Of a stretch of DNA of 64,000 nt, positions 1 through 64,000 are shown in pieces. The stretch is from Jatrophihabitans sp. (GTDB taxonomy: Bacteria > Actinomycetota > Actinomycetes > Mycobacteriales > Jatrophihabitantaceae). Each line of letters begins with the position of its first letter. Position 1 is the first letter of the stretch. Location: NCBI GenBank assembly GCA_036399055.1, contig DASWNX010000002.1, forward strand, positions 124,001 through 188,000. Direction: 5' to 3'. Under the pieces are notes generated by a model. That model saw only the letters and a list, made by a program, of their open reading frames with translations. It did no database searches and was not told the DNA's origin. The position numbers were made by a program, and so were the translations under genes.

Positions 1-178
1 CCAGGGCCATGCCCAGCGCGCCGGCCACTCCCAGGGCCATCGCGCCCCGCACTGCCAGGGACCGGATGGAGACGACCAGCTCGTCGACCTCGCGCAGGTC
101 GATGCTCACCAGCTCGGCCGGCAGCCTGGTCTGATCGATGATCCGAACCATGCCGTCGACCCAGTCAATGGTTCGCAT
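1..178 (-). CDS. mtnA: S-methyl-5-thioribose-1-phosphate isomerase, N-terminal part (cut by window edge)
   Basis: The first 59 codons of a minus-strand gene read MRTIDWVDGMVRIIDQTRLP, followed by an acidic stretch and then AVRGAMALGVAGALG. This is the characteristic N-terminus of MtnA, with an IDQT.LP motif and an 'IRS.AVRGA..LGVA' phosphate-binding segment. The enzyme isomerises methylthioribose-1-phosphate to methylthioribulose-1-phosphate in methionine salvage. The start is the ATG at 176-178, only 20 bp from the divergent aldolase gene, so the two probably share a promoter zone. The rest of the gene lies outside the window. It could also be a close eIF-2B-alpha-like relative. Confidence 0.85.
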   Translation of the reverse strand, partial: MRTIDWVDGMVRIIDQTRLPAELVSIDLREVDELVVSIRSLAVRGAMALGVAGALGMAL

Positions 179-198
179 GGCCGGTAGCGTAACCAGCT

Positions 199-852
199 GT
201 GCTCCTCCCCGACCAGCGCGCCGCGGTGGTGCGGGCCTGCCACCAGCTGCTGGCGACCGGGCTTGTGCGCGGCGCCTCGGGCAACGTCTCGGTCCGCGAC
301 CCGGCCACCGGCAGGATCGCGATCACCCCCACCGGCCTGGCCTACCCCGGCATGCGAGACAGCGATGTGGCGGTGCTCGGACTCGACGGCGCCCAGCTCG
401 ACGGCGCGCTGCGGCCGACCTCCGAGGTGGCCCTGCACCTGGGCGTCTACCGCGCACGCCCGGATGTCGGCGCGGTGGTGCACACCCACTCGATGTTCGC
501 CACCACCTTCGCGGTGCTCGGCGAGCAGATTCCGCCCGTGCACTACCTGATCGTCCGGGCCGGCGAGGCGGTGCCGGTGGCGCCGTACGCCCGCTACGGC
601 ACCGCCGAGCTGGCCCAGGCCTGCGTGGCGAGGCTGGGCGCCGGGTTCGCGGTGCTGCTGGCCAACCACGGCGTCGTGGCGGTGGGCGCGGACCTCGACG
701 CGGCGATGGCAGTCGCCGACGCCGTCGAGTACACCGCCGAGCTGGCCTGGCGAGCGCGTCAGCTCGGCGTTCCACAGCTGCTGGATTCCGAGCAACTGGC
801 CGCCGCCCGGACGGCGTTGGCCGGTTACGGCCAACCCTCAGGCCGGGGTTGA
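199..852 (+). CDS. class II aldolase/adducin-family protein, probably acting on a methylthioribulose-phosphate-like substrate
   Basis: A 217-residue class II (zinc) aldolase fold. The N-terminus has the phosphate-binding GASGNVSVR segment. TSE followed by HLGVY, the zinc ligands in VVHTHS, and a later NHG motif near residue 155 are all present. Relatives include L-fuculose-phosphate aldolase and MtnB dehydratase. The divergent mtnA 20 bp away suggests a substrate of the 5-methylthioribulose-1-phosphate type, either by aldol cleavage (the 'DHAP shunt') or by MtnB dehydration. No other mtn gene is visible here. The start is a GTG at 199. Confidence 0.85.
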   Translation: MLLPDQRAAVVRACHQLLATGLVRGASGNVSVRDPATGRIAITPTGLAYPGMRDSDVAVLGLDGAQLDGALRPTSEVALHLGVYRARPDVGAVVHTHSMFATTFAVLGEQIPPVHYLIVRAGEAVPVAPYARYGTAELAQACVARLGAGFAVLLANHGVVAVGADLDAAMAVADAVEYTAELAWRARQLGVPQLLDSEQLAAARTALAGYGQPSGRG

Positions 853-879
853 GCAGCCTGCGCGTGGGGTCGGCCCGGC

Positions 880-1581
880 TCAGCCGGCGAACAGCGGCGG
901 CAACGCCAGCAGCATGACCAGCGACCAGGTGACGTGAGTCAGCATCGGCGCCAGGATGCCGCCCGAAGCCCGCCGTTGCAGGCCCAGGATCAAGCCCAGG
1001 GCGGCCGCAGCGAACACCAGCATCGGATTGCCGGTGGCCACCGTCACCACCGCGTAGATACCGGTGGAGGCCAGCACCGGGCGCCGCTGGCCCAGGGCGG
1101 CGTACAGCGCTCCTCGAAAGAAGATCTCCTCGGCGATCCCGTTGAGCAGCGTGACCGCGGCGACCAGCGGCAGCGACCCGTACCGGGCGTGGTCCAGAAC
1201 GTCTTCGGTGAGCGCCCGCAGCGGGTCGATCTCACGCACCACCAGGGCGCCCAGCACGAACACCGCGGCGGCCGCCAGCCCGATGGCCACCGGCGTCAGC
1301 ACGGGCCGGCGGAGCTCGCCCCGAAAGCTGATCCGGCCCAGATGCAGCGGGCCCGACCCCAGGCCCCCGATCAACCAGACCGCTGCCAACCCCGCCGTCA
1401 ACGGGTAGAACGCCGGGTCCGCCGGTCGCACCGACAGCGACAGGCCGAGCATCAGCGCGCCGGCGACCAGCACCAGCGCGACCACCAGCCGGCGGCGCCG
1501 GAACGCGCTGTCGGGCTCGCGGTGATCGCGAGGCGCCTTGTCGACCAGGACTGGGCGCAGCAGGGCCGGCAGGTACCTCAT
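880..1581 (-). CDS. CPBP-family intramembrane protease-like protein
   Basis: A 233-residue polytopic membrane protein. Hydrophobic segments lie near residues 32-52, 58-75, 95-112, 135-150 and 170-230. The first CPBP (Abi) motif, EEIFFRG, is intact near residue 150, and a third motif of the H-V-T-W type is near residue 218. The usual F-x-x-x-H of motif 2 is not evident, since the matching segment reads YAVVTVATGN, so catalytic activity is uncertain. The ATG at 1579-1581 overlaps the stop of the upstream reductase gene (ATGA), so the two are translationally coupled. Homologues are annotated as CAAX-protease-like proteins. Confidence 0.75.
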   Translation of the reverse strand: MRYLPALLRPVLVDKAPRDHREPDSAFRRRRLVVALVLVAGALMLGLSLSVRPADPAFYPLTAGLAAVWLIGGLGSGPLHLGRISFRGELRRPVLTPVAIGLAAAAVFVLGALVVREIDPLRALTEDVLDHARYGSLPLVAAVTLLNGIAEEIFFRGALYAALGQRRPVLASTGIYAVVTVATGNPMLVFAAAALGLILGLQRRASGGILAPMLTHVTWSLVMLLALPPLFAG

Positions 1582-2513
1582 CCGGCTCGCGGCAGCCGGC
1601 GCCTCGGTCCGGCGCCGGCCGCGGCCCGACGGGCCGCCAGCGCCTGCCGCACCGACTCGTCGTACCCGATCGTCGGACCGGGCGCCAGCCGCTGAATGGA
1701 GTTCTGCCGCACCACCACTTCGGTGGTCATCGAATCGACCAGGTTGCGGGCGGTCGCCAGGTTCACATCGGTCACCAGCGCCAGCCACGCCGAGGACAAC
1801 CTCGGCGTCAGCAACGGCACCGGCAGCACCGGCAGCATCCGCTTGTGCTGTACCCGCGCCGCCCGTTGCAGCATGTCGATGTAGCGCAACACCTCGGGCC
1901 CGCCGATCTCGTACACCTGCCCGGCCGACTCGGGCGCCTGCAGCACAGCGACCAGGTAGCGCACCACGTCGGCCAGCGCGATCGGCTGGGTGCGGGTGCT
2001 CACCCACCGGGGCGCGATCATCACCGGCAGATGGTCCACCAGCTGCCGGGTGATCTCCCACGAGATCCCCCCGTGGCCGATCACGACCGCCGCCCGCAGG
2101 ACGGTGACCGGCACGCCTGCCTCACCGAGCAGGGTCTCCACCGCGCGCCGGGAACGCAGGTGCGCCGACAGCTGCTGATCGTCGGCGCCCAGCCCGCCGA
2201 GATAGATGATGCGCCCGACGCCGGCCTCGGCGGCGGCGGCGCCGAACGCTCGGGCAGCCTGGGCGTCCACCTCTTCGAACTGGGCCGAGTCCAATGAATG
2301 CACAAGATAGTAAGCGGCTTCGACGCCTGCCAGCGGCTCCTGCAGGCTGGCCGGTCGGCCGACGTCGCCGGCCACCGGCTCGCCGGCGCCGAAGTAGCGC
2401 TCCGGATGCCGGGTCATCGCCCGGACCCGATAGCCGGCCACCTCCAGCGCTTGACACAGGTGTGAGCCGATGAATCCCGAGGCGCCGGTCACCAGCACGT
2501 CCGGTCCGGTCAT
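1578..2513 (-). CDS. NAD(P)-binding NmrA/SDR-type reductase
   Basis: A 311-residue Rossmann protein starting MTGPDVLVTGASGFIGSH, with the glycine-rich G-x-x-G-x-x-G nucleotide site. AAYYLVHS near residue 67 is typical of the atypical SDRs that often carry a C-terminal DUF2867 (absent here, given the length). The classical Y-x-x-x-K pair is not obvious, so it may act as an NADPH-binding regulator or a ubiquinone-biosynthesis-like reductase. It is followed by the CPBP gene with a 4-nt overlap. It lies downstream of the MerR gene on the same strand, separated by a 238-bp gap that contains tandem repeats. Confidence 0.8.
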   Translation of the reverse strand: MTGPDVLVTGASGFIGSHLCQALEVAGYRVRAMTRHPERYFGAGEPVAGDVGRPASLQEPLAGVEAAYYLVHSLDSAQFEEVDAQAARAFGAAAAEAGVGRIIYLGGLGADDQQLSAHLRSRRAVETLLGEAGVPVTVLRAAVVIGHGGISWEITRQLVDHLPVMIAPRWVSTRTQPIALADVVRYLVAVLQAPESAGQVYEIGGPEVLRYIDMLQRAARVQHKRMLPVLPVPLLTPRLSSAWLALVTDVNLATARNLVDSMTTEVVVRQNSIQRLAPGPTIGYDESVRQALAARRAAAGAGPRRRLPRAG

Positions 2514-2522
2514 GATGTCCCT

Positions 2523-2554
2523 GTCTCACCTCGCCTGGGTCTCACCTCGCCTGG
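2523..2554. repeat. tandem direct repeat, 16 bp x 2
   Basis: GTCTCACCTCGCCTGG occurs twice head to tail (2523-2538 and 2539-2554), followed by a degraded third copy. It sits just upstream of the minus-strand reductase start. On that strand it gives repeated purine-rich AGGCGAGGTGAGAC units, which could act as extra Shine-Dalgarno-like sequence or simply be slippage. Confidence 0.8.
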
Positions 2555-2572
2555 CCGGGTTCACCTTGCCTG

Positions 2573-2626
2573 CCGGCCGCGGCTCTCATGCCGGCCGCGA
2601 CCCTCGCGCCGGCCGCGGCCCTCTCG
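2573..2626. repeat. tandem imperfect repeat, 18 bp x 3
   Basis: Three 18-bp units each begin with the palindromic core CCGGCCGCG (2573-2590, 2591-2608, 2609-2626) and differ in their last nine bases. The non-coding gap between the MerR gene and the reductase gene contains little else that can be recognised. Confidence 0.75.
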
Positions 2627-2751
2627 CCGGTCTGGCGTCGGACTGCTGCCGGCCTGCTGTCGGCTTCAGTGCCGGCCTTTCGGAAACTCGACTCCTGCAC
2701 ACCTGTTTAGTCGGCGGTCGGCGGCAAAGCAACTGACAAGCGCTGCACAAG

Positions 2752-3759
2752 TTATCGAGCTGCCGACTGGAGTAGCCGGAGCGCCGCCTCAAGGTCGTTG
2801 GCGAAACTGGCGCCCACCGGTAGCGCGCCCTGCTGCCAGCCCGAGCCGCCGACCACCAACCGCCGCGCCGGCCGGCTGCGGGTCAGCTCGGCGAGCTCTG
2901 CCAGCTCGTCCGGGCGGGCCGGCGCCCCGGCCTCGGCGTCCTGGCAGTGCCGCCACAGGAAGATCGCGCCGGCGGAGGTCCGGCGCGCCGCGGCGGCCAC
3001 CGCCGTTGTGGGCACCCGGCCGCCCAGCAGTCGCAGCGGCACCCGCTGCTCGGCCAGCGCGGCCGCCAGCGCGTGCAGGGGCAGGGTGTGCTGCTCCTCG
3101 GGAGCGCAGGCCAGCAGCACCGGACGGCCGGGCACCGGCCGTGGCAGGAAGGCGCGGTAGGCCCGCAACGCGTCCATGACCGCTTCGCTGAGCACGTGCT
3201 CGACGTCCACGCCGGTGCGAACCCAGCGAACCCCGATCGACACCAGCACCGGGCGCAGCACCTCGTTCCAGGTGCGCACCGCGCCCCGGCTGACCAGCAG
3301 GTCCCCGATCTGACCGGCCGCGGAGTCGGCGTCCAGCCGGCTGGCAGCGCGCGCCAGCCCCCGAACCTCTGGCGAGGCGCCCGGCACCGCCAGCACCCGG
3401 CCACCAGGCCCTCCGCCGTGCTTGGGCCGCCGTCCCGTCGGAGCCGAGCGGGTGGTCGCCGGCCCGCCCGCGGGACGGGTCGGCGTCAGGCTGTGCTCGG
3501 GGTGGTCGCTCAGCACCGCTCGGGCGGCGGCAGCGGGCGCCTGGCCCCGGCTGACCAGCTCCTGCATGCGCAGCAACCGGTCGAGGTCGGCCTCGGTGTA
3601 GCGGCGGTGACCGCCGTCGCTGCGACCGCCAGGCGCAAGGCCGTAGCGACGCTCCCAGCTGCGCACGGTGGCAGGCGCCACGCCGAGGCGGCCGGCCGCG
3701 GCGCCCACCGACAGCAGCACACGACTGCCCTGGGGCGACTGCTGGATGGCGTCCGGCAC
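2752..3759 (-). CDS. MerR-family regulator with C-terminal B12-binding-like domain (CarH/LitR type)
   Basis: The N-terminal winged helix (residues about 15-85) has SVGAAAGRLGVAPATVRSWERRYGL, the MerR DNA-binding signature. A linker follows. Residues 130-330 resemble the B12-binding region of CarH/LitR light sensors: W-x7-E-H (GVRWVRTGVDVEH; CarH has W-x9-E-H) and E-x-H-x-x-P (EEQHTLP), where the His corresponds to the lower cobalt ligand. The Gly normally found in E-x-H-x-x-G is Pro here. The chosen start, GTG 3759, lies 6 nt after a good -10 element, implying a leaderless mRNA; an upstream ATG at 3810 would run through the promoter. The gene follows cobL-cobM on the same strand. Confidence 0.8.
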   Translation of the reverse strand: MPDAIQQSPQGSRVLLSVGAAAGRLGVAPATVRSWERRYGLAPGGRSDGGHRRYTEADLDRLLRMQELVSRGQAPAAAARAVLSDHPEHSLTPTRPAGGPATTRSAPTGRRPKHGGGPGGRVLAVPGASPEVRGLARAASRLDADSAAGQIGDLLVSRGAVRTWNEVLRPVLVSIGVRWVRTGVDVEHVLSEAVMDALRAYRAFLPRPVPGRPVLLACAPEEQHTLPLHALAAALAEQRVPLRLLGGRVPTTAVAAAARRTSAGAIFLWRHCQDAEAGAPARPDELAELAELTRSRPARRLVVGGSGWQQGALPVGASFANDLEAALRLLQSAAR

Positions 3760-3765
3760 TGGAGA

Positions 3766-3794
3766 ATCATGCCTGATGCATTCAAGTTGAACAA
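3766..3794 (-). promoter_or_regulatory. promoter of the MerR/B12 regulator with palindromic operator-like site
   Basis: On the minus strand TTGTTC (3789-3794), a 17-bp spacer and CATGAT (3766-3771) form a sigma-A-like promoter, and the GTG start follows six bases later. A perfect palindrome TTCAAGTTGAA (3781-3791) overlaps the -35 element and spacer. That is the position expected for autoregulation by a MerR protein. Confidence 0.6.
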
Positions 3795-3870
3795 GTTTCC
3801 AGGCATTCACAAGCCCTCGGGCGCGTCGAATTCGCCAGGGCTGGGCCGCTGAGCGGCGCCGCCGGGAGGC

Positions 3871-4620
3871 TCAGTGCGCGGTTCGATCCCGAGCGGCCGA
3901 GTACAGGTGGCTGTCCGGAAAGCCGGCCGCGGTCAGCACCCGGCCGACCACGATCACCGCGGTCCGCCGGATGCTGGCCTGCCGGACCTGCTCAGCGATG
4001 TCGGCCAGGGTGCCCCGCAGGATCTGCTGCTCGGGCCGGCTGGCGTAGGCCACCACCGCGACCGGGCAGTCCACGCCGTAGTTGCCGACCAGCTCGGCGA
4101 CGACGGCCTCGATCCGCTGCACGGCCAGGTGCAGGACCAGGGTCGCCCCGCCGGCGCCGAGGCTGCCCAGCTCCTCCCCCGGCGGCATGGCGGTGGCCCG
4201 CTCGGCCGTCCTGGTCAGGATCACGCTCTGGCCGACCCCCGGGACGGTCAGCTCGCGGCCCAGCGCCGCCGCCGCCGCCGCGAACGCCGGCACCCCCGGG
4301 GTGATGTCATAGCCGACGCCGGCCTGATCCAGGCGCCGCAGCTGCTCGGCCACCGCGCTGAACAGCGACGGATCGCCGCTGCACAACCGGGCGACCTGGT
4401 GCCCGGCCTGGTCGGCGGCCACCAGCTCGGCGATGATCTGGTCCAGGCTCAGCTCGGCGGTGTCGACCAGCCGGGCGCCAGGCGGGCAGTGCTCGAGCAC
4501 CTCAGCCGGAACCAGGCTGCCGGCGTACAGGCAGACCTGCGAGGAGGCCAGGATCCGCTGCGCGCGCAGGGTGATCAGGTCCGCCGCCCCCGGTCCGGCC
4601 CCGATGAAGTGAACCGTCAC
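3871..4620 (-). CDS. cobM: precorrin-4 C11-methyltransferase
   Basis: A 249-residue SAM-dependent uroporphyrinogen-methyltransferase fold. VHFIGAGPGAADLITLRA opens the protein, followed by LYAGSL, then LCSGDPSLF and ITPGVPAF, all characteristic of CobM/CbiF. It methylates C-11 of precorrin-4 (or the cobalt form) in corrin-ring synthesis in the cytosol. The GTG start at 4618-4620 overlaps the cobL stop as GTGA, so the pair is coupled. A longer reading from 4662 would run into cobL and is not needed for the fold. Confidence 0.93.
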   Translation of the reverse strand: MTVHFIGAGPGAADLITLRAQRILASSQVCLYAGSLVPAEVLEHCPPGARLVDTAELSLDQIIAELVAADQAGHQVARLCSGDPSLFSAVAEQLRRLDQAGVGYDITPGVPAFAAAAAALGRELTVPGVGQSVILTRTAERATAMPPGEELGSLGAGGATLVLHLAVQRIEAVVAELVGNYGVDCPVAVVAYASRPEQQILRGTLADIAEQVRQASIRRTAVIVVGRVLTAAGFPDSHLYSAARDRTAH

Positions 4621-5936
4621 CGCGCTGCCTCCCGGTAGACCCCCTGCTTGGTGTGACTCCACTGGGTGACCGGCATGGCCGGCCGCCAGCCGGTGAACCC
4701 GCCGACCGGCTCAGCCCGCTGCACCGCGATCCGGATCAGCCGCCCGCCCAGCCGCCGATGCCAGTCCGCCAGCACGGCCTCGGTCTCCACCGTGACGCCG
4801 TTGGCCACCAGCCGGCCGCCGGGCGCCAGCGCTGCCTCACAGGCTTCCAGCACTCCTGGCCGGCTGACCCCGCCACCGACGAAGATCGCCTCCGGTCGCG
4901 GCAGGCCGTCCAGCGCCTGGGGCGCCTGCCCGGCCACCAGTCGCAGTCCCGGCACGCCCAGTGCCTGCGCGTTGGCCGCGATCCGCTCCAACCGGTCCGC
5001 ACGGGCCTCGATCGCCACTGCCCGGCAGGACGGATGGCTGCGCATCCACTCGATGCCGACGCTGCCGCTACCGGCGCCGACGTCCCAGAGCAGTTGACCG
5101 GGCACCGGGGCCAGCGCCGCCAGGGTGATGGCCCGCACCTCGGACTTGGTGAGCTGGCCGTCGGTGTCGAAAGCCTCGTCGGGCAGCCCCGGCGAAGCCG
5201 GCAGCAGCGCGGCCCCCGGCACCGTGCGAACCTCGATCGCCAGGACCGCCAGCGGCTCGTCCGGTCGCGGTGACCAGTCTTCGGCATGGGAGCGCCACAG
5301 CCGTTCGGCGGGTCCGCCCAGCTCGCACAGCAGCGTCAACTCGCTGGGGCCCAGGCCTCGCTGACACAGCAACTGGGCCAGGGACGCGGCGTCAGCTGCC
5401 GAGCCGAGCAGCGCCAACAGCCGCCGCCCTGGCTGCAACAGCGGGTGCAGCGCGGCCATCGGCCGGCCCATCACGCTGACCACCTCGGTCTCCTCCAAGG
5501 GCCAGCCGAGCCGAGCGGCGGCCAGCGACAGCGAGGACACCTGCGGTATGACCTGGACGGACCCCGGGCCCAGCGAGCGCACCAGCGTGCCGCCGATGCC
5601 GTAGTGCATCGGATCGCCGCTGGCCAGCACTACCAGCCGGCGGCGGCCGCTCTCGGCGAGCAACCCGGGCAACGAGGCCAGCATCGGAGACGGCCAGGCG
5701 CGCCGCTCGGCCCGCAGGTGCGCGGGCAGCAGGCGCAGTTGGCGATCGCTGCCCAGCACCAGCTCAGCCTCGGTCAGAGCCGCCCGGGCTGGCGCGCCAA
5801 GCCCCTCCCAGCCATCGACGCCGATGCCGACCACCAGCACCCGGGGCTCGGTCGCCACCGGAGCGCTCTGGGCAGCCAGGTCGTGGGCGGCGTCATCGCC
5901 ATCCCAGGCGTCGGCGGACTCGGTCGGGTCAGGCAC
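4617..5936 (-). CDS. cobL: precorrin-6Y C5,15-methyltransferase (decarboxylating), CobL/CbiET fusion
   Basis: A 439-residue two-domain enzyme. Residues 30-230 are a CbiE-type methyltransferase (VLVVGIGVDGWEGL, then SGDPMHYGIG). Residues 245-425 are a CbiT-type Rossmann methyltransferase (LTKSEVRAITLAAL, then LLWDVGAGSGSVGIEW). CobL methylates C-5 and C-15 and removes the C-12 acetate carboxyl. The fused form is usual in actinomycetes. The GTG start is at 5936. The next gene, cobM, overlaps by 4 nt, making a small cobalamin operon. Other cob genes are not in this window. Confidence 0.93.
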   Translation of the reverse strand: MPDPTESADAWDGDDAAHDLAAQSAPVATEPRVLVVGIGVDGWEGLGAPARAALTEAELVLGSDRQLRLLPAHLRAERRAWPSPMLASLPGLLAESGRRRLVVLASGDPMHYGIGGTLVRSLGPGSVQVIPQVSSLSLAAARLGWPLEETEVVSVMGRPMAALHPLLQPGRRLLALLGSAADAASLAQLLCQRGLGPSELTLLCELGGPAERLWRSHAEDWSPRPDEPLAVLAIEVRTVPGAALLPASPGLPDEAFDTDGQLTKSEVRAITLAALAPVPGQLLWDVGAGSGSVGIEWMRSHPSCRAVAIEARADRLERIAANAQALGVPGLRLVAGQAPQALDGLPRPEAIFVGGGVSRPGVLEACEAALAPGGRLVANGVTVETEAVLADWHRRLGGRLIRIAVQRAEPVGGFTGWRPAMPVTQWSHTKQGVYREAAR

Positions 5937-5957
5937 AGCGTGCAGTCTGCCGCAGGC

Positions 5958-8726
5958 TCAGTCCTCGGTCAGCGAGGGCGCCCCAACCAACAACGGCAAG
6001 GACAGCGCCGCCAGCAAGGTCGCCAGCGCGCTGACCAGGACGCCGGTCAGCATGGTGAGCCCCGCCAGCAACCACAAGGCGCCCGGCGTCGAGCCGGCCA
6101 GCAGCGCGGTGACCCCCAAGCCCAGCGAGGCGCCCGCCGCCGAGCCGGCCAGTCCGATCAGCACCCCTTCGATGGTGATCAGCCGGCCCAGCTGCAGATT
6201 CGTCCACCCGACCGCCCGCAGCAGCGCCAGGTCCTCACGGCGCTCGCGCATGTTGAGGTAGCTGACATCGGCGACCGCGACCGCGGCGAGCGCCAGGGTG
6301 ATGGCGACCGCGAGATAGTCGACCCGGCGGGCCTGCAGCGAGATCACATCACCGAGCAGGCTGCCCACCATGCTGCCGTGAAAGGCCATCGTGATCGCCA
6401 GCACCGTCGTCAGGCCTGCCGAGCCGAGGGCCACTGCCGCCATTCCCAGCCCCGTGCGGCCGGGGTCGCCACGCAGGTTCAGGTATGCCAACTGCAGCAG
6501 CCCACGCGGTGAGCCACCGCCGGCGCTGTCACCGCTGCCGGGGAGCGAACGCGGCCGTCCAGTCGCGAGGGCCCCGGACAGCGGCGCGGGCAGCGAAGCC
6601 CGCCACACCGGCCAGGCGGCGGCCAGCAGCGTGAGGACCAGCGCCGCGGGCACCGAGGCCAGTGCCCGGCCCGTGCTCACCGGCACGCCGAGCCCGCGGG
6701 CGCCGGCCAGCGCCGCCAGCGCTCCGAGCACTCCGGCGCTGACGCCGATCACCGCCATCTCGCCCAGCATCAGCCGCAGGAGCTGACCGCGGCTCCAGCC
6801 CAGGCAGCTCAGCGTCGACAGCTCCCTCCTGGGTGAGCGCGCGGCGGCCGCCGCGGCGTTGGCGATGAACACCCCGCAGACCACCAGCACCAGGACGAAC
6901 AGCAACAGGCTCTTGCGGTCGATCGCCCGCAGGACCGTCACCGCCACTCCCTTGCGCTGCCACTGCTCGTACAGCTGCAGCTCCGGCCGTCCGGCCGAGC
7001 CTGCCGGCAGGAGGATGCGGCGGTTGGTCGGCGAGCTGCCGACCGTGACATCGACGTCCAGGCCGGTCGCGACCATGACCGCCTCGGCGACCAGCCGGAC
7101 CCGCTCCCGGCTCACCGGGTCGACGCCGCGCACCCCCGCCACCCGGATCTTGACGGCGCTGATCGGCGCGGCGTCGCTGACGTTGTCAAAGACCGAGGAG
7201 TCGGTGAACACCGACGCCGCGTCCAGAGAGGTCAGCAGGGCCGGCGCGGGCAGCAGGTAGCCGGCGATGTTGCTGTCGGGCAACAGCGACCGGCCCTGCA
7301 GCAGCGCGCTGCTGGCCGGATCAGCCGGTGTCAACGGCGCGGTGCGGTACCCGCCCAACGCGTGGGCGCCTCCGTCCAGCCGCGACTGATCGAAGGCCCC
7401 GATGACGGCCAGTCGGGGTCCGGCGCTCGGGGTCTCGCCGGTGGCCAGGAACGGATGGTGGCTGAGCCGGCGGAATGCGGTGTCGGCCGCCTCCGGAGGC
7501 GCCGCGACGTAGGTGTGGACGTTCACCGGCGCCTTCCAGACACTCGCCGGGTTGGTGACCGGGCGCGGTCGCAACGAGCCGTCGGGCCCGGCGCCATAGC
7601 TGACCCGGCCGCTGGTCCAGTAACTGGCCACGATCGGGTCATCGGCATTGGGCCGCAGCCTGGTCGCCAGCAGGCGCTGGTAGGCGGTCTCGGCCGTGAC
7701 GCGAAGGCTTGCGACCACGGCGCCCCGCTCCCGTTCCAGCAGCGCGTCCAGCCGCTCACTGGGCAGCCCGGCGCCGAACTCGGCGGTCGCCTCCGGCGTC
7801 AACCGCTCGATGCTGATCTCATCCTGCGCGTCGAAGCCTGCGTGCTCGGCCATCAGGACGGGCACGCTCTGGAGGCGCCGACCGGGCGCCATCCCATTCT
7901 GGGGGAGATAGCGGCCGCGGGTCACCGCTGAATCCAGCCCAGCCAACCTGGCTTCCTGCTCCGGGTCGATAGCCGCCAGCAGCAACGGGAAATTCCACTG
8001 CACCAGGATTCCGGCACGCCCCCGGGGCAGCAGCGTGAAGCCAGTGGCGTCCGGGCCGTTGGCCCGCGACCAGCAGGTGCCGTTGCGCTGGCTGCGCACC
8101 TCGAACGGCCCGCCGGTCGCCGGCAGTCGAATCGGGCAGACCAGCCGCGGTGTGCCGTCAGCTTCGGCTATCGAGACGCCTTGGGTGCGCGGATCGTCCT
8201 GCGCCGGCGCGCGCCGCACCGGCTGCGGGGTGACGTAGCTGTAGCTGATGTCCGGTTGCCGGAATTGGCTCAACCCCCGCGCGGTGAGCCGGCGGACGGA
8301 GGCGGTGAACAGCCGCTGCTCAGCCGGGCTGAGCTGGTCGGTGATGTCGATCGGGATGACGACGCTCTGTATCACGTAACCGACCATCGCGACCGGCGCG
8401 GCGACCTGCACCCCGTCCAGTTGTTGGATCTGACGCCATTGCCGCAGGGTGATGCCGCCGAACTGACCGGACAGGAAGTTGGCCCGCACCAGAGCTTGGC
8501 TCTTCTCGAGCTCGGTTCGGGAATTCGCCGGTCGCACCAGGATGTCGTAGCTCGAGATGGCCTCGGCGTCGACCTTGCCGCGCAGCTCCAGGCGTTGCTC
8601 TTCGACCTGCCCGGTGAGCACGATGAACGCGGTGCTGGCTGCCGCGACGCCTATGACCAGCGCTGTCCCCCGCAACCGATGGGCCCATAACCGCACCAGC
8701 AGCAGACGGATCACGGCTGCAGGCAC
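5958..8726 (-). CDS. FtsX/MacB-type ABC transporter permease, 922 residues
   Basis: A large membrane permease. It has one N-terminal membrane helix (about residues 15-37), a long extracytoplasmic region (about 40-600), three helices between about 615 and 715, and a second FtsX core (about 755-910). That core carries the segment RREDLALLRAVGWT, typical of MacB/FtsX/LolCE permeases. Such proteins use ATP hydrolysis to move or extrude peptides or lipoproteins. It lies 48 bp after the thioredoxin gene, in the peptide/MauE/TlpA operon, and the likely ATPase partner is at 10397-11161. The start is taken as GTG 8726; another GTG 12 nt downstream is possible. Confidence 0.85.
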   Translation of the reverse strand: MPAAVIRLLLVRLWAHRLRGTALVIGVAAASTAFIVLTGQVEEQRLELRGKVDAEAISSYDILVRPANSRTELEKSQALVRANFLSGQFGGITLRQWRQIQQLDGVQVAAPVAMVGYVIQSVVIPIDITDQLSPAEQRLFTASVRRLTARGLSQFRQPDISYSYVTPQPVRRAPAQDDPRTQGVSIAEADGTPRLVCPIRLPATGGPFEVRSQRNGTCWSRANGPDATGFTLLPRGRAGILVQWNFPLLLAAIDPEQEARLAGLDSAVTRGRYLPQNGMAPGRRLQSVPVLMAEHAGFDAQDEISIERLTPEATAEFGAGLPSERLDALLERERGAVVASLRVTAETAYQRLLATRLRPNADDPIVASYWTSGRVSYGAGPDGSLRPRPVTNPASVWKAPVNVHTYVAAPPEAADTAFRRLSHHPFLATGETPSAGPRLAVIGAFDQSRLDGGAHALGGYRTAPLTPADPASSALLQGRSLLPDSNIAGYLLPAPALLTSLDAASVFTDSSVFDNVSDAAPISAVKIRVAGVRGVDPVSRERVRLVAEAVMVATGLDVDVTVGSSPTNRRILLPAGSAGRPELQLYEQWQRKGVAVTVLRAIDRKSLLLFVLVLVVCGVFIANAAAAAARSPRRELSTLSCLGWSRGQLLRLMLGEMAVIGVSAGVLGALAALAGARGLGVPVSTGRALASVPAALVLTLLAAAWPVWRASLPAPLSGALATGRPRSLPGSGDSAGGGSPRGLLQLAYLNLRGDPGRTGLGMAAVALGSAGLTTVLAITMAFHGSMVGSLLGDVISLQARRVDYLAVAITLALAAVAVADVSYLNMRERREDLALLRAVGWTNLQLGRLITIEGVLIGLAGSAAGASLGLGVTALLAGSTPGALWLLAGLTMLTGVLVSALATLLAALSLPLLVGAPSLTED

Positions 8727-8774
8727 CTGCGAGCAGCGTTCATCGGCTCAGTGTGACCCTTTCGTCCATAAGTG

Positions 8775-9320
8775 TCACTGCCGCTGCGGCAGCGGCAGGT
8801 CGAACACCGAGTTGCCTGCACCCAGCACCGTCCCGGCCTCGGAGACCAGCACGAAGGACGGGAACGAGGTGATGCGGTAGGCGGTGGCGATCGGCCCGCC
8901 TTCGGGCTCAGAGACGATGACGGCCAGCCGGGCCAACCGCTGCTCTATCTCAGCGGCGCGTGCGTTGACGTCCCCGACGATCACAGTGATGAGCTGTCTC
9001 GGGTCAGGCAGCTGGCTGGCATAGCCGATCATGGCGGGCAGCGCTAGCAGGCATCCCTGGCAACTGCTGGAGAGAAAGCCCAGCAGGTGGGTCTGACCGG
9101 CCAACTCGGCGGTGTCGAACAACGCCGCTGTGCTGGTGCGGGCGGTGAACGGCGGCGCCGGGCTGCCGATGTCGGGGCCGCTGTCAGGCAGCGCGAGGGC
9201 GTGACCCACCGCCGGCGCCGACGGGCCGGTGGGCAGCGAACGCAGAAGCAGCAGCGAGATCGCCAGCGCCAGGGTGGCGACCACCGACGCGTAGACCACC
9301 AGGACGGTGATGATCGTCAT
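8775..9320 (-). CDS. membrane-anchored TlpA/MauD-like thioredoxin-fold protein
   Basis: A 181-residue protein with an N-terminal membrane anchor (residues 4-26) and an external thioredoxin-like domain. The active-site-like motif S-S-C-Q-G-C has Cys at 87 and 90. FPSFVLVSEAGTVL supplies the cis-Pro and beta-hairpin of the fold. MauD/TlpA-type proteins handle disulfides outside the membrane. The ATG overlaps the stop of the MauE-like gene (ATGA), so the two form a redox pair, as MauE and MauD do during maturation of the Cys-rich methylamine dehydrogenase light chain. No methylamine dehydrogenase gene is present. Confidence 0.85.
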   Translation of the reverse strand: MTIITVLVVYASVVATLALAISLLLLRSLPTGPSAPAVGHALALPDSGPDIGSPAPPFTARTSTAALFDTAELAGQTHLLGFLSSSCQGCLLALPAMIGYASQLPDPRQLITVIVGDVNARAAEIEQRLARLAVIVSEPEGGPIATAYRITSFPSFVLVSEAGTVLGAGNSVFDLPLPQRQ

Positions 9321-9901
9321 CGTAGGCCGCCGCCGGACAGGACCGAGCTCGACTCCACCGCCCGGCCTGCCCGGCGCCGGGTCGAGGACCGCTCAAGCAG
9401 CGCGCGCAACGGCCTGGCCTGGCTGACCAGCGTCGCGCCGACCAGAACCGTCAGGGCAGCGGCCAGCGCCACCGGCGCCGACGCCTGGGCAGCCGGCATA
9501 CGCAGGCTCGCTGCCAGCAGGACCGCCGCGCCGGTCAGCGCGCCGTTTCGCAGCACGGTCGGCCAGCTGAGCGGCGAGTGCCCGGTCCCGAAGCAGTTGC
9601 AGGCGAACCCGCGCCGCTGGGCCACCAGCAGCGCGGAGCCGGCGGTGAGGCATCCGAATTCCAGCACCGCCAGCACCGCTGCGTGACGGACAGTCAGCGG
9701 CAACGCCAACCCGAGCGCGGTGAGCCCCTCTACGGCGACCCAGGCGCCGGCCACCAACCTGGCCCCGGGCAGCCGCAGACCGACCCGCAGCACGCGGGCG
9801 AACTCCTCCAGCTCCGAGCGGCGCCACAACTTGCCGAGGGCCGCGGCAGCCAGCACCAGGACCAACAGGCATCGAACGGACATCACGGCATAACTGAACA
9901 C
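9317..9901 (-). CDS. MauE/DoxX-like redox-associated membrane protein
   Basis: A 194-residue protein with about four membrane helices (near residues 11-23, 48-70, 72-95 and 125-160). The C-N-C-F-G motif (Cys 101 and 103) is typical of the MauE family; these are DsbB/VKOR-like partners of MauD thioredoxins. The start is taken as GTG 9901, which has a GGGGGAAG ribosome site a few bases upstream; ATG 9883 is an alternative. It begins 32 bp after the six-Cys peptide gene and overlaps the thioredoxin gene, so all three are probably on one mRNA. Confidence 0.8.
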   Translation of the reverse strand: MFSYAVMSVRCLLVLVLAAAALGKLWRRSELEEFARVLRVGLRLPGARLVAGAWVAVEGLTALGLALPLTVRHAAVLAVLEFGCLTAGSALLVAQRRGFACNCFGTGHSPLSWPTVLRNGALTGAAVLLAASLRMPAAQASAPVALAAALTVLVGATLVSQARPLRALLERSSTRRRAGRAVESSSVLSGGGLR

Positions 9902-9933
9902 GGCACTTCCCCCGTCGTGTCGAAGTCCGAGTC

Positions 9934-10140
9934 TCAGCACTTGCTGCCGGTGTTCACCCATCCCTCGCAGTACCACGTGCAGTCCGAACGGAAATAGCAC
10001 AACCGTCGTTGGTAGTCATGGGCGGAGTTGCACCTGTACTCATACATCTCATCCCGTGCGCAGCTATCGGTCGACAGTGACTTGGCGACTTCAGACCGCG
10101 TCGAAAAGATTTGGGCTGCTCGAGCAAGCAGAGCGGTCAT
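9934..10140 (-). CDS. six-cysteine small peptide, candidate exported or RiPP-like peptide precursor
   Basis: A 68-residue protein with an ATG at 10140, a GAGGAA ribosome site 7 nt upstream and a clear promoter. The first 26 residues are a cysteine-free, moderately amphipathic leader-like segment (MTALLARAAQIFSTRSEVAK...). The last 42 residues carry six Cys at 27, 37, 48, 54, 58 and 68 and are rich in Tyr and Trp (C-T-W-Y-C-E-G-W). There is no classical signal peptide or lipobox. The next genes encode a MauE/TlpA disulfide pair and an FtsX-type exporter permease, so I infer a disulfide-bonded exported peptide. I do not recognise a family. Confidence 0.7.
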   Translation of the reverse strand: MTALLARAAQIFSTRSEVAKSLSTDSCARDEMYEYRCNSAHDYQRRLCYFRSDCTWYCEGWVNTGSKC

Positions 10141-10147
10141 TGCGGAA

Positions 10148-10210
10148 TTCCTCGCCGTAGTAGTGTGATTCTTCGTCAGGACGTTATGCACTGAACTTAC
10201 ATATGGTCAA
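10148..10210 (-). promoter_or_regulatory. promoter and ribosome site of the six-Cys peptide operon
   Basis: On the minus strand TTGACC (10205-10210), a 16-bp spacer and CATAAC (10183-10188) make a good sigma-A-type promoter. GAGGAA (10148-10153) lies 7 nt before the ATG. The surrounding 10,140-10,260 stretch is much richer in A and T than the rest of the window. Confidence 0.65.
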
Positions 10211-10348
10211 GATACATTGTGATTATTTATTCGTTCGTTTCGAGAAACTTACCTATTCGCGATCTGAAATGCGCCGTAGGGCGTGAAGGTCGCCGGCTGG
10301 CCGGCTCAGTCGCCCACGAGCGACTCAGCCGGGCCCGGCTTAATCGCC

Positions 10349-10400
10349 GCTGGCCGGCTCAGTAGTCGCTGGCCGGCTCAGTAGTCCCTTGCCGGCTCAG
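10349..10400. repeat. 19-bp tandem repeat between ABC ATPase gene and peptide promoter
   Basis: GCTGGCCGGCTCAGTAGTC occurs at 10349-10367 and 10368-10386, and a degraded third copy runs into the stop codon of the ATPase gene. It contains the palindromic GCCGGC and is probably slippage-derived. A terminator role is possible but not demonstrated. Confidence 0.75.
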
Positions 10401-11161
10401 CCCGGCCCGGTGATCCGGCGCAGCGTGCTGTCGGGATCCGCTCCGGGGAGGTCATGGTCGCTGACCACTCGCCCGTCACGCAGACCCACCAGCCGCTGGC
10501 ACTGGCTGGCCACCGTCGAATCGTGGGTGGCGAGGAGCATCGTCATGCCGTGCTCGGCCTGCAGTTCGCTCAGCAGGTCCAGAATCTCCTCACCGGTCCG
10601 GGAGTCGAGGTTTCCGGTCGGCTCATCGGCCAGCAGCAGTCGTGGCCGGTTCACCAGCGCCCGGGCGATGGCCACCCGCTGTTGTTGGCCGCCGGAGAGC
10701 TCCCGGGCGAGGACGGCGGACTGGTCGGCCAGCCCGACGGCCGCCAGCAACTCATGACCGCGCTTCTGTTTGTCGAAGTCGACTCGTAGTGGCAACACAG
10801 GAGTTATGACGTTGTCCAGCGCCGAAAGGTTGCTTAGCAGGTGATAGCGCTGAAAGACGAACCCGACGCTGCCTCGATAGGTCGCCGATTGCTTGCCGGA
10901 CAGCTCCGCAATGTTGACGCCGTCGACATGGATGCTGCCGGAATCCGCAATCTCCAGACCGCCGACCAGCTGGAGGAGGGTGGACTTTCCCGCTCCGGAC
11001 GGCCCAGTGACTGCAACGATTTGACCCGGCAGGATAGTGAGTGAGACCTGTGCCAGTGAGGTCACGGTGGCCCGGCCCTGCCGCCGGGTCTTGGTCACCT
11101 CAGCCAGCTCGACGAGTGCGCCTGCCTGGGTCGCGGAGGACGTACCGGCTGGAACCACCAT
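10397..11161 (-). CDS. MacB/LolD-type ABC transporter ATP-binding protein
   Basis: A 254-residue ATPase with Walker A GPSGAGKST, Q-loop segment FVFQRYHLLSNLSALDNV, signature LSGGQQQR, Walker B LLLADEPTGNLDSRTG and the H-loop in LLATHD. The TGNLDS signature is typical of the MacB/LolD/FtsE class that pairs with FtsX-type permeases, so the partner is most likely the permease at 5958-8726. The start is taken as ATG 11161, with GGGAGG upstream. The gene diverges from the padR gene across 83 bp. Confidence 0.9.
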   Translation of the reverse strand: MVVPAGTSSATQAGALVELAEVTKTRRQGRATVTSLAQVSLTILPGQIVAVTGPSGAGKSTLLQLVGGLEIADSGSIHVDGVNIAELSGKQSATYRGSVGFVFQRYHLLSNLSALDNVITPVLPLRVDFDKQKRGHELLAAVGLADQSAVLARELSGGQQQRVAIARALVNRPRLLLADEPTGNLDSRTGEEILDLLSELQAEHGMTMLLATHDSTVASQCQRLVGLRDGRVVSDHDLPGADPDSTLRRITGPG

Positions 11162-11232
11162 CTTCTCATCATCCTCCCGGCCCAAAGGCTGCGGTCTGCG
11201 CCACTGCGCCCTCGTGACCAAAGCGTTGCCCC

Positions 11233-11238
11233 TATAGT
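11233..11238 (+). promoter_or_regulatory. -10 element of a leaderless padR transcript
   Basis: TATAGT lies exactly six bases before the GTG at 11245, and no ribosome site precedes the start, so the mRNA is probably leaderless. The core CTATAG is self-complementary and may also serve the divergent ABC ATPase gene. Confidence 0.5.
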
Positions 11239-11244
11239 GGGCGA

Positions 11245-11829
11245 GTGGCTATCCAACACGCGGTGTTGTCCTTTCTCGCCGATGGGCCCAGCTACGGCTA
11301 TGAAATCAAGACGAATTTCGAGAAAGCGGTTGGCCCACAATGGGGCGGGCTCAATATCGGTCACGTCTACCAAATTCTGGAACGGCTCAGCCGCGATGGC
11401 CTGGTGACCTCTCGGACTGTGTCCCAGGAAGTCCGGCCCGACCGCACTGTCTACAAAATCACTGCCGCCGGACGGCGTGAACTCGACGGCTGGCTGGCTG
11501 AGCCCACCACTCGGACCGCGGGTTACCGCGACGACTTCATCCTGAAGATCCTGGCTGCCGGCCGGCGCAGCGAGGAACAGGTGCACGAGGTCTGCCGCAC
11601 CCAGCGCGATGCTCGCATGGCTGAGCTGCAGACCCTGCGAGCGCTGCGCCGCCAGCACAAGGACGAGCCGTTGGCCTCGCTGACCATCGAGGCAGCCATC
11701 CTCGGCGTGCAGGCTGATCTCAAGCTGATCGAGTTCGCCGACGCCAACGCCGCACGCCCGTTGCTGGCCGCCAGCACGGCCGACCGCGCGACGAAGCCGG
11801 CCGAAAGCCGTCGCGCAGCCGGTCAGTGA
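11245..11829 (+). CDS. PadR-family transcriptional regulator
   Basis: A 194-residue protein. The N-terminal winged helix (residues 1-85) contains AVLSFLADGPSYGYEI, then GHVYQILERLSRDGLV and a basic wing, as in PadR. The helical C-terminal half (90-170) is of the Vir_act_alpha_C type used for dimerisation. PadR proteins commonly repress adjacent drug or peptide exporter genes. This one diverges from the ABC ATPase gene and is the likely regulator of the peptide-export locus. Its stop overlaps the GTG of the next gene. Confidence 0.9.
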   Translation: MAIQHAVLSFLADGPSYGYEIKTNFEKAVGPQWGGLNIGHVYQILERLSRDGLVTSRTVSQEVRPDRTVYKITAAGRRELDGWLAEPTTRTAGYRDDFILKILAAGRRSEEQVHEVCRTQRDARMAELQTLRALRRQHKDEPLASLTIEAAILGVQADLKLIEFADANAARPLLAASTADRATKPAESRRAAGQ

Positions 11830-12344
11830 CCCCAGGCCTGCGGGCAGCGGCTGAGTCTGCGACCTCGCTCACGCTGGCCAGCGCCGTCGGGGCGGCGGTC
11901 ATCTCACTGCTGGTCGCGATCGGCACCCAGGTCGCCCTCAGCGTGCGAGAAAGCCACGCCCGTCGCTACCAGCGCAGGCGTGCCGCGCTGACCGACGCCC
12001 AGGACGCCGCGCTGGCCCTGCGAGGCAGGGTTCAGGATTACGGGGCGATCAGCCGCGCCCAGGCCGGGCAGCCCTCACCAGAACTGGAACAGGCCGAGCG
12101 CCGCTTCGTCGATGCCCGTGCGCTGCTCGAGGTCACCCTCAGCCGGGTGGACGATCCGGCGGTGACGGCAGCCGCGCAGCGCTGGCGCTCGGCGGCGGAG
12201 ATCAGCTTCATCAGCTCGGCCGATCTGTCGGCGGCGCAGGAGCAACAGCATTGGCAGGATCTGAACGCCGCGATCGGCAGCGCGTTGCGAAGCAAGGACG
12301 GCGTGTCGGCAAGGCCTGGCTCCCCCGGCCGGCCCAACCGGTGA
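11826..12344 (+). CDS. hypothetical single-pass membrane protein with coiled-coil-like region
   Basis: A 172-residue protein whose GTG overlaps the padR stop (GTGA), so it is coupled to padR. One membrane segment (about residues 16-40) is followed by a strongly charged helical region with Arg/Lys- and Glu/Ala-rich heptad-like spacing and a Pro/Gly-rich tail. I recognise no family. Position suggests an accessory to the PadR/ABC locus. Confidence 0.6.
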   Translation: MTPGLRAAAESATSLTLASAVGAAVISLLVAIGTQVALSVRESHARRYQRRRAALTDAQDAALALRGRVQDYGAISRAQAGQPSPELEQAERRFVDARALLEVTLSRVDDPAVTAAAQRWRSAAEISFISSADLSAAQEQQHWQDLNAAIGSALRSKDGVSARPGSPGRPNR

Positions 12345-12391
12345 CGGTCTGACCAACCAGCGGAAAGACCTCGGCGACTCGCCCGCGACGC

Positions 12392-12703
12392 TCAGCTGGC
12401 GGCAGCGGTTCGGGGAAGCTCTTGGGCCAGGTCGAAGCGGTCGGTGACGTGCAGTTCGCGGGCGGCCGAGGTGGCGTATTCGGCGAAGTCGGCAGGCGCG
12501 CCGACCAACAACACAGAAGTGGCCTGCTCTTCCACCAGTAACCGCTCGATGAGTTGATAGGCGAAGGATGTCGTGCCCGACAGCAACTTGGTGGCGTCGA
12601 CCACCACGTCTTGCCCGCCCACCGCGCCGATCGTCTTCACCATGTCATCGGCGTAATCGCGACCGGCCACCAGTCGCGGCAACGGCAATACTCGAACGCC
12701 CAC
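12392..12703 (-). CDS. STAS-like (DUF4325-type) protein
   Basis: A 103-residue protein. LVAGRDYADDM, then DVVVDATKLLSGTTSFAYQLIERLL resembles the STAS-like domain found next to anti-sigma-type ATPases. A GTG start at 12703 is preceded by AGGGGGA at good spacing. It is transcribed 93 bp after the ATPase gene at 12797-13627, so the two look like a small partner-switching module. Direct targets are unknown. Confidence 0.6.
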   Translation of the reverse strand: MGVRVLPLPRLVAGRDYADDMVKTIGAVGGQDVVVDATKLLSGTTSFAYQLIERLLVEEQATSVLLVGAPADFAEYATSAARELHVTDRFDLAQELPRTAAAS

Positions 12704-12796
12704 GACTTCCCCCTCAGCATGTCAGCATCGTCCACGATCTGCCTGCCGGCGGCCTAGCATGTCGGCGGCTCAGGAGTCAACGATAGCGTCATTGTT

Positions 12797-13627
12797 TCAC
12801 CTCCCCGCCCAGTCGTACAGCTTCTGGCTGCGGTGTCGGGCGCCGCTCACCGGAACCCAGCCCTCGAACATCGTCCCGACGAAGCCGTTTGCCAGCTCCG
12901 CGTGCCGGCGTCCGCGGGCATCGGCGGTGGCCAGCGCTGACCCGCTGGCCAGCAGCACCTCACCGCCCAACCGGCTCACCACCGTCACCGCGGTCGGCAA
13001 TCCGGTGCCTCGTCCGGGGCCCTGCTTTCTGCTGGCGCCCGACAGGGCCATGGTGATGGCCATCCGGTCGTCCTCGGCGCCCTGGCTGATCAGCGTGCCC
13101 AGCAAGCCTGCGCCGGCGTCGGCGACGGCGAAGCGCAGCACTCCCTGCGACGGCAGGGTCTGGGCCGCCATGAAGCCGACCGTTCCGGAGTGCTCGCAGA
13201 CGTTGGCCCCGATCTCTGCCAGCGCGGTGTGCAGCGCGCGAGCGATCTCGACGTCGTGGCCGGCGATCCGGTCGTGGACCAGCCCGCTCAGTTGGCGGAC
13301 GTCGCTGCCAGTGGCCAGCTCGGTGACCTCGAGCAGGCTGTCGCTGCGGTCGTGCTCGCGCTCGCTCACCGGCAGATCGTGGCTACCGCCGAAATGCTCG
13401 ACGATGGCCCCCAGACGCATCCGGGAGGCATACCCCGCGGGGTTGCCGCGCAGCCCTGTCAACCGCAGCCGAGAACCGCGGGCAGAGGCCAGCTCGGCAA
13501 TGGCGGCCGCGCCGACCAGGTGCAACGGATCGAGCCAGGACAGGCCGCTGAGGTCGAGCACCACCCCGCCGTCGACGACCTGGACCGCCAACGACCGCAG
13601 GCGGGCCGCTGGCGTCGGCCTTGTCAC
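12797..13627 (-). CDS. anti-sigma-like protein: STAS-like N-terminus plus HATPase domain
   Basis: A 276-residue protein. Residues 1-105 look STAS-like (LDLSGLSWLDPLHLVGAAAIAEL). Residues 140-250 carry a GHKL/Bergerat ATPase: the N-box ALAEIGANVCEHSG, then FAVADAGAGLLG, then GPGRGTGLPTAVTVVSRLGG. Such ATPases act as serine kinases or sensors in sigma-factor partner switching. The GTG at 13627 has GAGGAG upstream. It pairs with the downstream STAS-like gene. Confidence 0.75.
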   Translation of the reverse strand: MTRPTPAARLRSLAVQVVDGGVVLDLSGLSWLDPLHLVGAAAIAELASARGSRLRLTGLRGNPAGYASRMRLGAIVEHFGGSHDLPVSEREHDRSDSLLEVTELATGSDVRQLSGLVHDRIAGHDVEIARALHTALAEIGANVCEHSGTVGFMAAQTLPSQGVLRFAVADAGAGLLGTLISQGAEDDRMAITMALSGASRKQGPGRGTGLPTAVTVVSRLGGEVLLASGSALATADARGRRHAELANGFVGTMFEGWVPVSGARHRSQKLYDWAGR

Positions 13628-13855
13628 TGACTCGTCTCCTCATGTGCTGCCGGATAAGCAGTTGCGACCATACGGCTACGGTCTGTCACTAACGCCGCGA
13701 CGTCGCCGAACCCTTGTGGAGACAGCGCACGGCGGGGGGACGAGCTGAGGCCGGAGCCGGCGGACCCAGGCCCGGATCTGGGGCCGGATCTGGGGCCGAA
13801 AACGCCTTGGACCGCAGACCGGAGGGCGGCCGGCCCGACACCGGGCCGGCCGGGG

Positions 13856-14062
13856 TCAGCGACGCCGCCGGTCGCGCCGATCGAAGCGGGCAAGCCCCGA
13901 GTTCAGCGAGTTCAGCCTACGGGCGGTGGGCGAGCCGGGATCGCGCCGTGCGGCCGAGGCCGAAGCGCGTCGCAGCGCCGCGCGCAAGGCCGGCACCGCG
14001 ATGGCGAGCAACAGCCAGGTACGCAAGCGGGACGACAGCAAAACCCACACGATGACCTCCAA
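13856..14062 (-). CDS. small basic membrane protein
   Basis: A 68-residue protein starting MEVIVWVLLSSRLRTWLLLAIAVP-like, with one or two hydrophobic segments in the first 30 residues and a very Arg-rich tail. Similar short membrane proteins occur widely in actinomycetes, and the opening VLLSSRLRTWLLLA is non-random. The flanking 13,628-13,855 and 14,063-14,264 stretches show no other convincing gene. Function unknown. Confidence 0.5.
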   Translation of the reverse strand: MEVIVWVLLSSRLRTWLLLAIAVPALRAALRRASASAARRDPGSPTARRLNSLNSGLARFDRRDRRRR

Positions 14063-14264
14063 GATTCGACAGGTGTTGCCTCCAACCTAGTGACTCGGCC
14101 GTCTGCGAGGTGGCGGCCGGGTCCGCAACCGGTGATAGACGATTCGGCTAGGGTGGCTGTACCGCGCAGGCCGGCGTGCTTGCCAGTGCCGCTCGCCAGC
14201 GCCCTGATCGCGCATCCCGCGATCGACGACGGCGCCTCGGCGACGACGGCGTCAGGAGGATGGG

Positions 14265-15296
14265 ATGAAGCGCGGTTCCGGTTCGCCGGGCGGTGAGCCG
14301 GCACGGCCGTTGGCGCCGCTGCCCAGAGTGACCCCGATGCTCGCCGTCGCGGGCGCTTTGCCCAGCGCCGCCGAGGACGAGCAATGGGGCTATGAGACCA
14401 AGTGGGACGGCGTCCGGGTGCTGGCCTTCGTCGAAGGCGGCCGGATCCAGCTGCGCTCGCGCAACGACCTCGACATCACCGTCAGCTATCCGGAGCTTGC
14501 CGGACTGGGCTCGCGGCTGGGCGACAGCCGGGTCATCCTGGACGGCGAGGTGGTCGCCTTCGGCCCGGACGGCCGGCCGAGTTTCTCCAGGCTGCAGAAG
14601 CGGATGCATGTCGGGCAGGCCGCCGAGGCGCACCGCCTCAGCGGCGTCGAGCCGGTCCGGTACCTGGTCTTCGACCTGCTGCACCTGGACGGCTCCGCCA
14701 CCCTCGAGCTGCCCTACCGGCGACGTCGAGAGCTGTTGGAGGGGCTGAACCTCGACGGCGCGAGCTGGCACTGCCCGCCCTACTTCGCCGGCAACGGGTC
14801 GATGCTGTTGCAGGCCAGCCAGGAGCTCGGCCTGGAAGGCGTGGTGGCCAAGCGGCTGACGAGCGCGTACCGGCCGGGCCGGCGCTCACCGGACTGGCGC
14901 AAGATCAAGAACCTCCGCACCCAGGAAGTCGTCGTTCTCGGCTGGCAGCCGGGCAACGGCCGACGGGCCGGCACCATCGGATCGGTGCTGGTCGGCGTGC
15001 CCGGCGTCGGGGAGTCCGCAGCTGCCGGGCTGCGCTACGCAGGCAAGGTCGGGACCGGCTTCACCGAGGCGGCCCTGCGCGCCCTGCACCAGCAGCTGGG
15101 ACCGCTGGCTCGTCCGAGGCCGGCCCTGACGGCCCCGCCACCGCGGGCCGACACCGTCGGCGCCCAGTGGGTCCAGCCCCAGCTGGTCGCCGAGGTCACC
15201 TTCAGCGAATGGACCTCCGACGGCCGGCTGCGGCACCCGGTCTGGCGTGGGCTGCGGCCCGACAAGTCGGTTACCGAGGTCCGGTTGGAGAGCTGA
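14265..15296 (+). CDS. ATP-dependent DNA ligase (LigD ligase-domain type)
   Basis: A 343-residue protein. The adenylation motif YETKWDGVRV (K-x-D-G; the Lys is the AMP acceptor) is near residue 44, followed by RSRNDLD, LDGEVV, FDLLHLDG, EGVVAKRLTS and WRKIKN, giving ligase motifs I to V. The OB-fold follows (VVVLGWQPGNGRR to the C-terminus). This is the size of a stand-alone LigD ligase domain: no polymerase or nuclease domain is attached and no ku gene is adjacent. AGGAGG lies just upstream of the ATG. Role: break repair or end joining. Confidence 0.92.
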   Translation: MKRGSGSPGGEPARPLAPLPRVTPMLAVAGALPSAAEDEQWGYETKWDGVRVLAFVEGGRIQLRSRNDLDITVSYPELAGLGSRLGDSRVILDGEVVAFGPDGRPSFSRLQKRMHVGQAAEAHRLSGVEPVRYLVFDLLHLDGSATLELPYRRRRELLEGLNLDGASWHCPPYFAGNGSMLLQASQELGLEGVVAKRLTSAYRPGRRSPDWRKIKNLRTQEVVVLGWQPGNGRRAGTIGSVLVGVPGVGESAAAGLRYAGKVGTGFTEAALRALHQQLGPLARPRPALTAPPPRADTVGAQWVQPQLVAEVTFSEWTSDGRLRHPVWRGLRPDKSVTEVRLES

Positions 15297-15302
15297 GCGC
15301 TC

Positions 15303-16256
15303 TCAGGCCTGCAGTTCGGTGAGCACCAACGGCAGCTGATCGAGCAGTTCGCGGGCCAGAAAGCCCAGCGAGCCGACTCGCGCGGCCAGCCGGTCACCGG
15401 CTGCGGCATGCAGGTACGTGGCCCAGCACGTCGCCTGGGGCAGCTCCACCCCACGGGCCAGCAGGCCGACCAGCGCCCCGGCCAGCACGTCGCCGCTGCC
15501 AGAGGTCCCCAATCCGGAGTGGCCGGCCGGCGCCTGCCAGCGGTCACCGGCGGGTGTGACTATCTGGTTGTCGCTGCTGAGCACCGCCGCGTAGCGCTCG
15601 GCAAGCCAGCGCTGAGGGTCATCCGCGCCGTCGGAGTCAGCGCCGTCGGAGTCCGCGCCGTCGGAGTCCGCGCCGTCGGAGTCAGCGCCGTCGGAGCCCG
15701 CGCCGTCGGGCTGCTCTTGGGCCGCGGCGAGCAGCCGCTCCAACTCGCTGTGGTTGGGGGTGAGCACCAGCCGGCCGCGCAGGGCCGCCAGGGTGGATCG
15801 CGACAACCGGCTCAGGGCCCCGATGGCGTAGGCGTCGAGCACGATCGGCAGGTCATCGGGGGCGGCCGCCACCACGCCGGTGATCAGCTCAGCGGTCTCG
15901 GCGACGTCATCGAGCCCCGGCCCGATCAGGATCGCGGCGATGCTGCCCAGCGCGGACTCCAGCACCTCGGCCGAGCCCCCTGCCACCGAGCCGGCCGGGG
16001 TCTCGGGCAACCAGAGCACCGCGGACTCGGGCACGGCTGCGGCCACCGGGCCGGCCACCGACTGGCCCACCGCCAGGGTGAGCACTCCGGCGCCGACCCG
16101 CAGCGCCGCCAGGCCGGCCAACATCGCAGCACCCGGCGCGGTGCGGGCGCCGCCGACCACCAGCACCCTGCCTCGGCTGCTCTTGTCTCCCTCGGGCACC
16201 GGCAGCGGCCAGTCCCGCAGGCTGGCCGGCGTCAGGATGTGCTCAACGGGCGGCAT
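15303..16256 (-). CDS. nnrD: ADP-dependent (S)-NAD(P)H-hydrate dehydratase
   Basis: A 317-residue ribokinase-like enzyme that repairs hydrated NAD(P)H. GRVLVVGGARTAPGAAMLAGLAALRVGAG, IGPGLDD, LTPNHSELERLL and SGLGTSGSGDVLAGAL are NnrD/YjeF-C motifs. There is no N-terminal epimerase half. A low-complexity insert of G-A-D-S-D repeats (about residues 182-209) sits between core motifs. The ATG at 16256 overlaps the phosphatase gene by 14 nt, so the pair is coupled. It is convergent with the ligase gene, six bases away. Confidence 0.88.
   Translation of the reverse strand: MPPVEHILTPASLRDWPLPVPEGDKSSRGRVLVVGGARTAPGAAMLAGLAALRVGAGVLTLAVGQSVAGPVAAAVPESAVLWLPETPAGSVAGGSAEVLESALGSIAAILIGPGLDDVAETAELITGVVAAAPDDLPIVLDAYAIGALSRLSRSTLAALRGRLVLTPNHSELERLLAAAQEQPDGAGSDGADSDGADSDGADSDGADSDGADDPQRWLAERYAAVLSSDNQIVTPAGDRWQAPAGHSGLGTSGSGDVLAGALVGLLARGVELPQATCWATYLHAAAGDRLAARVGSLGFLARELLDQLPLVLTELQA
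15628..15709. repeat. 15-bp tandem repeat inside nnrD
   Basis: Five-plus copies of GCCGTCGGAGTCAGC-type units encode the acidic GADSD repeats inserted into NnrD. The units are nearly identical at DNA level, so copy number is likely to vary between strains by slippage. Confidence 0.9.
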
Positions 16257-16977
16257 CGATCTCTCCCGGGTGCTCGGTTGCTGGGGCGCCGAAGGCCTCC
16301 AAGTGCTGCTGGTCGTTGTACACAGCCGTTCGCCAGCCGGGTTCACCGTCCTGGCGGACCAACCGGCTCACCGAGGCGTTGCTGACCGAGCCGCTGCGCG
16401 CGATCTCGAAGACGCTGTCCTCATCAAGCTGTTCGCAGACGTAGCGAAACAGCAGGATGACCGCGTCGTGGGAGACGATCAGCTGCCGGCCGCGCGCCGG
16501 TCCGCGCTCCAGATCGGCCATGAAGGCCCTGATCCGCAGCACCAGGTCCACCCAGGACTCGCCGCCGGGCGGCCGGTAGTAGAACTTGCCGAGCCAGCTG
16601 CGCCGCTGTGCCTCAGCCGGGAACTGGGCGCCGACGCCCCGCTTGGTGAGCAGGTCCAGCACCCCCAGTTCGCGGTCGCGGATCCGCTCGTCCTGACGCG
16701 GCGCCGGCGGGTCGGTCAGTTCGGCCAGCGCCGTCAGCGCGGTCTGGCGGGCTCGCAGGTAGGGCGAGCACCACACTCCGTCGGGCCGTCGGGCGGGGTC
16801 CTCGGCCAGCCATCGGCCCACCGCCCGCGCCTGCCGCGCTCCCAGTTCCGACAGCGGCACGTCGGCGTCGCGCATGGGCATCGCGATCGACAGCGCACCC
16901 GTCGACTCGGCCTCTTCACGGGCTACGTTGCCGACGCTCTCACCGTGCCGGACCAGGATCAGCTCTGTCACCGCCAT
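16243..16977 (-). CDS. histidine phosphatase family protein
   Basis: A 244-residue phosphoglycerate-mutase-like fold. LILVRHGESVGN holds the RHG motif with the phosphorylated His near residue 11. PLSELGARQARAVG follows, then CSPYLRARQTA, and VSHDAVI supplies the second catalytic His. The substrate is not predictable. It overlaps nnrD. Confidence 0.88.
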   Translation of the reverse strand: MAVTELILVRHGESVGNVAREEAESTGALSIAMPMRDADVPLSELGARQARAVGRWLAEDPARRPDGVWCSPYLRARQTALTALAELTDPPAPRQDERIRDRELGVLDLLTKRGVGAQFPAEAQRRSWLGKFYYRPPGGESWVDLVLRIRAFMADLERGPARGRQLIVSHDAVILLFRYVCEQLDEDSVFEIARSGSVSNASVSRLVRQDGEPGWRTAVYNDQQHLEAFGAPATEHPGEIDAAR

Positions 16978-17050
16978 GGCGCCGACCCTAGCGGGCCGGA
17001 CTGCGGGCTCGAGGCAGCGGCTCAGTGTCGGCGGTGCGCCACCGGTGCGC

Positions 17051-18391
17051 TCAGTGCCGGCGGGCCGCGTCCGCCGGATCCAGACCGGTCTCGTTCACCC
17101 GCAGCGCGATCTCACGCAATTTGAGCTGGCTGAACTGCGATGCCTCGACCAGCAGGTCGAACGCGGCTGTCGGTCCGAGCCGGTGCCGTTCCATCAGGAT
17201 GCCGACCGCCTGCCCGATGAGCTGCCGGTTCTGGATGGCCGCCTGCAGGTTGGCCTCGTTGTCGACCCTGGCCAGCGCGATGCCCACCTGCGCTGCCAGC
17301 ACCTGCACAAGGGCGTCAGCAGTGGAGTCGAAGGCGTGCGGCCTGCTGGAGTACAGGTTCAGCGTGCCCAGCACGCCCCGTGCGGTGGTGAGCTGGCTGG
17401 CCAGCATGCTGCCCGCGCCGAGCGCCCGTGCCCGAACGGCCCAGGCCGGCCAGCGGGTCTCGGCGCTCAGGTCATCGATCCGCAGCACCTGCCCTTCCGG
17501 CAACGCCTGCAGGCATGGCCCCTCACCGAGCTGGCACTGAGCGCGGTCGCACTCGGTCGCCAGCTCACCGGTCGAGCTCGGGCTTTGCCCGATGCCGTCC
17601 TCGTCCACCAGGCAGATGCTTGCCTGCTCGGCTCCGGACACCGCGTGGCCGGCCGCCCGCACCGCCTGGTCGAGCACCTCCTGGGCGCTGCGCCGGCCGG
17701 CCAGCACAGCCGCCAGGTTGGACAGCTCCGTCAGCAGGTCGGGCGGCGGCTGAGCAGTCGAGCCCTTGCCCTGCGACCAGGCGTCGGTGTCAGGCGCGGC
17801 TGCCGCCGGCGCGCTGCCCAGGCCGGGCGGACGGTCCTGCGACACCGGCCGCAGCTGCCAGCTCAGCGTGGCGCCGTCAGCTCGCTCGGTCACCGAGCAG
17901 GCGGTCACCTCGACCTCCAGCAGGCTGCCGTCGGACCGGACCAGCCTGGCGCGACAGGTCGCCGGTTCGCTGCTGGAGCGTTTGAGCTGGGACAGCACCG
18001 TCCGGATGCGGCCGCGGTCCTCGACGGCGAACTTGGCGGCCAATGGCCGTCGCCACGGCACCGGCGAGGGGCCCAGCAGCATCTCGGCGGCCGGGTTGAG
18101 CTGTCCCACGACGCCGTGCTGGTCGGTGAGCAGGTAGGCCGCGCCGGCCGCGGCCAGCAGCCGCTCGTATTCGGCCTGCGAGCGCAGCAGCGCTTCCCGG
18201 CCGGCTTCGAGCTCTTCATGTTGGGCCCGCAGCTCGGCATCGGCCACCACCAGCTGATCGGCCAACTCAGCCAGCTCGGCCAGCACCTCGGCGTCCAACC
18301 CCGACCCCGACGCTCCGGCCAGGGTCAGCACCCGTCGTCGAGTCGTCAACTCGGCGAGAAATCGGCTCAGCTCTGGCTCAGCGACCACCAT
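17051..18391 (-). CDS. PAS-GAF-ANTAR sensor/RNA-binding regulator
   Basis: A 446-residue cytosolic regulator. The N-terminal helical segment (1-65; LAELTTRRRVLTLAGASGSG...) closely resembles the N-terminus of the hybrid kinase at 21860. A PAS domain follows (about 70-185), a GAF domain (about 215-375; LGEGPCLQAL near residue 270), and an ANTAR domain (380-440; IGQAVGILMERHRL). ANTAR domains bind paired hairpins in mRNA leaders to prevent termination. ATG 18391 has GGAGGGG 6 nt upstream. Confidence 0.85.
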   Translation of the reverse strand: MVVAEPELSRFLAELTTRRRVLTLAGASGSGLDAEVLAELAELADQLVVADAELRAQHEELEAGREALLRSQAEYERLLAAAGAAYLLTDQHGVVGQLNPAAEMLLGPSPVPWRRPLAAKFAVEDRGRIRTVLSQLKRSSSEPATCRARLVRSDGSLLEVEVTACSVTERADGATLSWQLRPVSQDRPPGLGSAPAAAAPDTDAWSQGKGSTAQPPPDLLTELSNLAAVLAGRRSAQEVLDQAVRAAGHAVSGAEQASICLVDEDGIGQSPSSTGELATECDRAQCQLGEGPCLQALPEGQVLRIDDLSAETRWPAWAVRARALGAGSMLASQLTTARGVLGTLNLYSSRPHAFDSTADALVQVLAAQVGIALARVDNEANLQAAIQNRQLIGQAVGILMERHRLGPTAAFDLLVEASQFSQLKLREIALRVNETGLDPADAARRH

Positions 18392-18412
18392 CGCGCACCC
18401 CTCCGCTGCCTG

Positions 18413-18472
18413 CTGTTCGGCACACCTGCTGCCTGTTCGGCACATCTGCTGCCTGTTCGGCACATCTGCTGC
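18413..18472. repeat. 20-bp tandem repeat x 3 upstream of PAS-GAF-ANTAR gene
   Basis: CTGTTCGGCACATCTGCTGC repeats at 18413-18432 (one mismatch), 18433-18452 and 18453-18472. It lies within the first 82 bp upstream of the ANTAR gene, where a promoter or leader would be. The rest of the 291-bp gap to cheB shows nothing I can identify. Confidence 0.85.
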
Positions 18473-18682
18473 CCTGCGCCCGCTGGCAGCAAGCGCTCAC
18501 TCTAGGAGAAACCGGGCAACCCACTATTTTCGTCGCGCGGGTGGAGGGCGGTCAAGCCGGCGCCGGCCAGGGTGTGCCGCTGGCAGAAATCCGACCGGCA
18601 TGATCGGATGGGCCCAGCGAGACAACGCGCCCGCGATCTGTGCCAGCGCACAGCGCAACCGAGGGTCAGCCAGAGGACGGCA

Positions 18683-19728
18683 ATGCCTTACGACCTGGTG
18701 GTGATCGGCGCGTCCGCGGGGGGGTCGAGGCGCTGAAGAAGCTGGTGTCGGCGCTGCCTGAGGATCTGCCGGCCGCGGTGCTGGTGGTTCTGCACGTGCC
18801 CTCCTACGGCGGCAGCGTCCTGCCGGCGATCCTCGATCGGGCCGGGCGGTTGCCGGCCAAGCACGCCGCCTCGGGCCAGGCCATCGCCACCGGTCAGATC
18901 CTGGTGGCGCCGCCCGACCACCACCTGTTCGTCGAGGGCACTCGGGTGCTGCTGACCCGGGGATCGCGCGAGAACGGCCACCGGCCGGCCATCGACGTGC
19001 TGTTCCGCTCCGCGGCCCGGGCGCGTGGCTCCCGCGTGATCGGAGTGGCGCTCTCCGGGGTGCTTGACGACGGCGCCGCCGGCGCAGTGGCGATCCGTCA
19101 GCACGCAGGCCTGGTGCTGGTGCAAAATCCCTCCGACGCCGGTTACCCGGCGATGCCTGAGAGCGTCCTGGCGCACCTCACTCCGGATCACGTGGCCGAC
19201 GCCGCCGAGCTCGGCCGGCTGATCGACCAGCTCTGCCGGGCGGCTGGCGGGGGCGGCCTGGCCGAGCGTTCCCCGGCGGCAGGGCAGGACCCGCCCGCCG
19301 GTCTGATCGACACCGAACTGGGCATGGCCGCGCTCTCGGGTGAGACCCATGACAACCCCGACCGACCGGGCTCGCCGTCCGGTTTCTCCTGCCCGGACTG
19401 CGCCGGCACGCTGTTCGAGTTCTCCGACGGGGTGTTGACCCGCTACCGGTGCCGGGTCGGGCATGCCTGGTCGCCGCAGAGCCTGCTGGGCGAGCAGGCG
19501 CTGCAGTTGGAGACCGTGCTGTGGATGGCGCTGCGCAGCCTGGAGGAGAAGGCGGCGCTGGCCGGGCAGCTGGCGGCCAGGGCCCACACCCGGGGCAGCC
19601 GGCTGAGCGCCGGCCGCTTCAGCGCCCAGGCCCAGGACGCCACCCGAGCCGCCGGGCTGATCAGGCGGTTGCTGAGTCCGCTCCCGAAACCGACAAGGCG
19701 CCCACAGCAGATGTCGACGGACAACTAG
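18683..19728 (+). CDS. cheB: CheB-type protein-glutamate methylesterase with C-terminal zinc-ribbon-like region; apparent frameshift
   Basis: From the ATG at 18683 (GAGG upstream) the protein begins MPYDLVVIGASAGG, with the CheB catalytic Ser. The frame is then lost in a run of seven G (18718-18724). One extra G would restore GGVEALKKLVSALP and the rest of the domain: LVVLHVP, VAPPDHHL, GVLDDGAAG (catalytic Asp), YPAMPES. The remainder is open in another frame from 18640. A C-P-D-C ... RCRVGHAW segment follows. There is no receiver domain. The stop is 1 nt before cheR. This is either a real break or a homopolymer sequencing error. Confidence 0.8.
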
Positions 19729-19729
19729 G

Positions 19730-21667
19730 TTGAGATCCGTGACAGGTTCCCAGCATCTTGAGTCCTCCGGGAGCGGCGACGACGCCGGAGCAGACGGCGC
19801 TGACCTCAGCCCAGCCTTCGACAGGCTGCTGGACTACCTCAAAGACGTCCGAGGCTTCGACTTCACCGGTTACAAGCAAGCCAGCCTGATGCGCCGGGTG
19901 CAACACCAGATGCAGCGGGTCGGCATCGTCGATTTCGAGCAGTATCACGACTACCTCCAGGTGCACCCCGAGGAGTTCACCCAGCTCTTCAACACCATCC
20001 TGATCAACGTCACCGGGTTCTTCCGCGACCGCGAGGCCTGGGACCTGCTGGCCAGCGACCTGGTGCCAGGACTGCTCGGCCAGCTGGGCGGCAGCGAGCC
20101 GATCAGGCTGTGGAGCGCCGCCTGCGCCTCGGGGCAGGAGGCCTACAGCATGGCGATGCTGTTCGCCGAGGCGCTCGGACGGGAGAAGTTCCGGACTCGG
20201 GTGAAGATCTATGCCACTGACGTCGACGAGGAGGCGCTGAGCTTCGCTCGGTCAGCCAGCTACACCGAGCGCGAGCTGGCCGACCTGCCCGAGGGCTACC
20301 GGGAGCGTTACTTCCAGCCGGCCGGAACCAGGTTCCAATTCGACCCCGAACTGCGGCGCAGCGTGATCTTCGGCCGCAACGACCTGCTGCAGGACGCTCC
20401 GATCTCGCGGATCGACCTTCTGGCCTGCCGCAACGCGCTGATGTACTTCAACGCCGAGACCCAGGCTCGGATCGTGTCCCGGCTCGGGTTCGCGCTGAAG
20501 CCGCAGGGAGTGCTTTTTCTCGGCAAGGCCGAGATGCTGCTCAACCACAGCGCCGCCTTTGAGCCGATCGACCTCAAGCGCCGATTCTTCCGCAAACGGG
20601 CCTCCTCCCCGGCGGGCCTGAGCGCGGCGCGCGGCCTGCGCGGGTCGGCCGACAGCCTGGCGGAGGCGGCCGAACGCGGCCAGCTGTTGTCCGAGGCCTT
20701 TGTGCACAGCCCGGTCGCGCACATCGTGATCGACCACGAGAACCGGGTCCGACTGGTCAACCAGGCGGCCGGCGCCACCTTCGGCCTCGGCGCCCGGGAC
20801 GTCGGCCGTGACTTCTCCGAGCTGGAGATCTCCTACCGGCCGGCCGAGCTGCGCTCCCACATCACCGAGGTCACCGCATCCCGGCAGCCGGTCTGGTTAC
20901 GCGGCATCGAGTGGCACCGCTCGCCCACCGACGTGACCTTCCTCGACATCCAGGTGCTGCCGCTGACCGGCGCCGTCAACCGGCTGCTCGGGGTGTCGTT
21001 GATGTTCAATGACGTGTCACGGTTCCGGCGTTTGAACGACGAGCTCGAGGCCACCAACCGGCAGCTTGAGACGGCCTATGAGGAACTGCAGTCCACCAAC
21101 GAAGAACTCGAGACCACCAACGAAGAGCTGCAGTCCACCGTGGAGGAGCTGGAGACCACCAACGAGGAGCTGCAGTCCACCAACGAAGAACTCGAGACCA
21201 CCAACGAGGAGCTGCAGTCCACCAACGACGAGCTGCACGTCATCAACCAGGAACTGCAGGCTCGGACGGCCGAGGTCAACTCGCTGAACCGGCTTCTGGA
21301 ATCAGTGCTCAGCAGCCTGACCGCCGCGGTGGTCGTGCTCAGCCCCGAGCTGACGGTGCGCGCCTGGAACCGCCAGGCCTTCCAGATGTGGGGCCTGCGG
21401 GAGGACGAGGCGTTGGGGCAGCACCTGCTGAGCCTCGACATCGGATTGCCGACCGAGGAGTTGCGAGCTGTGGCGCGCGAGGTCGCCTGCGGTGAGCGCG
21501 AGCGCGCCGAGCTGAGCCTGCAGGCCATCGACCGGCGCGGCCGTTCGGTGTCGCTGCGAGTGACCGTGACCACGCTGGCCGGGCCCGGTCCTGAGCACGG
21601 CGGCAACGACGGCGCTCTGCTGTTGATGGAGGAGGCCCCCGGATGGCCGCGCGGGGGCGACACCTGA
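19730..21667 (+). CDS. cheR: CheR-type methyltransferase with PAS domains and long coiled coil
   Basis: A 645-residue protein. Residues 30-290 are a CheR SAM methyltransferase (YLKDVRGFDFTGYK, NVTGFFRD, WSAACASGQEAYS, IYATDVDEEAL, RNALMYF). A PAS domain follows (about 320-425). Residues 440-505 are a repetitive coiled coil built from E-E-L-Q-S-T-N and E-E-L-E-T-T-N heptads, and another PAS lies at 510-640. The start is TTG 19730 or GTG 19739. cheB ends just upstream. No chemoreceptor, CheA or CheW gene is nearby, so this is probably a non-flagellar regulatory CheB/CheR pair. Confidence 0.9.
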   Translation: MRSVTGSQHLESSGSGDDAGADGADLSPAFDRLLDYLKDVRGFDFTGYKQASLMRRVQHQMQRVGIVDFEQYHDYLQVHPEEFTQLFNTILINVTGFFRDREAWDLLASDLVPGLLGQLGGSEPIRLWSAACASGQEAYSMAMLFAEALGREKFRTRVKIYATDVDEEALSFARSASYTERELADLPEGYRERYFQPAGTRFQFDPELRRSVIFGRNDLLQDAPISRIDLLACRNALMYFNAETQARIVSRLGFALKPQGVLFLGKAEMLLNHSAAFEPIDLKRRFFRKRASSPAGLSAARGLRGSADSLAEAAERGQLLSEAFVHSPVAHIVIDHENRVRLVNQAAGATFGLGARDVGRDFSELEISYRPAELRSHITEVTASRQPVWLRGIEWHRSPTDVTFLDIQVLPLTGAVNRLLGVSLMFNDVSRFRRLNDELEATNRQLETAYEELQSTNEELETTNEELQSTVEELETTNEELQSTNEELETTNEELQSTNDELHVINQELQARTAEVNSLNRLLESVLSSLTAAVVVLSPELTVRAWNRQAFQMWGLREDEALGQHLLSLDIGLPTEELRAVAREVACGERERAELSLQAIDRRGRSVSLRVTVTTLAGPGPEHGGNDGALLLMEEAPGWPRGGDT

Positions 21668-21859
21668 TCCGGCCTGAACGCCAGGTCGACTCGACCGGTA
21701 ATCCAGGACTGCCGGGATGCGGTGTCCTGTTTGGCCGTTTCAGTCAATCAGACCGATTACCTTATCAGGCGAGCCTGCGCGTTGTAGCTTAGTCCCCACA
21801 CGTCGGCAGCTGAACAACAGCTGGCCGCACGAGGGAATCGCACGCTGCATGGGGACGTC

Positions 21860-24800
21860 ATGACATCGCCTTCCGAACTCTCAGACTTCCTTACTCGGCT
21901 GAGCGAGAAGCGCTCCCGGCTGACCGCGATGGCGGCTTCGGGAGCAAGCGCCGGGCTTGTCGACCTGCTGGCCGAGGTGGCCGATCTGAGTGAGCATCTC
22001 CTGGTGGCCGATGAGGAGCTTCGCGCCCAGCAGGAGCAGCTGGCGGAGTCCCACTCGAAGCTCGGGGCTCTGAGCGCGCGTAACGAGCAACTGTTCGGCG
22101 CCTCACCCCACGCCCTGGTGATCACCGACGCTTACGGCATCGTGCTGGACCTCAACCGAGCCGCCTCGGCGCTGCTGGCCGGGCTGGACGGAGTGAGCAG
22201 TCGGTGGCCGATCACTTCGTTGTTCCAGGCCACGCACCGGCGTTCGATCCGCGCGATGATCACCGACGCCCGGGCCAAGCAGGCGCCGCAGCAGGTCGAG
22301 GTGAAGCTGGCCGGAGCCGAGGGCGAGGGCGAGGGCAGGGTGTCGGTCCGGGTCCTGGCCTCACAGCACCCCCTGACCGATCAGGAGCTGCTGTGTTGGG
22401 AGCTCACCCTCGCCACGCCGGCCCTGGCGGCCGGCGCCGCGCTGCCTGACCGGGCCCACGGCGCCGCTCCCAGCGCTGCCGAGGTGTTCACCGGCGATGA
22501 CGAGACCATGACGCTGCTGCGCGAGCACGACTGGGCAGCCAGCGCGCTCGGCCCGGTGCGCCGGTGGCCGCCGGAGTTGCGAGCGGCGGTGCGGACCGTG
22601 CTCGCGTCCAAGGCGCCCATGCTGCTCTGGTGGGGCCCGGAGCTGATCCAGCTGTACAACGACGCCTTCCGCCCCTTCCTCGGCGCCAAGCACCCGGCCT
22701 CCATCGGCCAGCCGGCCGCTGAGAGCTGGGCTGAGATCTGGTCTGCGGTGGGTCCCGCGGCGGCGAACGCGCTGGCCGGCAACGGAGCCCGGGACGAGAA
22801 CATCCTGCTTTTCATCCGGCGCGCCGGCTATGAGGAGGAGACCTATTGGACTTACTCCTTCAGTCCGATCAAGGCAGACTCCGGCCAGGTGCTCGGTGTC
22901 CTCGCGGTCACCAACGAGTCGACTCACCAGCAGGTGGAGTCCCGGCAGATGCAGACCATCCGCGAGCTCGGAGCGCTGTCGGTGACCGCGTCGGGAAGCA
23001 TCGGCAACGTCTGTGAGCAGGCGTTGCAGGTGCTGGCGCGCAACCGGGCGAGCATCCCGTTCGCCGCCGTCTACGTCCTCGCCGAGAACGGCCGAGCCAC
23101 GCTGCAAGCAAGCTACGGCGTGTCTGCTGACGGAGCTGAGTTGCCGGCCGAGTTGCCGGCCGCGGACACCTCCTCAGTGCTCAGCCGGGTGCTGAGCACC
23201 GGGATCGCCGAACTCAGTGACCCGGCCAGCCTCGCACCGGGCGTGGCCTTCCTGCCCTCGCCGATCGGACCCGCCGTCCCCACCTCCGTCCGGGTGCAGC
23301 CGGTCTGGCTCAGCGGGCTTGCCGACCCGCACGCGGTGCTGGTGGTCGGCACGAATCCCTACCGGGCCATCGATGAGGCCTACCTGCGGTTTCTGGACAT
23401 GACAGCCCGCCAGCTGGGCACCGCGCTCAGCGACGCCCTGGCCTATGACGCCGAGCATCGCCGCGCCGAGGCCTTCGCCGAGCTGGACCAGGCCAAGACC
23501 CGGTTCTTCGAGAACATCAGCCACGAGTTCCGCACCCCGCTCACCCTGATGATGGGCCCGATCGACGCGCTGCTCGACGATCCCCACGTCAACCTCCCGC
23601 CAGCCCGCCGCGCCGATGTGGCATCGGCGCGGCGGGCGGTGCTGCGCCTGAGCAGGTTGGTGGACACGTTGCTCGAGTTCGCCCGAGCCGAAGCCGACGA
23701 GTTGCACGCCAAGCTCGAGCTCACCGACCTGGCGCAGCTGAGCACCGACGTGGCCAGCATGTTCCACTCAGTGGTCGAGGAGGCCGGCCTGAGACTGGTG
23801 GTGGACACCACGGCGGTGTCTGACCCAGTCGCCGTTGATCCGGAGATGATCACCAAGATCCTGCTGAACCTGCTGTCGAACGCGGTGAAGTTCACCCAGC
23901 AGGGCGCCATCCACCTCCGGCTGGAAGAAGGCGAGGACCACGTCCTTCTGACAGTCTCAGACACCGGTCTGGGAATCCCGGCCGAGGAGCTGCTACGGGT
24001 GTTCGAGCGGTTCCACCAAATCCCGGTTCTCGGAGCGCGCAGTCGTGAAGGCGCCGGAATCGGTCTGTCCCTGGTGAGCGATCTGGCCCGCGCGCACGGT
24101 GGCGAGGTGAGCGTGCGCAGCGAGCTGGGCAAGGGCAGTGAGTTCACCGTCCGCCTCCCCCGGACCCCAGGGGGGCAGCACCGGCAAGCGGTCACCGGTG
24201 GCCTCTTGCGTGTCGCGCCCGCCTTCATCGCCGAGGCGCACACCTGGTCGGCCACCCAGGGCCAACCGGCTTCCACTGAGCCCGCGCGCCAGCCCGAGCC
24301 GACTAGCCCCGCCGCCCCGGCCGGCCGGATCCTGCTGGTCGAGGACAACATCGACATGCGGGACTACCTCAGCCGGCTGTTGCGCGCCGATGGCTGGCAG
24401 GTCGAGGCAGTCGGATCGGTGGATGAGGCGCTCGCCGCGAGCGAGGTGCCGGATCTGGTGCTCTCAGATGTGATGCTGCCCAACCGCAGCGGCGTCGAGC
24501 TGGTCAGGTTGATGCGCGCCGACCCGACGCTGATGCGGATACCGGCGATCCTGCTGACCGCCCTGGCGGGATCGGAGTCGGTCGCCGAGGGCTTGCGGGC
24601 CGGCGCTGACGATTACATCGTCAAGCCGTTCGCCGCCCCTGAGCTGCTTGCTCGGGTCCGCACCCACTACGAGCTGGCCAAGCTCCGCGACTACGCCTTC
24701 GACCGAGCCGAGGAGAAGGTCGCCAATCTTGAGCGCGCGCTGTTCAGCAACCGGCAGATCGGCGCCGCGATCGGCATCTTGATGGCGAGGCTGAAGCTGA

Positions 24801-24919
24801 CCGACGAGCAGGCTTTCGACTTGTTACGCACGACAAGTCAGAGCCGGCATCGCAAGCTGCGCGACATAGCCGAAGAGGTGACGATGACCGGAGAGCTGCC
24901 ACCGCAGGTGTCGATATGA
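21860..24919 (+). CDS. hybrid sensor histidine kinase: PAS-PAS-GAF-HisKA-HATPase-REC-ANTAR
   Basis: 1019 residues. The N-terminal helical segment (1-70) is paralogous to that of the PAS-GAF-ANTAR protein. PAS (75-185), a second PAS-like domain (220-360) and GAF (370-525) follow. HisKA has NISHEFRTPLTLMMGP with phospho-His near 555, and HATPase contains LLNLLSNAVKFTQQG and GAGIGLSLVSDLARAHGG. The receiver (825-940) has VEDNIDMRDY, with the phospho-Asp in LSDVMLP near 870. A C-terminal ANTAR domain (950-1010) has RQIGAAIGILMARLKL. Signal sensing, phosphorelay and an RNA-binding output are therefore on one polypeptide. The ATG is at 21860 after a 192-bp gap. Confidence 0.93.
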   Translation: MTSPSELSDFLTRLSEKRSRLTAMAASGASAGLVDLLAEVADLSEHLLVADEELRAQQEQLAESHSKLGALSARNEQLFGASPHALVITDAYGIVLDLNRAASALLAGLDGVSSRWPITSLFQATHRRSIRAMITDARAKQAPQQVEVKLAGAEGEGEGRVSVRVLASQHPLTDQELLCWELTLATPALAAGAALPDRAHGAAPSAAEVFTGDDETMTLLREHDWAASALGPVRRWPPELRAAVRTVLASKAPMLLWWGPELIQLYNDAFRPFLGAKHPASIGQPAAESWAEIWSAVGPAAANALAGNGARDENILLFIRRAGYEEETYWTYSFSPIKADSGQVLGVLAVTNESTHQQVESRQMQTIRELGALSVTASGSIGNVCEQALQVLARNRASIPFAAVYVLAENGRATLQASYGVSADGAELPAELPAADTSSVLSRVLSTGIAELSDPASLAPGVAFLPSPIGPAVPTSVRVQPVWLSGLADPHAVLVVGTNPYRAIDEAYLRFLDMTARQLGTALSDALAYDAEHRRAEAFAELDQAKTRFFENISHEFRTPLTLMMGPIDALLDDPHVNLPPARRADVASARRAVLRLSRLVDTLLEFARAEADELHAKLELTDLAQLSTDVASMFHSVVEEAGLRLVVDTTAVSDPVAVDPEMITKILLNLLSNAVKFTQQGAIHLRLEEGEDHVLLTVSDTGLGIPAEELLRVFERFHQIPVLGARSREGAGIGLSLVSDLARAHGGEVSVRSELGKGSEFTVRLPRTPGGQHRQAVTGGLLRVAPAFIAEAHTWSATQGQPASTEPARQPEPTSPAAPAGRILLVEDNIDMRDYLSRLLRADGWQVEAVGSVDEALAASEVPDLVLSDVMLPNRSGVELVRLMRADPTLMRIPAILLTALAGSESVAEGLRAGADDYIVKPFAAPELLARVRTHYELAKLRDYAFDRAEEKVANLERALFSNRQIGAAIGILMARLKLTDEQAFDLLRTTSQSRHRKLRDIAEEVTMTGELPPQVSI

Positions 24920-24964
24920 GCCTGTGACGTGCCCGCTGGGAGCAGCGGCGCGTTCGGGCCTGGC

Positions 24965-25570
24965 TCAGCCGGCCAGGCTCTGCCTCACCATTCGCCGCGA
25001 CCTCGCAGCGGCCCGCCTCGTGGAGCGGCTCGCTCCGGCGCCTGACATCGTCGAGGTCTGAGCGGCCAGCAACGCAGTGGCGAACAGCCTTAACATCGCG
25101 ACGATGTCGGGGCTTGCATTGGTGAGAAACAGTCGGCCACCATTGGCCGTCAGCTGCTCGTGCACTGTGAGCAGCGAGTTCACCCCGGCCAGATCGAGTG
25201 ATCGCAGATCCGACAGGTCAAGGCGTAACCGCCGGGTTCCGCCCTCGATGCAGGTGCGGGTGAAGTCCTCGAAGCCGGGGCACACCCCGCCGAGCAGGTC
25301 GCCGACGAGAAAGAAGATGACGCGTTCGGGATCAGTGCCCGCCACTCGTAACGCGAATCGCAGTTCGCTGCCGTCTTGCGGTTCTCTGCCGTCTTGCGGT
25401 TCTCTGCCGTCTTGCAGTTCTCTGCCGTCTTGCAGTTCGCTGCCGTCTTGCAGTTCTCTGCCGTCTTGCAGTTCTCTGCCATGGCGGTGGGGTTCTGGAA
25501 AGTCCGCGGGCACCTGCGCCTCCGGTGGTCGACTCTCGGCGATGCCGAGGATCCGGTGGCTGCTACTCAA
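24965..25570 (-). CDS. STAS-domain protein with RELQDG hexapeptide repeats
   Basis: 201 residues. An N-terminal disordered region holds seven hexapeptides of the R-E-L-Q-D-G type (about residues 31-72). A STAS domain (about 75-165) follows, with LRLDLSDLRSLDLAGVNSLL containing the switch Ser-Leu-Asp region; a canonical phospho-Ser at the DxS position is not clear. The C-terminal tail is very Arg/Ser-rich. The TTG at 25570 is taken as the start; a GTG near residue 20 is possible. It probably acts in anti-sigma-factor switching. Confidence 0.75.
   Translation of the reverse strand: MSSSHRILGIAESRPPEAQVPADFPEPHRHGRELQDGRELQDGSELQDGRELQDGREPQDGREPQDGSELRFALRVAGTDPERVIFFLVGDLLGGVCPGFEDFTRTCIEGGTRRLRLDLSDLRSLDLAGVNSLLTVHEQLTANGGRLFLTNASPDIVAMLRLFATALLAAQTSTMSGAGASRSTRRAAARSRRMVRQSLAG
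25361..25480. repeat. 18-bp tandem repeat, about 6.7 copies, coding
   Basis: Units of CAGTTCTCTGCCGTCTTG and single-base variants run from 25361 to 25480. They encode the hexapeptide repeats of the STAS protein on the minus strand. No spacers are present, so this is not a CRISPR array. Confidence 0.95.
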
Positions 25571-25799
25571 CCCACGTCAAGAGTAATGACCCTTTGACGT
25601 AATTCAAGCGGAGTCTCACAACCCGGAACGAAACGAGCAGCTCTGCGCTGAGGCGCCTGCCGCGCACTGCGCGGCTGATTCTTGTGCGAGCGATTCGCAA
25701 CTAGCAGCCGGTGCTGTCGTGCCGTACCGTCTATCTCAGAATTGGGCCGGCCCAGCAGGTGGTTTCGCCAGTTCAGCCCAACCGCCGGAGCTTTCCGCC

Positions 25800-26405
25800 A
25801 TGACTTCGACTCTTCCTGCCCCGACCGCCCGCAAGTCGACTCGCAAGCCCGCCCGTTCAGCGGCGCCCGCTCCCGAGCCCACGCCGGCCCCGACCGCCAC
25901 TCCCGACGCCGTGGAGCAAGCGATTCGCATCCGCCTCGACGATCTCAAGGCCCAGCGCGCCGAAGCCCTCGCCCAGTACAGCCCTCCCGGCTCATGCGGT
26001 GACGCGGCCGACCGGTGCGCCAATGTCGAGCTGGCGATCACGATCGAGGACTTGCAAGCCCGGATCACCGAGCTGGAATTGATGTTGCAGGCGCCTAAGA
26101 GCGCTCGGCAGCCACGCCGCTCGGGCCGCAAGAGCCGGCCGGCCGGCGCCATCGAGGTCGGCAGCCGAGTGCAGGTCAGCTTCGACGGTGGCCGCAGCTG
26201 CGAGACGTTCGTCCTGCTGCCGCACGAGCTGGCCTTCGGTGACGACGAGGTGGTCACGCCCAACAGCCCGCTGGGCCAGGCGCTGCAGGGCGCGGTGCCC
26301 GGTGACCAGGTGAGCTACCGGGCCGCCAACCGCAACACCATCACCGTCGACATCGTCGCGGTCGACGGCCAGGAGTTCACACCGCAGCGGGCCAAGTCAG
26401 CCTGA
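25800..26405 (+). CDS. GreA/GreB-family C-terminal-domain protein
   Basis: 201 residues. A Pro/Ala-rich disordered N-terminus (1-38), a helical coiled-coil-like hairpin (39-105; IRIRLDDLKAQRAEAL ... ELAITIEDLQARITELELML), then a GreA/GreB FKBP-like C-terminal domain (115-198) with VGSRVQVSF and TPNSPLGQALQGAVPGDQVSY. Gre factors stimulate transcript cleavage in the RNA polymerase secondary channel. Here the acidic tip between the hairpin arms (PPGSCGDAADRC) is weak, so it may be a Gre-like modulator without cleavage activity. ATG 25800 has GGAG upstream. Confidence 0.8.
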   Translation: MTSTLPAPTARKSTRKPARSAAPAPEPTPAPTATPDAVEQAIRIRLDDLKAQRAEALAQYSPPGSCGDAADRCANVELAITIEDLQARITELELMLQAPKSARQPRRSGRKSRPAGAIEVGSRVQVSFDGGRSCETFVLLPHELAFGDDEVVTPNSPLGQALQGAVPGDQVSYRAANRNTITVDIVAVDGQEFTPQRAKSA

Positions 26406-26473
26406 GCTGAGTGCAGTCAGCCTGAGTGAAGCCGCCTGAGCGAGGGCAGGCTCAGTAGAGGGATTCCGGTTGG

Positions 26474-27214
26474 TCAGCGCGGCCAACCGGGTTCCCTCCG
26501 GGAGTTGATCACCAGGTTCTGCACGAAGGTGTCCGGCGGCAGCGTCAGCATGAATTCCACTGCGCTGGCAACGGTGTCCGGGTCCATCATCACCTCGTCC
26601 GAGAGCTGCCATTGATCCATCATCGGGGTGTTCATGGCGCTGGGCATCAAGCCGTGAATCCGAGCCGGCCAGCGGTACTCATAGGCCTCGCGCTGCATGA
26701 TCTTGGTGAGCATCGCCAGCGCCGCCTTCGAGCTGTTGTAGGCCGCGGCGTCGGCTCCCACGGTGATCGCAGAGATCGAGATGACGTTGACCACGTCGGC
26801 GGGATAGCGACGTTCCCCGGCGCCGAGGGTCTTGAGGAACTGCCTGGTGGTGTAGAGCGGGCCGGACTGGTTCACGGCCAGCACGTCCTGCCACTGCTGG
26901 TCGGAGATCTCGAGGATGCCTGCGCCCCGGTCGGTCCCGGCGTTGTTGATCAAGGCGTCGAAACGCTCGCCGAATCGAGCCGCGGTGGCAGCGACTGCCT
27001 CTGCGACGCTCCGGGGATCGGTCACGTCCAGCAGGCAGGACGAGGCGCTGCCTCCCGCCTCTAACACCAGGCCGACGGTTGCCTCGGCGCCTTCGGGATC
27101 GACGTCGGCGACCACCGGATGCGCTCCAGCGGCAGCCAGGCGCCGAGAGATCGCCCGCCCCAGCCCGCTACCGCCACCGGTGACAAGCACCGCGCGCTGG
27201 TCGAGTGTGCGCAT
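26474..27214 (-). CDS. short-chain dehydrogenase/reductase (last gene of the heptose operon)
   Basis: 246 residues. LVTGGGSGLGRAIS (nucleotide site), NNAGTD, then S-I-S-A and Y-N-S-S-K (catalytic Ser/Tyr/Lys) define a classical SDR. It starts 8 bp after the GT9 gene and is probably co-transcribed with the glycan operon. A sugar-modifying role is a guess from position only. Confidence 0.88.
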   Translation of the reverse strand: MRTLDQRAVLVTGGGSGLGRAISRRLAAAGAHPVVADVDPEGAEATVGLVLEAGGSASSCLLDVTDPRSVAEAVAATAARFGERFDALINNAGTDRGAGILEISDQQWQDVLAVNQSGPLYTTRQFLKTLGAGERRYPADVVNVISISAITVGADAAAYNSSKAALAMLTKIMQREAYEYRWPARIHGLMPSAMNTPMMDQWQLSDEVMMDPDTVASAVEFMLTLPPDTFVQNLVINSRREPGWPR

Positions 27215-27222
27215 GTCGACTC

Positions 27223-28236
27223 CTAGTCCTCAAGGGCTGATTCGCTGAACATCTCAAGCGGCGACGGCCGGATCGCCGGACCGTGCTCGGACAGCTCGTC
27301 GACCGCGTCGAGCACTTCCTCGACGGTGATCGCCAGCAGCGCCGGATCCACCTGCTGACCGTGCGGGTCGCCCGTCCCGTCGCCATGCCACAGCACCCGG
27401 TGCGGGCCATCGGCAGGTGGCCCCCAGCTGGCTGGTGACACCGGTCCGAAGAGCAGCACCGACGGGGTGCGGTAGTTCGAGGCGACGTGGGCCACCCCGG
27501 TGTCGCCGCAGATGACCAGCCGGGCGCGGCCGACCAGCGACGCCAGCTGCGGCAGCGACAGGCCCAGCAGAGCCTGCGCCCCGGCCTCCTCGGCCACCGC
27601 TCGCGCCAGCGCCGCCTCGGCCTGCCCCCCGGTGACCACGACCCGGTGACCGCGGCCCCGCAACGCCGAGGCCACCGCGGCGAACCGCCGCGCGGGCCAG
27701 CGCCGGGCCGGGGCGGCCGCACCCGGGTGCAGCACCGTCAGCGACGGCGGCATCGCCACCGTCGGCAGCCGCATGACGCCGACGGCCTGGCAGCCGGGGC
27801 CCTCTGGCCGGCCGTGGCTGGACGGCCTCGGCAGCACCTCGCAGACCAGCCGGCACCACCGGCTGACCTCGTGCTCGCCGGCCAGCCATCTCGGCCCGGT
27901 CAGGCCGCCCGCGGGATCGGCGAAGCCGTACAGGCGCGCAGGTGCCAGAGCGCTGAGCAGCCGCCGGCTGGCCGGGCCGTTGCCGTGCAGGTCGATCGCC
28001 ACGTCCAGGCCGGCTGGCGCCGGGCTGATCGGCGCCAGCTCGGCGGTCGGCAGCAGCCGGTCCACCGCCGGGATCAGCGGCGCCAGCGGGCCGAACACCG
28101 CCGGCGCCGCCAGCACCACCTGATGGCCAGGCAGCGCGGCCTTGATCAGGCCCAGCGCCGGCAGCCCGGTGATGAGATCTCCCAAGCCGAGCGCGCGCAA
28201 GGCCAGGGCGACCGGCCGGCTATCGGTCGGGCTCAC
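27223..28236 (-). CDS. glycosyltransferase family 9 (heptosyltransferase-like)
   Basis: 337 residues. ALRALGLGDLITGLPAL is the GT9 N-terminal loop, VLHPGAAAPARRWP the donor-site region, and GDTGVAHVASNYRTPSVLLFGP the C-terminal nucleotide-sugar segment. GT9 enzymes usually transfer ADP-heptose. The GTG at 28236 shares one base with the hldE stop, so translation is coupled. Together with gmhA/hldE this supports heptosyl transfer onto a surface glycan. Confidence 0.87.
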   Translation of the reverse strand: MSPTDSRPVALALRALGLGDLITGLPALGLIKAALPGHQVVLAAPAVFGPLAPLIPAVDRLLPTAELAPISPAPAGLDVAIDLHGNGPASRRLLSALAPARLYGFADPAGGLTGPRWLAGEHEVSRWCRLVCEVLPRPSSHGRPEGPGCQAVGVMRLPTVAMPPSLTVLHPGAAAPARRWPARRFAAVASALRGRGHRVVVTGGQAEAALARAVAEEAGAQALLGLSLPQLASLVGRARLVICGDTGVAHVASNYRTPSVLLFGPVSPASWGPPADGPHRVLWHGDGTGDPHGQQVDPALLAITVEEVLDAVDELSEHGPAIRPSPLEMFSESALED

Positions 28237-29753
28237 TACGCCGATCCATCGGAGGCCAGCTCGCCATGCCGGGCCAGCTCGACCAGCGCGGAGGTCGAGC
28301 GGCCCGGCAGGTAAGGAACCGTCACCACCTCGCCACCCCACTCGGCCAGCACGGCCGACTCGGGCAGCGCCACGCCGGAGTAGTCACCGCCCTTGGCCCA
28401 CAGATCGGGCCGGATCCGCCGCAGCACGGCGGCGGGGGTGTCCTCCTCGAAGACGACCACCGCGTCGACGCATTCCAGCGCTGACAGCACGCGAGCCCGG
28501 TCAGCAGCCGGCTGCAACGGCCGCTGCGAGCCCTTGAGCCGGCGTACCGAGTCATCGGAGTTCAGGCACACCACCAGGCAGTCCCCGGCCGCCCGGGCGG
28601 CCTGCAGGGTGGCGATGTGCCCGGCATGCACCAGGTCGAAGCAACCACCGGTCGCCACCACCACGCCGTGCCGGCGCCGGACTGCCTCCAGCAACTCCTC
28701 CAGCCCGCCAGCCGGCCCCCCGCTAGCCGGGCCCGCGCCAGCCGGGCCCGCGCCAGCCGGGCCCGCGCCAGCCGACTCAGCGGCCGGCTCAGCGGCCGGC
28801 TCAGCAGCGACCGGCTCAGCAGCGGCCGGCTCACCGCCACGGGCCGCGCCGGGGGGCGGTTCCAGCCGGAAACCGGCCGCCGCTCCGGCCGCCACGAACC
28901 GGCCGGCGGCCGCGACGCCGAGCGCGACGGCCTCACTGGGCAGCACGCCGTCGGCCAAGCCGGCGGCGGCGGCGGCGGCGAAGCAGTCCCCCGCGCCGCA
29001 GGTGTCACCGACGCTGACCTGGACCGGCGCGATGAGGTGCGCGGCGTTGTCGGCAAGGCAGAACATCGCTCCCCTGGACCCGAGCGTCACGCACACCGAG
29101 CCGGCTTGCCACTGCCGGGCCAGCTGCTGGGCGCCGCGCCGGATGGCGCCCAGCGAAGCAGCCGCCTCCATCCTCACGAAGCCGGCCAGTTCGGCGAGGT
29201 TGGGTGTGACCAGGGTGCTGCCTGGCACCGGGGCGGCCCCTCGCGGGTGCGGGTCCCAGACCAGCGGGCAGCTCAGGGCCGCCAGCGCGGTTCGGAACGC
29301 CGGGTCCGCGCTCACGCCTCGGCCGTAGTCCGAGACCAACACCGCGGCCGCCGAGTCCAGCGCCGCCAGCGCGCGCTCGGGCAGCGGGCCGATCACCCCG
29401 GGGTCACCGCCGCGGTCCAGCCGGGCGACCGGGTGCTCGGCCACCCGCAACCGGGTCTTGACCGGGGTGCTTCCGGCCCACGGCACGGCCACCAACTCAA
29501 GCCGGCCGGCCAGCATCCGGCGCAGCTGGCGACCCGCTTCATCTGTGGCCACCGGCGCGACCAGCACCACCGGACGCCGACCGGCCACTGCCAGCACCGC
29601 CAGCGCCGCGGCCAGCGCCGCGCCACCCGGACGCCGGTTCTCGACCGGGTCGTGCAGCACCGGGACCGGGGCCTCCGGCGACAGCCGGGCGGAGTCGGCG
29701 ATCAGGTCGATGTCGAGCATCACGTCGCCGACCACCACCAGCGGCGCGGTCAT
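28236..29753 (-). CDS. hldE: bifunctional heptose-7-phosphate kinase / heptose-1-phosphate adenylyltransferase
   Basis: 505 residues. Residues 1-310 are a ribokinase-fold heptose kinase: VVVGDVMLDID, NRRPGGAALAAA, SVGDTCGAGDCFAAA with the catalytic Asp. A low-complexity P-A-G-A-G linker (about 325-360) follows, then a cytidylyltransferase-like domain (about 375-500) with GGCFDLVHAGHI, giving the adenylyltransferase. Together they make ADP-heptose from heptose-7-phosphate, with GmhB acting between the two steps. The ATG overlaps the gmhA stop by 4 nt. Confidence 0.93.
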   Translation of the reverse strand: MTAPLVVVGDVMLDIDLIADSARLSPEAPVPVLHDPVENRRPGGAALAAALAVLAVAGRRPVVLVAPVATDEAGRQLRRMLAGRLELVAVPWAGSTPVKTRLRVAEHPVARLDRGGDPGVIGPLPERALAALDSAAAVLVSDYGRGVSADPAFRTALAALSCPLVWDPHPRGAAPVPGSTLVTPNLAELAGFVRMEAAASLGAIRRGAQQLARQWQAGSVCVTLGSRGAMFCLADNAAHLIAPVQVSVGDTCGAGDCFAAAAAAGLADGVLPSEAVALGVAAAGRFVAAGAAAGFRLEPPPGAARGGEPAAAEPVAAEPAAEPAAESAGAGPAGAGPAGAGPASGGPAGGLEELLEAVRRRHGVVVATGGCFDLVHAGHIATLQAARAAGDCLVVCLNSDDSVRRLKGSQRPLQPAADRARVLSALECVDAVVVFEEDTPAAVLRRIRPDLWAKGGDYSGVALPESAVLAEWGGEVVTVPYLPGRSTSALVELARHGELASDGSA

Positions 29754-30376
29754 CGCGCCGGCTGCCAACGGGCCAGCGCGGCCTCGGCCCGGGCCAGCTC
29801 GGCGTCCATCGCCTCGCAGAGCAGGTGCAGGGCCACCAGGTGCAGCTCCTGGACGGTCGAGGTCCTCGGGCAGCAGATCGGCAGCGTCTCCTCGGCGACC
29901 TCGGCCAGCGGATTGGGGACCGGACCGGTCATAGCCCAGGTGCGCAACCCGCAGTCGCGGGCCCGGACGGCGGCGGCGACCACATTCGGGCTGCGACCAG
30001 ACGTCGACATCAGCACGCACACGTCCCCGGGGCGGCCATGCGCCTGGACCTGGCGGGCGAAGACCTCCTCGATGCCGTAGTCGTTCATGATGGCCGTCAG
30101 CGCGGACGGCTCGCTGTGCAGCGCGACCGCCGAGAACGGCGCCCGGTCCGCGGCGTACCGGCCGACGATCTCGGCGCTCAGGTGCTGGGCCTGGGCCGCG
30201 CTGCCGCCGTTGCCGGCGACCAGCAGCCGCGCTCCGGAGCTGAGCGCGCCGGCCAGCCTGGCTCCCCAGTCCGCGGCGATCTCGGCGGCCGGGCCGAATT
30301 CCGTCAACGCCTGGGCCAGCGCCTGGACATGGGCCATCGCCAACCGCCTGGGCGGGTCAGTCAGCAGTTCGGTCAT
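29750..30376 (-). CDS. gmhA: sedoheptulose-7-phosphate isomerase (SIS domain)
   Basis: 208 residues. GARLLVAGNGGSAAQAQHLSAEIVGRY and SGRSPNVVAAAVRAR are the SIS-fold phosphate-binding motifs of GmhA, and the C-terminal VQELHLVALHLLCE contains the zinc/active-site His region. It makes D-glycero-D-manno-heptose-7-phosphate from sedoheptulose-7-phosphate. ATGA overlaps join it to the GT4 gene upstream and to hldE downstream. Confidence 0.93.
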   Translation of the reverse strand: MTELLTDPPRRLAMAHVQALAQALTEFGPAAEIAADWGARLAGALSSGARLLVAGNGGSAAQAQHLSAEIVGRYAADRAPFSAVALHSEPSALTAIMNDYGIEEVFARQVQAHGRPGDVCVLMSTSGRSPNVVAAAVRARDCGLRTWAMTGPVPNPLAEVAEETLPICCPRTSTVQELHLVALHLLCEAMDAELARAEAALARWQPAR

Positions 30377-31638
30377 CGCGCCACCTCCGCCGTCACGTCG
30401 GACAATCGGCCGGCTGGCGCCGGTCGGGCCAGCCGGTCTGCCACTCGTCGCCGGGCCAGCACGCCGCGGTAGCACGTCTCGGTCTGTTGAGCGACCGTGC
30501 TCCAGCCGTAGCGGGCCAGCACCCGCTCCCGGCCGGCCTGGGCCATCGCCAGCCGCCGGGGCCGGTCGGCGAGCAACTCGTTCACAGCCCGGGCCAGCAG
30601 GTCCGGACGCCGCGGCGGCAGCAGCCGGCCGGTGACGCCGTCGAGCACGGTGTCACGCAACCCGCCGACCGCCGTGGCGACCACCGGCAGGCCGGCCGCC
30701 ATCGCCTCCAGCGGTGTGATGCCGAACGGCTCGTACCAGGGCACGGCCAGCAGCAGGTCACACGAGCGCAGGAGCTCGGGCAGCTCCGCATGCGGCTGCC
30801 GGCCCAGCAGCCGGAGTCGGTGACCGACACCGTGCTCGGCTGCCACAGCCAGCAACCGCTGGGACTCCGGGTCGGCAGCCACCTGATCCGGCGCCGGCCC
30901 GCCGACCACCAGCAACTCGGCGTCAGGCACCTGGGCCAGCGCCTTGATCGCGTCGGCGACGCCCTTGCGCGGCACCAACCGGCCCAGGACCAACAACCTG
31001 GCCGGGCGGTCATCGTCACCGCCGGCGGCTCGACCGGCCGGGGTGAACAGGGCAAGGTCCACTCCGCAGGGCACGATCTCCATCCGCTCGCGCGGCACGC
31101 CCATCGACTGCAGCTCACCGACCTCGTCGGTGCAGGTGGCGATCACCAGGTCGGCCGCCCGCGCGATCGACCGCTCGGCGCCGATCCGCTCCGGCGGGCT
31201 GGTGTCCGAGCTGCCCTGCCAGCGCCGTTTCACCTTTCCCAGCGCGTGAAAGGTCTGCACCACCGGCAGGCCCAGCTCAGCCGCGGCCTGCAGCGAAGCC
31301 AGCCCGCTCATCCAGAAGTGCGCATGCAGCAGATCCGGCCGTTGACGCCGGCAGCGCTCGGCGAGCTCTGCGCCGAAGCTGTCCATGAAGGGCAGCAGCT
31401 CGTCCTTGCCGAGGACCGCGGCCGGGCCGGCGCTCAGGTGCTCGACCCGCACGCCCGGCAGCAGCGGCACGCTCGCCGGCACGTCGGGGTCCTCCCTGCG
31501 GGTGTAGACCACCACCTGATGCCCCCGCCGGGCCAGCGCGGCCGAGAGAGCGGCCACGTGCACGTTCTGGCCACCGGCGTCCACCCCGCCCAGGCAGGCC
31601 AGCGGGCTCGCATGCTCTGAGACCATCGCGATCTTCAT
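30373..31638 (-). CDS. glycosyltransferase family 4 (MshA/sucrose-synthase-like)
   Basis: 421 residues, GT-B fold. MKIAMVSEHASPLACLGGVDAGGQNVHV supplies the N-terminal G-G loop, HAHFWMSG the acceptor region, LLVLGRLVPRKGV the middle, and EPFGITPLEAMAAGLPVVAT the E-x7-E donor site. Such enzymes use UDP- or GDP-sugars with retention. It lies in the middle of the heptose operon and overlaps gmhA. Confidence 0.9.
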   Translation of the reverse strand: MKIAMVSEHASPLACLGGVDAGGQNVHVAALSAALARRGHQVVVYTRREDPDVPASVPLLPGVRVEHLSAGPAAVLGKDELLPFMDSFGAELAERCRRQRPDLLHAHFWMSGLASLQAAAELGLPVVQTFHALGKVKRRWQGSSDTSPPERIGAERSIARAADLVIATCTDEVGELQSMGVPRERMEIVPCGVDLALFTPAGRAAGGDDDRPARLLVLGRLVPRKGVADAIKALAQVPDAELLVVGGPAPDQVAADPESQRLLAVAAEHGVGHRLRLLGRQPHAELPELLRSCDLLLAVPWYEPFGITPLEAMAAGLPVVATAVGGLRDTVLDGVTGRLLPPRRPDLLARAVNELLADRPRRLAMAQAGRERVLARYGWSTVAQQTETCYRGVLARRRVADRLARPAPAGRLSDVTAEVAR

Positions 31639-31654
31639 CTGCTCGCCTGCTCTC

Positions 31655-32635
31655 TCATCGGGTGAGCCCGTCCAGCAGCACGTCCCAGTCGGCCAGAAAC
31701 CTCTTGAGCCCGTAGCGCTCGAGCGCGGCGGCCCGGGCCGCCAGCCCGCAGGCCCGAGCCAGTTCCGGTTCGGCCAGGAAGCTGCGCAGCCGCCTCACCA
31801 GCCGGTCGACGTCGGTGCTGATCTCACCGGCCGCGGGCGGCACCGCGGCCACCGCCTCCGTGGTGGCCAGGGCGAGCACCGGCATCGCCAGCTGCATCGC
31901 CTCGATCAGGGCCAGGCCCAGCGAGGTCCATCGGGTCAGGTGCAGGTAGGCCCGCCGCCGGGCCAGTTCGGTGTGCATCTGATCCTGGGTCTCGACATCG
32001 GAGTAGCCGACGAGGCGGTCCGGCGCCACGCCGGCGGCGCGAGTGTGCGCGTCGGTGAAGTGCCTTGCCCGCATTCCGAAGACGTCCACCGGCGCCACCG
32101 GAAGGAACTCATCGACAAGATCCGCTCCGACGATCCGGCCGCGCCGGCCTGGCTCGTTGACCACCAGCGCTGCCCGGCTCAACTCGCCGGTGTAGCGGGC
32201 GCCTGGATCGATGACGCCGTGCTCGATGACAGTGCTCGGCGCGCGCCCATTGTCCCAGAACAGCTTGTTGAATTGGGTCACGTGGACCAGCGGGATATCA
32301 GAGCGGTCGGCGAGAAAATGCCGCTGGGTGCAGGGTTTGGCGTCCGGGGTGTTGTGCTCGAGGTAGACCGCGGGCAGCTCGCCACCCGGCTCGCGCCCCA
32401 GCCACTGGCGCACCAGTTCCAACTCGTGCGGCCGTTGCAGCAGCACCACGTCGAAGTCCTGTTCACGCAGGCTCGCGGGCGCGAGTTCGACGACCGAGCC
32501 CGGCCACGACCAGGTGCGAGCCCGGCCCACGCCGTCCGGGCCGCGATCGGGCAGCACCGGAACGACGTAGTCGTGGCTTCCTTGCGTGAAAGCGGTCATC
32601 CAGCTGCCGTGCACGTGCCAGAGCAGGATCCTCAT
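31655..32635 (-). CDS. GT-B glycosyltransferase, family uncertain
   Basis: 326 residues starting MRILLWHVHGSWMTAF. The C-terminal half has LTRWTSLGLALIEAMQLAMPVLALATTEA, the donor-site helix of GT-B retaining transferases. The N-terminal half is divergent, with V-Y-L-E-H-N-T-P suggesting an acceptor site. Its ATG overlaps the upstream GT9 stop, and the GT4 gene follows 16 bp later. Confidence 0.82.
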   Translation of the reverse strand: MRILLWHVHGSWMTAFTQGSHDYVVPVLPDRGPDGVGRARTWSWPGSVVELAPASLREQDFDVVLLQRPHELELVRQWLGREPGGELPAVYLEHNTPDAKPCTQRHFLADRSDIPLVHVTQFNKLFWDNGRAPSTVIEHGVIDPGARYTGELSRAALVVNEPGRRGRIVGADLVDEFLPVAPVDVFGMRARHFTDAHTRAAGVAPDRLVGYSDVETQDQMHTELARRRAYLHLTRWTSLGLALIEAMQLAMPVLALATTEAVAAVPPAAGEISTDVDRLVRRLRSFLAEPELARACGLAARAAALERYGLKRFLADWDVLLDGLTR

Positions 32636-33711
32636 GCGGTCACCGCCCAGGGTGTCGTCGTCTTGTGTCTGGCGAGCCGCTGGACGCAGTCCACCACCGT
32701 GGCCGGTTCCACCCCGCTGAGGCAGGGGTGGCCCGGCACCGGGCAGGTCGTCCGGCGGCTGCCGCGACAGGCCGCGTCCTGATCGCCGAGCAGGGCCACC
32801 GGCACCCCGTACGGCGCCCATCGGGTGGCCGGCACCACCGGGGAGAAGAGTGAGACCACCGGCGTGCCGACCGCCGCGGCCAGGTGGGCCGGGCCGGTGT
32901 TGGCCACCAGCACCGCCTGCGCGCCGGCCAGCACCCGGGCCAGTTCAGCCAGCTCCAACCGGCCGGCCAGGTCCAGCGCCGCACCGGCCGCGAAGTCCGG
33001 CAGGCCGGCCAGGGCGTGGGCCACGATGGCGGCCGTGAGCTCGCGCTCGGAGTCCGAGCCGGTCACCAGCACCTGCCAGCCTGCCGCGCACAGCTGCCGG
33101 ACGGTCTCGGCCCACAGCGGGGCCGGATAGGCGCGCGCCGCGGCCGTGACACCCGGATGCACGACCAGATAAGGCGATTCCAGCTCAGGGAGGTGTTCAG
33201 AGACCGCGGCTGACGGCAGCCGGACGGCGAGCCTGCCCTGATCACCGGGCGGAAGTTCAAAGCCGGCGGAGCGCACCGTGGCCAGCATGCGCTCGGGCTC
33301 GGGCCCGTCCTCGGCGACCGGCAGCCGCAGATCCAGCAGCGAGCCGGGATAGTCCTCGCTGCTGGCCACGATCCTCCGGACGCCGGCCAACCGCAGTAGC
33401 AGCGCGGTCGGCAGGGCCGATTGGTGGAACGAGGTGAGGATCACGGCCTCGTCCAGGCCCAGGCCGGCCAGCCGCTCGACGAGTTCGGCGAACTCCGCCG
33501 GCGAGACGCTGGGCGCCGGGTTCAGGATCCACGGGCAGGCCCACACCAGCACCTCGTCCACCCCGGGCAACAACCGCCCGGCGGCCTGCCCCAGTGGCCC
33601 GGTGAGCAGCGTCAGGTGATCCGCCGCGGCGGCCACCGCCCGGATCGCCGGCCCGCACACCAGCACGTCGCCCATGCTGTCCAAACGCGCCACCAGCAAC
33701 CGGCGGCTCAC
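32632..33711 (-). CDS. second glycosyltransferase family 9 protein
   Basis: 359 residues. RRLLVARLDSMGDVLVCGPAIRAV is a classic heptosyltransferase N-terminus. YLVVHPGVTAAARAYP and ANTGPAHLAAAVGTPVVSLFSPVVPATRW complete the GT9 signature. The GTG at 33711 overlaps the GT2-HAD stop (GTGA). This and the gene at 27223 are two separate GT9 enzymes, so two heptose (or heptose-like) additions are likely. Confidence 0.9.
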   Translation of the reverse strand: MSRRLLVARLDSMGDVLVCGPAIRAVAAAADHLTLLTGPLGQAAGRLLPGVDEVLVWACPWILNPAPSVSPAEFAELVERLAGLGLDEAVILTSFHQSALPTALLLRLAGVRRIVASSEDYPGSLLDLRLPVAEDGPEPERMLATVRSAGFELPPGDQGRLAVRLPSAAVSEHLPELESPYLVVHPGVTAAARAYPAPLWAETVRQLCAAGWQVLVTGSDSERELTAAIVAHALAGLPDFAAGAALDLAGRLELAELARVLAGAQAVLVANTGPAHLAAAVGTPVVSLFSPVVPATRWAPYGVPVALLGDQDAACRGSRRTTCPVPGHPCLSGVEPATVVDCVQRLARHKTTTPWAVTA

Positions 33712-35252
33712 CGCAGGCCGGCCAGTACGAGATCGACCGCCCCGGCCAGATCGGCGGCCCGCAGCGGCGCGGCAGCCACCTCTTCGCGCCGAGTCCGCGG
33801 GGTCGGGACCAGGATCGACGCCGCGCCCGCCGCAGTCGCGGACCCGACGTCGGAACCGATGTCGCCGATGACCACGCAGCGCGCGGCCGAGACCCCCAGC
33901 TCGGCGGCCGCCTGCCGGATCAGGCCTGGCGCCGGCTTCCGGCACCCGCACCCGGCCTCATCGGTGTGCGGGCAGACGTACCAGCCGTCGAAGGGCCCCA
34001 GCAGCGTCTCGATCCGAGCGTTGACCGCCTCGACCTGCGCGGCGGTGAGCAGCCCGCGCCCGATGCCGGACTGATTGGTGATCACCGCCACGGGTATGCC
34101 GGCCGCTCGCAACCGATCCAGCGCCCGACGAGCCCCGGGCATCGGCGAGACCGCCGCCGGGTCTGCGTTGTAGGGCACGTCGCGCACCAGGGTGCCGTCC
34201 CGGTCCACCAGCACCGCCGCCGGCCAGCCGGGCTGGGCACCGCTCACCTGATCGACTGGGGCGCCGCGGCGGATCAGCGCCCGTAGCCAGAACCAGCTGG
34301 CGGCGGGTGGGATCAGCACGCTGGTGCTGATCATCCGCAGCACCTCGGCCAGATCGCGAGGACCCGGCGCGATTCGGCGCCAGCTGAACTCGGCGGTGTC
34401 GCCGGCCCACACCAGCCCGGCCAGCACTGCCAGCCGCCGACGGCCGGTCATCGCCGCGGTCAGGCAAGTCAGGGCAGCTGCCGTGCTGAGCAGGTGTTGG
34501 GGACGCCGGCCCAGCGGCGCGGCGGCACGGCGGCGCCAGCCCCGGCCGTGCAAGCGGCGCATCAGCACGTCATCGGCGTTGCCGCGTTGCTGGCGCACGC
34601 TGGCCCACCAGCCTGCCGGCCGCACCGGATGCGCCGTCTGCCGGCTGCCCCGGCGCAGCTGCCACCCATGGTCCAGCATTCGCAGCGCCAGGTCGGCGTC
34701 CTCGCGGAAGGCCCTTGGAAACCGCTCGTCGAAACCGCCGCAGTCCACCAGCGCGGGCCGACGGTAGGCCATGTCGGCGGTGATCCAGGCAGCGGTGGCC
34801 AAACCCGCGGTGCCACGCTCTGAGTCCCGCGGCCGCCGGTCAGCCGGCAGCGGCACCTGGATCTGACCCTGCGTTCCGCCGAGGTCCTGCGACGCCACGG
34901 CCAGGTCGTGCTCGAGGTCACGAAGCCAGGCCGGGCTCACCACCACGTCGTCGTCCAGAAACGCCACCCAGTCGCTGTCACACGCCCGCCAGCCGACGTT
35001 GCGAGCCGCGGCCGGTCCCCGGCCACCACTGCGCAGCACCGTCACAGACCAGCCCGCCGCTCGGCGCTCAGCCGCTTTCAGCTCGGGCAGCTTCAGCCCG
35101 GCCGCCGGGCCAGGCCGGTCATCGACCACGAACACCGGCGGCAGCGGCCTTCCGGTCGCTGTGGCCGAGTCCGCGAGGCTGTTCAGCAACACCGAGAGCG
35201 AGCGGCGACCGATGGTCGGGATCACCAGCGCATAGCTCGGTCCAGCGGTCAC
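33708..35252 (-). CDS. fusion of a GT2 glycosyltransferase and a GmhB-type heptose-bisphosphate phosphatase
   Basis: 514 residues. Residues 1-200 are a GT-A transferase (YALVIPTIGRRSLSVLLNSL, FVVDDRP, AARNVGW, FLDDDVVV, FREDADLALRML). A hydrophobic linker (about 240-330) follows. Residues 340-510 are a HAD phosphatase with VDRDGTLVRD, TNQSGIGRG, and a C-x-H...C-x-C zinc loop (CPHTDEAGCGCRKP) typical of GmhB. GmhB removes the C7 phosphate in ADP-heptose synthesis, the step missing from gmhA/hldE here. GTG 35252 overlaps the carbamoyltransferase stop. Confidence 0.9.
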   Translation of the reverse strand: MTAGPSYALVIPTIGRRSLSVLLNSLADSATATGRPLPPVFVVDDRPGPAAGLKLPELKAAERRAAGWSVTVLRSGGRGPAAARNVGWRACDSDWVAFLDDDVVVSPAWLRDLEHDLAVASQDLGGTQGQIQVPLPADRRPRDSERGTAGLATAAWITADMAYRRPALVDCGGFDERFPRAFREDADLALRMLDHGWQLRRGSRQTAHPVRPAGWWASVRQQRGNADDVLMRRLHGRGWRRRAAAPLGRRPQHLLSTAAALTCLTAAMTGRRRLAVLAGLVWAGDTAEFSWRRIAPGPRDLAEVLRMISTSVLIPPAASWFWLRALIRRGAPVDQVSGAQPGWPAAVLVDRDGTLVRDVPYNADPAAVSPMPGARRALDRLRAAGIPVAVITNQSGIGRGLLTAAQVEAVNARIETLLGPFDGWYVCPHTDEAGCGCRKPAPGLIRQAAAELGVSAARCVVIGDIGSDVGSATAAGAASILVPTPRTRREEVAAAPLRAADLAGAVDLVLAGLR

Positions 35253-36913
35253 TGCGGTGATCCCGACTGCGGTGATCCCAACTGAGCCCTGCGCACCGCG
35301 AACGGGCCGATCGCCAGCAGGTCCACCGGGGTGGAACCGAAGCACTCGAGGGCGTCGCGGGGCGAGTCGACCATCGGCCGGCCGGCGGTGTTGAGGCTGG
35401 TGTTGACCACGACCGGCAGGCCGGTGAGGTGCGCGAAGCGTTCCAGCAACCGGGCGACCAGGGGCTCGTCGGCCGGGTCGACGGTCTGGATGCGGGCCGT
35501 TCCGTCGACGTGCACCACAGCCGGGATCCGCTCGCGCCAGTTCTCGGCGACCTGATGGACGAACAGCATGTACGGCGACGGGATCGGTCCGCCGTGGAAC
35601 AGCTCCGCAGCCCGGGAGGCCAGCACCATCGGCGCCACCGGGCGGAACTGCTCGCGTCCCTTGACGTCGTTGAGCCGTTCCAGGTTGCCCGCGCGGCCCG
35701 GATGCGCCATCAGCGACCGGTGCCCGAGCGCCCGCGGGCCGTACTCGCTGCGCCCCTGAAACCATGCCACGATGCCGTCGGCGGCCAGCGTCTCAGCCGC
35801 CGCCTCGGCGATGTCGGCAGGCCGGTCATAGGGCAACTTCGCCGTTCGCAGCGCCGATTCGATCTCAGCGTCGCTCCACTGCCGGCCCAGATCCGCTCCG
35901 GTCATCGCGGCGGCCGGCTCACCCAGCTGCTGCGCGCCGGCCAGCGCGGCGCCCAGCGCGGTGCCGGCGTCACCGGCGGCTGGTTGCACCCACACCTGCT
36001 CGAACCCGCTCTCACGCCACAACCTGGTGTTGGCGACGCAGTTCAACGCGACGCCGCCGGCCAGCGCGAGCTTGGCGCTGCCGGTTCGCATCCGCAGCCA
36101 GCGAGCGAGCTCCAGCAGCACCTCTTCGACGACCGCCTGCAGGCTGGCCGCCAGGTCGGCGTGCTCAGCGCTCCAGGGCTCGTCCGGCCGGCGTTTCTTG
36201 GCAAGGGAATTCCAGTCGACGCCGCTGGTGTGAAACCCGCCGTCGGGACGGGCGTGCACCAGCGAACGCAGATCCTCCAGGTAGCGCGGCGTGCCGTAAG
36301 AAGCCAGTGCCATCACCTTGAACTCGTCCGAACTCCGCAGAAAACCGAGATGCTCCGTCGCGTCCTCGTACAGCAGCCCCAAGGAGTGCGGCAGCTGCTG
36401 GCTGTGCAGTGTCTGCAATTCCCCTTGTGAATACAGGCCTGCTAACGAGCTGTGCCGCTCGCCTCGGCCGTCGAGCACCAGCACGGCGCAGTCCTGGTCG
36501 AACGGCGCCGCCAATCCGGCCGAGGCCGCATGCGCGACATGGTGGGCGACGAAACGCACCTGCGAGGGGTCCAGCCCCGGTAACGCGCTGGCCAGGAAGT
36601 CAGGAGCGGCGAGCGCGTAGCGCTGCCGAAGCTCGTCCCACGGATCGAACACCCCTAGCTGGTGCGCAGGCAGATGCAACGCCGGATCGAAGGAGTAGGT
36701 CACTGCGTCCAGGTCACCGGGGGTCAGACCGGCTTGTTCCAGACACCACGCTGCTGACAGCTCCGGCAGTTCCCACGCCGAGAACGGCACCGGGCGCTTT
36801 CCGTGCTTGCGCCTGCTGAACCGTTCTTCCTCGGCGGCCGCGACTATCCGGCCGTCCACGATCAGCGCTGCCGCGGGATCGTGGTACAGAGCATTGATGC
36901 CCAGGATTCGCAT
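35249..36913 (-). CDS. carbamoyltransferase (NodU/CmcH family)
   Basis: 554 residues. MRILGINALYHDPAAALIVDG opens the TobZ-like kinase-fold half, and the H-H-V-A-H segment near 112-116 is the carbamoyl-phosphate/metal site. GGVALNCVAN follows, and the C-terminal half has GRSEYGPRALGHRS and VNTSLNTAGRPMVDSP. It puts a carbamoyl group on a sugar hydroxyl, presumably of the glycan made by this operon. It is the first gene of nine joined genes. The last residues include a tandem G-S-P-Q duplication. Confidence 0.9.
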   Translation of the reverse strand: MRILGINALYHDPAAALIVDGRIVAAAEEERFSRRKHGKRPVPFSAWELPELSAAWCLEQAGLTPGDLDAVTYSFDPALHLPAHQLGVFDPWDELRQRYALAAPDFLASALPGLDPSQVRFVAHHVAHAASAGLAAPFDQDCAVLVLDGRGERHSSLAGLYSQGELQTLHSQQLPHSLGLLYEDATEHLGFLRSSDEFKVMALASYGTPRYLEDLRSLVHARPDGGFHTSGVDWNSLAKKRRPDEPWSAEHADLAASLQAVVEEVLLELARWLRMRTGSAKLALAGGVALNCVANTRLWRESGFEQVWVQPAAGDAGTALGAALAGAQQLGEPAAAMTGADLGRQWSDAEIESALRTAKLPYDRPADIAEAAAETLAADGIVAWFQGRSEYGPRALGHRSLMAHPGRAGNLERLNDVKGREQFRPVAPMVLASRAAELFHGGPIPSPYMLFVHQVAENWRERIPAVVHVDGTARIQTVDPADEPLVARLLERFAHLTGLPVVVNTSLNTAGRPMVDSPRDALECFGSTPVDLLAIGPFAVRRAQLGSPQSGSPQ

Positions 36914-37053
36914 ATTCCCTGCCGGTGTCGACACATCTGCGAGCGCGGCCGCGCACGGTCGGTCAGGTAAGTCCGCGAAAGAAGGGGCGGTGCTGTTCAC
37001 CGCTGCTCGATGGTCACGTCCAATCGAGGTGCTGCCGCAAGCTGACTGCCCAG

Positions 37054-37087
37054 CTAGAAGCGACTCTAGGACAGAGAAGCGCTTCTC
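37054..37087. promoter_or_regulatory. inverted repeats upstream of the heptose operon
   Basis: A perfect 14-bp palindrome GAGAAGCGCTTCTC (37074-37087) adjoins CTAGA-N6-TCTAG (37054-37069), 10 bases downstream of the stop of the epimerase gene and about 140 bp before the carbamoyltransferase start. It could be an operator of the operon or a termination structure. There is no T-tract. Confidence 0.5.
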
Positions 37088-37096
37088 CGCCAGCGC

Positions 37097-38125
37097 TCAC
37101 CCGAAACCAGCGGTCCTGCGCTGGTCGACGATGGCCGCGATGGTGCGCCGGATGCCCTCGTCCCAGCTGACCCGCGGGCGCCAGCCCAGCTCTCGCTCGA
37201 TCAACGTGGTGTCCGGCCGGCGCACCAGCGGGTCGTCGACCGGTAACTCGACGAACCGGATGGCCGAGGCCGAACCCGTTACCGCGACGATCTGTTCGGC
37301 GATCCGCAGGATGGTCATCTCATCGGGGCTGCCGACATTGACCGGCCCGGCGAGGTCGCTGGCGGCGACCGCCAGGACGCCGCGCACGGTGTCATCGACA
37401 AAACAGACCGACCTGGTCTGGCTGCCATCGCCGGCCACAGTCAACGGCTGGCCGGCCAGCGCCTGCTGGATGAAAGTCGGGATCGCCCGGCCGTCGTCAG
37501 CGCGCATCCGGGGCCCGTAGGTGTTGAAGATTCGCACGATCGCGGTGTCGACGCCATGGGTGGTGCGGTACGCCACCGTCAGCGCCTCGGCGAACCGCTT
37601 GGCCTCGTCATAGACGCCGCGCGGGCCCACCGGATTGACGTGACCCCAGTAATCCTCCGGCTGTGGGTGCACCTGCGGGTCGCCGTAGGTCTCTGACGTG
37701 GAGGCCAGCACAAACCGGGCGCCCTTGTCCTTGGCCAACCCCAGGGCGTGCAAGGTGCCGACGCTGCCGACCTTCATCGTCTCGATCGGCAACCGGAGGT
37801 AGTCCGCGGGCGAGGCCGGTGAGGCGAAGTGCAGCACCAGGTCGACCGGACCGGGCACGTGCAGGTAGTCGGTGACGTCGCACTTGATCAGCCGAAAGCG
37901 GTCGCTGGAACGCAGGTGGGCCAGGTTGTCCGGCAAGCCGGTCAGGAAGTTGTCCAGACACGTGACTTCCGCGCCGGACCCGATCAGCTCCTGACACAGG
38001 TGCGAGCCCAGAAAACCGGCGCCGCCGGTCACCACCGCATGCCGGAAGGCCTTCCTCCGCGCCTGTGATGGAAAAGAATTCGCTTGCGCCATAGGGAAAT
38101 TCGCCGGAGATGGACGCGCCGTCAT
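37097..38125 (-). CDS. NAD-dependent epimerase/decarboxylase, UDP-glucuronate decarboxylase (UXS)-like
   Basis: 342 residues, extended [21 protein letters not shown] is the nucleotide site, [21 protein letters not shown] a hallmark of UDP-glucuronate decarboxylases, STSETYGDP and [11 protein letters not shown] hold the catalytic Thr/Tyr/Lys, and [11 protein letters not shown] follows. The product would be UDP-xylose. It lies on the same strand 183 bp upstream of the carbamoyltransferase gene, so it may supply a sugar for the same glycan. Confidence 0.87.
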
Positions 38126-38250
38126 GCCTGCTCCTCCTGCAAGGCGCCGGCCGGGCTGCTTCCGTGCGCGGGTACGCCTGCTGCCGGGATCGCGCACATC
38201 CGATCCCGGTCGCCAGCCTAGAGCGCACTGCTCACGGCGGACAACGTCGT

Positions 38251-41200
38251 TCAGGCCAGCGCTCGCAGAGCCAGCCCGGCGCGAGGCGGATGGCTGGCCG
38301 CGACGCTGGCGAGGTGGAAGGACAGATCCGCTTCCGGTCGCGGCCGGCTGTAGAGGTAGCCCTGCACCGTCTGGCAGCCGTACTGGGTCAGCAATCGGGC
38401 TTGGGCGGCGGTTTCGACGCCTTCGGCGACCACCGCCAACCCCAGGGTCTTGCCGATCTCCAGGATGGCAGCCACCACCGCGGTGCAACTGGAGTCGGTG
38501 CCCAGACCCGCGATGAACCGGAGGTCGATTTTGAGCATGTCCACCGGCAGCTCGGTGATCCGGGTGAGACTGCTGTAACCGGTTCCCAGGTCGTCGATGG
38601 CGATTCGGATGCCGAGTTCGCGCAACCCGCTCAGGTCCTCGCGCAGCGAGTCGGCGATCAGGGGCATGTGCGTCTCGGTCAACTCCAGCACCAGCCGGTC
38701 GGCCGGCACGTCGTAGTCTCTCAGAGCTGCCAGCACGTCCTGGGTGAAGTCGCCCGTCTCCAGCTGGCGTCCTGAGATGTTGACGTGCACGTCGGGCGCC
38801 CGGACGCCGAGTTGGTCTGCCCAGCTGGCAGCCATCCGACAGGACTCACGCAACGCGCGCCGACCGATCGGGATCATCAGCGCGCTGGCCTCGGCGACGT
38901 CGAGGAACTCCCCCGGACCGAGCAATCCCCGACGAGGGTGGTTCCAGCGCAGCAGGGTCTCCACCGCGACCACCTCGCCCGATCGCAGGTCCAGCACTGG
39001 TTGGCCGTACATCACCAACTCGTCGGCGCTCAACGCCGTTTCCAGTTGCGGACGCAGCCTGTTGCTGCGCACGACCCGGGCCTGTTGCTGCGGGTCGGTC
39101 ACCGTGATCCGATCCCGGCCGGCCCGTTTGGCCGTGTACATGGCCGTGTCGGCGGTGGCCAGCAACTGCTCGCCGGTGGCCTGCGCGTTGGCCAGGGCCA
39201 GGCCGATGCTGGCGCTGATGGTGAAGGTGCCCGAAGGCAGCAGGAACGGCTCACGAAGGGCCTTGAGCACCCGGTCGGCGACGGCGCTGAGGTCCTTGCC
39301 GTCGCCGAGGTCGGTGCAGAGGATCGCGAACTCGTCGCCACCGAGCCGGCCGACGGTGTCGCCAGGACGCACCGAGCTCCGCAGCCGGTCGGCGACCTGG
39401 ATGAGCAGCTCGTCGCCGGCGGCGTGCCCGGCGCCGTCATTGACCTGCTTGAAACCGTCCAGGTCGAGATAGGCCACCCCGACCTCTCGGCTCGAACGGC
39501 CCTGGGCAGCCAGGGCGTGCTCCAGCCTGTCCAGCAGCAGGCTCCGGTTGGCCAGGCCGGTCAGCCCGTCGTGCAGCGCCTGATAGGTGAGCGCTGCCTC
39601 GGCGCGCTTGCGTGCGGTGATGTCCTCGACCAGGGAGATGGCGTAAGGCGCGCTGCCATCGGCAGGGGTCACGGTCGAGGTCGAGAGCAGCCCCCACACG
39701 TCGCTGCCGTCGGCATGGCGGTAGAGCGTCTCACGCTGTAACTGGGTGACCCCACCCCCGACCATGGCCTGCAACGCGGCACTGGTCGCGGCCGCGTCCT
39801 GCGGGACGGACAGGCTCACCACGTCCAGCGTCAGCAGCCGCGCCTCGGGGAAGCCGGTGAAGTCGCACATCGCCTGGTTGGCGCGCAGCAGCTGGCCGGC
39901 TGTCGCCGGGTCCAGCGACACCATGCACATCCCCACCGACGCCGCGTCGAAGGCCAGCCTGAAGCGCTGCTCGCTCTCGCGCAGCGCCAACTCGGCCTGC
40001 CGTTGGCTGGTGACGTCGCTGGCCACCCCGATGTAACCGCTGAGCGAGCCGTCCGGGGCGGTCATCGCGGTGACAGTCAGCTGCACCTGCAGCCGGCGTC
40101 CCGAGCTGGTCAGGTAGGTCCACTGACGGCTCTCGGGATGCTCGGCGCCGGCGTCTCGGGTGAACAGCCGGAAGTCCGCCTCGACGCCGAGTTCGGCGGC
40201 CCGCTGCGCCACCTCGGCCGGATCGTGCAGCACGATCGGGCTGTTGCCCAGCATCTGCTCCTCGGTGTAACCGAGCATCTTCTGCGCGCCTGTGTTGAAC
40301 ACCGTGATCTGGCCCAGCGGATCGGTGCCGATGATCGACATGCCGCTGGCGGCGGCCAGCACCCCGCGGTAGAGGTCCCGGGCGGTCGCCAGCTCGTGCG
40401 CCGAGCGCCGGGCTTCGGTGATGTCATGGGCGGTGCCGCTCATCCGGACCGGCGTGCCGTTCTCATCGACCTGCACCCTGCCCCGGCCGTGCACGACCCG
40501 TACCGGTTGGCCCGGCGGCTCGATCGCGAACTCGAGCTCATAGGGCTTGTGCTCGGCCAGGGCCGTCCCCACCGCGGCCGTCAAGCCGGGCCGGTCCGCG
40601 GGCTGCACCAGCGACATCCAGTTCTGCAGACTGGGCTGGAACACTCCTGGCACAACCCCGAAGATCCGGTACATCTCGGTTGACCAGGCCATCTCTGACG
40701 AGCTCAGGTCCCACGTCCAGGAGCCCAGCGTCGCCAGCCGCTGCGCTTCGGCCAGCGCGTCCTCGCGCTCGGCCGCGGCAGCCAGCGCGCCATCGCGGAC
40801 CTGGCCGCTCAGGACCAGGATCAGCGTCGCCAGGCAGATCACCGCCAGCAGGGCCTGCAACACCCACTGCCGTTGCTGCACGTCGCTGATCGAGCTCAGC
40901 GTGCCGTGGCCGCTCAGGGTGCCGATGGTGGCCAGCACCGCGGCCACCAGCGCCGAGATCATCGCCCGCAACGCGCCCAACCGGGCCGCGCCCCACACCA
41001 GCGGCGGCAGCACCAGGAACGCCTGGCCGATGGTGTGCGCGGGGGTGAAGATCCAGCACGCGGCGCCGGTGACCAGGGCGAGCTGCACGATCCATTCCGC
41101 ATTGCGCCGGCCGTGCCCGAACTCGGCCCAGACCGTCCGGCGGCTAGGCGCCAGCAGCAACGGGGTGAGCAGGATCAGCCCCAGCCCGTGGCTCAGCACG

Positions 41201-41700
41201 TAGCCGCCGGTTCCGGCCGCCCACGGCAGGCCGGCCGACACGTAACGCAGGGCGACTGCCAACGCCGCGGCGCTGACCCCGAGCACGGCGCCCACGATCA
41301 ACCTGATCCCGTCGGCGACGCTGGACAGCGGCCTGGATCGGTGTGCCACGCCGCTGGCCAGGAACCGGGCGGCGACCGCGCACTCGAGCACGCTGGCCAC
41401 CGCGTACCACGCGCTGGCCAGCATCGAGGTGCCTACCAGGAGCCTGCCGAGCGCGCTGCTGAGAGCCACGCCCACGAGCAGATGCGGCCACCAGCGCCGG
41501 GGTGAGCGGGCCAGCACCGCCAGCGACAAACCGGCCGCCGGCCACCAGGCGCTGGAGGCCAGCGACGGGTGGCGCAACAGCCGTGCGGCGAACACGCTCA
41601 GGGCAAGGACGGCCAGGGCCATCGCCAGTCCGGCCAGCCACGGCAGCCACGGCAGCCACCGTGCCTTGCCGACCGGTTGCCGGAGCGAACCTGATCGCAC
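38251..41700 (-). CDS. MASE1-PAS-GGDEF-EAL cyclic-di-GMP signalling protein
   Basis: 1149 residues. An N-terminal integral-membrane MASE1-like sensor (about 15-310, eight or so helices) is followed by three PAS domains (about 325-700). The GGDEF domain has [10 protein letters not shown] near 785. In the EAL domain the signature is ETLLRW (Thr for Ala) near 910, with [10 protein letters not shown] and the Q-G-Y-L-Y-S-R-P motif conserved. Both cyclase and phosphodiesterase sites look usable. GAAGGGG lies before the GTG start. It stands alone. Confidence 0.93.
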
Positions 41701-42043
41701 AGCTATGCCCCTTCTGTCTCTTACGCCATTAGTCGTCTTTTTCGATCACAAGATCACATCGACCAAATATGAAGACACTTGACGACTACGGCGCAGGACC
41801 CCTGCGCGAGCGGACTCCAGCCCTGCCCGTTCCGTGCTGACCGATGGCCGACAGGCCGGCGTACAGGGCCTGTCGCGCCTAAGCGAAGATGCTTTAATGG
41901 AGCCACGGCTCAAGTGAGAGCCGCCACTCGCGGCTGGCTATCGCTCAGCCGCCGGTCTCAGTCACCGCCCAGTCCACCAGCGCATGCCCCTGGCCCTTAC
42001 GGTCGGGCTGCTGGCGGCAGCGCGCACGAAAGGACCCACCGTC
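41701..42043. other. intergenic region with divergent promoters; hairpin at 41850-41874
   Basis: A 343-bp gap between divergent genes. The 41,701-41,780 part is AT-richer and should hold the promoter and ribosome site of the MASE1 gene. GACAGGCC (41850-41857) and GGCCTGTC (41867-41874) form a perfect 8-bp stem with a 9-base loop upstream of the next plus-strand gene, possibly an attenuator or terminator. AAAGGA just before 42044 is the ribosome site of that gene. Confidence 0.45.
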
Positions 42044-42415
42044 ATGACCGACAAGCAGGACGGCCACGCATCGCAGGCAGCGCAGGAGGCCGACGCGGTG
42101 GACGAGGTCAGTCGCAACACCAAGAGCCAGACCACCGCCGCCAGCTACACCACCACCGACCATGAGGTGATCCGGGCCTGGGCGCAGGCTCGTGGCGGCC
42201 GGCCGGCGACGGTGTCGGGAACCGAGGACTCGGGCAAGGGCGGCGGCGTGCTGCGCATCGAGTTCGACGCGTCCGAGGACAGCCTCGAAGACGCCGACTG
42301 GGACCAGTTCTTCGAGGTCTTCGACGATCGCGGCCTGGCTTTCGTCTATCAGGAGAAGACCTCTGACGGCCAGACCAGCCGGTTCAACAAGCTCGTCAGC
42401 CGCGAGAGCTCCTGA
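42044..42415 (+). CDS. conserved hypothetical small protein
   Basis: 123 residues, acidic. The core (about 35-120) runs THHEVIRAW-like (TTDHEVIRAWAQARGG), GVLRIEFDASED, then LEDADWDQFFEVFDDRGLAFVYQEKT and SRFNKLV. I associate this pattern with an uncharacterised family common in actinomycetes, often near stress or catalase genes. ATG 42044 with AAAGGA is chosen over an earlier in-frame start. Function unknown. Confidence 0.75.
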   Translation: MTDKQDGHASQAAQEADAVDEVSRNTKSQTTAASYTTTDHEVIRAWAQARGGRPATVSGTEDSGKGGGVLRIEFDASEDSLEDADWDQFFEVFDDRGLAFVYQEKTSDGQTSRFNKLVSRESS

Positions 42416-42479
42416 GACCGCGCTGACCGCCACCGACCCGTCCGCATGAGCTAGCAGCACCCACATACCGGAGTTCACC

Positions 42480-42998
42480 ATGACCAACGCCAGCGTTATC
42501 AAGCATTGGGCCCAGCGCGAGGCCGCGACCTATCGACAAGGCGAGGACCGCCCGCTCAGCGGCTACCTCGCCGCCATGGGCGTCTACGCGGGCGCGGTGA
42601 CCGGCCTGACGCTGCTGGGACGCCGGCTTGGCTTCACCGCGCCGAAGCAGATCACGCCATGGGACGTCACGCTGTTCGGGATCGCCACCCATCGGGTGAC
42701 CCGGACCATCTCCAAGGACGCGGTCGTCAGCCCGGTCCGGGCGCCGTTCACCACGTACGGCGGCCTGCAGGGCCCGGCCGAGCTGCACGAGGAGGCTCGC
42801 ACCGACTCGCATCTGCGCCATGCGGTCGGTGAGTTGCTGACCTGTCCGTTCTGCCTGGCCCAGTGGGTCGCCACCATGTTCGGCGCCGGCCTGGTCTTCG
42901 CGCCCCGGGCAGCCCGGCTGGTGGCTTCCACCTTCGCCGTCGTCGCAGTCTCGGACTTTCTGCAGTTCGGTTACAGCGCCGCGCAGAGCAAGGAGTGA
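42480..42998 (+). CDS. DUF1360 family membrane protein
   Basis: 172 residues. YLAAMGVYAGAVTGLTLLG is membrane helix 1 (about 29-47). FGIATHRVTRTISKDAVVSPVRAPFT is the conserved DUF1360 core, CPFCLAQW holds a Cys pair near 121-124, and a second hydrophobic region (about 125-160) follows. DUF1360 includes a sporulation-associated protein family in Bacillus; the function here is unknown. GGAG precedes the ATG, and the gene starts 64 bp after the preceding one. Confidence 0.82.
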   Translation: MTNASVIKHWAQREAATYRQGEDRPLSGYLAAMGVYAGAVTGLTLLGRRLGFTAPKQITPWDVTLFGIATHRVTRTISKDAVVSPVRAPFTTYGGLQGPAELHEEARTDSHLRHAVGELLTCPFCLAQWVATMFGAGLVFAPRAARLVASTFAVVAVSDFLQFGYSAAQSKE

Positions 42999-43040
42999 GC
43001 CCGGCCCTGAGCCGTTGAGGCCGGGCCCGGCCCAGCCCGC

Positions 43041-43838
43041 TCAGCCGTTGCGCCAGTCATCGCTGGTGAGGTGTGACCCGGCCTGCGGGCCCATCTGCAG
43101 CATCCCGCCGTCGACCACCCAGGACGCCCCGGTCACGTAGCCGGCATCGGCCGAGGCCAGGAAAGCGATGACCGCGGCTATCTCGCGGGCGTCGCCCGGA
43201 CGCCCCAGCGGCACCCCGGGACGGTGCTGTGAGTGCGGGTCCTGGTCTTCCTGCCCGGTCATCGGGGTGGCGATCTCACCCGGAGCCACCGAGTTGGCGG
43301 TGATGCCGTAGGAGCCCAGCTCCAGGGCGATCGTCTTCATCAGACCGCCGAGGCCATGCTTGGCCGCGTCGTAGGCGCTGGAGCCGACCCTGGGCTGGTG
43401 CTCGTGCACGCTGGTCACCGCGATCAGCCGGCCGCCCTGACCCGCGCTGACCATCCGGCGGGCTGCCCGCTGCAGGCAGACGAAAGCCCCGTCAAGGTCG
43501 GTGGCCACGGTGTGACGCCACTGCTGGTACTCCATCTCCAGCAGCGGGGCGTTGTCTCCGGTGCCGGCGTTGTTGACGAAGACGTCCAGCCCGCCCAGCT
43601 CGTCGGCCAGGCTGTCGATCACGTCCCCGCAACCGGGCAGCTCGGTGGTGTCGAGCTGGGCCACCACCGCGCGCCGCCCCAGCGAGCGCACCTCCTCGGC
43701 GGTCTGCTCCGCGCCCTCGGCGTCGGTATGCCAGGTGATGCCGACGTCCATGCCGGCCCGGGCCAGCGCCACCGCGGTCGCCTTGCCGATGCCGGAGTCA
43801 GAGGCGGTGACGATCGCCGTCCGCGGGTTGAATGCCAT
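43041..43838 (-). CDS. SDR-family oxidoreductase, glucose-1-dehydrogenase-like
   Basis: 265 residues. AIVTASDSGIGKATAVALARAG is the cofactor site (first Gly replaced by Ala), then NNAGTGDNAP, TSVHEHQPRVGSSAYDAAKHG (Ser/Tyr/Lys) and SVAPGEIATPM. Its C-terminus resembles glucose-1-dehydrogenases and general-stress SDRs. The gene is divergent from the small acidic protein gene at 43985. Confidence 0.87.
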   Translation of the reverse strand: MAFNPRTAIVTASDSGIGKATAVALARAGMDVGITWHTDAEGAEQTAEEVRSLGRRAVVAQLDTTELPGCGDVIDSLADELGGLDVFVNNAGTGDNAPLLEMEYQQWRHTVATDLDGAFVCLQRAARRMVSAGQGGRLIAVTSVHEHQPRVGSSAYDAAKHGLGGLMKTIALELGSYGITANSVAPGEIATPMTGQEDQDPHSQHRPGVPLGRPGDAREIAAVIAFLASADAGYVTGASWVVDGGMLQMGPQAGSHLTSDDWRNG

Positions 43839-43984
43839 GGTGGATTCCTCTCATCAGGTGAGCAGTCCGGCGCCGCCCCGGCGACAGGGCTTGCCGGCGC
43901 GGGGACGACGCCCGGGTCGTGGTAGGAAGAAAACCCTACGGCGGCGACGGGAAGAACTCGCCACAGCACGGAGGAGCAGAGCAG

Positions 43985-44176
43985 ATGTCAGAGATCTCGC
44001 AGAGCGTCAGCGAAGGTGTCCTCGGCCAGGACGAGCAAGCCCCTGAGCGTGGCCGCCCCGGGACCAACCCGCCCGAGGAGCCTCAGCCCGGCCTGCATCC
44101 TGGCGCCGGCGAACCCGCCGAGCAGTCCGAGCAGGACCAGCCCGAGCAAGGTTTGGGTGAGCCGGACTCGCACTAG
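43985..44176 (+). CDS. small acidic disordered protein
   Basis: 63 residues, dominated by Glu, Gln, Gly and Pro (QAPERGRPGTNPPEEPQPGL core). It has a strong GGAGGA ribosome site before the ATG. No domain is seen. Similar short disordered proteins occur in other actinomycetes, but I cannot assign a function. Confidence 0.6.
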   Translation: MSEISQSVSEGVLGQDEQAPERGRPGTNPPEEPQPGLHPGAGEPAEQSEQDQPEQGLGEPDSH

Positions 44177-44205
44177 CGCCTGACGGCCGGACCGGCCTGA
44201 GCGCG

Positions 44206-44775
44206 CTAGTCGGTTCCGCGGTGGCTGACGGCGTCGCGTAACCGGTCGAACAAGCCGGCGACCGGGCCGATCATCAGGTTTGCCGGGGGTTGATCGGGCG
44301 CGCTGGGATGCGGCCTGGTCGGGGCGATCTTCTTCACCGCCTCGACCTGCTGACCCATCTTCACCAGCTCCTGCTGGCTGAAGATCGAGCGCATGTGCGG
44401 GAACATCTGGTTCTCCTCCTCGGCCACATGCTCGCGGATCTCGGTCATCAGGGTCTGCAGCTCAGCCTCGAAGCCCGGATCCTGCGGGCTGAGCTTCTCC
44501 AGCCGCTTCATGGTCGCCTCGGCCTCGGCGTGCTCCTGCTTGGCGTGTTCGGCCTCGGCCTCGCTGACCTTCTCCTTGACCTTGGGATAGACCACGGCCT
44601 CCTCGGCCACCGCGTGCCTCACCAGCTCGATGACCACCTGCTCGGCGACGTCCTTGCGCCTGGCGCCGGACTGCGCGTCCACGGCGTCGCGCAGGCTGTC
44701 GAGCTCGGCGAACATCTGCTCGACCTCTCGATGGTCATGGCTCAGGATCTCGATCACATCGCGTTGCTCGTCCAC
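44206..44775 (-). CDS. hemerythrin HHE cation-binding domain protein
   Basis: 189 residues. A four-helix hemerythrin-like bundle carries metal ligands H-D-H-R-E-V near residue 13, HAVAEEAVVYP, HAKQEH and HVAEEENQMFP. The basic/Pro-rich tail is disordered. HHE proteins bind non-haem diiron for oxygen, NO or redox sensing. GTG 44775 with AAGGAG six bases upstream is the preferred start; no better in-frame start lies further up. Confidence 0.88.
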   Translation of the reverse strand: MDEQRDVIEILSHDHREVEQMFAELDSLRDAVDAQSGARRKDVAEQVVIELVRHAVAEEAVVYPKVKEKVSEAEAEHAKQEHAEAEATMKRLEKLSPQDPGFEAELQTLMTEIREHVAEEENQMFPHMRSIFSQQELVKMGQQVEAVKKIAPTRPHPSAPDQPPANLMIGPVAGLFDRLRDAVSHRGTD

Positions 44776-44785
44776 CTGGAACTCC

Positions 44786-44831
44786 TTGTCGATGTCGAAG
44801 ACACCGAGTTGTCGATGTCGAAGACACCGAG
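44786..44831. repeat. 23-bp perfect tandem duplication in the hemerythrin leader
   Basis: TTGTCGATGTCGAAGACACCGAG is repeated exactly at 44786-44808 and 44809-44831, starting 11 bp upstream of the GTG start of the hemerythrin gene. The duplication doubles the 5' leader segment and looks recent. Confidence 0.9.
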
Positions 44832-44989
44832 GACTCGTCACTGCGCCGGGCGGGCGAGCGAGCAAGGGTGTGGCCGATGTCGTCGCCGCCCACGTGCTCG
44901 GTCGCTGTCCGGACCGGCTGGGCGTTCAGCCATGAAAAACCTATCACCATCCTCGCGGCCGGCGCCTGGCCGCGAGCGCTGCCCGCTGG

Positions 44990-46006
44990 TCAGCGGGCGA
45001 GCTGGCCGACCACCAGCTCGAAGGCCTTCGGCACGACGGCGGCAGTCGCGACGACGCCGCGGCGCAGCACCGGCCGGCGGGCTGCCCAGAGCAGGCCGCT
45101 GGTGAGTGCCCGGTAGCGGCGGGAGCTGCGTGACCACAGCCGTTCGTAGTCGGCCGGCCGGTCGGCTGCCAGACAGCCGGCCACCAGCCGGGCCGCCGAC
45201 AGGCCTACCGTGATCCCCTCACCGGTCAGCGCGTCGACGTAGCCGGCGGCGTCGCCCACCAGCAGGATCCGGCCGGCCACCCGGGACCGGGTTCGCTGCC
45301 GCAGCGGACCGGCGCCCAGCACCCTGGATCCGGTCACCGCTGAGAGCCGTCGCTCCAGTTCGGGGAACTGGGCCAGCTGGTCGTCGAACGGCGCCCGATC
45401 GCCACTGAGTATGGCGACTCCGATTTGATCGTGTGCGACAGGAGTCAGGTAGGCCTCCGCCGACGCCGACCAGTGCACCTCGACCAGATCCGACCACGGC
45501 TCGATCCGGTAGTGCCTGCGCAAACCCCAGCGAGCTGGCGACCTGGCCGGGAGGTCCAGCGCCGCCAGCCTGCGCACTGTCGAGTGCAGGCCGTCGGCGC
45601 CGACCAGGTACCGGGCCGTCAGCCCAGCGGCGCGCACGCACCACTCGTCCTGGCGCAGCTCGGTCAGCGACGCCTCTCGCACCGTGATCCCCCGCCTCTG
45701 GACCGCCTCGCGCAGGCAGGACTGCAGGGCGGTCCGGCGAACGCCGCGACCGGCGGCGCCTGGAAACAACGCCTGCGCCGAGTGCGAGTCGTCGATGTAG
45801 CGCACCCCGCGCAACGGTCGGCCGGGCGGATCGAGCCCCAACTCGGCCAGCGCCTGTAGCGCCGCGGGCATCAAGCCCTCGCCGCAGGCCTTGTCGATCG
45901 GCGACGCGCGCGGCTCCAGCACCACGACATTCAGACCGGCGCGGTGGGCGTAGAGCGCGGTGGCCAGGCCGACCGGGCCGCCGCCGGCGATCAGGACGTC
46001 GATCAC
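44990..46006 (-). CDS. FAD-dependent monooxygenase, phenolic-lipid hydroxylase-like
   Basis: 338 residues. VLIAGGGPVGLATALYAHRAG is the FAD site (G-x-G-x-x-G), YLVGADGLHSTVRRL the D-G motif, and GRILLVGDAAGYVDALTGEGI the second FAD motif, as in aromatic hydroxylases and geranylgeranyl reductases. It overlaps the methyltransferase gene (ATGA) and lies in a type III PKS operon. The composition matches the srsABC phenolic-lipid operon of Streptomyces, where the flavoprotein hydroxylates the aromatic ring to a quinol. Confidence 0.85.
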   Translation of the reverse strand: MIDVLIAGGGPVGLATALYAHRAGLNVVVLEPRASPIDKACGEGLMPAALQALAELGLDPPGRPLRGVRYIDDSHSAQALFPGAAGRGVRRTALQSCLREAVQRRGITVREASLTELRQDEWCVRAAGLTARYLVGADGLHSTVRRLAALDLPARSPARWGLRRHYRIEPWSDLVEVHWSASAEAYLTPVAHDQIGVAILSGDRAPFDDQLAQFPELERRLSAVTGSRVLGAGPLRQRTRSRVAGRILLVGDAAGYVDALTGEGITVGLSAARLVAGCLAADRPADYERLWSRSSRRYRALTSGLLWAARRPVLRRGVVATAAVVPKAFELVVGQLAR

Positions 46007-46530
46007 GTCCGGCCGAGCATCGTCAGCGCGGCGGCCTCGCTGCGGATGCGGACGCTGAGCAGCGCGGCGTTCAGCGCGGAGAAGACCACCGCCGTGAGCC
46101 AGGCGGTGTGCGTCAGCGGCAGCGCGATTCCCTCAAGCACCACAGCGACGTAGTTGGGGTGCCGCAAGTGGCGGTACGGCCCTGAATCGACCCGGCCGGC
46201 GCCGGGGATCACGACGATCCGGGTGTTCCACTGCTGTCCCAGGGTGCTGATGCACCACCAGCGAAGAGCCTGGGCGGCGAGGACCAGGGCCAGCATCGGC
46301 CAACCCAGCAGCGGCGTGAACGGCCGGTCCAGCAGCCACACCTCGGCGAGGCAGCCCAGCAGCAGCGCGCTGTGCAGCAGCACCATGGTCGGATAGTGCC
46401 CGGCGCCGGTCTCGATGCCGCCGTGCTGCCGGCTCCAGCGCAGGTTGCGGTTGGAGACCACCAGTTCGGCCAGCCGCTCGATCGCCACCAGCAGGATCAG
46501 CGCGGTGTAGGCGGTCTCCGAGCTCACCAT
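46003..46530 (-). CDS. isoprenylcysteine-carboxyl-methyltransferase-type membrane methyltransferase
   Basis: 175 residues. There are several membrane helices (about 5-25, 48-65, 75-92 and 130-160), with the ICMT core RIVVIPGAGRVDSGPYRHLRHPNY containing G-P-Y-R-x-x-R-H-P-x-Y. In phenolic-lipid clusters such proteins O-methylate polyketide resorcinols or quinols. It overlaps the PKS gene by 7 nt and the monooxygenase gene by 4 nt. Confidence 0.88.
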   Translation of the reverse strand: MVSSETAYTALILLVAIERLAELVVSNRNLRWSRQHGGIETGAGHYPTMVLLHSALLLGCLAEVWLLDRPFTPLLGWPMLALVLAAQALRWWCISTLGQQWNTRIVVIPGAGRVDSGPYRHLRHPNYVAVVLEGIALPLTHTAWLTAVVFSALNAALLSVRIRSEAAALTMLGRT

Positions 46531-47594
46531 CGAAGCAGCACCAGCTCCGAGCAGAAACCTGGGCCCATCGCCATCAGCACGCCGGGGCTGCCCGGCTCGA
46601 AGCTACGGCTGGCGACGGTGTCGGCGAGCACGTGCAGCACCGAGGAGGAGGACAGGTTGCCGATCGCGGCCAGCGAGCGCCAGGTCAACTCCAGCTCACC
46701 CTGATCCAGGCCCAGGGTCCGCTGGATCGCTTCGATCACTCTGGGGCCACCCGGATGGCAGACCCAGCCCGCCACCTCGCTGCTGTGCAGCTGGTGGGCG
46801 TCCAGCAATAGCGACAGGTCACCGGCCAGGTACTTCTCCACCAGCGTCGGGATCTCGGCGTCCAGCACGATCTTGAGGCCGTCGGAGCCGACGTCCCAGC
46901 CCATGACGCGCTCGGTGTGGGGATACAGATGCGAGCGCGAGTCCAGCACCGTGGGCATCGACTCGGCGATGCCCAGCTGCTCGGCCCGCTGGGCGCCGAC
47001 CAGCACCACCGCCGCGGCGCCGTCGCCGAACAGCCCGGTGGCCACCATGTTGGCAGCCGAGCGGTCCTGCGGTTGCAAGGTGAGCGAGCACAACTCCACC
47101 GACAGCAGGACGGCCACCTCGTCGGGATGGGATTTCAGGTAGTCGTGCACCCGCGCTATGCCGGCCGCGCCGGCGACACATCCCAGTCCGAAGACCGGGA
47201 TCCTCTTGACGTCCGGGCGCAGTCCCACGATCGGCGCGATCAGCGCGTCCAGCGACGGGGCGAGCACTCCGGTGACGGTGGTGAACAGGATCAGGTCGAC
47301 GTCGGCGGCGTCCAGGCCGGCGGCAGCCAGCGCCTCGCTCACCGCTCGGGCGCCCAGCGCGGTGCCCTGCTCGATGAAGACGTCGTTGGACGCGCCGAAG
47401 TCCACCAGCTCCCGGTAGCGCTCCAACGGCACCGCGGTGTGCCGTGTCCGCACTTGAGCGTTCTGGTGCAACCGGCGTAGCAGCGCCCGCTCGCGGTCTG
47501 AGGTCAGGCACCAGTCGGCAATCGCCTCGGTGATGTCCTGCTGGCTGTAGCGGTGCTCGGGTAGCACGCCCCGGACGCCGGCGATGGTGGTCAT
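46524..47594 (-). CDS. type III polyketide synthase (alkylresorcinol/alkylpyrone-like)
   Basis: 356 residues, thiolase fold. The catalytic triad is Cys139 in FGLGCVAGAAG, His280 in VCHPGG and Asn313 in IGNLSSSS. FGDGAAAVV marks the second half. Close bacterial relatives condense fatty acyl starter units with malonyl-CoA. It is the first gene of the PKS-methyltransferase-monooxygenase operon and lies opposite a UbiA prenyltransferase, so the product may be a methylated, hydroxylated and possibly prenylated phenolic lipid. The ATG is at 47594. Confidence 0.92.
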   Translation of the reverse strand: MTTIAGVRGVLPEHRYSQQDITEAIADWCLTSDRERALLRRLHQNAQVRTRHTAVPLERYRELVDFGASNDVFIEQGTALGARAVSEALAAAGLDAADVDLILFTTVTGVLAPSLDALIAPIVGLRPDVKRIPVFGLGCVAGAAGIARVHDYLKSHPDEVAVLLSVELCSLTLQPQDRSAANMVATGLFGDGAAAVVLVGAQRAEQLGIAESMPTVLDSRSHLYPHTERVMGWDVGSDGLKIVLDAEIPTLVEKYLAGDLSLLLDAHQLHSSEVAGWVCHPGGPRVIEAIQRTLGLDQGELELTWRSLAAIGNLSSSSVLHVLADTVASRSFEPGSPGVLMAMGPGFCSELVLLRW

Positions 47595-47656
47595 TCCCCC
47601 AGCTTATGTCTGTCCAGTCGAGCGCCGCCCCGAGCGCCACCCCTATGCTCAGGCCC

Positions 47657-48484
47657 GTGCTGGCCCGCCCCTCGGTTCTCATCCGCACCAGTCATCCGGT
47701 CCCGTGCGTGGCGGTCACGGCCTTGTCGGCGGCCCTGTTCGCCGTGGCGGGCAAGCCGCCGGCGGTGTGCCTGCTGGGCGCGGCGGCAGTGCTGGCCGGC
47801 CAGCTGACCATCGGCTGGTCCAACGACCTGATCGACGCCCGGCGCGACAGCGCGGCCGGCCGGCGGGACAAGCCGTTGGCGCTCGAGCCCGAGCTGGCCC
47901 ACCAGGTCAGGATCGCCCTCGGCGTCGCTGTTGTCTTGGCGGTGCTGCTGTCGCTGGCGCTGGGCTGGCGCGCGGCTGCCCTGCACGGTGTCACGGTGGC
48001 CGGCGGCTGGGCTTACAACCTGGGCCTGAAGGCCACGCCCTGGTCGGCGCTGGCCTACTTCGTCGCGTTCGCGGCGCTGCCGGCGATCGCGACTTCGGCG
48101 AGCCCGCAGGCGCAGATGGCGCCGGCCTGGACGATGCTGGCCGCCGGCCTGGTCGGGGTGGCCGCGCACTTCGGCAACGTGCTGCCAGATCTGCAGGACG
48201 ACCTGGCGGCCGGGGTGCTGGGGCTGCCGCAGCGGCTGGGCGCCAGGGGCTCGGTGCTCGCGGCGATCGCGGCGCTGCTGATCGCGGCCGGCATCATCGA
48301 CGTGCGGGTCGGCTTTCGGAATCCGGCGCTGACGGCGGTCGGGACGGCGGCGGTGCTGGCGCTGGCGCTGGTCGCCCTCGGCTGCGCCGTGAGGCGCCCG
48401 CGCGGTCAGGGCGCGTTCCTGGCGACGATGGCCGCAGCCGCCGTCGATGTCAGCATCTTGGCCGTCAACCACGGCCTCGGGTAG
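47657..48484 (+). CDS. UbiA-family prenyltransferase
   Basis: 275 residues from the preferred GTG. The first Asp-rich motif is N-D-L-I-D-A-R-R-D, and the second is D-L-Q-D-D. About seven to nine membrane helices follow the UbiA pattern, and the N-terminus ARPSVLIRTSHPVP is typical. TATGCT ends 7 nt before GTG 47657, suggesting a leaderless mRNA; upstream starts at 47606 or 47645 are possible. It is divergent from the type III PKS, so a phenolic acceptor is plausible, but menaquinone-like substrates cannot be excluded. Confidence 0.87.
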   Translation: MLARPSVLIRTSHPVPCVAVTALSAALFAVAGKPPAVCLLGAAAVLAGQLTIGWSNDLIDARRDSAAGRRDKPLALEPELAHQVRIALGVAVVLAVLLSLALGWRAAALHGVTVAGGWAYNLGLKATPWSALAYFVAFAALPAIATSASPQAQMAPAWTMLAAGLVGVAAHFGNVLPDLQDDLAAGVLGLPQRLGARGSVLAAIAALLIAAGIIDVRVGFRNPALTAVGTAAVLALALVALGCAVRRPRGQGAFLATMAAAAVDVSILAVNHGLG

Positions 48485-48491
48485 CCGCGGC

Positions 48492-48881
48492 TCAGCCGGC
48501 TGGCGGCTGCCGCGTCGCCGGCAGGCCGGTCCCGCCGATCAGCGGGGTGATCTCCGGCGCGGGCGGCGGCGGCGCTTGCAGCGGACCGCAGTGCCGCCAG
48601 CGGCGCCCGGGGCTGCCAGCCGGGCGGGGCCAGGCCGAGCGGTCCTCGGGCAGGTCGAAGCGCTGCACCGTCTGGTACTCCTGGATCGCGTCAGGATCAG
48701 CGGAGGGTTCCAGCAGCCGGGCCGGCACCCACGCCGAGGTGTGCAGGTAGCCGTTGACACCATCGGCGAAGCTGCCGAAGGTCCGCCAGGAGACCAGGCC
48801 CCACCAGCTGCCCTCGCTCCGGCCCCAGGCATGCAGATCGGCCAGCTCACGCACCAGCTGGACCACCACCCGGGGAGACAT
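48492..48881 (-). CDS. hypothetical protein next to an SOS box
   Basis: 129 residues from ATG 48881 (or 135 from ATG 48899). The segment VVVQLVRELADLHAWGRSEGSWWGLVSWRTFGSF is ordered and Trp-rich, then the protein becomes Pro-rich. I recognise no family. Its start lies directly beside the LexA-type palindrome at 48892-48907, so it may be DNA-damage inducible. It is convergent with the UbiA gene, 7 bp away. Confidence 0.55.
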   Translation of the reverse strand: MSPRVVVQLVRELADLHAWGRSEGSWWGLVSWRTFGSFADGVNGYLHTSAWVPARLLEPSADPDAIQEYQTVQRFDLPEDRSAWPRPAGSPGRRWRHCGPLQAPPPPAPEITPLIGGTGLPATRQPPAG

Positions 48882-48891
48882 CCGCCAAGTA

Positions 48892-48907
48892 TCGAACATA
48901 TGTTCGA
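48892..48907. promoter_or_regulatory. LexA-type SOS box
   Basis: TCGAACATATGTTCGA is a perfect 16-bp palindrome matching the Gram-positive/actinobacterial LexA consensus CGAAC-N4-GTTCG. It sits between the divergent hypothetical gene (11 bp from its ATG) and the DUF2071 gene (82 bp from its ATG). Repression of either or both is plausible. Confidence 0.75.
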
Positions 48908-48989
48908 CCCTGCCAAGTCGCCCACCGGCTCGCGGCCCCGTCCAGCCGCCGGTCACCGCCCTGCGGTCACGACGGCGGACACTGAGGTC

Positions 48990-49724
48990 ATGACCGAATG
49001 GGAGTTCGACCGGGTCGCAGCGCCGTTGCGGCCCCCGATCGTCTTCGACCAGCACTGGCGCAACGTCACCTTTGTGCATTGGCCGGTCGAACCAGCGACG
49101 GTCGCAGGGCTGTTTCCGCCCGGCTGCCGGCCCGATGTCGTCGAAGGCCGCACCTATGTCGGCCTGGTTCCCTTTCAATTGCTCGGCGTCAGGATCGGCC
49201 GGCTCGGCCCGATTCCCTACTTCGGCTCCTTCGCCGAGACCAACATCCGGCTCTACTCGGTGGACGGGGCCGGCCGGCACGGCGTCGTCTTCTGCTCGCT
49301 GGACACCGCGCGGCTGGCGATCGTGCCGATCGCCCGGCTGCTGTTCGGCGTGCCCTACACCTGGTCGCGGATGCGGGTGCGGCAGCAGGCGGGCGGCGAC
49401 TGGCGCTATGAGTCGCGGCGCCGGTGGCCCCAGCGCGGGCTTGCCAGCACCCTGACGGTCGGAGTGGGGGCGCCGGTCGAGCCGACTCAACTGGAGCAGT
49501 GGCTCACCGCCCGGTGGGGCCTGCACGCCCGGATCGGCGGGCGCACCCGCTGGGTGCCGAACGCCCATGGCCCGTGGCCGCTGCACGAGGCCGAGGTCGT
49601 GCAGCTGCGCGATGACCTGCTGGCTGCCTCTGGAGTCGTTCCCGCCGGTGACCGGCTGCGGGCGTTGTGGTCACCCGGCGTCCGGGCCCAGTTCGGCAGG
49701 CCCGTCACGGTGGCTGAGCGTTGA
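48990..49724 (+). CDS. DUF2071/YqjF family protein
   Basis: 244 residues. WRNVTFVHWPVEPATVAGLFPPGCRPDVVEGRTYVGLVPFQLLGVR, then F-A-E-T-N-I-R-L-Y and V-F-C-S-L-D-T follow the acetoacetate-decarboxylase-like YqjF pattern. Molecular function unknown. GAGG precedes ATG 48990. The nearby SOS box raises the possibility of DNA-damage control. Confidence 0.82.
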   Translation: MTEWEFDRVAAPLRPPIVFDQHWRNVTFVHWPVEPATVAGLFPPGCRPDVVEGRTYVGLVPFQLLGVRIGRLGPIPYFGSFAETNIRLYSVDGAGRHGVVFCSLDTARLAIVPIARLLFGVPYTWSRMRVRQQAGGDWRYESRRRWPQRGLASTLTVGVGAPVEPTQLEQWLTARWGLHARIGGRTRWVPNAHGPWPLHEAEVVQLRDDLLAASGVVPAGDRLRALWSPGVRAQFGRPVTVAER

Positions 49725-49770
49725 GCTGACCCCGGCTCGGCCGTCCGGTGTGATGCGGGCTCGCTGCCTC

Positions 49771-49810
49771 GACTGCGACCGACTGCGACCGACTGCGACC
49801 GACTGCGACC
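49771..49810. repeat. 10-bp tandem repeat x 4
   Basis: GACTGCGACC is repeated four times exactly, between the DUF2071 gene and the phosphotransferase-like gene. It is not part of a recognised gene and is presumably slippage. Confidence 0.95.
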
Positions 49811-49817
49811 GAGCCGA

Positions 49818-50664
49818 TCAGGGGCCCAGGTCCCACAACAGCCGGTAGTACCGCATCCGGACCGGGTCAGCCTCGACGCCGTAGGCCGCCAGCAGCCGAT
49901 CCGACCAGCCGGGGCCGTAGTTCCAATCGGCGCTCCAGGTCGCGATCGCCAGATCGGCCCACCGGTCAGCGACCCCGAGCGAGCCGAAATCGACGTGACC
50001 GGTCCACCTTCCCTGCGCGCTCACCAGGGTGTTGGGAGCGCACGCATCGCCATGGCAGACCACCAGGTGGTCGATCGCCGGCGGAAGCGCCAGCGCGGCC
50101 AGCGCCTGCTCGACGCTCAACCGCTGGTGCTCCGGATGCCAGCGGGCGGGGTTCAGCTGACCGACCGCTCGGGTGGGCATCGAGGCGGGAACGGCCGAGG
50201 GGCGGACCGGGGGGGACAGAATGCGCTCGGCGCTGAGCGGCGGCGACCCGGTCGCGCACCGACCAGGAGAACGGGCAGTCGGCTACCGGCAGCGCGACGT
50301 GCAGTGCCCTCAGCCCAGCTCCGATGGCTTCGACGGCACCCGCAGGGTCGGCCAACCAGCGGTCTGAGACGGCGTTCTCACCCGGTAGCGCGGCGGTGAT
50401 CAGCCACGAGCCAGCCGCGTCCTGGCCCTGGTCCAGCACCATGGGCGCCGCGGTGAACCGGCCGGCCCAGCGCAGCCTGAGCGCCTCGCGGTCGAGGTCG
50501 ACGCCGCTGCTCACCGGCGTCCATTTGACGAAGTGCCGCCTCGCGCCTTCGCCGACCTCGAAGGTGTGGCCACCGATCTCGTTGACCCACACCAGCCGCA
50601 CCGGCTTGCCCGCGGCGGTCGCCGCCCTGAGCGGCGCCGACCGCAGGCTGGCGTCGGAGTTCAA
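49818..50664 (-). pseudogene. aminoglycoside phosphotransferase-like gene, apparently frameshifted
   Basis: Two frames together give one APH(3')-type kinase. The N-terminal half (50664 to about 50230) includes VRLVWVNEIGGHTFEVG, FVKWTP and LPVADCPFSWSVRDRVAAA. The C-terminal half (about 50220 to 49818) includes LVVCHGDACAPNTLV (Brenner H-G-D-x4-N), GHVDFGSLGVADRWADLAIATWS and YYRLLWDL. Removing one base from the seven-base G run at 50209-50215 joins the frames. It is either a decayed gene or a homopolymer error. Substrate unknown; many actinomycete homologues do not confer resistance. Confidence 0.8.
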
Positions 50665-50737
50665 CGCTCCACGCCCACGATTTGATCGCGTCCGTCACAA
50701 TGGACGCGATCACCCGCAGTTAGCCGGGCGTGTGTGA

Positions 50738-51484
50738 TCAAGCCAACCGAAGGACTGCCCGCTCGGCACGCTGCGGAAGCTCACCGCTGTACACCGTCTC
50801 GGCGGCGATTTCCCGAAGCTTGCGGTGCTCGTGCTGGGAGGTGACCCGGAGCAGATCGAAAGCGGCCTGGTCGGTGAGCCCGTAGCGGACCATCAGGATG
50901 CCGACCGCCATGCCGATCTCGCGGTTGCTCTGCAGCGCGGTCTCGAGGTTCTCCGCCCGCTCGTGGTCGGTCACTCTGGCCAGCGCGATCGCGGCGTGGT
51001 CGGCGTACACATCGGCGAAGCGGCAGATGGCATCGGTGAAGAAGCCCGGCTCGGTGGAGAAGAGCGCCATCGCCGCGAGCACCCGGTTGTCCAGGATCAG
51101 GCAGTACCCCAGAGCAGATCGAAGTGGGGTCTCAGCGCGCATTCGGGCGGTGTACAGCGGCCACCGGGACTCTGAGCTCAGATCCTCGATCCGCACGGTC
51201 TGGCGCTCGCGCAGTGCCTGCCACGCGACACCTTCTCCGGTGCCGCTGGAGATAGCGGCGACCTTGCCGAGCAGTTCTCGGTCGGTGGAGTGGTTGTGGA
51301 CCAGAACGCCTTGCGGTGAAAGCTGCGCTATCGCGGCAAAGGAGCAACCGGTGGCGCCGGTGATTAGCTCGAGCACCCGGGAGGCAGTGGCGTCCCGGCC
51401 TGCCTGCTCGGCCAGATCACGGGCAAGGGCCGCGAACCAGCGCGCGCTGTCCATATCAGTGAGGTCACTCAAGGCAATCCGCAC
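50738..51484 (-). CDS. GAF-ANTAR regulator
   Basis: 248 residues. A GAF domain (about 25-165; RVLELITGATGCSFAAIAQL, GEGVAWQALRERQTVRIEDLSSESRWP) is followed by a C-terminal ANTAR domain (about 180-235; IGMAVGILMVRYGLTDQAAFDLLR). This is the smallest of the three ANTAR proteins in the window. The start is GTG 51484; ATG 51454 is an alternative. Cytosolic sensing and RNA-based antitermination are inferred from domain class. Confidence 0.85.
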   Translation of the reverse strand: MRIALSDLTDMDSARWFAALARDLAEQAGRDATASRVLELITGATGCSFAAIAQLSPQGVLVHNHSTDRELLGKVAAISSGTGEGVAWQALRERQTVRIEDLSSESRWPLYTARMRAETPLRSALGYCLILDNRVLAAMALFSTEPGFFTDAICRFADVYADHAAIALARVTDHERAENLETALQSNREIGMAVGILMVRYGLTDQAAFDLLRVTSQHEHRKLREIAAETVYSGELPQRAERAVLRLA

Positions 51485-51664
51485 CTATCTGAGTCTTATC
51501 GCCGATGCCAGCTCGTTTCTCGACCGCACGGCCTGGCGACAATGTAATGGACATCAGCCAAACCACCTAGCTGGCGAGCCGTTGCACAAGAATTCACAGC
51601 TCATCTGGCCCTGGCAGAACTTCGCGACACGAGTGTGACGGGTCTTGACTTCGGCGCCATTTTG

Positions 51665-52354
51665 TTAATCAGCTGTTTCAGCAAGCACGCCACCCGGTTT
51701 AGCCGGGGCGGGAACGGGTATAGGCAATACGTCGTCTATTACGACGTTAACAGTCACGCTCTGTAATCCGATGTTTTCTTTCAGTTCGATAATCACCCGG
51801 CGGCGCACCTCGTGTGCCACCTCATGAACCGGCTCGCCGTGACTCACGGCCAGCGCGAGGTCCACCACCGCGGTGCGGCCGAGCACGCCGACCGCGGCGT
51901 GGGGATGCAGGTGGCCAGCGGTTGCCCTGGCCACTAATCCCGCGCTCTGGGACTCAGTGCTCCGGCCGAGCGCGACCCGGACGCCGGGCACCTGGCTTGC
52001 GGTCTCCCGGGCCACCGCGGCCACCACCCGGGCCGCGACCCGGACGGTCCCGAGCTCGGTCAGCTGCAGGGTGTGCCACACGTCGCGCACCAGCCGGTCG
52101 ACCTGGTTGAGCACCGATGCCCGCAGCCGAGACGGAACGCTGACCGGCTGCCGGGCGTAGTGCTCAACCGGCGCCCACAGCATCTGAAACTCGGCGATCG
52201 CGGCCTGACAGTGCGGGCAGTTCCGTTGATGGGAGCTCAGCCGCTCGGCGTCACCGTCGGCGACCTGCTCGAGCAGCTCGTCGACGTCGGCGCCGCATGC
52301 CAGTCGGGAATCAGCGGAATCGAGCAGGCGGCGGGCCAGCGACGGCTCAGTCAT
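51665..52354 (-). CDS. zinc-finger plus Asp23/Gls24 domain protein, likely anti-sigma partner
   Basis: 229 residues. The N-terminal quarter (1-70) holds H-Q-R-N-C-P-H-C (H-x3-C-x2-C) as in ZAS anti-sigma factors. Residues 95-215 form an Asp23/Gls24 domain (LGTVRVAARVVAAVARETASQVPGV ... VVDLALAVSHGEPVHEVAHEVRRRV). It begins 7 bp after the ECF sigma gene, the usual place for an anti-sigma factor. This zinc-finger/Asp23 combination differs from the other Asp23 proteins downstream. No membrane segment is seen. Confidence 0.82.
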   Translation of the reverse strand: MTEPSLARRLLDSADSRLACGADVDELLEQVADGDAERLSSHQRNCPHCQAAIAEFQMLWAPVEHYARQPVSVPSRLRASVLNQVDRLVRDVWHTLQLTELGTVRVAARVVAAVARETASQVPGVRVALGRSTESQSAGLVARATAGHLHPHAAVGVLGRTAVVDLALAVSHGEPVHEVAHEVRRRVIIELKENIGLQSVTVNVVIDDVLPIPVPAPAKPGGVLAETAD

Positions 52355-52361
52355 GCCCGGA

Positions 52362-52916
52362 TCACCTCCACTCCGCAAGCGCCGAACCGAGTGCCCGACG
52401 CGCCCGGTAGAGCTGACTACGCACCGCGGGGACACTGGAGGCGGTGACCGTGGCGACGTCGGCGTAGGACAGGCCTTCCAGGTGATGCAGCACCACAACG
52501 ATCCGCTGTGCCGGTGGTAACGCCTGGATGGCGTCGGTGACGGCGTCGACCGTCTCGTTGCGCTCAAAAGCGATCTCGGTCTGAGCGCTGTCGTCGGCAA
52601 GCTCGGCGAGGACGTCGGCCGAGCTGTGCCGGTGATCCCGGTTGATCCGGTTGACGGCTCGCCGGGTCACAATCCGGTATAGCCAGGTGGAGAAAGCAGA
52701 CTCGCCACGGAATTGGGGCAACTGCTGCCATGCCGTGACCAGGGCGTCCTGGGCGACGTCCTCAGCGTCTTGATGGTGACCCAGAATCCGCAGGGCCACC
52801 CGGTAGGCCAGCAGGCTGTGCCGGTTCACCAGTTCGGCGTAGGCGTCGAGATACCCCTCTTGCGCCCGGCGCACGAGGTAGCCGTCATCGAAGCCGTCGG
52901 CCTCGCTGTGGCTCAT
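52362..52916 (-). CDS. ECF-type RNA polymerase sigma factor
   Basis: 184 residues. Region 2 has LVNRHSLLAYRVALRILGHHQDAEDVAQDALVTAWQQLPQFRGESAFSTWLYRIV, and region 4 has ALPPAQRIVVVLHHLEGLSYADVATVTASSVPAVRSQLYRARRAL. It is followed by the zinc-finger/Asp23 protein. It is divergent from the Asp23 envelope operon starting at 53189 and is the likely activator of that operon, though I saw no clear ECF -35 motif. Confidence 0.9.
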   Translation of the reverse strand: MSHSEADGFDDGYLVRRAQEGYLDAYAELVNRHSLLAYRVALRILGHHQDAEDVAQDALVTAWQQLPQFRGESAFSTWLYRIVTRRAVNRINRDHRHSSADVLAELADDSAQTEIAFERNETVDAVTDAIQALPPAQRIVVVLHHLEGLSYADVATVTASSVPAVRSQLYRARRALGSALAEWR

Positions 52917-53188
52917 GGGCGCCCCCGCCTGGTGGTGAGACGCCGACAGCTCGAACGCCTACTTAGACCGTAACCGCCGGTTCCACCCCGGTCACTCCCC
53001 GGCGCCAAGGCGGTTTCTTGTCGACGAGTCCAGGTGATCATCCCGCTGCTGAGCAAAAGTGCGATCTTTTCGGCCGGCCGGTGTCTTACTACTCGAGGAC
53101 CCTGCACAGCCCCCGCATTCCTCGGCCGGCCCGGCGGCGCAGTGACCAACGCCCAGGCCGCGCATGACCAGCACGGGAGTCCCCTCAG

Positions 53189-53653
53189 ATGACCAAACCG
53201 ACTAGCACCAGTGTCACCACTCCTGCCGGCGCCGATTCCCCGGCCAGCCCACCACGGTTGCACACCGATCAGGGCAGGATCAGCGTGGCCGAGAATGTCG
53301 TTCAGAAGATTGCCGGAATGGCATGCCGGGAGGTGAGTGGCGTGCACCGGATGGGCACCAGCACCGGACGCGCCTTCGGGGCGCTGCGTGAGCGGATTCC
53401 GGGCAGCACCGGCCCGAACGTCGCCCAAGGTGTCGGCGTCGAGGTCGGCGAGACCCAGGCGGCGATCGACCTCGACATCGTCGTCGAGTACGGCGTGTCG
53501 ATCGCTGACCTCGGCAAGAGCATCCAGCGCAACGTCAAGCAGTCGGTGGAACGCATGACCGGCCTGGAAGTCGTGGAGGTCAACGTCAGCGTCGATGACG
53601 TCTACCTGCCCACCGATGACCAGCAGCAGGAAGCGCCAGCCCGGGTCTCATGA
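53189..53653 (+). CDS. Asp23/Gls24 family protein (first of envelope operon)
   Basis: 154 residues. A disordered N-terminus (1-28) precedes an Asp23 domain (32-142; LHTDQGRISVAENVVQKIAGMACREVSGVHRMG ... DLDIVVEYGVSIADLGKSIQRNVKQSVERMTGL). Asp23 in staphylococci is a membrane-associated alkaline-shock protein held by AmaP. The 4-nt overlap couples it to the next gene. Confidence 0.88.
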   Translation: MTKPTSTSVTTPAGADSPASPPRLHTDQGRISVAENVVQKIAGMACREVSGVHRMGTSTGRAFGALRERIPGSTGPNVAQGVGVEVGETQAAIDLDIVVEYGVSIADLGKSIQRNVKQSVERMTGLEVVEVNVSVDDVYLPTDDQQQEAPARVS

Positions 53654-54132
53654 CCAGCCCCGCTGAGGCCGTCCTGGTGGACGGGCTCGATGTCGACGCC
53701 GTGGCAGCGGCCGTGCGTGGCTGCCCGGCGGTGGATGATCTCGACGGCGGACGGCTGGGCAGCGTCGCGACCTACCTTCCCGGTCGCCGGGTTCCGGGCA
53801 TCCGGATCGAGGACAACCGGATCGAGGTGCACGTCCGCGGTGTCTGGGGCCAGCCGGTGGGCCTCATCGCCCAACAGATACGCGGTGTCCTGGCGACGCT
53901 GAGCGGGGGCAGGGTCATTGACGTCGTGCTGACTGACGTCGCTGATCCGGGCCAAGCCAAGGCGCCACTGGCCTCCCCGACCACCGGGGCGGTAGGCGCT
54001 GCTACCCCCTCGGTGCTCGCGGATGGCACTGTGGAGGCGTGGACGAGCGTGAACGCATCCGACGCGCCCAGCGGCGGGAGTTCATCCGGACCCACCATCC
54101 AGACCGAGGCGGAGACCCGGCCGAATTCCTAG
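53650..54132 (+). CDS. short Asp23-like protein with disordered tail
   Basis: 160 residues. Residues 15-105 (AVRGCPAVDDLDGGRLGSVATYLPGRRVPGIRI ... VHVRGVWGQPVGLIAQQIRG) look like a minimal Asp23-related domain, common as the second gene of actinomycete Asp23 operons. The last ~50 residues are Ser/Thr/Gly-rich and overlap the J-domain gene in another frame, so they may not be under selection. ATGA overlap with the previous gene. Confidence 0.75.
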   Translation: MTSPAEAVLVDGLDVDAVAAAVRGCPAVDDLDGGRLGSVATYLPGRRVPGIRIEDNRIEVHVRGVWGQPVGLIAQQIRGVLATLSGGRVIDVVLTDVADPGQAKAPLASPTTGAVGAATPSVLADGTVEAWTSVNASDAPSGGSSSGPTIQTEAETRPNS

Positions 54133-54284
54133 CCGGCCTGCGCCGTTTCGACCCACCTCCGTCTGAACCGACAGACGACTCCGCACCTCCGATCGTGATC
54201 ATCGCCCACAAGCGGTGGCCGGTCAGCGCGGTCACCTCGGCGCTAGGACGCATCCGGCGGCGGCGCCGTCCACGCGTTCGGTGA
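54039..54284 (+). CDS. short J-domain-like protein
   Basis: 81 residues. ERIRRAQRREFIRTHHPDRGGDPAEFLAGLRRF contains the H-P-D signature of a DnaJ J-domain, truncated to the core helices. A basic tail (A-H-K-R-W-P, then Arg-rich) follows. Similar small proteins occur in Asp23 operons of other actinomycetes. It overlaps the previous gene by 94 nt in a different frame. The GTG start is not marked by a well-spaced ribosome site. Confidence 0.65.
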   Translation: MDERERIRRAQRREFIRTHHPDRGGDPAEFLAGLRRFDPPPSEPTDDSAPPIVIIAHKRWPVSAVTSALGRIRRRRRPRVR

Positions 54285-54336
54285 GCAGCCGGCCGGTAGG
54301 CAGCGGCTGGTGACTCTTCAGAGATTGTGAGAAGAC

Positions 54337-54519
54337 ATGACCCGCAGCACGCTCGGCGTTCTCATCGGCCTGGCACTGGGATTCGCGTTCGCGTTCGGCG
54401 ACTTCGGTCAGATGCTGATCGTCGCCCTGTTCGCGGTGCTCGGTTTCGTAGTGGCCAAGATCCTCGACGGCGACCTGGACCTGAGCCACTACGTCTCGGA
54501 CCGGCGCTCGAGCCGATGA
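54337..54519 (+). CDS. DUF2273-type small membrane protein
   Basis: 60 residues with one or two membrane helices (LGVLIGLALGFAFAFGDFGQMLIVALFAVLGFVVAKIL) and a short charged tail. DUF2273 proteins accompany Asp23 and AmaP. Its stop overlaps the next ATG (ATGA). Confidence 0.82.
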   Translation: MTRSTLGVLIGLALGFAFAFGDFGQMLIVALFAVLGFVVAKILDGDLDLSHYVSDRRSSR

Positions 54520-54959
54520 CCGCGACCGCCGTCACCGAAAGCCCGGCCGGGCCGCCAGGCGCCCCACCGCCTTCGGGTGTGGGCCGCACCGAGCTGGGCA
54601 CGATCACCCTCAGCGAGTCGGTGGTCGCCAAGCTGGCCGCCCGGGCCGCGATGGAGATCCCCGACGCCGGCGCCGCCGCGCCCCGGCTGCTGGGCCGGTC
54701 GCTGTCAGGCGCCGGCGTCCGGCCGACCAGCCTGACCTCGCTGCCCAAAGCCTCGGCTCACGTCGACGGCTCGGTCGCGCTGATCAAGCTGGAGCTCAGC
54801 GTTCGGTGGCCGGCCTCGGTGCCGGCGGTGACCGCCGCCGTGCGTGAGCACGTCCGGACCCGAGTGGCGGACTTGACCGGCCTGATCGTGGCCGAGGTGA
54901 CCCTTCACGTCTCGGCCCTGGTCACCGACCTGGGCCGACCCGCCCGCCGCGTGCGCTAG
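54516..54959 (+). CDS. Asp23/Gls24 family protein (second)
   Basis: 147 residues. A disordered start is followed by an Asp23 domain (25-140; LGTITLSESVVAKLAARAAMEIP ... VALIKLELSVRWPASVPAVTAAVREHVRTRVADLTGL). Its divergence from the first Asp23 protein suggests hetero-oligomers. Coupled to DUF2273. Confidence 0.85.
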   Translation: MTATAVTESPAGPPGAPPPSGVGRTELGTITLSESVVAKLAARAAMEIPDAGAAAPRLLGRSLSGAGVRPTSLTSLPKASAHVDGSVALIKLELSVRWPASVPAVTAAVREHVRTRVADLTGLIVAEVTLHVSALVTDLGRPARRVR

Positions 54960-54977
54960 CCGGACAGGAGCCATCTG

Positions 54978-55508
54978 ATGAGACTTGTCAATAGATTGCT
55001 GGCCGCCCTGCTCAGCCTCGCCCTGATCGCCCTAGGCGTGCTGGTGGTGACCGAGGTGATCGCGCAGCGGCTGGGCAGGCGACCGGCGGCCGTGGACTGG
55101 CCGCGCCTGTATGACTGGGCGCAGCGCACACCCTGGCAGCAGGGCAGCGTCCGGGTCGCCTGCATCGCGCTGATAGCCCTCGGCCTGCTGCTGCTGGCCG
55201 CTGAGCTCAAGCCCGCCAAGCCGAGCCGGCTCGCCGTCCGCTCGGACACCACCGACGCCGCCTACACCCGGCGCGGGGTGGCAGCCACCGTCCGCTCGGC
55301 TGTCAGCGACGTCGACGGCATCAACTCCGCGTCGGTGTCGGTCAGCCGGCGCAAGGTCAAGGTCGAGGCGACCACCGCCGGCCTGCAGCCGTTCACCGCC
55401 GAGACCCTGCAGGAGCCGGCCACCACCGCCGCCCGGCAGCGTCTGGACACCCTCGAACTCACCGACCCGCCGGCGTTGTCGGTCCACGTGAGCACCAGGA
55501 GCCGCTGA
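54978..55508 (+). CDS. DUF6286-type membrane protein of the Asp23 operon
   Basis: 176 residues. Two membrane helices (about 7-27 and 62-75) are followed by a cytoplasmic alpha/beta domain (85-176) beginning YTRRGVAATVRSAVSDVDGIN, a fold reminiscent of Asp23/AmaP. Its stop overlaps the next ATG by one base. Confidence 0.78.
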   Translation: MRLVNRLLAALLSLALIALGVLVVTEVIAQRLGRRPAAVDWPRLYDWAQRTPWQQGSVRVACIALIALGLLLLAAELKPAKPSRLAVRSDTTDAAYTRRGVAATVRSAVSDVDGINSASVSVSRRKVKVEATTAGLQPFTAETLQEPATTAARQRLDTLELTDPPALSVHVSTRSR

Positions 55509-56083
55509 TGCACGCCGACCGCACCAACCGGACCATGCTCATACTGCTGGCGCTCTCGCTGATCGCCGCCGGCGCTGTCGGCGCGCTGGCGGGGTTCGGC
55601 GCTCTCGGCTCGGTCACCAAGCACGGACAGTTGCCGGCCAACCGGGTGGGCGCCTACTTCGGCCGGCACGGTGACTGGCTCTGGCCGGTGATCGCCGCCG
55701 CCGCCCTGATCCTCGCGCTCATGGCGCTGCGCTGGTTGCTGGCCCTGCTGTTCTCCACCGACCGCGCCGGTGACCTGCCGCTCACCGGTGACCGCTCGGC
55801 CGGCCGCACCACCCTGTCGACGGCCGCCCTGACCGGCGCGGTCGCCTCTGAGATCGACGGCTACCCTGGCGTCCACTCAGCCCGGGCCCGGCTGATCGGT
55901 GACCCGCTCGCTCCGACGCTGGTGATCACCGCCACGTTGGAGGAGAGCGCCGACCTGCCTGGCCTGCGCCGGCGAATCGAGGCCAACGCCGTCGAGCATG
56001 CCCGGCAGGCCCTGGAGGACCCCGACCTGCCGGTGCGGCTGGACCTGACGGTCACCACCCAGCAAGCCCACCGGGCCGCCTGA
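55508..56083 (+). CDS. AmaP-like alkaline-shock membrane anchor protein
   Basis: 191 residues. Two membrane helices (about 10-32 and 58-80) and a C-terminal domain (98-185) with VASEIDGYPGVHSARARLIGD match AmaP-like anchors. It would tether the Asp23 proteins to the membrane. It is the last overlapping gene of the operon, followed by a 186-bp gap. Confidence 0.78.
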   Translation: MHADRTNRTMLILLALSLIAAGAVGALAGFGALGSVTKHGQLPANRVGAYFGRHGDWLWPVIAAAALILALMALRWLLALLFSTDRAGDLPLTGDRSAGRTTLSTAALTGAVASEIDGYPGVHSARARLIGDPLAPTLVITATLEESADLPGLRRRIEANAVEHARQALEDPDLPVRLDLTVTTQQAHRAA

Positions 56084-56269
56084 GCGGGCAGCAGCACTCC
56101 GGCCCCAGCGCTTCGGGTCACCACCGGCGACGGTGGCGTCCCGTCTCACGGTGAAACACCACCGCGAAACCACAACGGGTTTGGCCAGCAGAAGCAAACC
56201 CACTCGCGGACGCAACCTGCGGATCGCGCGTTCGGCCCACCAGGGTCAGACCAACGAGGGAGCACTTCC

Positions 56270-57082
56270 ATGATGACACCAGAGCAGTTGCAGTCCATGA
56301 TCGGTCAGACCGCCGTGGACAGCAGCGGTGACAAGATCGGCCGGATCGGGCAGATCTACCTCGATGACAGCACCGGCGATCCGCAGTGGGTCACCGTCAG
56401 CACCGGCATGTTCGGAACGAAGGAGTCCTTCGCACCGCTGTACGGCTCACGCGCCGAGGGCCAGAACCTGATGCTCGCCGTGTCCAAGGCCATGGTCAAG
56501 GACGCGCCGAACGTCGAGAACGACGGTCACCTAGACGAGTCCGAGGTGCAGGCGCTCTACCAGTACTACAACGGCTACCTGGGCGAGCAGGGCATGATGG
56601 GCGGCGGCGGTCAAGACTACATCGAGCAGGACATGAGTGGCCGCCAAGACCTCGGTGACCAAGCCGGCGTGGTCGGGCACGACACCTCCGGCCCGACGAC
56701 CGATGACGCCATGACCCGGTCGGAGGAGCGGGTCCGCGTCGGGACCCAGAACGTCGAGACCGGCCGCGCCCGGCTGCGTAAGTACATCGTGACCGAGAAC
56801 GTCACCCAGACGGTGCCGGTCAGTCGCGAGGAGGTCCGCATCGAGCGCGAGCCGATCACCGAGGAGAACATGGGCAAGGCCATGTCAGGTGGTGACCTCA
56901 CCGAAGAGGAGCACGAGGTGACCCTGCACGCCGAGCGCCCGGTGGTGGAGAAGGAGACCGTTCCGGTGGAGCGGGTCCGGCTGGCCACCGAGACGGTCAC
57001 CAGCGAGGAGACGGTGTCCGAGCAGGTCCGCAAGGAGCAGATCGAGGAACCGCAGACCGAGATCCGCGGCGACCAGCGCTAG
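56270..57082 (+). CDS. PRC-barrel plus DUF2382 stress protein
   Basis: 270 residues. An N-terminal PRC-barrel (1-85; IGQTAVDSSGDKIGRIGQIYLDD) and a Gly/Gln-rich linker precede a C-terminal DUF2382 domain (150-255) rich in Glu/Arg/Val (VRVGTQNVETGRARLRKYIVTENV). This family is abundant in actinomycetes and Deinococcus-like organisms under stress. It is probably separately transcribed, and the strong hairpin at 57094 ends it. Confidence 0.88.
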   Translation: MMTPEQLQSMIGQTAVDSSGDKIGRIGQIYLDDSTGDPQWVTVSTGMFGTKESFAPLYGSRAEGQNLMLAVSKAMVKDAPNVENDGHLDESEVQALYQYYNGYLGEQGMMGGGGQDYIEQDMSGRQDLGDQAGVVGHDTSGPTTDDAMTRSEERVRVGTQNVETGRARLRKYIVTENVTQTVPVSREEVRIEREPITEENMGKAMSGGDLTEEEHEVTLHAERPVVEKETVPVERVRLATETVTSEETVSEQVRKEQIEEPQTEIRGDQR

Positions 57083-57093
57083 AGCCGGTTGAT

Positions 57094-57127
57094 CCGGGCG
57101 AGGGCCGCTGACCCGGCCCTCGCCCGG
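57094..57127 (+). terminator. GC-rich hairpin terminator
   Basis: CCGGGCGAGGGCC (57094-57106) pairs perfectly over 13 bp with GGCCCTCGCCCGG (57115-57127) around an 8-base loop, 11 bases after the stop of the PRC-barrel gene. No U-tract follows, as is common in actinomycetes. Confidence 0.75.
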
Positions 57128-57606
57128 ACACCGACCACGGGGTGCAAGCCGTCGTGCTAGGAGCATTCATAGTCGTCATCGAGTACCGCGGCGCCGACCT
57201 CGACCAGGGCAGCGGCACCCGGACGGGGTTGCTGGAACACGCCTACGACTTGGAGACGGCCTCCCTGGCAGCCCACCGACGTGGCCGTCCGCCGCGGGTC
57301 GCCTTTCCCGAGCCGACCCGGGGCTGGGGCTCGGCGTCGCTGTGCCCCCGCTGCGCCGAGTGCCAAGCCGCGGTCGATGAGCTGGTGGCCGACTATGTGA
57401 GGCTCACACTGCGGCGGCAACGCTTTACGGGGGCCCGACGGCCTGAACTTGGGCAGTCGCAGGGCCGAAGTGGCAGGAGCTGACCAACTCCGATAGACAG
57501 GAGGGACGCGCTCCGGGCCTTGAACCAGCAGGGACCACGCTAAACAGCCAGCGTCTCGGGGTGTCTACCCCCGGCAGACGCCGCGGCGCATCGGCCGCCG
57601 CCCACC
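57128..57606. other. stretch without a confident gene
   Basis: Open frames exist on both strands. A plus-strand reading from 57142 has a C-P-R-C-A-E-C cluster near its middle and a basic end, but no ribosome site, family resemblance or conserved start supports it. I see no RNA gene or repeat here. Confidence 0.4.
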
Positions 57607-58629
57607 TCACGCGCAGCGCGCTCGCCGGCGCCGGCGCATTATCGCCGCTGCCAGGCTTGCCGCGCCGGCTGCCAGCACGCCGTGATGATGTGACGCCCAC
57701 AGCTGGGGATCTCGATCATGAGAGGTGGCGTCGAAGCGGCCATGGGCGCCGAAATCGTCGCCGTCGGGACCATCGGCAGGTTCCCACAGGTTGACCGGGG
57801 CGTCGGGGTCCTGGCTACGCTCGGTCTGCTGGGAGGAGAACCCGGTTCGCGCCAGATAACGGTCCAGCAGGCCGGGGGCCAGCGCGTTGGCCGCCAGCGT
57901 TCCCACGGTCGACGAGCCGACCCAGTACTCACGCCGCTTGGGGTGATCGGCGGCGAAGAGGACCGCTCGAGCCGCGAACTCGGGCTGGTAGATGGGCGGC
58001 ACCGGCTGGGCCTGCCGCGGCAGCCGGGACAGCACCCAGCCGAACTGCGGGGTGTTGACCGCGGGCATCTGCACCATGCTCACGTGGATGCCGCTCTTGT
58101 CGTGGAGCAGTTCGCAGCGCAGCGCCTCGTGAAATCCCTGGATGGCGTGCTTGGCGCCGCAGTAGGCCGATTGCAACGGAATGCCTCGGTAGGCCAGAGC
58201 CGAGCCCACCTGGACGATGACGCCGCGATCGCGCGGCCTCATGTGGCGCAGCGCGGCCATGGTGGCATAGACGTAGCCGAGGTAACTGACCTCGGTCACC
58301 CGGCGGAACTCCTCCGGCGTGATCTCGTGCAACGGCGCGAAGACCGAGGTGAACGCTGAATTGACCCAGACGTCGATCGGGCCGGCCTCTTCTTCGACGC
58401 GGGCCGCGGCAGCGAAGACCTGCCCCTCGTCGGCGACGTCGGTGGGCACGATCAACGCACGCCCGCCGGCTCTCTCGACGTCGGCGGCCGCCCCGGCAAG
58501 CCCCTTCTCACCGCGGGCGAGCAACGCCACCGTGCCGCCCCGCGCCGCGAACGCGACCGCGCTCGCTCGGCCGATTCCGCCGCTGGCGCCGGTGACGACG
58601 ATGACTTGACCTTTTCTCGGGTGGCTCAC
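57607..58629 (-). CDS. SDR-family oxidoreductase with C-terminal extension
   Basis: 340 residues. VIVVTGASGGIGRASAVAFAARGG is the cofactor site, NSAFTSVFAP replaces the usual N-N-A-G, and VGSALAYRGIPLQSAYCGAKHAI holds the catalytic Ser, Tyr and Lys. The last ~90 residues extend beyond the classical fold, ending in a hydrophobic and Arg-rich tail that could be membrane-associating. GTG 58629 is chosen. It stands alone. Confidence 0.87.
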   Translation of the reverse strand: MSHPRKGQVIVVTGASGGIGRASAVAFAARGGTVALLARGEKGLAGAAADVERAGGRALIVPTDVADEGQVFAAAARVEEEAGPIDVWVNSAFTSVFAPLHEITPEEFRRVTEVSYLGYVYATMAALRHMRPRDRGVIVQVGSALAYRGIPLQSAYCGAKHAIQGFHEALRCELLHDKSGIHVSMVQMPAVNTPQFGWVLSRLPRQAQPVPPIYQPEFAARAVLFAADHPKRREYWVGSSTVGTLAANALAPGLLDRYLARTGFSSQQTERSQDPDAPVNLWEPADGPDGDDFGAHGRFDATSHDRDPQLWASHHHGVLAAGAASLAAAIMRRRRRARCA

Positions 58630-58767
58630 CTGCCCGAGTCTGCCCGGGCTCCCAGGCGCCGGCAAATGGCGCCCGGCACAGTGCCCTGGTCCGCAGCGCT
58701 TCACGCCTTGGCCCGCAGCGCTTCACGCCTTGGCCTGCAGCGCTTCACCGGCGCGGTTCGAGCCTGG

Positions 58768-59496
58768 CTACTGGCCGAGCAGCCGGCGCAGGGCGCCGGC
58801 GTTGCGGACGGCATGGCCGGCGCCGTCATTGTTGAAGTACACGTAGACGTCCCGACCGTCGGCCTCCCATTCCTGGATGCGCTGGCGCCACCAGTCCAGG
58901 TCGGCCTCGGAGTAGGACCCGCCATACAGATGCTCGTGATCTGGCCCGTGCATCCGGACGTAGACGAAATCGGCGGTGGCCCGCAGCACGCACGGCAGGT
59001 TCGCGCCGCTCATCACGCAGTAGGCCGCTCTGTGCCGCTCCAGCAGGGCGAAGACCGCCTCGTCCTGCCAGCTCGGGTGCCGGAACTCGACCGCCACCCG
59101 CATCCAGTCGGGCAGCTGCGCCAGGAAGTACTCCAGCCGGGCGTCATCGCGAGCGTGCCCGGGCGCCAACTGGACCAGCAGCACGCCTCGTCGCACGCCG
59201 AGCTGATGCCAGCACGACGTCATCCGGGCCACCCATGCCTCCGGGGCGTACAGCCGCTTGCTGTGGGTCAGGCCCCGTGAAGCCTTCACCGACAGCTCAA
59301 AGCCCGGTGGCAGCCGCGCCTGCCAGCTCGCGAACGTCCGGTCGGCCGGCCAGCGGTAGAAGCTGGCGTTGAGCTCGACGGTCGCGAACTGGCGAGTGTA
59401 GAGCGCCAGCCGCGAGGCAGGCGCGGTCCCGGGCGGGTAGAGCACGCCGTCCCAGTGCGCGTAGCTCCATCCGGAGGTGCCGACCTGCACGCCCAC
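58768..59496 (-). CDS. DUF72 family protein (YecE-like TIM barrel)
   Basis: 242 residues. VGTSGWSYAHWDGVLYPPG, FATVELNASFYRWP, ELSVKASRGLTH, LLVQLAP, VAVEFRHPSW, Y-V-R-M-H-G and VYVYFNNDGAGHAVRNA form the DUF72 signature, a TIM-barrel of unknown enzymatic role. GTG 59496 has GAGGAG upstream. The region before it carries three TGACGTCA sites. Confidence 0.9.
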   Translation of the reverse strand: MGVQVGTSGWSYAHWDGVLYPPGTAPASRLALYTRQFATVELNASFYRWPADRTFASWQARLPPGFELSVKASRGLTHSKRLYAPEAWVARMTSCWHQLGVRRGVLLVQLAPGHARDDARLEYFLAQLPDWMRVAVEFRHPSWQDEAVFALLERHRAAYCVMSGANLPCVLRATADFVYVRMHGPDHEHLYGGSYSEADLDWWRQRIQEWEADGRDVYVYFNNDGAGHAVRNAGALRRLLGQ

Positions 59497-59523
59497 AACC
59501 ACTCCTCGACTCACGTCGCCGCC

Positions 59524-59586
59524 TGACGTCACTGCCGCGCCTGACGTCACTGCGGCGTCTGCCTTGACTGCCCGCGCCTGACGTCA
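59524..59586. repeat. three TGACGTCA palindromes in CGCCTGACGTCACTGC repeats
   Basis: TGACGTCA occurs at 59524-59531, 59542-59549 and 59579-59586, each within CGCCTGACGTCACTGC-like repeats. They lie between the divergent DUF72 and murL starts, 28-90 bp upstream of DUF72. Possible regulator sites, or a decayed tandem repeat. Confidence 0.7.
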
Positions 59587-59731
59587 CTGCGGTGCCTGAC
59601 CTCAGCACGGCGGCTGGCTTCGGCGCGGCAGCTCATCCCGGCGCGGCACCTGGATTCTTCGCCATGCCGGCGCCGCTGGCCAAGCGGGTCACGCCGCTGG
59701 AGGGCACTGGCTCACCTGTAAAGTGGACCCA

Positions 59732-61192
59732 ATGAGCAGCCAGCCGCAATCGCCGTCCGGCGCGGTGACTGGCACGCCGGATCACCCGATGTCCGAGCAC
59801 ACGGCGCCGCTGGATCACACCCTGTTCAGCTGCGCGGGTCTGCGGGTCGACACCGCATCGGGCGAGGTGGCGTTGGACTACCTGCTCTCCGGTGGCAGCG
59901 GGCCCCCGATCACCTTCACCGAGCGCCTGCTGTTCCCCGTTCCGCCCGGCGAGCTCAGCCACGTGCGCCGCGAGGCGTTTCACGCCGTCCTGCGGTTGTT
60001 GCATGCCGTCGCAGGCGTCAGTTACTTCAAGGCCGCCGCGCCCGCGACGATCGACCTTGGAGCGACAGCCTCCTTCACCGCCGCCGAGCTGGCATACATC
60101 CGCGCGGTGTACCTGCACGGCCTGCGCGAATTCGCCTACCAGAACGACCTGCCCGCAGTGCTGAGCACGCGGTTCACCGCAGGCGGCCTCGAGCCGGTCC
60201 CCGCTCCTGACACCTCGACGCGACCCGGCGATCCCTCATGGTTCTCAGCTGATTCTCGGCCGCTGGTTCCCTGCGGCGGCGGGAAGGACTCGATCGTCAG
60301 CACCGAGGCGATGATCCGGTCGGGGCGTGATCCGGTCGCCTTCGCGGTCAATCCCAACCACATCATCGAAGGCGTCGTGCGGGCCTCGGGGCTCGAGCTG
60401 CTCAAGGTGACCCGCACGCTGGACCGGCGCCTCTTCCAGTTGAACCGCCTGGGCGTCTACAACGGTCATGTCCCGGTGACCGCCGTCAACTCCTTGATCG
60501 CGGTGGCCTGCTCCATCCTGCACGGCCTGGGCCCGGTGGTGATGTCCAACGAGTCCTCGGCGTCTTCGCCCAACCTGCAGTGGCTCGGTGAGCCGGTCAA
60601 TCACCAGTGGTCCAAGAGCGCCGACGCCGAGCAGGCGCTGCAGGCGGCCCTGCAGAGTCGGCTGGCCGTGAGCGGGTTGTACTTCTCACTGTTGCGTCAC
60701 CTCAACGAGATGCAGATCGCTCGAATGTTCTGCCAGAGCACCGCCTATGACGACGTGCTGACCAGTTGCAATAACGCCTACACCATCGACCGCCAGGCGA
60801 CGCGGCGCTGGTGCCGCGACTGCCCGAAGTGCCGTTTCGTGTTCCTGGCGCTGGCGCCTTTCGCCGGCGTCGAGCGCCTGGTCGCCATATTCGGCGCCAA
60901 CCTGCTGGAGGACGAGGCTCAGCTGCCCGGCTACCGGGCCCTGCTGGGAATAGGCAGCCACAAGCCATTCGAGTGCGTCGGCGAGATAGAGGAGTCCCAG
61001 GCCGCGGTCGTCCGGCTCGGCGAGCTGGCGCCGTGGCGCGAGGCGGTGGTGGTCCAGCGGCTGCTCTCTGAGATCGACGGGCCGCTCCCCCCGTGGTCAG
61101 ACGTGCTGAACCGGCGCGCTCCGAGCTTCGCGCCGCAGGGCTTCCTCTCGTCGCTGACCCACGTGACCGGAGCGGCGCCGGTCAGCTCCTAG
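59732..61192 (+). CDS. murL: UDP-N-acetylmuramoyl-L-alanyl-L-glutamate epimerase
   Basis: 486 residues. A PP-loop-like nucleotide site PCGGGKDSI near 180, then PNHIIEGVV, VMSNESSASSPNL, and the Cys-rich segment WCRDCPKCRFVFLALAPFAG near 365-385 characterise MurL. In Xanthomonas, MurD2 adds L-Glu to UDP-MurNAc-L-Ala and MurL epimerises it to D-Glu, bypassing glutamate racemase. The convergent gene is a MurD-type ligase, which strongly supports the call. ATG 59732 is chosen; a GTG lies 9 nt upstream. TAAAGT (59719-59724) may be the -10. Confidence 0.88.
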   Translation: MSSQPQSPSGAVTGTPDHPMSEHTAPLDHTLFSCAGLRVDTASGEVALDYLLSGGSGPPITFTERLLFPVPPGELSHVRREAFHAVLRLLHAVAGVSYFKAAAPATIDLGATASFTAAELAYIRAVYLHGLREFAYQNDLPAVLSTRFTAGGLEPVPAPDTSTRPGDPSWFSADSRPLVPCGGGKDSIVSTEAMIRSGRDPVAFAVNPNHIIEGVVRASGLELLKVTRTLDRRLFQLNRLGVYNGHVPVTAVNSLIAVACSILHGLGPVVMSNESSASSPNLQWLGEPVNHQWSKSADAEQALQAALQSRLAVSGLYFSLLRHLNEMQIARMFCQSTAYDDVLTSCNNAYTIDRQATRRWCRDCPKCRFVFLALAPFAGVERLVAIFGANLLEDEAQLPGYRALLGIGSHKPFECVGEIEESQAAVVRLGELAPWREAVVVQRLLSEIDGPLPPWSDVLNRRAPSFAPQGFLSSLTHVTGAAPVSS

Positions 61193-61199
61193 GCTCAGC

Positions 61200-61232
61200 C
61201 CCGGTGGCCACCTCGTGGCCAAGTCCACCGGG
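61200..61232. terminator. hairpin region between convergent murL and murD2
   Basis: CCCGGTGG (61200-61207) can pair with CCACCGGG (61225-61232). An alternative perfect hairpin GGCCAC-CTC-GTGGCC (61206-61220) lies inside. Either could end transcription from both sides in the 70-bp convergent gap. Confidence 0.5.
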
Positions 61233-61262
61233 CTACTTCGGGCGCTCAGTCCCCTGGTGGCC

Positions 61263-62660
61263 TCAGCCGGGTGACTCAAGCTCGCCGGCTGGGGCTGGCG
61301 CGCTCTGGGCGATGGCTTCGGCGAACACCCGCGAGCGGTGCTCGAAATTGTCGAAGCGACCGTAGCTCGGCGCCGCCGGTGACAGCAGCACCACACCGCC
61401 GGCCGGGGTGTGCCGGCGGGCCAGCCGAACCGCCGCCGGGAGGTCCTCGGCGCTGAGCGTCGAGACGGTAGGCACATCCTGGATCGCCTGCAGGATCCGC
61501 TGGCCGTTGTCCGGAATCGCGATGACGGTGGCGAGGACCTGCTTGGCCTGGAAGAAGTCACGGAGCGGTCCGTAGTCCAAACCCCGGTCCTGTCCTCCGA
61601 CTATCACCGTCAGAGGTCGGTGCGCGTAGGCCTCGATCGCATGGATCGCCGACTCTGGAATGGTCGAGATCGAGTCGTCGACGAAGGTGAGCCCGGACGG
61701 GTCCTCGATCGGCATGAGCCGGTGCGCGAGCGGGGCAAAGCTGTTCAGCCCGGCGATCAGCGAGTCCCGCTGGGCCAGGCAGTCCACCCCTGCAGATTGC
61801 AGCGCTCCCAGGGTCACGCACAGGTTGCTCTCGTTGTGCCGCCCGACCAACGGCAATGCCGCACGGGGGAAAAGCGGCTCGGTGGCGAGGTGGAACCACG
61901 GCTCGCCGCGCGGCCCGGGAGCGACGTGAAAGCTGTCCGGACCGCCCACCGGGACAGCCGGCAGGCCAGGGCCGAACCCGTGCAGCTGGGCGGTCAGGCG
62001 TTGATCGTGAGAGTTGAACACCACCCGTTCGGGACGGTGCGCGACGAGGTTGAGCTTGTCCCGGTAGTACTCCTGCTCGCCGCCGCTCCAGTCCAGGTGC
62101 TCCGGGTAGAGCGAGGTGAGCACCGCCGTGCGCGGTGAGTCCTCCAGGTCGGCGCACTGGTACATGGACAGCTCCAGGACGTAGAGCTCGGCCTCAGGCA
62201 GCGCCAGCGCCGCTGTTCCGATGTTTCCGCCGAGCACGTTGGGCCGGCCCACCGCCGTCAGCAGGTGATGGATGAGCGTCGCGGTGGTGCTCTTGCCCTT
62301 GCTGCCCGTCACGCCGATGGCTCGTGCCGCGTTGTCGGCCATCCACAGCGCGGTTCCGCCGGTGACCCGCACGCCCCTGGAGCGGGCCTCGATCAGCCAC
62401 GGGTGCGTCTGGGCCACACCCGGCGAGCGCACCAGCACCTGGGCGTCCAGGATCGCGGCGTGGGCCTCGGCGCCGGCGCGCAGCGGCACCGAGTCGGCCA
62501 GCTCCGACCAGCCCGCGCCGCCGGCCAGAAACGTCTCCTGGTCCTGCACCGCGATCAACTCGGCCGGCTGCATCGGGGCGATCGCCTTGACGGCCGCGAC
62601 CGCCTCACGGCCGGTCCCCCACACAGCCACCCGGCGCCCGCGCAGTTCTGTCAGCTTCAC
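61263..62660 (-). CDS. murD2: MurD2-type UDP-N-acetylmuramoyl-L-alanine:L-glutamate ligase
   Basis: 465 residues, Mur ligase fold. VAVWGTGREAVAA is the N-terminal domain, VTGSKGKSTTATLIHHLL the ATP site, LELSMYQCADL and YPEHLDWSGG the central domain, GRHNESNLCVTLGA, then FVDDSISTIPESAIHAIEAY, GGQDRGLDY and LLSPAAPSYGRFDNFEHR. It is closest in pattern to MurD, and its location opposite murL makes the L-Glu-adding MurD2 the likely role. GTG 62660 overlaps the stop of the P-type ATPase gene (GTGA). Confidence 0.85.
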   Translation of the reverse strand: MKLTELRGRRVAVWGTGREAVAAVKAIAPMQPAELIAVQDQETFLAGGAGWSELADSVPLRAGAEAHAAILDAQVLVRSPGVAQTHPWLIEARSRGVRVTGGTALWMADNAARAIGVTGSKGKSTTATLIHHLLTAVGRPNVLGGNIGTAALALPEAELYVLELSMYQCADLEDSPRTAVLTSLYPEHLDWSGGEQEYYRDKLNLVAHRPERVVFNSHDQRLTAQLHGFGPGLPAVPVGGPDSFHVAPGPRGEPWFHLATEPLFPRAALPLVGRHNESNLCVTLGALQSAGVDCLAQRDSLIAGLNSFAPLAHRLMPIEDPSGLTFVDDSISTIPESAIHAIEAYAHRPLTVIVGGQDRGLDYGPLRDFFQAKQVLATVIAIPDNGQRILQAIQDVPTVSTLSAEDLPAAVRLARRHTPAGGVVLLSPAAPSYGRFDNFEHRSRVFAEAIAQSAPAPAGELESPG

Positions 62661-64000
62661 CCGGCTGCCGTTCCGGTACGGGACTGGGGGTCAAAGCGCC
62701 GCAGCCGCAGGCTGTTGGAGACCACGAACACCGAGCTGGCCGCCATCGCCCCGCCGGCGATGAGGGGGTTGAGCAGGCCGAAGGCGGCCAGCGGCAGCGC
62801 CGCGATGTTGTAGGCGAATGCCCAGAACAGGTTGGCCCTGATCGTCTTGAGCGTCGCGCGGGACAGCCTGATGGCGTCGGCCGCGGTCCGCAGGTCGCCA
62901 CGGACCAAGGTCAGGTCAGAGGCTCGGATGGCGACGTCAGCGCCGGTGCCCATGGCCAGGCCGAGGTCGGCTGCCGCCAGCGCGGCGGCGTCGTTGACGC
63001 CGTCGCCGACCATGGCCACGGTCCTGCCCTGCTGCTGCAGCCCGCGCACGACCGCGACCTTGTCGGCCGGCATCACCTCGGCGATCACCTCGCTGATGCC
63101 GACAACGGCGGCGACCGCCTCGGCGGCCCGGCGGTTGTCACCGGTCAGCAGCACCGGCGTCAGTCCCAGCTCGATGAACTCGCGCACGGCGGCGGCCGAA
63201 CTCGCCTTGACGGTGTCCGCCACGGCGATGGCAGCTCGCACCTGGGCGCCCCACCCGACCCAGACCACGGTGTGCCCGAGGCTCTGCGCGCGCTCGGCGA
63301 CCGCATCCAGCTCCGCGGGCACGGTCATCCCCTGCTCGTGCAGCCAGCGTCGCCGGCCGACGGCCACGGCGTGGCCGTCCAGGACGCCAGACACTCCCAG
63401 CCCCTCGTGGTTGACGAAGTCGGCCACCGCGCACAGTGGCGCTCCGGCGCGTTCGGCCGCGTGCGCGGCGATCGCGCGCGCCACCGGGTGCTCGGAGGCG
63501 GCCTCCAGACCGCCGGCCAGCCGCAGCGCCTGCTCGGCGTCGACGCCCTGCGCCAGGTGCACCTCGGCCACGCTCATCCGGCCGGTGGTGACCGTGCCGG
63601 TCTTGTCGATGACGATCGTGTCGACACGACGGGTGGACTCCAGCACCTGTGGGCCCCTGAGCAGGATCCCGAGCTGCGCGCCGCGGCCGGTGCCGACCAG
63701 CAACGCGGTGGGCGTGGCCAGACCCAGCGCGCACGGGCACGCGATGATGAGCACGGCGACCGCGCAGGCGAACGCGGTGGCTGAGCCGGCGCCAGAGATC
63801 AGCCAGGCCAGCAGGGTCAGCGCCGAGAGGCCGATGACGATCGGCACGAAGATCGCCGACACCCGGTCGGCCAGCCGCTGCACCTGCGCCTTTCCGTTCT
63901 GGGCCTCGGCGACCAGGCGAGCGATCTGGGCCAGCTGGGTGTCGACGCCGACCCGGCTGGCGCGAACCACCAGCCGGCCGCCGGAGTTGAGGGTCGCGCC
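62657..64000 (-). CDS. copper-transporting P1B-type ATPase, C-terminal part (cut by window edge)
   Basis: 447 codons are visible, in frame to the right edge. LIIACPCALGLATPTALLVGTG supplies the C-P-C metal site and helix, DKTGTVTTG the phosphorylated Asp, SEHPVARAI the nucleotide site (His-Pro), TGDNRRAAEAVA and VGDGVNDAAALAAADLG the hinge, and MAASSVFVVSNSLRLRRF the last helix. The C-P-C motif with N/MxxS-type last helices indicates Cu(I) export (CopA-like). The N-terminal metal-binding domain lies beyond the window. Its stop overlaps the murD2 start. Confidence 0.92.
   Translation of the reverse strand, partial: GATLNSGGRLVVRASRVGVDTQLAQIARLVAEAQNGKAQVQRLADRVSAIFVPIVIGLSALTLLAWLISGAGSATAFACAVAVLIIACPCALGLATPTALLVGTGRGAQLGILLRGPQVLESTRRVDTIVIDKTGTVTTGRMSVAEVHLAQGVDAEQALRLAGGLEAASEHPVARAIAAHAAERAGAPLCAVADFVNHEGLGVSGVLDGHAVAVGRRRWLHEQGMTVPAELDAVAERAQSLGHTVVWVGWGAQVRAAIAVADTVKASSAAAVREFIELGLTPVLLTGDNRRAAEAVAAVVGISEVIAEVMPADKVAVVRGLQQQGRTVAMVGDGVNDAAALAAADLGLAMGTGADVAIRASDLTLVRGDLRTAADAIRLSRATLKTIRANLFWAFAYNIAALPLAAFGLLNPLIAGGAMAASSVFVVSNSLRLRRFDPQSRTGTAAG

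Follow-up and report, generated by a model that had tools for sequence, protein, structure and literature searches.

An operon in the window (the whole 64,000-nucleotide stretch of Jatrophihabitans sp. DNA analyzed here) probably makes and secretes a small disulfide-rich peptide that is oxidized outside the membrane by MauE and TlpA and is likely bacteriocin- or signal-like; a probability of about 0.66 is assigned to this reading. The computed evidence for it comprises a conserved operon, conserved cysteines within a variable core, an even number of cysteines, and the co-localization across actinobacteria of a MauE subtype with TlpA, exporter, S26 signal peptidase and peptide genes. The precursor would be transcribed from its own promoter and its N-terminal leader recognized by a dedicated transporter; MauE and the TlpA-like thioredoxin, as an oxidizing pair on the outer membrane face, would close three disulfides in the 42-residue core; the leader would be removed; and the FtsX permease and ATPase would export the peptide from the cell or membrane, possibly also affording self-protection. 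From the sequence we infer that the window peptide is translated, exported, disulfide-bonded, freed of its leader and biologically active, and that its activity is most likely antagonistic (bacteriocin-like) or signalling.

The precursor gene (9934–10140, reverse strand) is an ATG-initiated reading frame of 68 residues between the MacB-type ATPase gene and the MauE, TlpA and FtsX-permease genes. Its cysteines at residues 27, 37, 48, 54, 58, and 68 (spacing 9/10/5/3/9) are the six that the earlier note had placed in the last 42 residues; residues 1–26 are proposed as leader and residues 27–68 as Cys-rich core, and by eye the leader does not look like a Sec signal. On sequence comparison a chance reading frame is excluded, because a homologue lies at the same place in two of eight other genomes of the genus (G002 and G008) and in four of 12 Jiangella genomes. 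Profile searches give no Pfam or NCBIfam match for the peptide, and among solved structures nothing matches its profile up to E = 10. The ribosome site claimed for the gene can be read as a GAGGAA element (10148–10153, reverse strand) 7 nt 5′ of the ATG. The promoter, proposed earlier as TTGACC-16-CATAAC, is retained in modified form: TTGACC (10205–10210) is followed after an 18-nt spacer by a realigned −10 element, TAACGT (10181–10186), on the reverse strand (10181–10210 overall), and a matching site in G002 and G008 has a 17-nt spacer, such that TTGACC-N17/18-TA(A/C)CGT is kept in all three copies within the genus.

The MauE-like membrane redox protein (9317–9901, reverse strand, most likely starting at GTG 9901) carries a CxC motif (ACNCFG) and matches PF07291 with 57.9 bits (cut-off 27). 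Its gene overlaps by 4 nt (9317/9320) the gene for a TlpA/MauD-like thioredoxin with motif CQGC (8775–9320, reverse strand), whose AhpC-TSA, ResA and MauD matches all lie below curated cut-offs; a MauE domain with CxC beside a thioredoxin with CxxC is the combination that defines a MauE/MauD disulfide system. The FtsX/MacB-type permease of 922 residues (5958–8726, reverse strand) matches PF02687 in two stretches (66.9 bits) and has matches in 22 of 394 genomes of the class, and the MacB/LolD-type ABC ATPase (10397–11161, reverse strand) matches PF00005 (122.7 bits) and is 77–82% identical to its copies in the genus. The ATPase frame is open to 11221, and ATG 11161 (254 residues) rather than TTG 11221 is taken as the start because the copy in the same genus has 254 residues. 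Both proteins exceed the Pfam cut-offs and fit MacB/LolCDE-like FtsX ABC transporters; none of the NCBIfam matches listed for either reaches its cut-off. Solved structures give weak LolF/LolE matches to the permease (E 0.004–0.03) and non-significant ones to YtrF and PsdB, and a defence-system library returned a generic ATPase and a weak LolE-like match and nothing else. A divergent PadR-type regulator (11245–11829, forward strand; PF03551, 63.7 bits) is 94–96% identical to its copies in the genus. Its stop overlaps by 4 nt the gene for a 172-residue protein (11826–12344, forward strand), syntenic in both of these copies, which has no Pfam match above cut-off and no NCBIfam match and whose membership of the cassette is uncertain. 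The window cassette gives no S26 match. The coupled redox genes, permease, ATPase and divergent regulator described in the earlier note are all recovered with these family matches, and its statement that methylamine dehydrogenase and lanthipeptide/YcaO enzymes are missing agrees with the matches listed for seven scanned window proteins, among which neither these nor radical-SAM or DUF692 families occur.

The operon is common to the window, G002, and G008, with identities of 60–96% for the machinery and 28–43% for the peptide. It is found in three of 24 family genomes, each with both permease and PadR; the remaining 21, among them several incomplete genomes, match neither. Four Jiangella genomes have, between the equivalent ATPase and permease genes, a relative of the peptide with eight cysteines and next to it a MauE-TlpA fusion, together with an additional MsbA-type exporter. 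The six cysteines align in all seven sequences, and Cys2 and Cys5 of the eight-Cys pattern are absent together in the two members that lack either. For pairs within the genus the peptide dN (0.51–0.89) is above that of every other gene with a valid value (the comparison excludes the ATPase for window–G002 and G002–G008 and the 172-residue gene for window–G002); its dN/dS is 0.48–0.79, and since this is below 1 positive selection is not shown. In six genomes examined for an empty site, over stretches that do not extend to the right-hand flank genes, cobL is present in four, with cobM adjoining in each. A plasmid search for MauE gave no match, and a MauE search of named genome contigs confirmed a relative in none.

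Beyond these relatives, Cys-rich genes with conserved cysteines and variable residues do occur next to MauE and TlpA in other actinomycetes, as had been predicted for the locus. We drew the line between strong and weak MauE loci where the scores leave a gap, from 57 down to 53 bits. The strong set of 76 consists of 66 strong profile matches (58 + 8), the window, and nine other loci also matching the MauE profile; G187:C57, a second strong match, falls within L122 and has no count of its own. The control set of 24 comprises 22 weak matches placed high in the list and two further MauE genes from the window genome, one of them placed by PF07291; L163, L165, and L176 are ended early by contig ends. 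Presence was scored within 6.5 kb using profiles and score limits of our own. Peptides are present in 57 strong loci (47 by leader profile, 10 read by hand) and undetected in 19; TlpA is present in 66, an MsbA-type exporter in 60, and an S26 signal peptidase in 51, whereas the same profiles find leader-profile peptide, TlpA, MsbA-type exporter, and S26 in none of the 24 controls. CxC lies within the aligned MauE domain in all 76 strong loci and CxxC within the aligned domain of 65 of the 66 TlpA proteins. A generic scan for Cys-rich short reading frames finds something in 45 of 75 strong and also in four of 23 control loci, so such frames without the leader are no proof.

The leader consensus was drawn from 29 leaders, and 47 cores are dissimilar, giving the wider class the short precursor, conserved leader, and variable core of a RiPP; its P-x3-A/V-x-A part was required when the 29 were collected, and the motif is thus partly selected by the seed patterns. 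Over 394 genomes the leader profile has 47 matches, 44 of them within 6 kb of a strong MauE and the other three adjoining S26 and an MsbA or FtsX transporter; because the profile was built from these loci, 44 of 47 demonstrates specificity and not independent discovery. The number of cysteines is even in 69 of 69 peptides (58 profile matches and 11 added by hand) and in 47 of 47 once similar cores are removed (coin-toss p = 7e-15). In the scanned strong and control loci 66 matches reach at least 7.5 bits, of which 58 have at least four cysteines, all even in number, and those left out have three (L020, 14.1 bits), one (one match), or none (six); the 51 profile matches of at least 15 bits, taken without regard to Cys content, all have at least four cysteines and an even number. 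This evenness strengthens the disulfide reading given in the earlier note. The C-C-CC-C-C order of inhibitor cystine knots occurs in 22 of the 69, the window peptide not among them. The leader profile does not detect the window leader, which is divergent and in which the P-x3-A-x-A motif is missing; synteny, together with the Jiangella and L042/L043 peptides, ties the window peptide to the wider class. It seems to belong to a widespread actinobacterial group that is diversifying fast. At slightly better than even odds, actinobacteria would hold a large class, so far undescribed, of hypervariable disulfide mini-proteins with leader-guided MsbA/FtsX export, dedicated MauE/TlpA oxidation, and dedicated S26 leader cleavage, of which the window would be the FtsX-alone variant.

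Within the window cassette the FtsX pair alone emerged as a candidate transporter, and because no other candidate dedicated transporter was found in this lineage the permease and ATPase most likely transport the peptide. This is a weaker part of the earlier interpretation than the disulfide reading. A serious alternative, to which somewhat less than an even chance is given, is that they form an immunity or resistance pump, like the LanFEG or BceAB-type transporters that serve as such pumps for lantibiotics, with the peptide leaving by another exporter and PadR sensing the peptide or a foreign drug and controlling the pump. The match to PsdB, a lantibiotic transporter permease, points the same way, although it is not significant (E 0.47). 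No intact peptide gene accompanies the FtsX/ATPase core in 15 of 25 loci, so the core is not peculiar to peptide export and may serve as a pump for immunity or detoxification. PadR is found at most loci with the core and goes with the core, not with the peptide. Five of the 15 are Jiangella loci that keep the core while the cassette decayed, and five of the seven peptide-less Jiangella loci contain MsbA exporter gene relics yet match the FtsX pair and PadR at full length (the tblastn E-values refer to a tiny database; best blastn values at the five loci range from 1e-112 to about 1e-14). A pump that outlives the producer genes fits immunity better than export. Moreover, G197, G289, and the four Jiangella loci with a peptide have both MsbA-type exporter and FtsX pair near it. 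On the other hand, the window genome (G000, 99.46% complete) has no high-scoring MsbA-subfamily exporter (best score 268 bits), yet peptide, MauE, and TlpA are maintained. Best scores elsewhere are 622 bits in G217, which is absent from the profile, and 972 in G190, 911 in G002, and 745 in G008, whose own sequences the profile contains; the congeners G002 and G008 have an MsbA-subfamily exporter at another locus. Likewise in G217 the order is peptide-S26-permease-ATPase, and the 18 kb examined there contain no match to MsbA. The pair adjoins the peptide in five arrangements. Since relatives retain it after losing the peptide genes, it may either export the peptide or protect against it.

The association of MauE and TlpA with the peptide might be fortuitous, the two acting as a reductase or isomerase, or maturing some other secreted Cys protein, with the peptide a mere neighbour. 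Both families also act on Cys proteins of other kinds, and a reductase role is common among TlpA-like proteins; G217, moreover, has a leader peptide with neither MauE nor TlpA in the same 18 kb. This explanation is nevertheless considered unlikely in view of the peptides at 57 of 76 strong loci, the leader peptides at 47 of 76 against none of 24 controls, the even Cys number, and the MauE-TlpA fusion beside a peptide. That the cysteines instead bind metal or carry another modification (a metallophore or thioether peptide) is less probable still. In its favour, MauE has a sub-threshold match to HvfX, a Cu-RiPP maturation protein (9.9 bits, cut-off 80, E 0.79); against it, Cys number is strictly even with varied spacing, and lanthipeptide, YcaO, radical-SAM and DUF692 families are all absent among the matches listed for the seven window proteins.

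If the secretion and oxidation proposed here are correct, the locus would open a way from genome to product for the disulfide-rich mini-proteins of well-known antibiotic producers, using the MauE subtype and leader as genetic handle, and would provide a clear test of what MauE proteins, a poorly understood family, do. Through the even-Cys rule, disulfide formation can be tested directly; the FtsX-only variant raises the question of whether MacB/FtsX transporters are primary exporters of such peptides or serve protection only.

Among known systems, those of the lactococcin 972 type also place an FtsX-like permease beside a small secreted peptide. The window ATPase is similar to theirs, although its score for the export ATPase TIGR03608 (169.9 bits) is below the cut-off of 254.85, and the window differs in having a peptide without family match and in the addition of MauE and TlpA. 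Actifensin and actinomycesin are defensin-like bacteriocins with a 69-residue precursor, a 32-residue leader, three disulfides, adjoining ABC transporter genes, and variable homologues, as described in PMC6989792. Actifensin thus resembles the window peptide as an actinobacterial precursor of similar size with ABC transporter genes alongside; its locus as described in the passages covered has no MauE gene, the word thioredoxin occurs 0 times in that paper, and the CS-alpha-beta (C6) pattern given there, C-X5-12-C-X3-C-X9-10-C-X4-5-C-X-C, is matched by none of the 69 peptides. Another comparison is with decRiPPter (PMC7794033), which, in the part of the text covered, lists three mauE-containing candidate RiPP families in Streptomyces whose precursors have at least eight cysteines, proposes a role for mauE in precursor modification, and records mauD once. 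Because it had already flagged such candidates, with mauE beside a Cys-rich precursor as in the window, the idea is not wholly new and the word undescribed in the earlier note is too broad. It remains apt for the FtsX variant, leader, and Cys-parity rule, which were not found in print in a literature search outside whose scope most subscription papers lay and among whose best matches only the decRiPPter paper ties MauE to Cys-rich precursors. The decRiPPter families are Streptomyces predictions, whose description in the same part of the text extends neither to an FtsX transporter, a leader motif, a Cys-parity rule or an S26 link nor to genera outside Streptomyces. That paper also gives, in the part covered, disulfide formation in a Cys-rich substrate as the proposed function of MauE/MauD in methylamine dehydrogenase maturation, a process rejected for the window locus on the absence of any subunit among the seven proteins scanned. 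The window shares with the mau system the MauE family and a thioredoxin-like partner and differs from it in its proposed substrate, a short variable peptide.

The cassette is a series of five minus-strand genes at positions 11161-5958. It opens with an ATPase of the MacB/LolD type and the 68-residue Cys-rich peptide; next come a membrane protein of the MauE family and a TlpA-like thioredoxin, whose genes overlap by 4 nt, and last an FtsX-type permease of 922 residues. Encoded divergently from the row are PadR and a 172-aa protein of unknown function, so that the co-directional order with divergent PadR claimed in the earlier note is borne out. The peptide has no match in Pfam or NCBIfam, and the lowest-GC 250 nt found in the window (10026-10275, GC 0.48 versus 0.707 overall) covers its start and promoter. 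The MauE gene is present at this locus in three of nine genus genomes (the window genome, G002 and G008), the window being counted among the nine; gene order in these three is identical, flanked by cobL (left) and the 172-aa gene (right). Across 24 family genomes, both the permease and PadR have matches in those three and are unmatched in the other 21, some of which are incomplete. The earlier note had proposed conserved Cys among variable residues as a check, and this is the pattern found in the same-genus copies: all six Cys align, whereas protein identity to the window is only 28-43% for the peptide, compared with 60-96% for the machinery (PadR, 94-96%; ATPase, 77-82%; permease, 68-74%; TlpA, 62-65%; MauE, 60-70%). 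The promoter and the purine-rich ribosome site ahead of the peptide gene are also kept.

A MauE profile was searched against 394 class genomes, and the matches were split into strong and weak, 24 weak loci serving as controls; the 76 strong loci comprise 66 taken from this search (58 plus 8), nine from a separate MauE search, and the window. Within 6.5 kb of MauE, TlpA genes occur at 66 strong loci, MsbA-type exporters at 60, S26 signal-peptidase genes at 51 and FtsX permeases at nine; leader-type peptides occur at 47, a count that rises to 57 when ten loci read by hand are included. The proposal that Cys-rich genes would be found beside MauE and TlpA elsewhere in actinomycetes thus holds, and the 24 weak loci have none of these five neighbors. 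A less stringent scan, which ignored the leader and accepted every short ORF having at least five Cys, matched 45 of 75 strong versus 4 of 23 control loci. Eight loci contain two or three peptides. In the aligned domains, MauE keeps its CxC in 76 of 76 and TlpA its CxxC in 65 of 66. At control locus L157 (6577-6903, minus strand), a small Cys-rich protein with an apparent Sec/Tat signal immediately adjoins the weak-type MauE gene. L221 and L222 are TlpA-MsbA-S26-peptide loci having no MauE match within the stretch examined; the genome that carries them has eight MauE matches. Another MauE/TlpA/ABC locus occurs in G008 (L023, 175-2935, plus strand); near it are what we take to be a short CC-rich lanthipeptide-like ORF and a large lanthipeptide synthetase-like gene.

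The leader consensus is M-x6-L-x-D-R-L-L-x3-V-P-x3-A-x-A, and the cores behind it contain 4 to 10 Cys; part of this motif itself served to collect the leaders. Used alone against the 394 genomes, the leader profile gave 47 matches in 19 genomes, 44 of them at most 6 kb from a strong MauE, a proportion that shows specificity of the leader to these loci, from which the profile was built; the remaining three adjoin S26 and an MsbA or FtsX transporter. The window leader is without the class motif; synteny and a chain of peptides from the window through G008 and Jiangella to L042 and L043 are the grounds for regarding the peptide as a probable member of the class. Two tandem Cys-rich peptides at L147 (8536-9207, minus strand), close to MauE, TlpA and MsbA, begin with M-x2-LFAF-x-VAKP, possibly a second leader type, and were left out of the collected set. 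Cys number is even in all 69 collected peptides (34 with six, 29 with eight, four with ten and two with four) and in all 47 that remain when similar cores are removed. All 51 leader-profile matches of at least 15 bits likewise have an even number of at least four Cys; among weaker matches, one with three Cys, one with one and six with none were excluded. Even numbers throughout are the pattern expected if every Cys is paired, and constitute the best sequence evidence for disulfides in these peptides.

The permease profile matches 22 of the 394 genomes. In Jiangella, a genus that includes J. asiatica and J. anatolica, the peptide is present in 4 of 12 genomes and has eight Cys; it is accompanied by MauE and TlpA as a single fused protein and then an MsbA-type exporter, all of it flanked by the same ATPase and permease genes as in the window. 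Cys2 and Cys5 of the eight-Cys pattern are both absent from the window and G002 peptides, and no other of the seven aligned members lacks either; this joint absence suggests a Cys2-Cys5 bond. At one Jiangella locus, L044 (14029-16241, minus strand), two extra genes, presumably a methyltransferase-like and ATP-grasp-like set resembling a graspetide pair, are placed between the PadR and ATPase genes.

Twenty-five permease loci were compared (the window, L015, L016, L039, L040 and L044-L063): ten have an intact peptide gene, five have relics and ten have neither, the 15 without an intact gene having been checked both with the leader profile and for short ORFs containing at least four Cys. MsbA and S26 are unmatched in the cassette of the window genus, and both transporters accompany the peptide in Jiangella. 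The order is peptide-S26-permease-MauE-TlpA-ATPase with convergent MsbA in G197, and peptide-S26-permease-ATPase in G217, with none of the remaining set within the 18 kb examined; in G289 the permease and ATPase (the FtsX pair) are divergent from MauE-TlpA-MsbA-S26. The recurrence of the same partners in differing orders argues for a functional link. The window genome, at 99.46% completeness, lacks a high-scoring MsbA-subfamily exporter, its best score being 268 bits; the best in G217, whose sequence is absent from the profile, is 622 bits, and those in G190, G002 and G008, whose own sequences are part of it, are 972, 911 and 745 bits. Either the FtsX pair is the exporter in the window genome, or an unrelated exporter exists. 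We consider export of the peptide by the FtsX pair, with or without a protective role, the better reading, at a probability of roughly 0.55. A purely protective role is a serious, somewhat less probable alternative, and self-protection is indicated by the fact that in Jiangella the FtsX pair persists where the cassette has been lost: five of seven loci having the permease without an intact peptide contain MsbA gene relics, one of these also a broken peptide gene, and the permease, ATPase and PadR are matched full-length in these peptide-less loci. At the Jiangella loci L045, L049, L050, L052 and L053, the peptide cassette is decaying between intact flanking transporter genes.

Judged by precursor size and transporter genes, the nearest proven actinobacterial disulfide bacteriocins known to us are the actifensins (PMC6989792), whose Cys pattern is matched by none of the 69 peptides. 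In Streptomyces, the decRiPPter paper describes mauE in three candidate families, one of which has mauD as well; their precursors have at least eight Cys, and a precursor-modifying role is proposed (PMC7794033). L042 and L043, from one genus, possibly Streptomyces, with genomes of 9.2 and 10 Mb, have eight-Cys cores of the window/Jiangella type, and may belong to the decRiPPter mauE families.
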